NCBI GenBank assembly: GCA_021157585.1
Contig: JAGGWH010000173.1
Location: 1 to 35,747 of the forward strand
Direction: 5' to 3'
From: Bacteroidales bacterium
GTDB taxonomy: Bacteria; Bacteroidota; Bacteroidia; Bacteroidales; UBA12170
DNA: 35,747 nucleotides
A program made the translations under genes and the position numbers. The notes below the pieces were generated by a model, which worked only from the letters and a program-made list of their open reading frames with translations, did not search any database and had not been told where the DNA came from. This document shows positions 1 through 35,747 of the stretch, piece after piece; position 1 is the first letter of the stretch, and the number at the start of each line of letters is the position of its first letter.

Positions 1-410
1 CAAAGAAAGCAGTTTTACTTTCATCAGGTGATACACGTTCAAAAGTGGAGCTGCTAAATCCTTGCAGATTACTTATTAAAAAAGGATTGAAGATATACGC
101 TACTCAGGGAACTCATGATTTCTTAAAGAAAAACAGTATTCAGTCGGAAGTTTTACATTGGCCTGATGATAAACGTCAACCCAACTCTCTAGACTTTTTA
201 AAAGAACGCAAAATTGATTTTGTGGTGAATATTCCTAAAAACTTATCGAGCGATGAATTGAATAATGATTATACTATCCGAAGAACAGCAATCGACTTGA
301 ATATTCCTCTAATCACCAATGCGCGGTTAGCCAATGCTTTTATCACCGCTTTCTGCTCTTTAGAACTTGAAGAAATAAGTATTCAGTCGATGGGATCATA
401 TTTTGCTTAG
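1..410 (+). CDS. carB: Carbamoyl-phosphate synthase large subunit, C-terminal end (partial)
   Basis: The frame is open from base 3 through the window edge, so this is the tail of a longer gene; the GTG at 45 is internal. About 135 residues are visible. They match the C-terminal MGS-like allosteric domain of CarB: a Rossmann-like start (AVLLSSGD), the ATQGT turn followed by a helix, a VVNIPK strand, and the DYTIRRTAIDLNIPLIT block ending in a helix with ITAFCSLEL. CarB joins two ATP-dependent half reactions to make carbamoyl phosphate for arginine and pyrimidine synthesis; this domain binds allosteric effectors. The catalytic domains lie outside the window. No terminator follows directly; the nearest plus-strand one is at about 661-695, beyond a repeat-rich gap. 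Confidence 0.9.
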   Translation, partial: KKAVLLSSGDTRSKVELLNPCRLLIKKGLKIYATQGTHDFLKKNSIQSEVLHWPDDKRQPNSLDFLKERKIDFVVNIPKNLSSDELNNDYTIRRTAIDLNIPLITNARLANAFITAFCSLELEEISIQSMGSYFA

Positions 411-424
411 TATAGTGTTGGAGC

Positions 425-457
425 ATTCGGAGTGCGACTTTAAGTCGCGCCCCGAAT
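425..457. repeat. REP-like palindrome in the gap after carB
   Basis: An imperfect hairpin. The core GCGACTTTAAGTCGC (434-448) is a perfect palindrome around a 1-3 base loop. It is flanked by outer arms TTCGG (426-430) and CCGAA (452-456), with a short unpaired bulge on each side. It is far more GC-rich than its surroundings. The design resembles repetitive extragenic palindromes found between genes in many Bacteroidota, but only one copy lies in this window. Confidence 0.55.
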
Positions 458-504
458 AGCAAAAGAAAAATGGAAAAGTCCTCACCGAAAGTAATCTGCT
501 AAAA

Positions 505-609
505 TCCTTCATCTCGACGAAACAAAGTGAAGGAGAGAACCCTCTTTAGTAAAAAAGGCTTATCTGGTTTTTTAAAGGGATATCTCTCTTCGCCCGATAT
601 GACAGGATT
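505..609. repeat. Long interrupted inverted repeat, intergenic
   Basis: Two partly complementary arms face each other. The left arm (about 505-540) holds CATCTCGACGAA and GGAGAGA. The right arm (about 578-607) holds ATATCTCTCTTCG and CGATATGACAG. This resembles the TGTCATTTCGA...TCGAAATGACA type of dispersed palindromic element common between Bacteroidota genes. No coding frame of useful length crosses it. Together with the palindrome at 425-457 and the terminator at 661-695, it accounts for most of the 312-base gap between carB and the next gene. Confidence 0.5.
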
Positions 610-660
610 AAACAATGGAATAGAAATGAATTACCATTAACAAAGAGCATAAAATTTAAT

Positions 661-695
661 GAGCCATTTGGAATCCCATATTGGCTCTTTTTTTT
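661..695 (+). terminator. Rho-independent terminator upstream of the cysteate synthase-like gene
   Basis: A 6-bp stem, GAGCCA (661-666) with TGGCTC (682-687), is followed at once by an unbroken run of eight T (688-695). It would stop plus-strand transcripts arriving from carB. The T run leads straight into the TACATTTG promoter element at 695-702, so terminator and next promoter overlap. Confidence 0.6.
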
Positions 696-702
696 ACATT
701 TG
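695..702 (+). promoter_or_regulatory. Candidate -7 promoter element TACATTTG
   Basis: This is an exact match to the Bacteroidota -7 consensus TAnnTTTG. It lies 20 bases before the ATG at 723 and so sets the gene start downstream of itself. A TTTG at 667-670 could serve as the -33 element, but its spacing is somewhat long. Confidence 0.5.
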
Positions 703-722
703 CAAAGCAAAAAATATTGGTA

Positions 723-2018
723 ATGATAAAAGACTTTAAAGGCACTGCATACAAACTAAAAAGTTTTAAAACAGGAAATGAGTTTAGTGATAAAGGATGG
801 ACATTAGACGCACCACACGAAACTGAACCAACACTTATTCGTGCTATCTACGAAAAGAAACAATTGGAATTGGGAGATGAATCCCAAGGATTCTACAAAT
901 TTTCCGACTGGCTCCCTATTCATAAAACACTGGAAGGTTCTGCCCCTCCTATTACTTTCAAAAGTGAAGGACTAGCTAAAGCTCTTGACTTGACTAATTT
1001 ATATATCACGTTTAGTGGGTATTGGCCAGAAAAAGGAGCTTATATGAAAACCTGCTCTTTTAAAGAAACTGAGGCTTATGCGGTACTTGGTAGAATGCCC
1101 GAAAATTTTGATAAAATTTTGGTTGTTGCTTCCGCTGGAAATACAGCGCGTTCTTTTGCCAAAGTTTGTTCTGAAAATAATATCCCTTTACTATTATTTG
1201 TTCCAGAAGAAAATTTAGATGCCCTTTGGTTTGATGCACCCATCAGAGATAATGTTAAACTAGTTAGTTCAGCAAAAGGAAGCGATTATTTTGATGCCAT
1301 TCATTTATCAAATATTGCATGCGAAATGGATGAATATATTCCTGAAGGTGGCGCTAAAAATATTGCCCGCAGAGATGGTATGGGAACCACAATACTTTCC
1401 GCGGCAACAACAATTGGACAAATTCCAGATTATTATTTTCAAGGTGTAGGAAGTGCAACAGGAGCTATTTCAGCCTGGGAAGCAAATCTTCGATTATTGG
1501 AAGATGGGCGGTTTGGCAATACAAAAATGAAATTGCTTGTTTCTCAGAATTTGCCTTTTCAGCCGCTTTACGATGCTTGGAAAAAAGATTCCAGAGCTCT
1601 GCTCCCGATGGATGATAACCTTGCTCGTGAACAAGTAGAAACCATTCTAGCTAAAGTGTTGAGTAACCGCAAGCCCAATTATTCTATTTATGGCGGTCTT
1701 TATGATGCACTAAGAGATAGCGATGGAGACGTTCTAATAGCAAATAATGAAGATGCATTGGCTGCTTCTAAACTTTTTGAAGAAACTGAAGGCATTGATA
1801 TTCATATTGCCGCAGCCGTTGCTGTAGCCAGCCTTAAGGATGCTGTTGAATCTAAAAAGGTAGACAAAGACGCAATAATCATGTTAAATATAACTGGTGG
1901 TGGCGAAACTAGATTTGCTTCAGAAATAAAACATAGACACTACCTAAAACCTATCCTTACTTTTGATTTTAATCCTAATCCGGAAGAAGTAAAAGCAAAA
2001 CTAAAAGGCTTGTTTTAA
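723..2018 (+). CDS. Cysteate synthase-like PLP-dependent enzyme (threonine synthase superfamily)
   Basis: A 431-residue fold-type II PLP enzyme. The motif SFKETEA (about 112-118) carries the likely Schiff-base lysine K114, where threonine synthases have SFKDR. SAGNTARSFA (137-146) is the phosphate/cofactor loop and a glycine-rich NITGGGETR lies near the end. The length and the SFKETEA variant fit the cysteate synthase family (O-phosphoserine plus sulfite to L-cysteate) better than true threonine synthase, and a separate threonine synthase is encoded at 4265. In Bacteroidota, cysteate is the precursor of sulfonolipids such as capnine; a role in that pathway here is inference, since no cysteate acyltransferase gene is nearby. 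The ATG at 723 is preferred over an in-frame TTG at 681, which lies upstream of the promoter element. It is probably transcribed alone, ending at the terminator at 2065-2098. Confidence 0.7.
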   Translation: MIKDFKGTAYKLKSFKTGNEFSDKGWTLDAPHETEPTLIRAIYEKKQLELGDESQGFYKFSDWLPIHKTLEGSAPPITFKSEGLAKALDLTNLYITFSGYWPEKGAYMKTCSFKETEAYAVLGRMPENFDKILVVASAGNTARSFAKVCSENNIPLLLFVPEENLDALWFDAPIRDNVKLVSSAKGSDYFDAIHLSNIACEMDEYIPEGGAKNIARRDGMGTTILSAATTIGQIPDYYFQGVGSATGAISAWEANLRLLEDGRFGNTKMKLLVSQNLPFQPLYDAWKKDSRALLPMDDNLAREQVETILAKVLSNRKPNYSIYGGLYDALRDSDGDVLIANNEDALAASKLFEETEGIDIHIAAAVAVASLKDAVESKKVDKDAIIMLNITGGGETRFASEIKHRHYLKPILTFDFNPNPEEVKAKLKGLF

Positions 2019-2064
2019 AAATCGAGAGCTTTGCAAAACTCTCAAATCCTTAAAACTGATAAAA

Positions 2065-2098
2065 AAAAAGCGTTATTGAAATTTCAATAACGCTTTTT
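2065..2098. terminator. Bidirectional terminator between convergent genes
   Basis: A perfect 16-bp stem (2065-2080 with 2083-2098) around a 2-base loop. The stem bottom is five A on one side and five T on the other, so it gives a T tract on both strands. It separates the cysteate synthase-like gene (+) from the DUF349 gene (-). Confidence 0.9.
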
Positions 2099-2116
2099 CT
2101 TTTTAAGAAATTACAA

Positions 2117-4159
2117 CTAGCCTCTATCAATAATTCTAAGCTTATCTTTCAAACTTAAAATATCTGCTTTAGCTCGTTTAATTTTCTTTTCAAACTCCAT
2201 TTTCAAAACGTCGGCATTTTTGCTATTTGCAAAGAAACCTAAGTTATTTTCCCATAACAAAACATCTTCTTTAAGCTTATCCATATTTTTCTGAATACCA
2301 TAGCGTTCACGATTAAGTTGATAACTGTCATCTTTCTCTTTCATGCTATGAATCTTCTCTTTGAATCCTGAATGTTTAAAATCAATTCTGGAAATATTAA
2401 ACTTATCCAATTGCATATCAATAGCCTCACGATAAGCTTTATTTAACTTATCCATTTCTTTTCTGGGTACATTGCCTATTTCATGCCATCTTTTTTGGAA
2501 AGATTTTATCATCTCCAAATTTTCAGTTTTATCCTCTCCAAACTTGGCAGATTTAATTTCTTCAATCAAAGCACTTTTAAGTTTAGAATTTTTACCTTCG
2601 GCCTCAACAAGTCCTTTATAATAATTCGACTTTGCTTCAAAAAAAGTATCGCAAGCTTTACGAAAGCGTTTCCATACGGCATCAGAATATTTTCGGGGAA
2701 CCGGACCAATAGATTTCCAGTTTTTTTGCATTTTGATTAATGCTTCTGTTGTCCTTTTCCAGTTAGTATCATTTTGCAAAGCTTCAGCCTGAACACAAAT
2801 AGCCAATTTCTGTTGATAATTATGTGTCTGCTCTTCTTTAATTTCTCCAAAAAACTGCTTCTTAGCAACAAAGAAAGAATTCAGATATCCTTTAAAACGC
2901 TGCCAAACCTCTTCATTAACTTTTCTGGGAGTCGGGCCTATGGTTTTCCAAACTTTAAACAAATCGTTTAATATCTCTGTATTCTTATTCCATTCTTTTA
3001 TTGAAGAGCACTCCTTATAACTAATAGCTTCAGCTTTCTCGCATAGAGCTAATTTAGATTGATAATTATCTTCCAGTTTATCTTGTAATTGTTTATAATA
3101 TTCTCTGCGAAGCAGATTAATTTTATCGGTAGTAGCTTTAAAACGATCCCACAATTCTTCTTTCATATTAGAAGGAACAGGACCTATCACTTTCCATTCT
3201 TCGTGATATTTTTGAAGTAGTTTAAAAGATTTAGTAACTGATTTTTCGAGCAAAAGTTCTTCTGCTTTTTCGCATAAAGCCACTTTTAGTTTTACATTCT
3301 TTTTCAGATCTAAATCACGTAATTCATTACTAATCTTCACCTTGTCAAAAAATTTCTCGACAAGAAAATGGTAATTACGCCACAATTCTCCCATTTCATT
3401 TTTGGGAATCATTCCTATTTCTCTCCAACGATCTTGAATTTCTTTAAATTGGTCGTAAGTAGATTTTAGGGTCTCATCAGAACTAACAAGAGTACGTAAT
3501 TCTTCGAGTAATTCTTTCTTTTTAGCAAGATTATCACTTTGTTCTCGTTCTTGTTGCGCACGAAATTTAGCCCGTCTGGCACGATATATTCCAAGCACTT
3601 TATTATACCTAATATGCTCTTCTGTTTCCTGAGAGACATATTCGGCTTCATGACCGCCATTTTTAATAAATTTCTCCAAAGCCAATTTCTCAACTTCAGA
3701 TAATTTAGCATCAATAAGACGTCTTAAAATAACAACTTTAGAACGAATTTTTTTAAGGCTCTCATCTTCAAACAAAAGCTCAAAGGCCGCTAAAATATCG
3801 GTAAGTGTAGCATCTTTATATTGCTCTTCAAACGCTTCATCGCTTAATTCGGCGTCCTCTTCTTCAGTTTCTGCTTCAACCTCTATATCATCATCTTCTT
3901 GTTCTTCTTCGGAGTTTTCTTCACTTACATTTAGTGATTCATCAGCTCCTAAGTCATATGATTCTTCAGTATCGACATTAGTTATTTCTACTTTATTTTT
4001 TTCGCCTTGTTCTTCGGTAGTTTCTTCCGAAATATTAGCGTTGGGAGATTCTGTTTCCGTATGGTTTTCAACTGCATTTTCAGCAGCTTCAGCATTCTCC
4101 TCTTGATTAGGCTTATTCACCTCTTCAAGATTCTGATTGGATTGTTCCTTATTTTCCAT
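2117..4159 (-). CDS. DUF349 repeat protein with an acidic N-terminal tail
   Basis: A 680-residue protein. Residues 1-115 are low-complexity and very acidic, rich in Glu, Asn and Asp. From about 200 onward come five repeats of 75-80 residues, each marked by W-x-x-I-G-x-x-P followed by a conserved Trp/Leu helix: WREIG (245), WKVIG (322), WKTIG (404), WKSIG (481), WHEIG (about 557). The body is highly charged and predicted helical or coiled-coil; there is no signal peptide, so it is presumably cytoplasmic. DUF349 proteins are common in Bacteroidota and their molecular role is not settled. The gene appears to be a single transcription unit, with a TACATTTG element upstream and the shared terminator downstream. 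Confidence 0.85.
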   Translation of the reverse strand: MENKEQSNQNLEEVNKPNQEENAEAAENAVENHTETESPNANISEETTEEQGEKNKVEITNVDTEESYDLGADESLNVSEENSEEEQEDDDIEVEAETEEEDAELSDEAFEEQYKDATLTDILAAFELLFEDESLKKIRSKVVILRRLIDAKLSEVEKLALEKFIKNGGHEAEYVSQETEEHIRYNKVLGIYRARRAKFRAQQEREQSDNLAKKKELLEELRTLVSSDETLKSTYDQFKEIQDRWREIGMIPKNEMGELWRNYHFLVEKFFDKVKISNELRDLDLKKNVKLKVALCEKAEELLLEKSVTKSFKLLQKYHEEWKVIGPVPSNMKEELWDRFKATTDKINLLRREYYKQLQDKLEDNYQSKLALCEKAEAISYKECSSIKEWNKNTEILNDLFKVWKTIGPTPRKVNEEVWQRFKGYLNSFFVAKKQFFGEIKEEQTHNYQQKLAICVQAEALQNDTNWKRTTEALIKMQKNWKSIGPVPRKYSDAVWKRFRKACDTFFEAKSNYYKGLVEAEGKNSKLKSALIEEIKSAKFGEDKTENLEMIKSFQKRWHEIGNVPRKEMDKLNKAYREAIDMQLDKFNISRIDFKHSGFKEKIHSMKEKDDSYQLNRERYGIQKNMDKLKEDVLLWENNLGFFANSKNADVLKMEFEKKIKRAKADILSLKDKLRIIDRG

Positions 4160-4190
4160 GAAATAATTTATATGTGTTTCTTTAGGTGGA

Positions 4191-4198
4191 CAAATGTA
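4191..4198 (-). promoter_or_regulatory. Candidate -7 element TACATTTG for the DUF349 gene
   Basis: Read on the minus strand, this exactly matches TAnnTTTG and lies 31 bases upstream of the ATG at 4159. No clear -33 TTTG was found at the usual spacing. Confidence 0.45.
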
Positions 4199-4264
4199 TA
4201 AAAATCTTAGTTGCTAATAGACTAAAAAGTTGCTTTTTTCCTAAGCTTATTTTATATATTCGGC

Positions 4265-5497
4265 TTAAATAATCTGTTCAAAATCAAAGGTATCAATATC
4301 TATAGCATCAGGAAAATCTAAACTTCCGGAAACAGTATCTATATCTTTTAACCCATTTCCAGTCAAAAGCACCACCACATTCTCATTTCTCACTATTTTG
4401 CTTTCGTGCTTAAATTTACATATTCCGGCATAAGCAGCTGCGGCAGCCGGTTCAACAAACAAACCAAATTGACTAGCTAAATGGCCTGATGCCTTTATTA
4501 TTTCTATGTCTGAAACTTTCACACCTTTTCCACCATAGCGTAAGAGAAAATCTTTAGTCATATAAAAATTTCTGGGAATATCAACAGATATAGAATCGGC
4601 AACAGTTGAAGCAACTTCAAAATTAAGATTATCACTATCCAAATTATTTATCAAATTAGAACTTCCTTCTGCCTGAACCGCAATAATTTCAGGAATTTTC
4701 TTTATTAAATCAAGCCTTAAAAGATCTTCAAAACCTTTATAAAGGCCTGATATAATCACACCATCGCCTACAGGAACGAAAATTTTATCGGGCATTTCAT
4801 TCATTTGCTCAAACAACTCAAAAGCAACTGTTTTTTTTCCTTCAATAGTCATTGGGTTAAAAGCAGTATTCCTGTTATAAAGACCATATTTTTCCGTTAT
4901 TTTTAGACTTAAGTCATAAGCATCATCATAATTCCCTTTTACCGGAATAAGTTTTGCTCCATACATTAACACCTGAGTAAGCTTAGCTTTAGGGGCATTT
5001 TCGGGAACAAAAATAATGGCTTTCTGATTTTGCGAAGCGCAAATACCGGCAAGTGAAGAACCTGCATTTCCGGTTGAGGCGGCAACAATAGTGTGTATTC
5101 CATTTTCTTTTGCAAATGCAGAAACTAAAGCAGAAGCTCTATCTTTAAAAGAAAAAGTAGGGTTTGATGACTCCACCTTTAGGTGTAGCGAAAAAGAGCC
5201 CCTATCCTCCAATCTCTGTTCAGAAGTATAGAGAGGTGTTTTTCCTACTAAAAGAGGTGGTAAAGACGATAGGCTTTCAATTGGAAGTAAATCAAGATAA
5301 TCCGATTTTACTAAATAATCGGCTTGCAATACCAACTTCTTTTTTATCTCGGAATAAGGATAAACAACTTTTAAAACTCCTTTTAATGCCTGACCTTCTT
5401 TATTTTCTAAGGCACACTCTTTACAAATATAGTGAACCCCTTTATCGGTGAAGCTTGCACCACAATTTATGCATATATAAGTATTCTCTTTTGACAT
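4265..5497 (-). CDS. thrC: Threonine synthase with N-terminal zinc ribbon
   Basis: A 410-residue PLP enzyme that converts O-phosphohomoserine to threonine and phosphate. A CxxC pair (C9, C12) and a second (C25, C28) form an N-terminal zinc ribbon. SFKDR (116-120) holds the catalytic K118, STGNAGSS (141-148) is the PLP-phosphate loop, and VLLTGNGLKD near the end is typical of the family. This is the shorter, ribbon-bearing type of threonine synthase rather than the longer type with a dedicated ThrC N-domain. A threonine-like neighbour is at 723, and aspartokinase, the first step of the same pathway, lies 5 kb away at 10761. It is transcribed alone; the next minus-strand gene (DUF349) begins 105 bases further on with its own promoter element. 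Confidence 0.88.
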   Translation of the reverse strand: MSKENTYICINCGASFTDKGVHYICKECALENKEGQALKGVLKVVYPYSEIKKKLVLQADYLVKSDYLDLLPIESLSSLPPLLVGKTPLYTSEQRLEDRGSFSLHLKVESSNPTFSFKDRASALVSAFAKENGIHTIVAASTGNAGSSLAGICASQNQKAIIFVPENAPKAKLTQVLMYGAKLIPVKGNYDDAYDLSLKITEKYGLYNRNTAFNPMTIEGKKTVAFELFEQMNEMPDKIFVPVGDGVIISGLYKGFEDLLRLDLIKKIPEIIAVQAEGSSNLINNLDSDNLNFEVASTVADSISVDIPRNFYMTKDFLLRYGGKGVKVSDIEIIKASGHLASQFGLFVEPAAAAAYAGICKFKHESKIVRNENVVVLLTGNGLKDIDTVSGSLDFPDAIDIDTFDFEQII

Positions 5498-5878
5498 GCA
5501 ACGAAGATATTAATTTTTATTAATTCTTACATTGATTTATTGGCTGTTATAATAATTACAATATACTGAAACTTAGGACGAACAATATTTTACTCAATAT
5601 CAATATGAAAACCATAAGAAAATCGCCGCCTATTTTAGCGCATAGAAGAAGGAATTAATATATTTTTTTATGGTTATTTAGAATAAATCCCTAATTTAGA
5701 GGATTGAAAAAATATTGTCTAATACTTTTGAGTAGTAAGGCATAACTGTTTAACCACAAAGCAATGAATTTGAACTCAAAATCTCCTTTTTTAATTGTAT
5801 CTTTAGCTATGCTTATAAATATTAGAGCATTTGATTTCAAATATCTTGTTTTCAAATTATCAACATAAAATATTAATT
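5498..5878. other. 381-base AT-rich intergenic region between divergent genes
   Basis: The region separates threonine synthase (-) from the glycosyltransferase unit (+). Close to the thrC start (5502-5509, minus) is TATCTTCG, one base off TAnnTTTG. On the plus strand TACTTTTG (5723-5730) matches the consensus, and TATCTTTA (5798-5805) is one base off. No hairpin, tRNA or riboswitch fold was recognised, and the only ORFs are under 20 codons. Confidence 0.5.
5723..5730 (+). promoter_or_regulatory. Candidate -7 element TACTTTTG for the glycosyltransferase unit
   Basis: An exact TAnnTTTG match on the strand of the four-gene unit that starts at 5879, giving a leader of about 140 bases. A TTG at 5704-5706 could be the upstream element, but its spacing is short. 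Confidence 0.35.
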
Positions 5879-7075
5879 ATGCTTACAATGAAAATTATTT
5901 TTTGGGTCTTTTTGTTTATTATTTTCTACACCTATATCGGATATGGAATTTTATTATACTTATTAGTTTGTATCAAACGGATTCTCAAAAAATCAAAATC
6001 ATCAAATATTGAGGAGAATTACGAACCGGAAGTTACATTATTTGTGGCGGCCTATAACGAAAAAGATTATGCAGAAGAAAAAGTAGCGAACTCATTTTCT
6101 TTAGAATATCCAAAAGAAAAAGTAAAGCAAGTATGGGTTACAGATGGATCTGATGATGGCACTCCCGATATACTAAAAAAATATGCCGACCAAGGTGTTG
6201 AAGTATATCACGAAGATGCTCGAGGTGGAAAAATTGGAGCTATGAATAGGGGAATGTCATTCGTTAAAACACCTATCGTTATTTTTTCAGATGGAAATAC
6301 ATCATTAGGTAAAGAGTCAATCCGAAGAATTGTAAATTTATTTGCAGATCCAAAAGTAGGCTGTGTTTCTGGCGAAAAAAGAATACACCAAAAAGATAAA
6401 GATGCAGCTGCCGGTACCGAAGGAATATACTGGAAATACGAATCAACTTTGAAAAAATGGGATGCAGAATTGTATTCCGTTGTAGGAGCAGCCGGAGAAC
6501 TATTCGCTATCCGTACTGAATTGTTCCAACATGTTGAAAAAGATACTCTTCTTGACGATATGATAATTTCTTTACGTGTCGCTATGAAAGGCTATACAAT
6601 ACAATACGATCCTGAAGCATATGCTATTGAGACTGCCTCAGCAAACGTAAAAGAAGAGTTAAAACGAAAAGTGAGAATTTCGGCAGGCGGTTTCCAATCT
6701 ATCGGTCGCTTATTACCAATATTTAATATTTTTAAGTATGGATGGCTTTCATTTCAGTTTGTTTCTCATCGCGTTTTGCGGTGGACTTTAGCACCACTTG
6801 GTTTACTAATTATACTTATACTAAATGCATTTATTACCGCTAACGAAGGCTTTTTTAATTTCAATAGTATTTTCACTTTCTTTTTCTGGGGACAGATCTT
6901 ATTCTATACTTCGGCCTTATTAGGCTGGTTTCTCGAAAACAAACAAATAAAAGTTAAAGTTCTTTTTGTTCCATATTATTTCTTTATAATGAACTTGTCT
7001 GTTTTTCTAGGACTTAACAGGTATCTAAAAGGTAATCAGTCTGTTAAATGGGAAAGAGCTAAAAGAGGGAGCTAA
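5879..7075 (+). CDS. Membrane-bound family 2 glycosyltransferase
   Basis: A 398-residue processive-type GT2. It has an N-terminal membrane segment (about 5-32), then the GT-A domain: VTLFVAAYNE (52-61), the nucleotide-sugar motif VTDGSDDGT (87-95), GGKIGAMNRG (116-125), the metal-binding DGN (138-140) as DxD equivalent, and LLDDM (224-228) as likely catalytic acid region. QSIGR (273-277) stands where processive enzymes carry QxxRW. Three more membrane helices follow (about 300-318, 330-350, 360-380). This resembles poly-N-acetylglucosamine or hyaluronan synthase-like enzymes, but the sugar cannot be read from the sequence. The ATG at 5879 is preferred to an upstream in-frame TTG at 5831; ATG 5888 is an alternative. 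It heads a tight plus-strand unit, the next gene starting 2 bases after its stop. Confidence 0.85.
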   Translation: MLTMKIIFWVFLFIIFYTYIGYGILLYLLVCIKRILKKSKSSNIEENYEPEVTLFVAAYNEKDYAEEKVANSFSLEYPKEKVKQVWVTDGSDDGTPDILKKYADQGVEVYHEDARGGKIGAMNRGMSFVKTPIVIFSDGNTSLGKESIRRIVNLFADPKVGCVSGEKRIHQKDKDAAAGTEGIYWKYESTLKKWDAELYSVVGAAGELFAIRTELFQHVEKDTLLDDMIISLRVAMKGYTIQYDPEAYAIETASANVKEELKRKVRISAGGFQSIGRLLPIFNIFKYGWLSFQFVSHRVLRWTLAPLGLLIILILNAFITANEGFFNFNSIFTFFFWGQILFYTSALLGWFLENKQIKVKVLFVPYYFFIMNLSVFLGLNRYLKGNQSVKWERAKRGS

Positions 7076-7076
7076 A

Positions 7077-7907
7077 ATGAGCGATATAAAGCAAAAAATA
7101 AAACGATTAATACCTTTTTGGTTAGGAAAAAAAATAAGAGGAACTTACCAAAAAATATTAGGATTAATATATAGAGGCGATACTTACTATTGTCCGTATT
7201 GCAAACATAATTTCAGAAAAATGCTTACCGATGGCGAGCAATTAGAGGTAATAGAAAAATATCAGATTATTGGTAGTGGTTATCGCAAAAACTGTACTTG
7301 TCCCAGATGCTATGCTAAAGATCGTGACAGGCTCATCCATCTATATCTTGAAAAAAAGACAACTGTTTTAACTAAGCCTCATCGTGTTTTACATATTGCA
7401 CCGGAAGCTTGGCTGAAAGAACTTTTTCAATCATTACCTCACATTCATTATACCAACGGAGTTAAAGATGCCGAAAGTATGGGCTATTATTACGATAGAA
7501 GAACACGTGATATAGATATTACCGATTTGGAGATGAAAGATGCTTTTTACGATTTGATTGTTTGTAACCATGTATTAGAGCATATTACTGACGATATTAA
7601 AGCAATGAAAGAAATCTATCGCGTTTTAAAACCGGGAGGATGGGCAATTTTACAAGTCCCCTATTCGGCTATTTTAGAGAATACTTTTGAGGATGAAACT
7701 ATTATAACAAAGGCCGACAGGACAAAATTCTTTGGGCAATTTGATCACGTTAGGATTTACGGAAAAGATTATGTAAATCGCCTTGAATTTGTTGGCTTTA
7801 AGGTAGAGTTATTCAATCCGATTAATGAAACTTGGGGAGAAGAATACATTAAAAAATATGCTCTAAATCCTAAAGAAAATTTGTTTATTGCACATAAACC
7901 AAGCTAA
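7077..7907 (+). CDS. SAM-dependent methyltransferase with N-terminal zinc-ribbon
   Basis: A 276-residue class I methyltransferase. A basic N-terminal helix precedes a Cys cluster, CPYC (39-42) and CPRC (75-78), which with an extra C73 looks like a zinc ribbon. RVLHIAPE (103-110) is motif I, although the usual glycine-rich loop is weak. YDLIVCNHVLEHI (158-170) is the strand-4 motif, and LKPGGWAILQVPY (184-196) is the post-motif typical of Methyltransf_11. The ribbon-plus-methyltransferase form is often found beside glycosyltransferases in surface polysaccharide loci, so a sugar or lipid-linked glycan is a likely substrate; that is inference. It lies 1 base after the GT2 stop and 3 bases before the hybrid kinase, so it is almost certainly co-transcribed. 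Confidence 0.8.
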   Translation: MSDIKQKIKRLIPFWLGKKIRGTYQKILGLIYRGDTYYCPYCKHNFRKMLTDGEQLEVIEKYQIIGSGYRKNCTCPRCYAKDRDRLIHLYLEKKTTVLTKPHRVLHIAPEAWLKELFQSLPHIHYTNGVKDAESMGYYYDRRTRDIDITDLEMKDAFYDLIVCNHVLEHITDDIKAMKEIYRVLKPGGWAILQVPYSAILENTFEDETIITKADRTKFFGQFDHVRIYGKDYVNRLEFVGFKVELFNPINETWGEEYIKKYALNPKENLFIAHKPS

Positions 7908-7910
7908 TAA

Positions 7911-9368
7911 ATGATATTACTTATCAATTTAATGGAAACAGACTCACTATTATTCCTTGGTGAAATCAGCGGATTAGTATTTATAATTATACTTCTAATT
8001 TTATTTTTGATAAATAAGAACAAGAGCAAAAAAATATTTGTAAAAAATCAAATTCTTGAATCCGAAATTAAAGAGCTAAAAAAGGAATTAAACAACAAAA
8101 ATAAATCTTTAGAAGCCGAAATAGCTCTCAAAACAAAAGAGCTGTTAAACGAGATTGAAAACAGAAAAGCTATAGAGACAGAGCGTAAAATTGCACTAAA
8201 GAAAGCTGAAGAAGCAAGCTTTCTAAAAAATGCTTTTTTAGCCAATATGAGCCACGAAATAAGAACCCCATTAAATGGTATAATTGGTTTTTCTCATCTT
8301 CTTCTTAGTGAAGTTGAATATCAAGAAAAACCCGAGTTGGTAGATTTTGCTAAAGGGATTGCTGAGAGCAGCGATCGTTTATTAAACCTAATGGAGCATA
8401 TTATTGATCTTAGTCGTATTGATGCCAATGACTACGAAATTAAAATAAAAACTTTCGAGATAAATGCAGTAGTTAAAGTATGTGTAGAAAAAATTAAAAA
8501 CACTGCTTTTAAAAATGGCTTGATTTTTAAGTACGAGCAAGACTCTATTTATTTAGTAAAGGGCGATACTGCCGCTTTTGAAAAATCTGTGGATTTATTA
8601 CTTGACAATGCCCTTAAATACACTATAGAAGGAAATATCTCTGTAAGTATAAAGGCTGATATCGATAAAAACATTGTTATAGTCTCTATCTCTGATACAG
8701 GAATAGGAATTGATAAGAACTTTTTATCTTCCATTTTTGAAGCTTTCAGACAAGAGAGTACAGGATACAGCAGAATACATCAGGGTGCAGGCTTAGGACT
8801 TCCATTAGCACAAAAATTAATGTTGTTAATGGATGGCGAAATCAAGATTAAATCAGAAAAAGGCAAGGGAACAGAAGTAAGCATAATACTTCCACTTGAT
8901 AATTCTCAAGATCAAACAAGTTTAAAATATGACAAGAAAAAACTTGATAATCAGAAAATAAAAACAAAACCAAATATCTTTATTGTAGAAGACGATAAAA
9001 TGAACCGTATGGTATTTGAAAAGATGCTTTCTAAATATGCAAATGTTAAAATTGCCGTTGATGGGGATGATGCTTTTATACAACTAGAAAAAGCTATACT
9101 CTCCAAATCGACTTTCGATATTATTTTATTAGATATCAATCTACCTAAACCTTGGGATGGGATGCTACTATTAACAGAATTAAAAAAGAAGTGGCCGGAA
9201 TTAAACAAAATTCCTTTTATAGCTCAAACAGCATACGCAATGACCGGCGATAAAGAAAAATTCTTAAAAGCGGGATTCGACGATTATATATCAAAACCCA
9301 TTGATAAAAAAGAACTCTTTACTATCATTGAAAATAATATGCGTAAATTTAGAACATCAAAATTCTAA
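7911..9368 (+). CDS. Hybrid sensor histidine kinase with receiver domain
   Basis: A 485-residue membrane-anchored kinase. It has one transmembrane helix (about 15-35), a long coiled coil (about 40-105), HisKA with MSHEIRTPLNG (113-123, H115), and HATPase_c with N-box DNALKYT (232-238), G1 DTGIGI (262-267) and G2 GAGLGL (292-297). The receiver domain (about 355-478) has acidic pocket EDD (360-362), phospho-acceptor D408 in LLDINLP, and KP near 462-463. All catalytic motifs look intact. No PAS, GAF or periplasmic sensor domain is seen, so the stimulus must come through the membrane helix, the coiled coil or a partner. It is followed after 4 bases by a second hybrid kinase-like gene and preceded by the methyltransferase. 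An ATG at 7932 is an alternative start. Confidence 0.9.
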   Translation: MILLINLMETDSLLFLGEISGLVFIIILLILFLINKNKSKKIFVKNQILESEIKELKKELNNKNKSLEAEIALKTKELLNEIENRKAIETERKIALKKAEEASFLKNAFLANMSHEIRTPLNGIIGFSHLLLSEVEYQEKPELVDFAKGIAESSDRLLNLMEHIIDLSRIDANDYEIKIKTFEINAVVKVCVEKIKNTAFKNGLIFKYEQDSIYLVKGDTAAFEKSVDLLLDNALKYTIEGNISVSIKADIDKNIVIVSISDTGIGIDKNFLSSIFEAFRQESTGYSRIHQGAGLGLPLAQKLMLLMDGEIKIKSEKGKGTEVSIILPLDNSQDQTSLKYDKKKLDNQKIKTKPNIFIVEDDKMNRMVFEKMLSKYANVKIAVDGDDAFIQLEKAILSKSTFDIILLDINLPKPWDGMLLLTELKKKWPELNKIPFIAQTAYAMTGDKEKFLKAGFDDYISKPIDKKELFTIIENNMRKFRTSKF

Positions 9369-9372
9369 AACA

Positions 9373-10590
9373 ATGGAAGATCCGAAAGAAAAAGAATTGA
9401 TTAAATTACAAAAAGAGCTAAGTGATTTAAGAAAGAAATATAATAACGCTTTACTAAACGAGCATAATTTACAAAGCTCTCAAGCAATCTTTTTAAGAAA
9501 TCTTAGTCAGAATATCCGTATTCCTATGAACGGAGTAATGGGAATGCTTGATGTTTTACGCATGACAAAATTAGACGCTGAACAAAAAGATTATGTAAAT
9601 TTAGTTGCCAATTATAGCGATAATCTTTTATCGATAATAAATGATATTCTAGATTATTCCAACTTAATGAACAGCACCTTTCAATTAGAAGCTGATTATT
9701 TTGAGATTAGTAAACTCGCAGACGAAATTAAAGAATTACTTCACTTCAAAGTAAAAGGAAAAGGACTAAACTTTATTATCAAAATAGATGATCAGATTCC
9801 GGAATTCCTCTATGCGGATAAAGGTAGAATTAAACAAGTTTTAATCAATCTTTTAAATAATGCAATTCGTCATACCAAAGAGGGTGAAATAAGATTGAAT
9901 ATTGAACAACTTAATCACAAAGATAAAAATTCTGTCGTAAAGTTCAGCATTGCTGATACCGGATTTGGAATTGAAGAAGGGTTGGTACGTATACTTAAAA
10001 AAGAACTAAATTCCGAAGGTTTAATTACAAAACTTTCATTAAACGGTGTGGGTCTTGGTTTAGCTATTTCCCAATCGCTATTAAAATTAATGGATAGTCA
10101 TCTCTCTTTTGATACGGAGCTTGGTAAAGGTTCAAATTTTTGGTTTACGCTTTCCATTGCAACTCGACATAAAAACCGTTCAGGTGTTTACAACGAAACT
10201 ATTCCAGGTAAACGATCTCTGAAAATCCTTTTGGTAGAAGATAATATGCTCAATCAAAAGTTTGCAAAAGTTACACTTGACAAACAAGGGCACTTTCTTG
10301 ATATTGCAAAAAATGGTAAAGTTGCTATCGAAAAATTCAAAACTGAAACTTACGATCTTATTTTAATGGATATACAAATGCCCATTATGAATGGTATTGA
10401 AGCAACAAAAGAAATCAGAAGAATCGAAAATAAAAAAAGCACAGAGCCTATAAAAATAATTGCAATAACAGCTTTTGCACTTGATAATAACAGAGAAGCA
10501 TGTATAAACGCCGGAATGGATGATTTCTTAGCCAAACCTTTTAAACCTAATCAGTTAATCCGTATGATTAACGAGATTAAGTTTATTTAA
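9373..10590 (+). CDS. Hybrid histidine kinase-like protein lacking the phospho-acceptor His
   Basis: A 405-residue protein with a coiled coil (1-35), a HisKA-like domain, a HATPase-like domain and a receiver. The H-box reads FLRNLSQNIRIPMNG (40-54): Q46 occupies the place of the phosphorylated His in the preceding kinase (MSHEIRTPLNG). N-box NNAIRHT (162-168), G1 DTGFGI (195-200) and G2 GVGLGL (225-230) are kept, but the F-box between G1 and G2 is unrecognisable. The receiver (about 283-402) keeps the acidic pair EDN, D333 in LMDIQMP, and KP (388-389). It has no membrane segment. Autophosphorylation is therefore unlikely. It could act as a pseudokinase partner, or its receiver could accept phosphate from the upstream kinase. 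The ATG at 9373 is chosen over an in-frame TTG at 9301 that lies deep inside the preceding gene. Confidence 0.85.
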   Translation: MEDPKEKELIKLQKELSDLRKKYNNALLNEHNLQSSQAIFLRNLSQNIRIPMNGVMGMLDVLRMTKLDAEQKDYVNLVANYSDNLLSIINDILDYSNLMNSTFQLEADYFEISKLADEIKELLHFKVKGKGLNFIIKIDDQIPEFLYADKGRIKQVLINLLNNAIRHTKEGEIRLNIEQLNHKDKNSVVKFSIADTGFGIEEGLVRILKKELNSEGLITKLSLNGVGLGLAISQSLLKLMDSHLSFDTELGKGSNFWFTLSIATRHKNRSGVYNETIPGKRSLKILLVEDNMLNQKFAKVTLDKQGHFLDIAKNGKVAIEKFKTETYDLILMDIQMPIMNGIEATKEIRRIENKKSTEPIKIIAITAFALDNNREACINAGMDDFLAKPFKPNQLIRMINEIKFI

Positions 10591-10760
10591 TCTAAACGGT
10601 TAACAATTAAACTTAAATGAAGATCTTAGTTCTTTATTATTCGTCTAATTATTCTAATATCTTCCACTTCAAGAATCAATAAATAGAGAGAGCCAAAGGT
10701 ATTTATAAGCAAACAACTGATAATGTTGAAAGGGGAACATGACTTAATGTTTATGTAAAT
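10591..10760. other. Short convergent gap, nothing clear
   Basis: 170 AT-rich bases between the kinase unit (+) and aspartokinase (-). I see no convincing terminator stem with a T tract and no ORF worth naming. Confidence 0.4.
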
Positions 10761-12062
10761 TTATACAATAAACAGCAGTCCTTCTAATTTTCGACTTAAA
10801 TCTTGAGCTTTCATTACAAACTGATCAGTCAATCGATTATGCATTTCCAGTAAAAGTTCAATGTCAGTAAATAAATTATTTAGTCTATCATCATTCCAAT
10901 GTCGTACAGTTAGAAGACTTAAATTTCGGTTATATTTAACACTATATTCCTTTTGAAGCTGCTTTAATAGCTCTTCCAATTGTAGTGTATTTTCATCAGC
11001 AACTATTGAAAAATTAAGTGCGGAATTTTGAAGTAAGCGAATGTAAAAGTGATTTGAAGAAAATAGCTTTAAGATTTCCGTTAATTTTTCAGCATCGATA
11101 AAACTAAAGTCACGTGAAGCGATAGAAAATAAAATCTGATTTTCTTTGATAATAAAAGAGGGTATATCTCCATCATCGGTATTATTACTATTGATTACTG
11201 TTTCTGAATCAGGATTTTTAAATGAGCGAACAAATAAAGGAATTTGTTTTGCTTTTAACGGCTGCAATGTTCTAGGATGAATTACACTTGCTCCGTAAAA
11301 TGCCAATTCAACTGTTTCGTGATATGAAATATGTTTAAGGCTTCTTGCCTTTGAAAAATACTTTGGATCTCCATTTAAGATACCAGGAACATCTTTCCAA
11401 ACTACGAGCTTCTCTGCATTCAAAAAATGAGCGAATATTGCAGCCGAATAATCAGAACCTTCCCTACTTAGAGTTGTTCTTCTGCCGGCTTCTGTTCCAC
11501 CAATAAAACCTTGAGTAATTACAATACTTGCCTTTTCAAACTGAGGTGTAAGTTTAACTGATATTTTTTCTTTGGTCTTTTCCCAATCTAGTCTAGCATC
11601 GCGGTACTTGGCATTTGTAATCAATAAATCTGATGCATCTAGCAAAATATTATCAACTTTATTTTGATTGAAAAACTCGGATACTATTCTTGTTGAAAGA
11701 AGCTCACCAAAAACTACAGTTTGATCGTAAGAATAATCATAAGACTGCTTTGAAGCTTCTGCAAGTTTTTCTTCCAACTGCAAGAAACAATTATTAACCA
11801 ACTGAAAAACAGGATGATTGATTTCAAAAAGATCGCTAATAATTGACAAATGGTAAGTCTTAATTTTATTCAGCTGATTCAGCTTCATTGGGTTATCTTC
11901 ACGGTAAAGGGTAAGTAGGTGCTCAAAAGCATTGGTCATTTTCCCCATAGCAGAAATAACCACAAGCAATTTTTCTGACCTTTGCTTTTCAATCAGAGGA
12001 AGAAGAGAACGGATACTATAGGCATCTTTTACTGAAGCTCCACCAAATTTATAAACCAACAT
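10761..12062 (-). CDS. Aspartate kinase (aspartokinase)
   Basis: A 433-residue monofunctional aspartokinase, the first step from aspartate to lysine, threonine and methionine. KFGGASV (5-11) is the N-terminal signature, FGELLS (118-123) and TTLSREGSDYSA (196-207) bind aspartate and nucleotide, VWKDVPGILNGDPK (221-234) and ASVIHPRTLQPL (258-269) complete the kinase domain. Residues about 310-400 form divergent ACT-type regulatory segments, so feedback control by an end product is expected. No homoserine dehydrogenase domain is fused. The stop of the triple-PAS kinase lies 36 bases upstream on the same strand; a TAGTTTTG element in that gap suggests an independent promoter. lysC-type naming is not certain, since paralogues are common. 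Confidence 0.88.
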   Translation of the reverse strand: MLVYKFGGASVKDAYSIRSLLPLIEKQRSEKLLVVISAMGKMTNAFEHLLTLYREDNPMKLNQLNKIKTYHLSIISDLFEINHPVFQLVNNCFLQLEEKLAEASKQSYDYSYDQTVVFGELLSTRIVSEFFNQNKVDNILLDASDLLITNAKYRDARLDWEKTKEKISVKLTPQFEKASIVITQGFIGGTEAGRRTTLSREGSDYSAAIFAHFLNAEKLVVWKDVPGILNGDPKYFSKARSLKHISYHETVELAFYGASVIHPRTLQPLKAKQIPLFVRSFKNPDSETVINSNNTDDGDIPSFIIKENQILFSIASRDFSFIDAEKLTEILKLFSSNHFYIRLLQNSALNFSIVADENTLQLEELLKQLQKEYSVKYNRNLSLLTVRHWNDDRLNNLFTDIELLLEMHNRLTDQFVMKAQDLSRKLEGLLFIV

Positions 12063-12075
12063 AAACTCTTTTCTA

Positions 12076-12083
12076 CAAAACTA
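12076..12083 (-). promoter_or_regulatory. Candidate -7 element TAGTTTTG for aspartokinase
   Basis: An exact TAnnTTTG match on the minus strand, 13 bases upstream of the aspartokinase ATG and inside the 36-base gap after the hybrid kinase gene. Confidence 0.4.
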
Positions 12084-12098
12084 ATAATTTTGCATTAG

Positions 12099-14750
12099 CT
12101 AGCTAAGGTACTTTTTCATTAATTCAATCAAATCTAACTTTTTGATGGGTTTCGAAATATACTCATCGCAACCCATAGAAAGAGCCATCTCCCTATCGCC
12201 TGAGATAGCAAAAGCGGTTTGGGCAATAATTGGTAAATCGGGATAAACTTCTTTTATACTCTTTGTAGCCTCAAATCCGTTTAATTCGGGCATCTTAATG
12301 TCCATTAAAATAATATCAGGACGCTCTATATTTAGAACCTCACTAACGGCATCATTTCCATTTGTAACTTGCTTAACTCTAATTTTAGTAGGCTTTAAAA
12401 TATACATTAATAGCTCATAATTAGAATACTCATCCTCTGCAATAAGAACATATTTGTCGCTCCAGTCGATAGTTTGCATTATTATATTATTTTTAACTGT
12501 CTTTTCATATCCATTTTTATATTTTCCAATCTTAAAAAAGAAAACAGAACCTTTTCCCTCAACAGATTCAACCCAAAGCTTTCCTCCCAATAAATCAGTC
12601 AAATTATTTGATAAAGACAATCCCAAACCGGCACCACCAAACTTACGTGTAAGCGTTTCCTCCCCTTGCCTGAATATATCAAAAATAATTTCTTGCTTAT
12701 CCTTATTTATGCCAATTCCACTATCTTCAACATAAACTATAACATCGCTTTCTTCTTCAATAATACCAAGTTTAACATATCCATTGGGCGTAAATTTTAT
12801 TGCATTTTTTAATAAATTACTAATAATTTGAGTTATACGAGAGGCATCGCTATCGAGTATAATTTGTTTATTGGGCAATTCATTCTTAAACTCTAATTTA
12901 TCTATTTTATTAAACTTCTTTATTTCTACAGGCATTATTTCTGCAAGCTCTTGAAGAACTTGTACCAAATCAAATTTTGCCTTATAAATTTTTACTTGAT
13001 TAGACTCAATTAAAGATAAATCAAAGATATCCTCAATCAGATTAAGTAAATTTTGTCCGTTATTATTTATTAATCTAACGAATTCGTTTATTTCTGCATC
13101 TAAACCGGGAGTTCCCATTATTAAGTCGGAGAAACCAATTACGGCATTTAATGGAGTACGCAGTTCGTGTGACATTGTAGCTAAAAAAGTAGATTTCAAG
13201 CGATCCGACTCTTCTGCTTTTAATTTAGCTTGAATAATATCTCTGACATAATTCTTCCGCTCAGTAATATCGTAGATAATTCCAAATAACAAAGATTTGG
13301 CTCTCAATTCATCATAATGAATATGTCCAGAAAATTTTACCCACTTCACATTATTTTTAATGTCATACACCCGAATATCAAAATCGTATTCAGCACTATT
13401 TTGAATTGCTTCCATCATTTTTCGTAAAAACAAAAAACGATCTTCAGGATGAATGTATTCTAAAACATCTTTAAATCCTTTATTGTCAAACAATTTAGAA
13501 TCACCAAAGATTTCCTCCAAATTATCTACCCAATTTAAAGTAAGTCTCTCTAAATCCCACTCCCAACTGACAATTCCACCAGCTCTTTGTGCTAAAGCAT
13601 AACGTCTTTCAATTTGTTTTAGATTTTCAATTGCTTTTTTTCTAATTGTAACATCACGACCAATAACTATTATTCGTTTTCGAGAACCATCAGGATTAAA
13701 ACTAGGGATTTTCAGGGTATCTAAAATGATTTCTCCACCATCGGGTAAGGGAATAACCTCATCCCTTCGGATTAAATTTTTAGCATCCCAAGCTTCAAAA
13801 TCAGAATTCATACAAGAAATTAATGCATCCTTATAAAAGCTAGAATAATCAGACAATTCAAGGGTTGTTTTACCGTAATAATTTACCCCTTCAAGTTCAA
13901 ATAACTTTATGTTTGAACTGTTTGCCATCAGCCATCTTCCTTCACCATCTTTAACACAAACTATGTCTGGCGTACCCTCTATCAGCTGAAATAGCAAGTC
14001 CGACTTTTCCTCCATTACAGTCTCAAAAGCTTTTCCTTCGGTAACATCTTCAGCCAAAGCTAAAAACCATTTTACATTACCAGCATTATCTCGTAAAGGA
14101 ATTATCTGCGTCCGTTGCCAATAAAGTTGACCCGATTTTTTCTTGTTATGAAAACTATTATTCCATATCTGACCTTTTAAAATAGTTTCCCACATTTGCT
14201 TATAAAAGTCGTTAGTTTGTTTACCCGACTTTAAAATACGTGTACTATTACCAATAGCTTCATCAAAAGTGTAACCAGTAACCGCTGTAAATTTCTTATT
14301 AACGTATTCTACTTTTCCTGTTATATCTGTGATAACAACTATATTCACAGCATCTTCAAAAGTACTCACATCAAAATTCATTTCATCTGAAATCCCTACT
14401 GAACCTGACAATGCAATAGGTTGACCCTGCTCATTATTCCCTTGCTTCTTGAAAAGAAAAGCAATCTCTGCAGATGATATTTTTTGCCTTATAATTAGGA
14501 AGTTTACATTCTGATAAGAAAGATCAAGATTATTTTTAACCACTTCCTTACTTAATGATTCAAAGACAAATTGCTCGAATTCATGACCAAACTGGTCAAA
14601 TATATTCGTTTCATTGATATCAGAGAAAATCTGTTGAAAGGTAGTATTGAAATCTATATGCAGACCATTTATACTCTCAACATCAGCCTTAAGCTTAGTA
14701 ACAAGACACACAGCCTGTTCAATATTATTGAAAAATAAATTTTGATGCAT
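12099..14750 (-). CDS. Triple-PAS hybrid sensor histidine kinase
   Basis: An 883-residue soluble-looking kinase. Residues 1-125 are an unassigned N-terminal domain. Three PAS/PAC units follow: about 130-245 (NKKFTAVTGYTFDE, then the PAC motif ending AEDVTEGK), about 250-372 (ending IGRDVTIRKK), and about 385-500 (WEWDLERLTLNW, ending YDITERK). HisKA has MSHELRTPLNA with H528. HATPase_c has NLLKNAIKFT (645-654), DSGIGI (676-681) and GGAGLGL (705-711). The receiver (about 765-880) has EDE (772-774), D817 in LMDIKMP and KP (867-868). There is no transmembrane helix, so the PAS units probably sense a cytoplasmic or membrane-permeant signal such as redox state or a small ligand. No cognate DNA-binding regulator is adjacent. 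Confidence 0.92.
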   Translation of the reverse strand: MHQNLFFNNIEQAVCLVTKLKADVESINGLHIDFNTTFQQIFSDINETNIFDQFGHEFEQFVFESLSKEVVKNNLDLSYQNVNFLIIRQKISSAEIAFLFKKQGNNEQGQPIALSGSVGISDEMNFDVSTFEDAVNIVVITDITGKVEYVNKKFTAVTGYTFDEAIGNSTRILKSGKQTNDFYKQMWETILKGQIWNNSFHNKKKSGQLYWQRTQIIPLRDNAGNVKWFLALAEDVTEGKAFETVMEEKSDLLFQLIEGTPDIVCVKDGEGRWLMANSSNIKLFELEGVNYYGKTTLELSDYSSFYKDALISCMNSDFEAWDAKNLIRRDEVIPLPDGGEIILDTLKIPSFNPDGSRKRIIVIGRDVTIRKKAIENLKQIERRYALAQRAGGIVSWEWDLERLTLNWVDNLEEIFGDSKLFDNKGFKDVLEYIHPEDRFLFLRKMMEAIQNSAEYDFDIRVYDIKNNVKWVKFSGHIHYDELRAKSLLFGIIYDITERKNYVRDIIQAKLKAEESDRLKSTFLATMSHELRTPLNAVIGFSDLIMGTPGLDAEINEFVRLINNNGQNLLNLIEDIFDLSLIESNQVKIYKAKFDLVQVLQELAEIMPVEIKKFNKIDKLEFKNELPNKQIILDSDASRITQIISNLLKNAIKFTPNGYVKLGIIEEESDVIVYVEDSGIGINKDKQEIIFDIFRQGEETLTRKFGGAGLGLSLSNNLTDLLGGKLWVESVEGKGSVFFFKIGKYKNGYEKTVKNNIIMQTIDWSDKYVLIAEDEYSNYELLMYILKPTKIRVKQVTNGNDAVSEVLNIERPDIILMDIKMPELNGFEATKSIKEVYPDLPIIAQTAFAISGDREMALSMGCDEYISKPIKKLDLIELMKKYLS

Positions 14751-14874
14751 AGAGTATAGTTATAAGTTCTTTCGCGGCTAAATTAATAAAAAACCTAAGC
14801 ATTATTAAAATTAAATGAGCCCGGAATTTACATCTAAACATTAAAAGGAGTCTATATTTTGGAATAGTTACCAA

Positions 14875-14908
14875 ATAAAAAAAGCTGCCAGAATTTAATC
14901 TGACAGCT
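14875..14908 (-). terminator. Rho-independent terminator of the phosphohexomutase gene
   Basis: On the minus strand, downstream of the stop at 14930, a 10-bp stem with one mismatch (14899-14908 with 14883-14892, arms AGCTGTCAGA and TCTGGCAGCT) is followed by a T-rich run (14875-14882). Confidence 0.8.
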
Positions 14909-14929
14909 AAAATATTTTTTTTTACTTCT

Positions 14930-16675
14930 TTAGCGTAATTTCATAGAAGAAATAATAGAGTTAATACGCTCTTTTAATGAGGCATAAACACTATCAAAAT
15001 CTTCTATCTTATCAAGCGGAGCTTTTACACCAAAGTAGTACTTAATCTTAGGTTCTGTACCGCTTGGACGTATCGAAATCTTACTTCCGTCGGCAGTAAA
15101 GAACTGCAATACATTGGATTTTGGCAAATCAATAATTTGTTCTTTGCCCGTCTTCAAATCATAAAAAAGCTGTTTCTGATAATCTTTTATAGCAACAACT
15201 TCTGAGTTATTAATATATTTTGGCGGATTGTTACGATAATCGACCATTATTGCTTGAATCTCTTCCGCACCCGCTTTTCCTTTTTTAACGATATAAGTTA
15301 ATGTTTCGTAATAAAAATCGTACTCTAAATAAATTTGCTTCAATAGATCGTATAATTTAAGACCCTTATCTGCTGCCCAAGCAGCTGTTTCGGCAATCAT
15401 AGAACAAGCACTTACGGCATCTTTATCTCTAACAAAATCGCCAACAAGGAAACCATAACTTTCTTCGCCACCGCCAATAAAAGTTTTCTTTCCTTCTAAT
15501 TGCTTAATAATATCGGCAATAAATTTAAAGCCCGTTAAAACATCATAAGAATCAATCTTGTACCTATTGGCCATATCAATAAGTAACTCACTGGTTACAA
15601 TTGTTTTAACCATAAATTGGTTTCCATCTAACAATCCATTTTCTTTCCACTTACTAAATAAATAATAAGTTAGTAAAGCAGCTGTTTGATTACCATTTAA
15701 TAATGTAAATTCGTTGGCATCATCACGAACAGCAATTCCTACTCTATCAGCATCAGGATCGGTAGCCATAACCAAATCGGCACCAATTTCATTTGCTTTT
15801 TCAATTGCCATTTTTAAGGCTGCAGGCTCTTCCGGATTTGGCGATATTACCGTATCAAAATTTCCACTTACAACATCTTGAGCAGGAACATTATATATTT
15901 GAGTAAATCCAAACTCTTTTAACGACATAGGGACAAGCTTAACACCGGTTCCATGAATGGGAGTATAAACTATTTTTAAATCATGATGTTTTTTATTAAT
16001 CTCCGGCGATAAGCTAAGTTTCTTAACTGCAGCTATATATTTTGCATCTATATCGTCACCAATACTACTTTGAAGACTCTTATCGCCATTAAAATTAACA
16101 TCATTGATATCTGTAATCTTTTGAGCTTCGGCAACAACATTTATATCATGCGGATTAATAAGCTGAGCTCCATCATCCCAATAAACTTTATAACCATTGT
16201 ATTCTTTTGGATTATGAGAAGCTGTAATCATAATTCCAATCTGTGCTTTCAATTCCCTGATGGCAAAAGATAATTCCGGAGTTGGCTTTAGCTCATCAAA
16301 TATGTAAACCTTTATTCCATTTGCCGATAAAACGTCTGCAGTAATTTGAGCAAAATAAGTATTATTATTTCGACAATCATAGGCAATTACGGCAGAAATC
16401 TGTTCTTGCTCGGGAAACATCTTGAGAGTGTAATTAGCAAGACCTTGAGTGGCCATTCCTACCGTATATTTATTCATACGGTTAGTTCCCACGCCCATAA
16501 TACCACGTAAACCACCGGTTCCAAATTCCAAATCTCTATAAAATGATTCTATTAGTTCGTGAGGATTGTCAGTCATCATTTGCCTTATGGCCTTTTTGGT
16601 TTCGGCATCGTAATTACCATTTAGCCACACATTGGCTCTTTCCAATATTTCCTGATCAACTTTTATATTTTCCAT
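14930..16675 (-). CDS. Phosphoglucomutase / phosphomannomutase family enzyme
   Basis: A 581-residue alpha-D-phosphohexomutase that moves phosphate between C1 and C6 of a hexose. TASHNPKEYNG (151-161) carries the phosphoserine S153. DPDADR (306-311) is the metal-binding loop, GGEESYG (402-408) the sugar-binding loop, and RPSGTEPK (536-543) the phosphate-binding loop. The roughly 580-residue length is that of the long bacterial phospho-sugar mutases (PgcA-like) rather than the shorter GlmM or ManB types. Glucose-phosphate or mannose-phosphate specificity cannot be fixed from sequence. The ATG at 16675 is preferred to one 10 codons upstream (16705), because MENIKVDQ matches the usual N-terminus. 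It is a single-gene unit with its own terminator. Confidence 0.88.
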   Translation of the reverse strand: MENIKVDQEILERANVWLNGNYDAETKKAIRQMMTDNPHELIESFYRDLEFGTGGLRGIMGVGTNRMNKYTVGMATQGLANYTLKMFPEQEQISAVIAYDCRNNNTYFAQITADVLSANGIKVYIFDELKPTPELSFAIRELKAQIGIMITASHNPKEYNGYKVYWDDGAQLINPHDINVVAEAQKITDINDVNFNGDKSLQSSIGDDIDAKYIAAVKKLSLSPEINKKHHDLKIVYTPIHGTGVKLVPMSLKEFGFTQIYNVPAQDVVSGNFDTVISPNPEEPAALKMAIEKANEIGADLVMATDPDADRVGIAVRDDANEFTLLNGNQTAALLTYYLFSKWKENGLLDGNQFMVKTIVTSELLIDMANRYKIDSYDVLTGFKFIADIIKQLEGKKTFIGGGEESYGFLVGDFVRDKDAVSACSMIAETAAWAADKGLKLYDLLKQIYLEYDFYYETLTYIVKKGKAGAEEIQAIMVDYRNNPPKYINNSEVVAIKDYQKQLFYDLKTGKEQIIDLPKSNVLQFFTADGSKISIRPSGTEPKIKYYFGVKAPLDKIEDFDSVYASLKERINSIISSMKLR

Positions 16676-16829
16676 ATTTAATCTTTTTTTAAGAATTGCC
16701 GCCAATCTAAAATTTTGATAGCAAAATGTTCTTTCAGTTAGTTATACCAAAATTGCAAATTTTTTTCCAAATAAACAGAATATAATTTAAGATTCCATTA
16801 AAATACATTATAGACAGCCGAAAATTAAA

Positions 16830-16837
16830 TACCTTTG
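16830..16837 (+). promoter_or_regulatory. Candidate -7 element TACCTTTG for adenosine deaminase
   Basis: An exact TAnnTTTG match, 30 bases before the ATG at 16868, giving a leader of about 25 bases. It is one of the clearest promoter elements in the window. Confidence 0.55.
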
Positions 16838-16867
16838 CGTCCCATTTTCTATTAGTTTTTTTTAATT

Positions 16868-17902
16868 ATGCATCACTTTTTAACTCAAGTTCCTAAAGCA
16901 GAATTACATAACCATTTAGATGGTTCATTACGCATTGATACTATCCTAAAACTGGCAAAAAAGAATAAGGTTAAGTTACCCACTTTTAACCGAGATGAGC
17001 TTTCTTCTTTACTTATTAACGATGAAAACTGTAAAAGTTTAAAAGAATATTTTATTCCTTTTGATATTAGTTTATCGGTTTTACAAACCGAAGAAGCACT
17101 AGAGCAATCTGTATTTGAACTCTTAGAAGATGTAAAAAAAGAGAATGTAAAATATCTCGAGATTCGATTTTCCCCAATATTACATACTCAAGAGGGTTTA
17201 AGTCTTGATGCTGTTGTTGAGGCTGTTCTTAGAGGGAAAAAACAAGCAGAAAATATACTTGGAATAAAAAGCGGAATAATTATTTGCGGATTACGTCATA
17301 TTCCGGCAGCCCAAAATTTTGAGCTAGCACAACTATCAGTAAAATACAAAAATAAAGGCGTTGTTGCCTTCGATTTGGCAGGAGAAGAGTTGGGTCGTCC
17401 GGCTTTAGACCATATAAAAGCATTTGATTATGCATTTCGACATAATTTAGCACGAACAGTTCATGCCGGAGAAGTAGATGGAGCGCACTCTATTTACGAT
17501 GCTGTCCACGGCTTAAAAGCAAACCGAATTGGTCACGGAACTCATCTTTATCAGGATAATGATTTATTACAATATATTCGCGATAAGCAAATTCCTTTAG
17601 AAGTTTGTTTATCCTCTAATTTGCAAACAAAAGCAGTAAGCTCATTAGAGAACCACCCAATACAGGATTACTTTAAAAAAGACATTATTGTAACTTTAAA
17701 TACAGACAGTTACCTGATTTCAGGCACAACACTTACAAAAGAGTTTGAACTGGCAATAAAATTTTATCAATTTAGCAAAAAAGAAGTTGAGAAATTAACT
17801 TTAAATGCTTTTCAGTCTGTTTTTCTTCCTAAGGATGAAAAACAGGATTTAATTCAAAATGCTAAAGACGAAATTAGAGTCCTATTTGGTAATCACAAAT
17901 AA
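16868..17902 (+). CDS. add: Adenosine deaminase
   Basis: A 344-residue amidohydrolase of the adenosine/AMP deaminase family. It hydrolyses adenosine (or deoxyadenosine) to inosine and ammonia in purine salvage. Metal ligands and catalytic residues are visible: HNH in AELHNHLDGS (H14, H16), HAGE (199-202), GHG around H223, and NTD with D280. The position after that Asp, usually Asp in animal enzymes, is Ser281 here; Asn or Ser at this site occurs in other bacterial members, so it is not taken as a loss of function. CLSSNLQT (247-254) matches the SNxxT substrate motif. It is separated from kdsA by 127 bases that hold a tiny ORF, and probably shares its transcript. Confidence 0.85.
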   Translation: MHHFLTQVPKAELHNHLDGSLRIDTILKLAKKNKVKLPTFNRDELSSLLINDENCKSLKEYFIPFDISLSVLQTEEALEQSVFELLEDVKKENVKYLEIRFSPILHTQEGLSLDAVVEAVLRGKKQAENILGIKSGIIICGLRHIPAAQNFELAQLSVKYKNKGVVAFDLAGEELGRPALDHIKAFDYAFRHNLARTVHAGEVDGAHSIYDAVHGLKANRIGHGTHLYQDNDLLQYIRDKQIPLEVCLSSNLQTKAVSSLENHPIQDYFKKDIIVTLNTDSYLISGTTLTKEFELAIKFYQFSKKEVEKLTLNAFQSVFLPKDEKQDLIQNAKDEIRVLFGNHK

Positions 17903-17932
17903 TTTGAAGAGCTTTGTTCAAAAGCTAATAAA

Positions 17933-18025
17933 ATGAAAAAAAGATTAGTAATACCGAGACTCTCGAAAAAAGAGAAATATCAAGAATTAGAATCCAATTT
18001 AAAACTAATTTTACCTTTACTATAA
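17933..18025 (+). CDS. Possible 30-codon ORF upstream of kdsA
   Basis: An ATG at 17933 opens a 30-codon frame that stops 4 bases before the kdsA start. The product begins MKKRLVIPRLSKKEKYQEL and ends in a Leu/Ile-rich tail. The first 20 residues resemble, from memory, the N-terminus of the small GAF-domain proteins (free methionine sulfoxide reductase type), which begin with a short IP...LSKEEKYQ segment. If so, it is the stub of a lost gene. It could also be a leader peptide for kdsA, or chance. No search was possible. Confidence 0.3.
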   Translation: MKKRLVIPRLSKKEKYQELESNLKLILPLL

Positions 18026-18029
18026 ACCT

Positions 18030-18842
18030 ATGTCAACTTTGCAAATACCTAATTTCAAACAAGTTCCTAATAGTTTTTTCTTATTGGCAGGACCTTGTGT
18101 TGTCGAAAACGAGCAAATGCCTTTAGAGATTGCTAAAGACATAAAACAAATAACCGATAAATTAGGAATACCTTTTATTTTTAAGGCTTCCTATCGTAAG
18201 GCAAACCGATCTCGATTAGATTCTTTTGCCGGTATTGGAGATATAAAAGCATTAAAGTTATTAGGTGAAATTCGTGATTCTCTACATATCCCAATAGTTA
18301 CCGATATTCACACTGCCAAAGAAGCTGCATTAGCCGCAGAATATGTCGATGTACTACAAATTCCGGCCTTTTTGTGTCGCCAAACCGACCTTTTAGTTGC
18401 TGCTGCTAAAACAGGAAAAGTAGTTAATATAAAGAAAGGTCAGTTTTTATCAGCCGATTCTATGCGTTTTGCCGTGGATAAAGTAAGAGAATCAGGAAAT
18501 CAGAATATTATGCTAACTGAGCGTGGAACAATGCTTGGCTATCAAGACTTGGTTATTGATTTTAGAGGTATTCCTGTAATGCAAAAAAATGATGTCCCCG
18601 TAGTTTTAGATATTACACATTCGTTGCAACAACCTAACCAAACAAGTGGAGTTACAGGTGGACAACCGGAAATGATAGAAACAATTGCAAAAGCCGGTTT
18701 AGCAGCAGGTGCAGATGGCATTTTCCTTGAGACTCATCCAAACCCTGCCCTAGCATTATCAGACGGAGCCAATATGCTAAAATTAGATTATTTAGAAGAT
18801 TTATTAGTAAAATTAATAAAAGTGTACAAAGCTGTTCACTAA
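18030..18842 (+). CDS. kdsA: KDO-8-phosphate synthase
   Basis: A 270-residue 3-deoxy-D-manno-octulosonate 8-phosphate synthase. It condenses phosphoenolpyruvate with arabinose 5-phosphate to make the KDO precursor of the LPS inner core. FFLLAGPCVVENE (16-28) is the N-terminal strand-loop; Cys23 in AGPC marks the metal-dependent class, where metal-independent enzymes such as that of E. coli have Asn. FKASYRKANRSR (about 51-62) binds phosphates, and LTERGTMLGY, DITHSLQQP and FLETHPNP follow in family order. The length is typical. It confirms an LPS-bearing Gram-negative cell. It is probably translated from the add transcript. Confidence 0.95.
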   Translation: MSTLQIPNFKQVPNSFFLLAGPCVVENEQMPLEIAKDIKQITDKLGIPFIFKASYRKANRSRLDSFAGIGDIKALKLLGEIRDSLHIPIVTDIHTAKEAALAAEYVDVLQIPAFLCRQTDLLVAAAKTGKVVNIKKGQFLSADSMRFAVDKVRESGNQNIMLTERGTMLGYQDLVIDFRGIPVMQKNDVPVVLDITHSLQQPNQTSGVTGGQPEMIETIAKAGLAAGADGIFLETHPNPALALSDGANMLKLDYLEDLLVKLIKVYKAVH

Positions 18843-18860
18843 AAGGATCTATATAAAAAT

Positions 18861-19028
18861 CTAAATCAAAACACCCTGAGCGGCTTTCAGTCCGTATCCT
18901 TCTTCAAAAGCAAAACCGCCTTTTTCAGTGCAACTTCTATGATTCCAATTGTTGCTAAAGTATCTGCACGATTTACAGATTCCATCAAAGTATCTAATGT
19001 AAGGAATTTCAAACAACTCTTCAGGCAT
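18861..19028 (-). CDS. Possible 55-residue Cys-containing small protein
   Basis: From the ATG at 19028 the minus strand encodes 55 residues with a CKSCRYF motif, an Asn/Trp/His stretch and a third Cys (HRSC), followed by a Gly-rich segment and a stop. CxxC plus a later His/Cys suggests a small metal-binding fold. The frame is also open to a GTG at 19052. It fills most of the 266-base gap between kdsA and the oxidoreductase gene, and its base composition is less AT-rich than other gaps here. I do not recognise a family; it may be real, a gene remnant, or chance. Confidence 0.35.
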   Translation of the reverse strand: MPEELFEIPYIRYFDGICKSCRYFSNNWNHRSCTEKGGFAFEEGYGLKAAQGVLI

Positions 19029-19083
19029 CAAAGTAAAGAATAAATACTTCACAAGTAACAGCTTATCTTTTTTGCAAAAGCAT

Positions 19084-19091
19084 TATCTTTA
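19084..19091 (+). promoter_or_regulatory. Candidate -7 element TATCTTTA for the FAD/Fe-S gene
   Basis: Seven of eight positions match TAnnTTTG. It lies 17 bases before the TTG start at 19109, implying a very short leader. Confidence 0.3.
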
Positions 19092-19108
19092 CAGCTAAAT
19101 TTTTCCTT

Positions 19109-22051
19109 TTGAATACTAAAAACACTCAAATAAACACCATCGAAAAGCTAAAGTTAGAATTTAGTGGAGACATTTACCTTAATGAGTTGCAGCGTATTGC
19201 TTATGCTACTGATGCATCGGCTTATAGAGAAAAACCGCTTGCCGTTACTTTACCAAAAGATATAGATGACTTACGTTTATTAATTAACTTTGCTAATGAA
19301 AATAACATTTCACTAATTCCCCGTGGCGCAGGGACTTCGCTTGCAGGACAAGTTGTTGGAAATGGGATTATAGTTGACACTTCAAAATATTTCACCAAAA
19401 TACTTGAAGTTAATGCCAATGAGCATTGGGTTCGTGTGCAACCCGGAGTTGTTTTAGATGAGCTTAATCAAGCTCTTGCTCCCCACAAATTATTTTTTGC
19501 ACCCGAAACTTCCACATCCAACCGTTGTGTGATGGGCGGAATGTTAGGAAATAATTCCTGCGGTGCACATTCTCTTATTTATGGTAGCACACGCGAACAT
19601 ACATTAGAAGTCAATACTCTTTTAAGTGATGGTAGCGAAGTCAGGTTTAAAGCATTAAACAAGACCGAATTTGAAGAAAAAAGGAAAGGGAATTCTTTAG
19701 AAAATAAACTTTACCAAAATATCTACGAAATCCTTTCTCCTAAAAAAAACCAAGATAATATCCGTAAAGAATTTCCTGATCCAAAAATTAAAAGAAGGAA
19801 TACAGGTTATGCCTTGGATATTTTGCTCGAAACGGAAATATTTACTCAGGGGAAAGAGAAATTTAATTTTTCCAAGCTTTTAGCCGGATCGGAAGGCACT
19901 CTTGCTTTTACTACCGAAATAAAACTAAACCTTGAGCCACTCCCACCTGAAAATAATGCTTTGGTTTGCGTTCATTTAAACAGTATTGAAGAAGCTTTAA
20001 AGACCAATTTAATTGCTTTAAAATACAATCCGGTTTCGATAGAGCTGATGGATAAAGCCATCATGGATTTGACAAAAAAGAATAAACTGCAAGCTAAAAA
20101 TAGATTTTTTGTAAAAGGAGATCCTGCTGCTTTACTGATTGTTGAATTTGCAGAAAAAGAATTCTCAACAATCGAAGAAAAAGCAAAGGCCATGCAAGTA
20201 GAAATGGAAGCTGCCGGTTATGGCTTTCATTTTCCTCTAATCACAGGAAAAGATATTAAAAAAGTTTGGAATTTACGCAAGGCCGGACTTGGTGTCCTAT
20301 CAAATATGCCAGGTGATGAATTACCCGTTCCCGTGATTGAAGACACAGCAGTAAATCCCGAAAAACTTCCTGAATATATTGCCGAGTTTAACGATATATT
20401 GAAAAAACATGATAAGTCTTGTGTGTATTATGCTCATATTGCTACAGGCGAATTGCATTTACGTCCCATTCTTAACTTAAAGAAAAAAGAAGATGTTGAG
20501 CTTTTTCACACAATTGCATTGGATACTGCAAAGCTGGTAAAAAAATACCGAGGGTCTTTAAGCGGAGAGCATGGCGATGGAAGATTACGCGGGGAGTTTA
20601 TTCCTCTGATGATAGGCAAAAGCAATTATGCCCTTCTAGAAAAACTTAAAAATACTTGGGATCCAAAGCATATTTTTAATCCCGGCAAGATTACCGAAAC
20701 ACCCAAAATTAATACGCATTTGCGTTATGATGCTGATATTGAAACAAAAGAAATAAAAACTATTTTCAGGTTTGATCAAGGACCCGGAATTTTACGTGCA
20801 GCCGAAAGGTGTACGGGTTCAGGCGATTGTCGGAAATCACATTTAATTGGCGGCACTATGTGTCCGAGTTATCAAGCAACTAAAGACGAAAAAAATTCCA
20901 CACGTGCCCGAGCCAATATGCTTCGCGAAGTTTTAACACAATCAAAAAAAGATAATCCTTTTGACCAAGAAGAGCTTTATGAAGTAATGGATTTATGCCT
21001 TTCGTGTAAAGCTTGTAAATCCGAATGTCCTTCAAATGTAGATGTTACCAAGCTCAAAGCAGAGTTTTTGCAACATTATTACGATGAACATGGAATTCCT
21101 ATGAGATCGTGGCTAATTGCCAATATCAGTAAGCTCAACAGCTTAGCAATGCCTTTTAGACCTTTGGCAAACGCCATTTATAAAAGTAAAAGCCTTTCAA
21201 GTTTATTACTAAAACTTATTGGATTTTCAACAAAAAGAGAAATGCCTTTATTGTACAAAACGACTTTAGATCGCTGGTTTTTAAAGCATAATCCTCAAGG
21301 CAGTAATGCATATCCTAATGGAAAAGTATATTTATTTAACGATGAATTTACTCGATTTAATGATACAGAAGTGGGAATAAAAGCCATACTCCTTCTCAAC
21401 AAATTGGGCTATGAAGTAAGTATTCCAAAACATCGCGAAAGTGGAAGAACATTTTTATCAAAAGGACTTTTACGAAAAGCCAAGCAAATTGCAAACGCTA
21501 ATGTTAAATTATTAAACAATATTGTTTCAGAAAAACATCCATTACTTGGTATTGAACCTTCAACTATTTTAAGTTTTAGAGATGAATACCCTGAATTAGT
21601 AGATGAGTCATTAATTTCAAAAGCCAAAACATTGGCTAAAAATGCTTTGATGATAGATGAATTTCTATCCAAAGAAATTGATAAAAGAAAAATACGAAAA
21701 GAGCAATTTACATCAGATTATCAAACTATTAAGCTACACGGACATTGTCAGCAAAAAGCTGTAGCTTCCACAGAGAGCACACTAAAAGTATTGAATTTCC
21801 CTGAAAATTATTCTGCAACAGAAATTCCGTCAGGATGTTGTGGAATGGCAGGTTCTTTTGGTTATGAAAAGGAGCATTATGATTTATCAATGAAGATTGG
21901 CGAAATGGTGTTATTCCCTGCTATACGCGAAGCTGATGAAGAAACCATTATTGCTGCTCCCGGAACCTCTTGTCGCTGCCAAATAAAAGATGGCACAAAA
22001 GTTGAGGCACAGCATCCCATAGTAATACTTTATAATGCACTCAAGAAATAA
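19109..22051 (+). CDS. FAD-linked oxidase fused to a 4Fe-4S cluster and heterodisulfide-reductase-like domain (D-lactate/glycolate dehydrogenase type)
   Basis: A 980-residue fusion. An FAD_binding_4 domain (about 35-240) has PRGAGTSLAGQ (71-81) and the SRC-like NRCVMGGMLGNNSCG (138-152). An FAD-oxidase_C domain (about 255-530) has SGEHGDGRLRGE (485-496). An Fe-S region has C568, C574 and C585, then CLSCKACKSECP (630-641) in CxxCxxCxxxCP form. A C-terminal CCG-type domain ends with GHCQQKA and SGCCGMAGSFGYE. This architecture is that of membrane-associated 2-hydroxyacid dehydrogenases (D-lactate, glycolate or D-2-hydroxyglutarate) that pass electrons to the quinone pool; the substrate is not determined. 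No in-frame ATG lies near the start, so TTG at 19109 is used. The GNAT gene follows after 3 bases. Confidence 0.88.
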   Translation: MNTKNTQINTIEKLKLEFSGDIYLNELQRIAYATDASAYREKPLAVTLPKDIDDLRLLINFANENNISLIPRGAGTSLAGQVVGNGIIVDTSKYFTKILEVNANEHWVRVQPGVVLDELNQALAPHKLFFAPETSTSNRCVMGGMLGNNSCGAHSLIYGSTREHTLEVNTLLSDGSEVRFKALNKTEFEEKRKGNSLENKLYQNIYEILSPKKNQDNIRKEFPDPKIKRRNTGYALDILLETEIFTQGKEKFNFSKLLAGSEGTLAFTTEIKLNLEPLPPENNALVCVHLNSIEEALKTNLIALKYNPVSIELMDKAIMDLTKKNKLQAKNRFFVKGDPAALLIVEFAEKEFSTIEEKAKAMQVEMEAAGYGFHFPLITGKDIKKVWNLRKAGLGVLSNMPGDELPVPVIEDTAVNPEKLPEYIAEFNDILKKHDKSCVYYAHIATGELHLRPILNLKKKEDVELFHTIALDTAKLVKKYRGSLSGEHGDGRLRGEFIPLMIGKSNYALLEKLKNTWDPKHIFNPGKITETPKINTHLRYDADIETKEIKTIFRFDQGPGILRAAERCTGSGDCRKSHLIGGTMCPSYQATKDEKNSTRARANMLREVLTQSKKDNPFDQEELYEVMDLCLSCKACKSECPSNVDVTKLKAEFLQHYYDEHGIPMRSWLIANISKLNSLAMPFRPLANAIYKSKSLSSLLLKLIGFSTKREMPLLYKTTLDRWFLKHNPQGSNAYPNGKVYLFNDEFTRFNDTEVGIKAILLLNKLGYEVSIPKHRESGRTFLSKGLLRKAKQIANANVKLLNNIVSEKHPLLGIEPSTILSFRDEYPELVDESLISKAKTLAKNALMIDEFLSKEIDKRKIRKEQFTSDYQTIKLHGHCQQKAVASTESTLKVLNFPENYSATEIPSGCCGMAGSFGYEKEHYDLSMKIGEMVLFPAIREADEETIIAAPGTSCRCQIKDGTKVEAQHPIVILYNALKK

Positions 22052-22054
22052 ACT

Positions 22055-22507
22055 ATGAATATTCAAATTAGAAAAGCTAAAGAGACTGACCTGCCGACTA
22101 TTGTTGAATTTCAATTGGCTATGGCTTTAGAAACAGAAAATCTTCGTCTAGATAAAACTACAGTTGAAAAAGGAGTTTTTGCTGCTTTCAAGGATTCAGC
22201 TAAAGGTCAGTATTTTGTTGCCGAAATTGATGGTGAAATAGCAGCATCATTAATGATAACACCCGAATGGAGCGATTGGAGAAATGGTTTAGTATATTGG
22301 ATACAGTCCGTTTTTGTTAAAGAAAATTTTCGCAGATTAGGGATTTACAGAAAAATGTATGAGCATATTCAAAATTTAGTAAATACTGATGAAAATGTAA
22401 GAGGTATCCGTTTGTATGTTGATAAAACAAATATTCGCGCTCAAAAAACATACAAAAATACAGGCATGAATGGAGAGCATTATCAATTATTTGAATGGAT
22501 GAAATAA
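22055..22507 (+). CDS. GNAT family N-acetyltransferase
   Basis: A 150-residue acetyl-CoA-dependent acetyltransferase. It begins IQIRKAKETDLPTIVEF, the usual GNAT strand 1 and helix 1. WIQSVFVKENFRRLGIY (about 89-105) is motif A with the R-R-x-G-I pyrophosphate loop, and LYVDKTNIRAQKTYKNTGM near the end is motif B. The acceptor is not predictable. The start is 3 bases after the FAD/Fe-S stop, so translation is probably coupled, but a functional link is not evident. Confidence 0.85.
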   Translation: MNIQIRKAKETDLPTIVEFQLAMALETENLRLDKTTVEKGVFAAFKDSAKGQYFVAEIDGEIAASLMITPEWSDWRNGLVYWIQSVFVKENFRRLGIYRKMYEHIQNLVNTDENVRGIRLYVDKTNIRAQKTYKNTGMNGEHYQLFEWMK

Positions 22508-22542
22508 AACTGTATTTATCAAAAAATTAATATCATTAAATT

Positions 22543-22824
22543 ATGAAAAATAAATTAATCCTTATTCTAATATCTTTATTCTTAAGCTTTGGGTTTCAAT
22601 CTTTTGCAATAAGCCAAAAGACAGAGACAAAAACAGAAAAAGCAATTAAAAAGGCGAAGAAAAAAGCTAAAAAAATTAAAAAAGATGTTGCTAAAAGCAA
22701 GGAATTAAAAGCTGCTAAGAAAAACCTGAAGAAGGGAAGCAAGAAAGTAAAGAAAGCAGCAAAAAAAGTTATTGAAGCCACAGAAGAAGGCTTAGAAAAA
22801 ACCAAAAAGAAACTAAATAAATAA
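22543..22824 (+). CDS. Small exported lysine-rich protein
   Basis: A 93-residue protein. Residues 1-23 form a signal peptide (MKNK, a hydrophobic LILILISLFLSFGF core, likely cleavage after a Phe-Ala). The rest is nearly all Lys, Ala, Glu and Thr in short KKAKKK-type runs, with about 30 lysines in 70 residues and no Cys, Trp or Tyr. The mature part is predicted helical and strongly basic, reminiscent of histone H1 tails, but with an export signal. It may coat nucleic acid, LPS or another polyanion outside the cytoplasm; that is a guess. Thirty-five bases separate it from the GNAT gene, with no clear promoter, and a strong terminator follows. Confidence 0.65.
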   Translation: MKNKLILILISLFLSFGFQSFAISQKTETKTEKAIKKAKKKAKKIKKDVAKSKELKAAKKNLKKGSKKVKKAAKKVIEATEEGLEKTKKKLNK

Positions 22825-22842
22825 TTATTAATCTAAATTATC

Positions 22843-22874
22843 AAAAGCCTTTAGTATGCTTACTAAAGGCTTTT
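22843..22874. terminator. Bidirectional terminator
   Basis: A perfect 14-bp stem (22843-22856 with 22861-22874) around a TGCT loop, with A-rich and T-rich ends, sits between convergent genes. It serves the lysine-rich gene (+) and the exported protein gene (-). Confidence 0.9.
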
Positions 22875-22877
22875 ATT

Positions 22878-23495
22878 TTATTCGGTATAAAGCAATTCCC
22901 AATCTTTAAATGCTTTTTCCGATTGCCTCATAACATTATAATAAGCTCTTGCCCAGTAGTTTCTGAATCCGGCTCCCCCGGCTTTACCCGTAAACAACTC
23001 GGTTAAAAGGATTTTATGGCTTTTAATATCAAAGAAAGTAACCCAAATACGCATTTCCTTATCGTAGGCATTTAGCGATTCAACAATATACACTAAGCCT
23101 AAACCTTCGTGCTCAGAATCGCGATATTTTGTTATAATTCTATCGAGCAGAGCCTTACTGATATTATGATCTTCGTCAATAACCATACGCGAAACTGTAG
23201 GTAATTTATTACGCTCATTAGCTATAGAAAAATAATAACTAGCAATTCTTTTCTTATAGAACTTCTGAACATTGTATTTCTTACGCTCTATCTTCATTAA
23301 GTCATTCCACTCGCGATACCACTTACTTTTAACAGTCTGTGGATCTACAAAAGTACTACTTCCAATTAGTTTAGCATTGGAAAAATCGAGTCCGTAAAAA
23401 GTCATTGTTTTTTTGGTAAACACATCAGAAACTTTCTGTGCAAAGCTTGGAACTATAAACAGCACCAAAAGAATTAATAAAGTGGTCTTTTTCAT
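22878..23495 (-). CDS. Exported protein of unknown function
   Basis: A 205-residue protein with a clear signal peptide (1-19: MKKTT, a LLILLVLFIV core, cleavage after SFA, before QK). The mature protein is mixed alpha/beta and rich in aromatic and charged residues. It has a GLDFSNAKL segment early and a GKAGGAGFRNYWARAYYNV segment near the end that looks conserved rather than random. No catalytic motif or lipobox is seen, so it is probably periplasmic. I do not recognise the family. A TAGATTTG element upstream suggests its own promoter; its gene follows the MORN-variant gene on the same strand after about 70 bases. Confidence 0.7.
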   Translation of the reverse strand: MKKTTLLILLVLFIVPSFAQKVSDVFTKKTMTFYGLDFSNAKLIGSSTFVDPQTVKSKWYREWNDLMKIERKKYNVQKFYKKRIASYYFSIANERNKLPTVSRMVIDEDHNISKALLDRIITKYRDSEHEGLGLVYIVESLNAYDKEMRIWVTFFDIKSHKILLTELFTGKAGGAGFRNYWARAYYNVMRQSEKAFKDWELLYTE

Positions 23496-23522
23496 AATAA
23501 TTAAGATTCATGAATATACTAA

Positions 23523-23530
23523 CAAATCTA
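23523..23530 (-). promoter_or_regulatory. Candidate -7 element TAGATTTG
   Basis: An exact TAnnTTTG match on the minus strand, 27 bases upstream of the exported protein start at 23495 and inside the gap after the MORN-variant gene. Confidence 0.4.
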
Positions 23531-23565
23531 TAAAAATTATTCTGAAAACCAAAAACCACTATCAG

Positions 23566-24360
23566 TTAGCGTTTTATGGCAGAAGGGTCAAAAACACTAG
23601 GGTCTACATTCAAAGGAACCATTTCTTCCTCTTGTTTTAATTTTAGCTCATTTCCATCCTTATCGGTACGTTTTTGCAAAAGTCCGTCAGCATAATAATC
23701 CAGAAACTCTATATCTCCTGTTTCCGTATAAGTTGTCCAAATACTATCGCGAATATCTTGTAGGTAATTGCCTTCTAACAAAAGACTTCCTTCCGGATAA
23801 AACAGCTTAAATGCGCCTGTTCGTTTACCATGCTCATAAGTAATAAGTCTAAATTCTTTTCCATCATCAAAATATTCAAGCGATTCTCCGGAAATAGTAT
23901 CATTTTCATAATATTCAACCAAATTAACCTGCCCATTATTGCTAAACACTATAAATTTGCCATGCTTTAATCCGTTTTTGTAATTTTCCATCATAATCAG
24001 ATTTCCGGCATCATTATAATAATTCCAAGTGCTATCTTTTTTCTTATCGAAATAGTTTCCTTCGGCTTGAACCTTCTCTTCATAAGAATCGAAAAATATC
24101 TTCGTTCTATTAATACGCCCATTATCAGCAAACTTAGTCTGTATTTTTATATGTCCATTCGGATAAAAGTATTTGAACTCTCCTATTGGAACACCATCCA
24201 AAAACTGACCTTCATAAAACTTTATACTGTTTTTATATTTCACCCATTTCCCTTGCTTCTTTCCATTTTCATCAACTATGTTCTGTGCTGATACAGAAAA
24301 AATCATCAATATATTTAATAAGATTATAAATGAAATATTTTCAAGTCTCCTGCTACTCAT
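23566..24360 (-). CDS. Exported MORN-variant repeat protein (YwqK-like)
   Basis: A 264-residue protein. Residues 1-25 are a signal peptide (hydrophobic ISFIILLNILMIFSV core). The mature part is a chain of short repeats of the form G-x-W/F-x-x-Y-x-x-x-G/N-x-x-x-x-x-x-x-Y: GKWVKYKNS, GEFKYFYPNG, STWNYYNDAGN, GKFIVFSNNGQ, GESLEYFDDGK, GAFKLFYPEGS and SIWTTYTETGD. This is the MORN_2 repeat of the so-called YwqK antitoxin family; the antitoxin label is a database name and no toxin gene is present. A cell-envelope scaffolding or binding role is more likely. The tail (from about 225) is charged. The gene is divergent from recR with only 45 bases between starts. Confidence 0.8.
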   Translation of the reverse strand: MSSRRLENISFIILLNILMIFSVSAQNIVDENGKKQGKWVKYKNSIKFYEGQFLDGVPIGEFKYFYPNGHIKIQTKFADNGRINRTKIFFDSYEEKVQAEGNYFDKKKDSTWNYYNDAGNLIMMENYKNGLKHGKFIVFSNNGQVNLVEYYENDTISGESLEYFDDGKEFRLITYEHGKRTGAFKLFYPEGSLLLEGNYLQDIRDSIWTTYTETGDIEFLDYYADGLLQKRTDKDGNELKLKQEEEMVPLNVDPSVFDPSAIKR

Positions 24361-24369
24361 ATTTTTAGC

Positions 24370-24387
24370 TATTTTTGCTCAAAAATA
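24370..24387. promoter_or_regulatory. Overlapping divergent -7 elements forming a palindrome
   Basis: TATTTTTGCTCAAAAATA is a perfect 8-bp inverted repeat with a 2-base spacer. Read on the plus strand, 24370-24377 is a TAnnTTTG box for recR (ATG 24406). Read on the minus strand, 24387-24380 is the same box for the MORN-variant gene (ATG 24360). Both genes would start from nearly the same point, with leaders of roughly 13-25 bases. Confidence 0.55.
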
Positions 24388-24405
24388 CAAAATATATAAG
24401 AATCT

Positions 24406-25023
24406 ATGATAAATCATTATTCTTCTAAATTGGTTGAAGAAGCCGTTAATGAACTCTCTAAACTTCCCGGAATTGGTAAGCGCACAGCTATGCGACTTGC
24501 TCTCTATCTGCTAAAACAAGACGTTTCATTTAGCGAACGTTTAGGAAATAGCATTATAGATATGCGAAATAACATTCAATTCTGTAAACGATGCCATAAT
24601 ATATCGGATCAAGAAATATGCGAAATATGCAGCAACCCTCGTAGAGATGAAAAAACTTTATGTATAGTAGAAGACATTCGCGATGTTATGGCCATAGAAA
24701 ATACAGGACAATTTCAGGGATTATATCATGTATTAGGCGGTTTAATTTCTCCTATGGATGGTATTAGTCCATCAGACTTAACTATCGAAAAATTAACAGA
24801 CCGTATTAAAAACGAGAATATAGAAGAAATAATATTAACTCTTTCGGCAACTGTTGAAGGAGATACAACCAGTTTCTATATTTATAAACAATTAAGCGGA
24901 TTCACCTTAAAAATAAGTACTATTGCACGTGGCGTTGCCATTGGTGACGAAATAGAATTTGCTGACGAAATTACATTAGGACGCTCAATAATAGGACGAT
25001 TACCATACGAAAACAGTCTTTAA
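24406..25023 (+). CDS. recR: Recombination mediator protein RecR
   Basis: A 205-residue protein of standard length. A helix-hairpin-helix ([13 protein letters not shown], about 20-32) is followed by a four-Cys zinc finger (C60, C63, C72, C75) and a Toprim domain (from about 84, [14 protein letters not shown], through [19 protein letters not shown]). RecR acts with RecO (and RecF) to load RecA onto single-stranded DNA during gap repair. It is divergent from the MORN-variant gene and shares a palindromic promoter region with it. A weak hairpin after the stop lacks a T tract, so the terminator is unclear. Confidence 0.95.
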
Positions 25024-25264
25024 AGCAAAAAAAATATAAACGCCTAATTCTTAGGTTATAGGTTAATAATCTATCCGAATAAAATATTAAAAATATTTTG
25101 TGCTTTGATAATTAAATTAGTTTAATTTGATGTTATTTATATCACAATTAAATTAACATATAGAGATAATAGTTTACATATTTTTTCTAATTTTAACCTT
25201 TTACTTTTTTCAAATTCAAATTGAATAAATTCTAGTTTATATATTTATTAAAAACTATTGTATT

Positions 25265-26482
25265 ATGAGTATAAGCATTATAGGAAGGTCGATAAATGAA
25301 TCAGCTACTCTAAAGCTAAACGAAACCTTTGCAATATTAAAGGCAAAAGGAGAGCCAGTAATACATCTTGGCGGAGGCGAGCCCAAAAGCAGATCGCCAT
25401 TGGATGCAATTACGGCATTAACGGCACACATTAATAGTGGAGAAGTTAGATATGCTCCTGCTGATGGTAGTATAGATATGAAAAAAGCTGTTATTCGTCA
25501 CACTATTGAAAATTACAATCGTCCGGTATCTCCAAAAAACATTATTGTTTCTAGTGGAGCAAAACAATCTTTAATGGTTGCACTTCAGGCTATACTCAAC
25601 CCTCAAGATGAAGTAATCTTTCCTGCACCCTATTGGGTTTCTTATCCCGAAATGGTGAAGCTGTGCGGAGCTATACCTGTACCGGTAGTTCCCGAAGATG
25701 GAACTTTTACTCCAACAATGGACGACATTAAACAAAATGTTACCTCTTATACAAAAGCGATTATAATTAATAGTCCCAATAATCCTTCCGGTGCTGTTTA
25801 TCCTGAATCTTTTATTGCTGAAATAGTTAGATTCTGTGAGGAAAAAAGTATTTATCTTATTATGGATGATATCTACCAAAAGCTTGTATACAATGGTATT
25901 AAGGTTGCAAATCCTTTTGATTTTGTTACTAATTTTTCTGATAATTCTAAACTAATTATCATAAATGGCGTTTCAAAAGCTTATGCTATGACAGGTTTTA
26001 GAATAGGTTGGGCAATAGCAAATAAATCACTAATTGCCGTAATGTCTAATATCCAAGGACACCAAACTTCAGGACCTTCTATTTTATTACAAAAAGCAGC
26101 AATTGGAGCTTTAACAGGAGTACAATCAAGTACCAATGCATTACAAACCACTTTGGAAAATAACAGAAAAATCTTGATTCAACGTTTAAATGCTTTTAAC
26201 GGAATTCATTTATTGCCACCCGATGGTACTTTTTACACATTTGCCGATTTTAGTGCTTATGAAAAAGACTCTACCAAACTCTCCAAATTTCTTCTTGATA
26301 AAGTGAGAGTTCTCACCATGCCAGGGAAAGAATTTGGAATGGATGGATTTTTAAGAATATCCTTCTGTGGATCAATAAAAGATATAAACGAAGGAATTGA
26401 TCGTATAAAATGGGCTCTCGACCCCGATTCTCCAAACGAATTATATATTGGCGAAAGAAAATTAGTCAGAGACTGGAGTTAA
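25265..26482 (+). CDS. Class I pyridoxal-phosphate aminotransferase
   Basis: A 405-residue fold-type I aminotransferase, probably aspartate aminotransferase-like (subgroup I-gamma). HLGGGEP (34-40) is at the substrate entrance, GAKQSL (98-103) binds the PLP phosphate, and PNNPSG (171-176) carries N173. LIMDDIY (198-204) has the Asp that pairs with the pyridine nitrogen. SKAYAMTGFRIGWA (237-250) contains the Schiff-base K238 and R246. The amino-acid substrate cannot be set by sequence alone; aspartate is the best guess. pckA starts 25 bases after the stop, so the two may be co-transcribed, which would connect oxaloacetate made by transamination with its conversion to PEP. The 241-base AT-rich gap upstream has only a one-off TACTTTTT promoter box. 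Confidence 0.85.
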   Translation: MSISIIGRSINESATLKLNETFAILKAKGEPVIHLGGGEPKSRSPLDAITALTAHINSGEVRYAPADGSIDMKKAVIRHTIENYNRPVSPKNIIVSSGAKQSLMVALQAILNPQDEVIFPAPYWVSYPEMVKLCGAIPVPVVPEDGTFTPTMDDIKQNVTSYTKAIIINSPNNPSGAVYPESFIAEIVRFCEEKSIYLIMDDIYQKLVYNGIKVANPFDFVTNFSDNSKLIIINGVSKAYAMTGFRIGWAIANKSLIAVMSNIQGHQTSGPSILLQKAAIGALTGVQSSTNALQTTLENNRKILIQRLNAFNGIHLLPPDGTFYTFADFSAYEKDSTKLSKFLLDKVRVLTMPGKEFGMDGFLRISFCGSIKDINEGIDRIKWALDPDSPNELYIGERKLVRDWS

Positions 26483-26507
26483 TTATTAATCAGAAAACCC
26501 ATCAAAA

Positions 26508-28169
26508 ATGAAATATTTGGAATTTGATACCCCGGCTTCAAAACATGCCGGAGAATATAAAGCAGATTACGGCTTAGAAAATCACGGTTTAGTTTACCTC
26601 GATAAAGTTTTTTGGAATCTACCAACAGAAGCCTTAGTAGAAGAGGCTGTTTTTCGTGGTGAGGGACATATTGTAAAAGGTGGAGCTTTCCATCTGTATA
26701 CCGGAAAATGGACTGCCAGAGCAGCAAATGATAAGTACTTTGTAAAAGAAGAAAGTACAGAAGATAAAATAGATTGGGGTGAATATAACCGTCCTATGAC
26801 TACCGAAAAATTCAATGGCCTTTTTGCCAGATTACAAGCTTATTGGCAGGGTGAAGAAATTTTTGTTCAAGATTTATATGCCGGAGCTCATCCGGAATAT
26901 CGTTTACCCGTCAGAGTTATCTCCGATAGGGCATGGTGTTCTCATTTTGCTCGAAATATGCTCCTTGCAGAAAAAGATTTAGCTAAACTGCAACAATTCA
27001 TTCCCGATTTTACAGTTATGGTTGCGCCTAAATTTAAAGTCGATCCTAGAATTGACGGAACATTAAGCGAAACAGCTATTGTTATTAATTTTGAACAAAG
27101 AATAGCCATAATTGCAAACAGCGAATATGCCGGTGAGATAAAGAAAACTGTATTTACCATTATGAATTATTTAAAGCCATTACAAGATGTTATGGCAATG
27201 CACTGCTCTGCTAATGTTGGAGAAAAAAATGACGTGGCTTTATTTTTCGGACTGAGTGGAACGGGAAAAACTACTTTATCTGCCGATCCTAAGCGTAATC
27301 TTATTGGAGACGATGAACATGGGTGGAGTGATGATGCAGTATTTAATTTTGAAGCCGGATGTTATGCAAAAGCAATTCGTCTTAATGCAAAAGCTGAACC
27401 TGAAATTCATGCTTGTACCTATAAGTTTGGGACTATACTGGAGAATGTTATTTACGATCCTGCTTCTCGCGAAATAGACCTTGATGACGAAAGAATAACA
27501 GAAAATACTCGTCTCTCCTATCCATTGGAATCTATTCCTAATTCCGTTCCGGATAAAATGGTTTATTCTCAACCCAAAAATGTTGTATTCCTAACAGCAG
27601 ATGCTCAAGGTGTTTTACCTCCTATTGCTCGCTTAGATATGAATCAGGCTATTTATCATTTTATTAGCGGATACACTTCTAAAATTGCAGGAACAGAATT
27701 AGGTTTGGGGATAGAGCCCGAGATTACATTTTCAGCTTGCTTTGGAGCTCCTTTTATGGTACATCACCCCTATTTTTACGCTAATCTCCTTCGTCAAAAA
27801 GCAGAAAAAGCCGGAGCCAAAATATGGCTCGTAAATACAGGTTGGGTTGGAGGAAAATTTGGTGTTGGAAAACGTATTTCTATCCGACATACCAGAAATA
27901 TGCTAAATGCAGCTCTCGAAGGTAAATTAGATAATGTAGAATACAGAAAAGATAAACTTTTTGGTTTTGATATACCTCTATCTTGTCCTAATGTACCCGA
28001 AGATGTTTTTGAACCATCAAATGCTTGGGGAGACAAAAAAGAATATTGGAAAAAATATGACGCATTAGCGTCAAGGTATATTGAAAATTTCAAACTCTTT
28101 GCCGAATATACTCCTTATGAAGTTCAACAAGCCGGACCTCGAAGATTACGTGATGTTGGAGAAGAATAA
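26508..28169 (+). CDS. pckA: Phosphoenolpyruvate carboxykinase (ATP)
   Basis: A 553-residue ATP-type PEP carboxykinase, which interconverts oxaloacetate plus ATP with PEP, CO2 and ADP. The P-loop GLSGTGKTTLS (248-258) and metal loop IGDDEH (266-271) are intact. Residues aligning with the E. coli active site are present: R71 (substrate carboxylate), Y207, K212/K213, H232, S250, K254, D269 and R335 in TENTRLSYP. The usual TGRSPKDK element reads TARAANDK (69-76), which is unusual. FSACFGAPFM and GWVGGKFGVGKRIS complete the C-terminal domain. In Bacteroidota it runs either in gluconeogenesis or in the CO2-fixing direction. A terminator follows at 28193-28225. Confidence 0.95.
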   Translation: MKYLEFDTPASKHAGEYKADYGLENHGLVYLDKVFWNLPTEALVEEAVFRGEGHIVKGGAFHLYTGKWTARAANDKYFVKEESTEDKIDWGEYNRPMTTEKFNGLFARLQAYWQGEEIFVQDLYAGAHPEYRLPVRVISDRAWCSHFARNMLLAEKDLAKLQQFIPDFTVMVAPKFKVDPRIDGTLSETAIVINFEQRIAIIANSEYAGEIKKTVFTIMNYLKPLQDVMAMHCSANVGEKNDVALFFGLSGTGKTTLSADPKRNLIGDDEHGWSDDAVFNFEAGCYAKAIRLNAKAEPEIHACTYKFGTILENVIYDPASREIDLDDERITENTRLSYPLESIPNSVPDKMVYSQPKNVVFLTADAQGVLPPIARLDMNQAIYHFISGYTSKIAGTELGLGIEPEITFSACFGAPFMVHHPYFYANLLRQKAEKAGAKIWLVNTGWVGGKFGVGKRISIRHTRNMLNAALEGKLDNVEYRKDKLFGFDIPLSCPNVPEDVFEPSNAWGDKKEYWKKYDALASRYIENFKLFAEYTPYEVQQAGPRRLRDVGEE

Positions 28170-28192
28170 AAGTTTTCAATAAACGAGTTTAC

Positions 28193-28228
28193 AAAAGGCT
28201 GTTCATAAAAAAAGAACAGCCTTTTTTT
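28193..28228 (+). terminator. Rho-independent terminator of pckA
   Basis: A 12-bp stem (28193-28204 with 28214-28225) with a 9-base loop and a T run to 28228. It sits 24 bases after the pckA stop. Confidence 0.88.
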
Positions 28229-28298
28229 GATATGTGTATGACTAAGTTTTAATAAGAACAAAAAAGTTCTTAAAGCCTGAAAACTATGTAAATATCCA

Positions 28299-28344
28299 AA
28301 GGAAGATAACGTTTCGACTTTGCTCAAGATAAACCAACTTCCTT
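28299..28344. repeat. Hairpin-forming intergenic repeat, relic of a dispersed element
   Basis: A 7-bp outer stem (AAGGAAG 28299-28305 with CTTCCTT 28338-28344) encloses a second pairing, GTTT with AAAC, around a loop with TTCGACTTTGCTCAAG. The TTCGACT(T/G)(T/C)GCTCA core is familiar from repeats between Bacteroidota genes. A further TAAGGAA lies at 28364-28370. The gap 28229-28387 has nothing else recognisable. Confidence 0.4.
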
Positions 28345-28387
28345 AAAGCTAATAATCAGAAAATAAGGAAACTTAATAATTGTCTGT

Positions 28388-29533
28388 TTATTTAATCTCT
28401 ATTGCTTTTAACATTCCGGTATTAGGATCGACAGAAAGAAGAGTTTTTGAAGTGTTAACAGATTGTAAAACACCTAATTGCGGAATTAAAAATGTATTCT
28501 TAGAATATTCGGTATTATTATACTCAGCCCATACTCTTGCAACTTCAGGAATACGATAAAAAACTCCTAATGATTGGTTTTCAGACAACGGATTTGGCAA
28601 AACATCCGTAAGTCCATTAGTTTGAACAATCAGATTAATCCGTTCTCCAGAAGTAGCTGTTAAATCTCTTACTCCTTTTTCTTTTGAAAACTTGAATATA
28701 GGATAAGTCTGGTGACTTTTCTCTCCATCAGGAACAAGATAAAAAGAAAATTTCTCTTCACTTATAAATCGTTTTCCTTTAAATAGTGCCAGATAGTCAA
28801 CTTCCATTTGTCGCAATTCGGAGTTCATCAACTCTATAGTTTGTGCGGGATAATTTACTTCTTGAAAGCCGGAAAGTAATTCTAAACGATTTTTATGAAT
28901 ATCCATATAAGCATTTGCTGCATCCTGTGCACGCTGTAATTTAGTCTTCTCGACAGTAGCCCTATTAAAGACCACATCTTCTATGGTAGTGGTATCTACA
29001 GCTATTCTGCGAATAATAGTATCAACACGAATCATCTGATTCAAATCGGCAAAATAATTAAAGTCTTGCGAAAAATAGTCCTCTCTAAGTTCTAACTTAG
29101 CTTTTCTATCTTCTTTATTTAAGAAAGTTGTTTCATTAATACCCTTTAACACACCATTTGCTTGTAGTTGCACAATAAATGTACGGTCAGATTTATTAGA
29201 ACGCTCACCAAAATTTAAAAAATAAACAGCATTAGGATCGGCTTCACTAATTGAATGTATATAAATTCCCTTTATAGAATATTGTGTTTCGGCACGGTTA
29301 ATAAAATCTGTTAAGCCTAAGACCTTAGATGCCAAAGAAGCGTATGGTCCCGGCACATCTTCTATTTTACTAATAAGTACATCTACCTTAAATACCGTAC
29401 GAGGCAAGGAATAAAACACTCCGTTTCCTCCTAAATTCTCAGTAGAAGGACTTACTTTAACCGAACTAATTTGAGCTACAGAAGTACCAACACCAAACAT
29501 TAACACTAAAGTGAATAAATAAATCTTACGCAT
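28388..29533 (-). CDS. DUF4831 family exported protein
   Basis: A 381-residue Bacteroidota-specific protein. Residues 1-20 are a signal peptide (MRKIYLFTLVLMFGV, cleavage near SVAQ). The mature start, KVSPSTENLGGNGVFYSLPRTVFKVDV, and the GPYASLASKVLGL segment are typical of the family. The middle (about 190-260) is helical and charged (VEKTKLQRAQDAANAYMDIH). The role is unknown; it is presumably periplasmic or outer-membrane associated. It follows the zinc-ribbon gene on the same strand after 11 bases, and the two are likely transcribed together. Confidence 0.8.
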   Translation of the reverse strand: MRKIYLFTLVLMFGVGTSVAQISSVKVSPSTENLGGNGVFYSLPRTVFKVDVLISKIEDVPGPYASLASKVLGLTDFINRAETQYSIKGIYIHSISEADPNAVYFLNFGERSNKSDRTFIVQLQANGVLKGINETTFLNKEDRKAKLELREDYFSQDFNYFADLNQMIRVDTIIRRIAVDTTTIEDVVFNRATVEKTKLQRAQDAANAYMDIHKNRLELLSGFQEVNYPAQTIELMNSELRQMEVDYLALFKGKRFISEEKFSFYLVPDGEKSHQTYPIFKFSKEKGVRDLTATSGERINLIVQTNGLTDVLPNPLSENQSLGVFYRIPEVARVWAEYNNTEYSKNTFLIPQLGVLQSVNTSKTLLSVDPNTGMLKAIEIK

Positions 29534-29544
29534 GGTATTATAAT

Positions 29545-29751
29545 TTAATTTGTAAAGAAATCTAATACATTACCCAATGTACTTGTCGATCCTTTATACA
29601 ATTCAGTATAATGACATTTAGTACAGCTTACAGTAAAAAACTTTTTATTTTGCACATCAAATATCTTTGCAAGATTTCCACCTGTTGTTCTAATTTCGTC
29701 GGTTTCATAGGTTGTATTCCCACATTTAGGGCAAACATATTTCTGCTTCAT
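29545..29751 (-). CDS. Small zinc-ribbon protein
   Basis: A 68-residue protein with two CxxC knuckles, CPKCGN (8-13) and CTKCHY (about 43-48), separated by about 32 residues, as in the zinc_ribbon_13 (YpzJ-like) nucleic-acid-binding family. The segment GNLAKIFDVQNKKFFTVSC is characteristic of that family. The function is unknown; binding to nucleic acid or a partner protein is likely. A TATCTTTG promoter element lies 28 bases upstream. It appears to be the first gene of a two-gene unit with DUF4831. Confidence 0.82.
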   Translation of the reverse strand: MKQKYVCPKCGNTTYETDEIRTTGGNLAKIFDVQNKKFFTVSCTKCHYTELYKGSTSTLGNVLDFFTN

Positions 29752-29779
29752 AAAATTGAATGTTTAAATATTCTACACA

Positions 29780-29787
29780 CAAAGATA
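29780..29787 (-). promoter_or_regulatory. Candidate -7 element TATCTTTG for the zinc-ribbon/DUF4831 unit
   Basis: An exact TAnnTTTG match on the minus strand, 28 bases upstream of the zinc-ribbon start. Confidence 0.5.
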
Positions 29788-29807
29788 AAAATAATTCCTA
29801 CTAATTA

Positions 29808-31997
29808 CTAACGAATAAATAAGAGCTCACGGTATTTTGGTAATGGCCAAAGCTCATCATCTATCAGTAATTCCAGTTTATCAACATGTTTTCTTATTTG
29901 TTCGGCGGTAACTCTAACATTCTCATCATAAGCTATCGCAACAGCCTCTTGATCTTCCAGTTTATTAGCCACTTTTCTTTGGCCTATCATTTTATCTACA
30001 CCTTTCTTTATTTCAGATATATGCTGAGAAATTTTAGTTATAATATCTAATTCATTTTTAGATACTTTCCCATACATCTGAAGATCAAGAATTTCCTTTA
30101 AGCCTTTCACATTTTCAATTAAAGTATTTTGATAACGAATAGCAATAGGAATAATATGATTGGTTGCCATATCACCTAAAACACGAGATTCTATTTGTAC
30201 TTTTTTAGTGAACTTTTCCAATCGTATTAATCGACGAGCATTTAGCTCACGAGCAGTGAGTACGTTCATTTCCTCAAATACTTCAATAATATTTTTCTTA
30301 ACTAAAGTTTTTAGTGTTCGTGGTGTAGTTTTAATATTTGACAATCCTCTTTTTTTTGCTTCAGTCACCCATTCTTCACTATAATTATTACCTTCAAACC
30401 GGATTCTTTTAGATCCGACAATATATTTTTTAATAACCTGATAAACAGCATCTTCAAAATCAGAGCCTTTACTCATGATACTGTCAATATCTTGCTTAAA
30501 AGCTTTTAACTGCTTAGCCAGAATCGTATTCAAAGTAATCATCGGTTTAGCACAATTAGCTGTTGAGCCAACCGCTCTAAATTCAAATTTATTTCCTGTA
30601 AATGCAAAAGGAGATGTTCTATTTCTATCGGTATTATCCAATAAAATTTCAGGAATATTTGGGACATTAATATTTAAACCGGCTTTTAACTCTTCGCTTA
30701 AACCCGACTTATCACTACTTGCTTCTATCCTATCTAAAAGATTTGTTAATTGACTGCCAATAAATACCGAAATTACTGCCGGAGGAGCTTCATGGCCACC
30801 TAATCTGTGATCGTTACTTGCCGAAGAAATACTGGCACGAACCAAATCTTCATACTCATTAACAGCCATTAGCACATTGACTAAGAAAGTAATGAATCTC
30901 AGATTTTCTTTAGGATTTTTACCGGGAGCAAATAAATTCTGACCTTTATCTGTAGCCAAAGACCAATTATTATGCTTGCCCGAGCCATTAATATTAGCAA
31001 AAGGTTTTTCGTGGAAAAGCACCTCAAAATTATGATTACGTGCTGCTTTTTCCATCAAATACATTATCAATTGATTGTGATCGACAGCAATATTTACTTC
31101 TTCATAAACAGGAGCACACTCAAACTGATTAGGAGCAACTTCGTTATGACGAGTTTTAACCGGAATACCAAGCTTATGTGCTTCCGTTTCAAATTCCTTC
31201 ATAAACTCTTTTACCCTTTCGGGGATAGTTCCAAAATAATGATCAGAAAGCTGCTGATCCTTTGCTGAAGCGTGACCGAAAAGTGTTCTTCCCGTTAATA
31301 CCAAATCGGGACGTGCGATAAATAATGAACGATCGACCAAAAAATATTCCTGCTCCCATCCTAATGTTGCATATATGCGCTCAATTTCGCCATTAAACAT
31401 TTTACAAACCGCTTTTGCTGCCTGATCGAGAGCAAAAGACGACTTTAGCAATGGTGTTTTATAATCGAGTGCTTCTCCTGTATACGAAACAAATATGGTA
31501 GGAATACAAAGTGTATTTCCTAAAATAAAAGCAGGTGAAGTTGGGTCCCAAGCAGTATAACCCCTAGCTTCAAAAGTATTTCTAATTCCTCCATTTGGGA
31601 AACTTGATGCATCCGGCTCTTGCTGAATAAGTTCATTTCCACGGAAGTTTTCAATTGCTTTCCCTCCTCCTTCAGGATTTATAAAAGAGTCATGTTTTTC
31701 GGCAGTCGATCCCGTTAAGGGGTGAAACCAATGAGTATAATGCGTAGCTCCTTTACTAATAGACCACGCTTTCATAGAAGCAGCAATCTGAGCAGCTGCA
31801 TCACGGTCAATTTTTGTGCCTTTTTCTATAGCACTCATTACCTTCTGAAAGGATTCATCAGTAAGATATTCTTTCATTGCTGAAAGATTGAAAGTCATCT
31901 CTCCAAAATATTCTGATGGCTTATTCTTAGGCATTTCATAATTTACCTTTTTTCTATTAAAAGTATCGGCTAAAGCTTTAAATCTGAGATTTTCCAT
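29808..31997 (-). CDS. glnN: Glutamine synthetase type III
   Basis: A 729-residue GSIII, the large glutamine synthetase form of Bacteroidota, making glutamine from glutamate, ammonia and ATP. The N-terminal beta-Grasp segment is followed by FHPLTGSTAEKHDSF, the catalytic EQEYFLVDRSL, GSGKHNNWS and the family hallmark RLGGHEAPPAVISVFIG. DNTDRNRTSPFAFTGNKFEFR lies in the active-site flap region, and a helical C-terminal tail (about 560-729) is specific to type III. The ATG at 31997 gives the usual 729 residues; an in-frame start at 32090 would add an unconserved leader upstream of a TATCTTTG promoter element, so it is rejected. GSIII is normally under nitrogen control, but no operator is recognisable here. 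Confidence 0.95.
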   Translation of the reverse strand: MENLRFKALADTFNRKKVNYEMPKNKPSEYFGEMTFNLSAMKEYLTDESFQKVMSAIEKGTKIDRDAAAQIAASMKAWSISKGATHYTHWFHPLTGSTAEKHDSFINPEGGGKAIENFRGNELIQQEPDASSFPNGGIRNTFEARGYTAWDPTSPAFILGNTLCIPTIFVSYTGEALDYKTPLLKSSFALDQAAKAVCKMFNGEIERIYATLGWEQEYFLVDRSLFIARPDLVLTGRTLFGHASAKDQQLSDHYFGTIPERVKEFMKEFETEAHKLGIPVKTRHNEVAPNQFECAPVYEEVNIAVDHNQLIMYLMEKAARNHNFEVLFHEKPFANINGSGKHNNWSLATDKGQNLFAPGKNPKENLRFITFLVNVLMAVNEYEDLVRASISSASNDHRLGGHEAPPAVISVFIGSQLTNLLDRIEASSDKSGLSEELKAGLNINVPNIPEILLDNTDRNRTSPFAFTGNKFEFRAVGSTANCAKPMITLNTILAKQLKAFKQDIDSIMSKGSDFEDAVYQVIKKYIVGSKRIRFEGNNYSEEWVTEAKKRGLSNIKTTPRTLKTLVKKNIIEVFEEMNVLTARELNARRLIRLEKFTKKVQIESRVLGDMATNHIIPIAIRYQNTLIENVKGLKEILDLQMYGKVSKNELDIITKISQHISEIKKGVDKMIGQRKVANKLEDQEAVAIAYDENVRVTAEQIRKHVDKLELLIDDELWPLPKYRELLFIR

Positions 31998-32036
31998 TAT
32001 AAATTTTTCGGGTAAGTACAGGATAAATACGGTAAA

Positions 32037-32044
32037 CAAAGATA
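32037..32044 (-). promoter_or_regulatory. Candidate -7 element TATCTTTG for glutamine synthetase
   Basis: An exact TAnnTTTG match on the minus strand, 39 bases upstream of the ATG at 31997. It supports that start over the longer reading frame beginning at 32090. Confidence 0.5.
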
Positions 32045-32155
32045 GATGATTTACTGAGAATATGACTTCTAACTGATAAGAGTTATTCAAAAATATTAAC
32101 AGCTTTAAATATGAGGGTTAATCTGCATATACTTTTTTCTTAATCAAAAGTAGAA

Positions 32156-32809
32156 CTACAGTCTTACCGACTTAAAATAACTTCTAAAATCAGTTAGCGA
32201 ATCAAAAACCAGATCATGCTCTTTTAAAAGACGCTCTTTAGAAAAATGCCCATTTGCAATTAAAGCACAAGAGCTTCCAATAGTTTGGGCAACATGCAAA
32301 TCATGAATAGTATCTCCAACAAAAAGAGTTTCTTGCGCAGCAAATCCCGACGATTTTAAAAGTCCCGCTGCCAGCTCAACTTTACCATTGGCCAAATGAT
32401 TATCAATACCTTGTACATTAGAAAAATAAGATCGAATTCCTTTTGCAGTAAGGCTATCTTCTAAAGCATTATGCTCCATAGCAGAAAGAACCAACTGATT
32501 TATTCCTAAAGTTTTAAATTCTTTCAAATACTTAGGCACTTCAGGGAAAATAGGAGTATCAGCTAATTCTTTAAAATAACCATCCATAAATTCGTGACCA
32601 ACTTGTTCAAAAGGCAATATCTCGAAATCAAAACCTAAGTTTGCATAATAGTCTTTTACGGGAAAATCAAAAACTTGCTTATATTTCTCACAAGTGAGTT
32701 CAGGTAATGCATATTTATCTAGTAAAACATTCATCACATTTACACACATCCTAACATCGTCTAAAAGCGTTCCGTTCCAATCCCAGATTAGCTGTTTTAT
32801 TTTCCCCAT
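32156..32809 (-). CDS. HAD family hydrolase (phosphoglycolate phosphatase-like)
   Basis: A 217-residue haloacid dehalogenase-type phosphatase. Motif I is WDWNGTLLDD (9-18): the nucleophile D10 is present, but the second Asp of DxDxT is Asn12. Motif II is LVLSAMEHN, a Lys follows in motif III, and motif IV is FVGDTIHDL. The helical cap between motifs I and II is of the phosphoglycolate phosphatase / beta-phosphoglucomutase type. The substrate is unknown. The start overlaps the stop of the class IV aminotransferase gene by 13 bases, so expression is coupled. Confidence 0.82.
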   Translation of the reverse strand: MGKIKQLIWDWNGTLLDDVRMCVNVMNVLLDKYALPELTCEKYKQVFDFPVKDYYANLGFDFEILPFEQVGHEFMDGYFKELADTPIFPEVPKYLKEFKTLGINQLVLSAMEHNALEDSLTAKGIRSYFSNVQGIDNHLANGKVELAAGLLKSSGFAAQETLFVGDTIHDLHVAQTIGSSCALIANGHFSKERLLKEHDLVFDSLTDFRSYFKSVRL

Positions 32810-33621
32810 TTCTTAATTGACTTTCTATATTCTTTCTCAAAATGCTCATTAAAAGCTAATTGTATTTTCCGCAGTAAAGTATTATTAACATTAAATGATA
32901 ATTCATCTATTTCTGCTATTGGTAATATTTTAATAGAAGTGCCACATAAAAATGCAGCATCAAAAGATAAAAGATTAGCCTTATCTATTTTTGCATGCTC
33001 AACCAAAAGACCTAATACTTTTGCAACTTTCATTATTTCTGATCGTGTAATTCCGGGAAGAATTAGTGATTCATCAGGAGAAAACAAGATATTATCACGA
33101 ATAAAGAACACATTTGAACGACTCCCCTCCGTTATTAAACCTTGTTTATTTACCAAAAGCAATTCAAAAACCTTGGCATCCGCAATTCTTTGTTCTACAT
33201 CTTTTTTCCAAAGTTCACGATAAATTTTTTCTTTCGGATTCTTACGCTCTAATGACGTTAAAGTAACCCTAACACCTTGCTCAAAATCTTTTTCTGAAGG
33301 ATAATAAGACTGAATACCATAAATTAAAATATTCTCGCCAAAAATGTCTATACGAATATTTGTATTGGAAAAATTATTTTTCCAAATAAGTTCTAAAATA
33401 CTCTTTTCTAAACGGACTTTATCGGGTTTAAACCCCGGTTCGACAGTAGCCAAACTATTCAGCAATCTATTGCAATGTTGATCTAAGAAAAGGGGAATAC
33501 CATTAACAAGTCGAATCACTTCATAAGCCACACCACTCTTTCCTTTATAATCTGTCTTAAATTTTGATTTAGGAATTAAAGTATAGTTGAAACTGACAAC
33601 TTCAGTAGAATTACTTAGCAT
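32797..33621 (-). CDS. Class IV aminotransferase (branched-chain aminotransferase or aminodeoxychorismate lyase type)
   Basis: A 274-residue fold-type IV PLP enzyme. An N-terminal strand block (VAYEVIRLVNGIPLFLDQH, about 31-49) matches the YEt-ir...g.pf.ld.H pattern with a helix after it. The likely Schiff-base lysine is K139 or K140 in RELWKKDVEQ. ITEGSRSNVFF (163-173) and LPGITRSEI (188-196) are the phosphate-binding motifs of the family. The short length and the unusual lysine region leave open whether it acts on branched-chain amino acids, D-amino acids or aminodeoxychorismate. Its stop overlaps the HAD gene start, and a TATTTTTG promoter element lies just upstream. Confidence 0.8.
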   Translation of the reverse strand: MLSNSTEVVSFNYTLIPKSKFKTDYKGKSGVAYEVIRLVNGIPLFLDQHCNRLLNSLATVEPGFKPDKVRLEKSILELIWKNNFSNTNIRIDIFGENILIYGIQSYYPSEKDFEQGVRVTLTSLERKNPKEKIYRELWKKDVEQRIADAKVFELLLVNKQGLITEGSRSNVFFIRDNILFSPDESLILPGITRSEIMKVAKVLGLLVEHAKIDKANLLSFDAAFLCGTSIKILPIAEIDELSFNVNNTLLRKIQLAFNEHFEKEYRKSIKKWGK

Positions 33622-33634
33622 TAATAGTTTTTGA

Positions 33635-33642
33635 CAAAAATA
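33635..33642 (-). promoter_or_regulatory. Candidate -7 element TATTTTTG for the aminotransferase/HAD unit
   Basis: An exact TAnnTTTG match on the minus strand, 13 bases upstream of the ATG at 33621, inside the short gap after the Spy-like gene. Confidence 0.45.
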
Positions 33643-33654
33643 TCAATAATTAGT

Positions 33655-34116
33655 TTAATTACTACGACAATTCCCTCCTCTGCCTCTAAATTCTTGTAAT
33701 AAATGTCGGCGAAAACCATTTTCGGCATTTTGTAAAAGCAAAAGCTGTTTAGCCGAAATAACTTTTAAAAATTTCTGCTGATAATCTAAAACTAACTTCG
33801 ACATAGAAGCAGTATGTTTATTAAAATAGTTTAAAAATTCCATTGCCTGTTCTTCTGTCATATCAGCAGCATCGCTAGGAAATGTAGCACGATAATCTCG
33901 TATTTCCGAAGCAAGTTTAGCTTTTTCCGCTTCCAATTCAAGATAAAGCGGCCAAAAATTTTGTGCTTCCTCAACGCTTAACTGCATTCTATCGGTAATA
34001 AATGCTATTTTTTGTGTACGATAACGTTTTTCCATTTCCAAACGTCTCCCCTGTCCTTGAGCAAAACCGCTGAAAGAAATCCAAAAGCTTAAAAATATTA
34101 TAGTTGCTGTTTTCAT
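33655..34116 (-). CDS. Exported Spy/CpxP-like helical protein
   Basis: A 153-residue protein with a signal peptide (1-20, IIFLSFWISFSGFAQ; cleavage near FAQ). The mature part is helical and charged: EKRYRTQKIAFITDRMQLSVEEAQNFWPLY, a central helix with a SDAADMTEEQAMEFL turn, and QQKFLKVISAKQLLLLQNAE, which is close to the LTxxQ motif of Spy/CpxP periplasmic chaperones. The tail is Arg/Gly-rich. In Bacteroidota such proteins often accompany an ECF sigma factor and a membrane anti-sigma protein, as here; it is the last gene of that set, 12 bases after the membrane protein gene. It probably senses or buffers envelope misfolding, by analogy. Confidence 0.75.
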   Translation of the reverse strand: MKTATIIFLSFWISFSGFAQGQGRRLEMEKRYRTQKIAFITDRMQLSVEEAQNFWPLYLELEAEKAKLASEIRDYRATFPSDAADMTEEQAMEFLNYFNKHTASMSKLVLDYQQKFLKVISAKQLLLLQNAENGFRRHLLQEFRGRGGNCRSN

Positions 34117-34128
34117 AATTTTTATTTT

Positions 34129-34584
34129 TTAATATTCTGTTGAATATAGTTCTATAATCTCATCTGCGGAAAGATCATCCATTTCAAGTAAAGCATCCAT
34201 TTCCTCATCAACGGAAAGTATATCTTCATCAGATACCAAAGCTAATTCGCTATATATTAGATCTTCATTATAATTTTGGAAATCGTTTATTGCCATAAGA
34301 TCATCAACCGTAAAATAAGTGTTTGTGCCGCTTTTAATATTGGCGTTAAAAACAAAAACCCAAAGAGCTAACAACAACACAGCTGCAACAGCTAAAGAAC
34401 TAATTTGAAGCCAATTACTCCTAAATTGACTAAAAGCAAAAGTTTTAACTTCCTTCTTTTTTTCTATTGGAAGATTATCTGCAAAGCGTTCAAAATAATC
34501 AGCAGGAGGCTTGGTAAAACCTGCATTTTTTGTCGGCTTTAGCAAATTATTAATTTTATCGTCTATTCTATCCTCTGTACTCAT
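34129..34584 (-). CDS. Single-pass membrane protein, candidate anti-sigma factor
   Basis: A 151-residue protein. A cytoplasmic N-terminal part (1-58; basic, with a KPPADYFERF motif) precedes one transmembrane helix (about 60-80, LAVAAVLLLALWVFVF). The remaining extracytoplasmic part is acidic, with a run of Asp/Glu/Leu (EEMDALLEMDDLSADEIIELY). There is no zinc-binding ZAS motif. It lies directly after the ECF sigma gene (33-base gap) and before the Spy-like gene (12-base gap), the usual place for an anti-sigma factor. The anti-sigma role rests on that context and the topology only. Confidence 0.65.
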   Translation of the reverse strand: MSTEDRIDDKINNLLKPTKNAGFTKPPADYFERFADNLPIEKKKEVKTFAFSQFRSNWLQISSLAVAAVLLLALWVFVFNANIKSGTNTYFTVDDLMAINDFQNYNEDLIYSELALVSDEDILSVDEEMDALLEMDDLSADEIIELYSTEY

Positions 34585-34617
34585 AACAATTATTTGACTA
34601 ATTTAAACTTATTTAGT

Positions 34618-35166
34618 TTAATCTATTTCTAAGTATTTTTCAATTTTTTTTACTGCATGATGATAAGATGCTTTTAATGCGCCAACAGAAGTATTCAACA
34701 CTTTAGATATTTCATCGTACTTCATCTCATCAAAATATTTCATATTAAATACCACTCTTTGTTTATCGGGCAGACCCAGTAATGCTTGCTGTAATTTTTT
34801 TTCAATTTCCGAACCGCTGAAAAAATTATCATCCTCTAAATCTTGTTTTAGCTTATCGCGATAATCTGATTCCGTTCCAAATATATAACGTTTCTTTTTT
34901 CGTAAGAAATCGAAAGTTTCATTTGTTGCTATCCTGTATATCCACGTATACAAATTGGAATCGGATCGGAAAGAAGACAAATTTTGCCAAATCTTAACAA
35001 AGGTATTCTGAGAAATATCATTAGCATCATCGTGAGAGTATACCATACGCCGAATGTGCCAGTAGATACGCTCTTGATAAGTCTTTACCAAGATTCTAAA
35101 TCCTTGCTCACTCGTTGACTGATCAGCAACCAGCCGAATTATCTCTTTATCGGTATATTCTCTCAA
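34618..35166 (-). CDS. ECF-type RNA polymerase sigma factor
   Basis: A 182-residue group 4 sigma factor. Region 2 (about 23-92) has SHDDANDISQNTFVKIWQNL, then LYTWIYRIATNETFDFLRKK, which contacts the -10 element. Region 4 (about 122-178) has LPDKQRVVFNMKYFDEMKYDEIS and the helix-turn-helix SVGALKASYHHAVKKI, recognising the -35 element. There is no region 1 or 3. It heads a minus-strand unit with the membrane protein and the Spy-like protein. Such sigma factors often activate their own operon, but no repeated promoter is discernible upstream. Confidence 0.93.
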   Translation of the reverse strand: MREYTDKEIIRLVADQSTSEQGFRILVKTYQERIYWHIRRMVYSHDDANDISQNTFVKIWQNLSSFRSDSNLYTWIYRIATNETFDFLRKKKRYIFGTESDYRDKLKQDLEDDNFFSGSEIEKKLQQALLGLPDKQRVVFNMKYFDEMKYDEISKVLNTSVGALKASYHHAVKKIEKYLEID

Positions 35167-35229
35167 TTAATTAATTTACATTTCTTTTGATAGAAAAATA
35201 TTAAAAAGGTTTAACGAGCTCTATAAATT

Positions 35230-35747
35230 TCATCCTAAATTTTGCTCTAATTCCTTTTTTAAAGTAGCTATTGCTTTTTTTACAATCGGCTTTTTGAGAT
35301 TTTTTTCAGTATTGATAATAAGTTCTCCCAATTTTGCTGAAGGCTCATCAGATTTCAGCTTGCTGGCAGATGTATTTATAACTCTTACCATTTCTTCTTT
35401 AGCATTAACAACTTGCTCCCATGAAGTATTACTAATGTATAATTGCTGAGAAAGATTATGTTCAAACTCCTCTCTAATAGCTTGTATCAAGCGTGTTTGA
35501 AACTGAAAACTACTCAAACCCGGTTGGTTTTGACGTAAAATCAGATGTGCCGGCGATATACGCTCCAAAAATAGCACCATCCTCTCATAAGCCTGCATAC
35601 GAACAGGAGTTAGCATTTTTGAATTTTCCTTTTGTAATTGCGCTTTCAGCTCTGACTTAAGCTCCAAAGCTTGCTTATCAAATACTTGTTTTAAAATAAA
35701 GTAAGCCGTTAAAAATACAACTATAGAAGGCATAGTATATTTTAATA
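35230..35747 (-). CDS. DUF7935-like membrane protein (5' end outside the window)
   Basis: The minus-strand frame stays open past the ATG at 35733 to the window edge (a further Leu-Lys-Tyr-Thr is readable), which fits a start a few codons outside. About 170 residues are seen: one N-terminal membrane helix (PSIVVFLTAYFIL), then a coiled helical cytoplasmic part (ELKSELKAQLQKENSK, LTPVRMQAYERMVLFLERI), and a charged helical tail. The LKYTMPSIVVFLTAYF start and the RMQAYERMVLFLERI block resemble a widespread small Bacteroidota membrane family that I believe is DUF7935; the role is unknown. It lies upstream of the ECF sigma gene with a 63-base gap. Confidence 0.65.
   Translation of the reverse strand, partial: LKYTMPSIVVFLTAYFILKQVFDKQALELKSELKAQLQKENSKMLTPVRMQAYERMVLFLERISPAHLILRQNQPGLSSFQFQTRLIQAIREEFEHNLSQQLYISNTSWEQVVNAKEEMVRVINTSASKLKSDEPSAKLGELIINTEKNLKKPIVKKAIATLKKELEQNLG

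Follow-up and report, generated by a model that had tools for sequence, protein, structure and literature searches.

Is a hybrid histidine kinase-like protein that has lost its phospho-acceptor histidine a decaying gene product, or has it been kept in another role? The question is raised by a gene on a contig of a Bacteroidales bacterium (GenBank assembly GCA_021157585.1, contig JAGGWH010000173.1). We analyzed positions 1 to 35,747 of this contig, i.e., a stretch of 35,747 nucleotides that we refer to as the window. The gene encodes a protein of 405 amino acids (Table 1). With a probability of roughly 0.7, we propose that it is a selected pseudo-histidine-kinase scaffold with an apparently functional receiver, which would be loaded by other phosphodonors and would act by contact.

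A hybrid kinase-like protein without a phospho-acceptor histidine

The reading frame opens with ATG at position 9373, closes with the stop codon that ends at 10590, and gives the N-terminus MEDPKEKE. Pfam matches were all above cut-offs, i.e., HisKA with 49 bits, HATPase_c with 65 bits and Response_reg with 94 bits, and Pfam and the predicted structure agree on this domain order, which is that of a hybrid histidine kinase. Matches to named NCBIfam models (TorS, BarA, RcsC and others) were all far below cut-off. An AlphaFold model shows a DHp-CA-REC fold (pLDDT 82, pTM 0.57) in which the relative placement of the domains is uncertain. The closest solved structures were ShkA, GacS and RetS, including the RetS-GacS complex (PDB 6dk7 and 7n0e for RetS/GacS), and DivL was matched lower down.

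The H-box reads NLSQNIRIP, in contrast to NMSHEIRTP in the adjacent kinase. Gln46 (codon CAG, 9508–9510) hence occupies the phospho-acceptor position, as the initial annotation had stated. Two further losses, on which it was silent, are a change from E to N directly after this position (Asn47) and from T to I within the HExxRTP motif. Hybrid histidine kinases carry His followed by Glu or Asp at the site where this protein has Gln46-Asn47. When we read the H-boxes genome-wide, 37 of 38 HisKA domains had His, and the 405-amino-acid protein was the sole exception.

The N-box (INLLNNAIRHT), G1 (DTGFG) and G2 (GVGLGL) are all readable in the CA domain. Between G1 and G2, intact orthologues carry the F-box and ATP lid LFKAFSQIDSSTTRKYGG, whereas the 405-amino-acid protein has unrelated sequence in its place. 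ATP binding would be possible in the proteins of this genus, as N, G1 and G2 are retained. The receiver has the acidic pair E289-D290, D333, T366 and K388, all invariant, as in a phosphorylatable receiver. Alignments thus bear out the earlier reading that the F-box is lost and that N, G1, G2 and a full receiver with D333 are kept. A DNA-binding output domain is absent. By sequence, the protein has lost the phospho-acceptor His, the adjacent catalytic Glu and the ATP lid, and its receiver is complete.

Table 1. Features of the pseudokinase locus in the window, and upstream-kinase orthologues with Arg at the phospho-acceptor site in related loci
Feature	Position	Strand	Basis or remark
Glycosyltransferase, family 2, PgaC/IcaA-like (below curated NCBIfam cut-off)	5831–7075	+	Conserved cluster
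Methyltransferase, same conserved cluster	7077–7907	+	Sequence, Pfam
Upstream hybrid histidine kinase, 485 aa, His intact here	7911–9368	+	4-bp gap to the pseudokinase gene
Pseudo-histidine kinase and receiver protein, 405 aa	9373–10590	+	Coiled coil/DHp 4–99, CA 108–264, REC 283–400
Degenerate H-box NLSQNIRIP, residues 43–51	9499–9525	+	Sequence and alignments
Retained N-box region QVLINLLNNAIRHT, residues 155–168	9835–9876	+	Alignments
G1 (DTGFG) to G2 (GVGLGL), F-box/ATP lid missing in between	9955–10062	+	Alignments
Receiver domain, E289-D290, D333, T366 and K388 all present	10219–10572	+	Pfam and alignment
Upstream kinase with Arg, locus L031	8919–10382
Upstream kinase with Arg, locus L032	7299–8807
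Upstream kinase with Arg, locus L033	6421–7905

The pseudokinase gene closes a glycosyltransferase operon

Glycosyltransferase, methyltransferase, hybrid kinase and, as the last gene, pseudokinase form an operon-like run with gaps of 1–4 bp. This gene order is repeated across the taxonomic order in nearly all loci read; outside the genus, a β-helix-like protein is often inserted and more polysaccharide genes lie alongside. The place of the gene in a glycosyltransferase operon suggests that its product takes part in controlling a secreted polysaccharide.

The inserted β-helix-like protein is probably secreted, lies between glycosyltransferase and methyltransferase (L037, 3348–5027; L038, 10600–12528) and is absent in the window. 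A second protein of about 660 amino acids with the same methyltransferase domain adjoins the glycosyltransferase in some families (L045, 1197–3191; L047, 1413–3392; L061, 1246–3240). A PAS-rich hybrid kinase is encoded downstream in the window (12099–14750, minus strand). It is reduced to a 126-amino-acid receiver stub in G005 (L032, 3672–4052), with a similar stub in G004 (L035, 2799–3185); in G001, G006 and G010 nothing was found at that place.

The glutamine is fixed within the genus

All seven same-genus orthologues, the window protein included, have Gln at the phospho-acceptor site, so the replacement is not confined to one strain. Among the six closest orthologues, three use CAG and three CAA. 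Synonymous distances between the genus orthologues are mostly saturated (dS mostly >1), and Gln has therefore been kept while its codon drifted. Since it is fixed in seven genus members through synonymous codon changes, we conclude that it reflects neither error nor decay. A sequencing error or strain-specific mutation at Gln46 is ruled out by seven species and two codons, and a pseudogene by open frames and low dN.

Owing to dS saturation, dN/dS ratios are rough in most comparisons, and we relied on dN instead. Within the genus, dN was 0.04–0.13 for the dead DHp and 0.07–0.13 for its own receiver, compared with 0.13–0.30 for the DHp of the neighboring kinase. The dead DHp did not exceed its own receiver in most pairs and is among the slowest-evolving parts, and the H-box segment is invariant. 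These values indicate that the dead state of the protein is conserved and under purifying selection. The protein thus has the kinase fold and the conserved non-His residue at the phospho-acceptor site that mark a pseudo-histidine kinase. Two members of the same genus, G003 and G009, have the operon and the upstream kinase and lack the pseudokinase gene, which is hence dispensable there.

Kinase competence was probably lost once

We collected 27 orthologues from this locus or the same clade. Ten are intact kinases with HExxRTP, F-box and GTGLGL, and 17 are dead. The latter have Gln (seven), Tyr (four), Glu (two) or Asn (one) at the site, or His without the catalytic Glu (three, with the H-boxes SHHIRVP, THSIKIP and SHNLRIS). 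All 17 dead orthologues have an intact receiver and no F-box; the F-box is kept in 10/10 intact ones. In the dead orthologues of G060 and G143, G1 or G2 is also broken.

In the gene tree, a branch with support 99/97 separates the dead from the intact orthologues. When the tree was built from the other operon genes, i.e., those of the glycosyltransferase, the methyltransferase and the upstream kinase, a single change again sufficed for the kinase loss. Both trees are unrooted and have long branches (G060, G023/G139), and several genomes are incomplete assemblies. Kinase competence was thus probably lost once, and Gln would be a later state in this genus only. For the Tyr state, comparison of a single with a multiple origin gave a p-AU of 0.109. 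Of the hits from a scan of named genomes, L106 alone is part of the locus and most are unrelated hybrid kinases; neighboring methyltransferase and glycosyltransferase genes are missing at L107, L109, L110 and L113.

At 55–65% receiver identity, DHp and CA are 37% and 29% identical among dead orthologues, compared with 72% and 51% among intact ones. Across the order it is therefore the receiver that has been held constant. The kinase core is free to diverge in the wider dead group, and a strong scaffold role may thus be limited to the genus.

Upstream kinase and HPt protein as candidate phosphodonors

The initial annotation had the receiver fed by the upstream kinase. This may hold in the window strain, where that kinase has its His, although it does not extend to the whole genus. 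Three sister species, G001, G005 and G006, encode an upstream kinase with Arg in place of His (MSREIRTP; codons AGA and CGC) and intact ATPase motifs, together with an orthologue of the 405-amino-acid protein that has Gln. The pair has no phospho-acceptor His, and upstream-kinase feed can therefore not be genus-wide. Two other members of the genus, G003 and G009, keep the upstream kinase without the pseudokinase gene. A standalone HPt protein of 113 amino acids is encoded in this genome (L104, 2070–2411) and in 8/8 genus relatives tested, and it is a plausible alternative donor.

Other losses in the upstream kinase were found outside these three genomes. In G354 its His is replaced by Ser (VSSEIRTP; L043, 6541–8031), and the orthologue of the 405-amino-acid protein is an intact kinase. 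G093 and G196 have an extra tandem copy with Gln in an otherwise canonical H-box (MSQEIRTP; L040, 2015–4642; L041, 7204–9831) beside an intact copy.

An obligate heterodimer would be a special case of the scaffold, in which the 7911–9368 kinase as live subunit gives His and ATPase, and the dead one gives docking and a second receiver. The two genes are separated by 4 bp and remain next to each other throughout the order, and the neighbor is live in most species where the orthologue of the 405-amino-acid protein is dead. The reversed situation in G354 also fits, and FasB/FasC (PMC12675982) and RetS/GacS (PMC5992135) are precedents. On the other hand, there is no His in either subunit of G001, G005 and G006, both kinases are intact in nine species, and the two kinase cores are less than 30% identical. 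We regard the obligate form as a tentative possibility, which falls short of an even chance.

In G001, G005 and G006, by the residues present, neither protein would be able to autophosphorylate conventionally. Both receivers are intact, and the neighbor has the full set of ATPase motifs. Somewhat speculatively, this pair could be a phosphate-sensing double-receiver module that is fed externally, e.g., by HPt, and controls a polysaccharide synthase by contact.

Discussion

We propose the following mechanism for the scaffold. The 405-amino-acid protein would not autophosphorylate. Its DHp/CA part would serve for dimerization and docking, either as a homodimer or as a heterodimer with the co-encoded hybrid kinase. 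The receiver would be loaded and unloaded by the neighboring kinase where this has its His, and/or by the genus-wide single-domain HPt protein. Its phosphorylation state would then alter the partner kinase or an exopolysaccharide synthesis complex by contact, since a DNA-binding output domain is missing, and the process under control would be that of a secreted polysaccharide.

The kinase half might instead be an inert spacer for a response regulator whose receiver works alone and is loaded by HPt. Across families the receiver is constrained and DHp/CA are relaxed, and the HPt protein is conserved, as this reading would have it. However, the slow in-genus DHp with its invariant H-box segment is unexpected for a spacer, and we consider the reading unlikely. 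Still less probable is a residual or moonlighting kinase that uses ATP bound at N/G1/G2 on another residue or on the partner's His in trans. The three boxes are retained in the genus and dead orthologues with Tyr exist, but the ATP lid and F-box are gone from every dead orthologue, the G1 or G2 motif is disrupted in two of them (G060, G143), and the Tyr-bearing DivL has no kinase activity (PMC4211667). Simple decay, i.e., a recent loss of kinase function in a gene on its way to a pseudogene, is highly improbable: three catalytic features are missing together, the gene is absent from G003 and G009 and the kinase cores of the wider dead group diverge fast, but the frame is open in every orthologue, the loss is old and was followed by long retention, and the Gln fixed through changing codons, the dN of the dead DHp below that of its active neighbor and the receiver intact in 17/17 favor, as the initial annotation had suggested, selection for a pseudokinase.

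Few pseudo-histidine kinases have been studied, and DivL is the usual example. DivL of Caulobacter has Tyr at the phospho-acceptor site and no kinase activity (PMC4211667). The selected scaffold would share with it the use of a kinase fold without catalysis, and Tyr also occurs in four dead orthologues here. DivL, however, keeps the H, N, G1, F and G2 boxes except for the His, has PAS domains and has no receiver. The 405-amino-acid protein has Gln, a lost F-box and an attached receiver; it lies outside the DivL family and is not orthologous. Canonical HisKA-HATPase_c-REC hybrids (ShkA, BarA, TorS) have domain order and receiver in common with it, but not its missing phospho-acceptor His, catalytic Glu and F-box. 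In the RcsC/RcsD phosphorelay, a hybrid kinase co-operates with a kinase-like phosphorelay protein. The RcsD model matched the 405-amino-acid protein with 75 bits, far below cut-off, and RcsD carries an HPt domain where our protein carries a receiver.

RetS and GacS gave the closest solved folds after ShkA, and exopolysaccharide is part of the name of RetS. RetS is a membrane sensor, and to our knowledge it is not co-encoded with GacS. The two Pseudomonas kinases interact directly (PMC5992135). FasB and FasC of Streptococcus are encoded by adjacent kinase genes, their products pair, and one is a proposed pseudokinase (PMC12675982). It is this protein, FasC, that contributes the phosphorylated His, and it can do without its CA domain, whereas the 405-amino-acid protein is without His and ATP lid. 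For the pair described here, adjacency and reciprocal His loss were observed. Nothing in the sequences indicates orthology to DivL, RetS/GacS or FasB/FasC. A laboratory-evolved parallel is the ChrS pseudokinase (PMC9491836). In the open-access literature, we found nothing relevant on a natural Gln at the phospho-acceptor site. We class the 405-amino-acid protein as a variant of the pseudo-histidine kinases, set apart by its own receiver.

One locus hence provides a series of versions of a kinase in related species, from intact through partly dead to fully dead. The old loss has led to Gln, Tyr, Asn, Glu and His end states, and the neighboring kinase has undergone separate losses, to Arg, to Ser and, in a duplicate, to Gln. 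Because the locus holds this range of versions together with the separate losses in the neighbor, the transition from kinase to scaffold is testable with natural orthologues.
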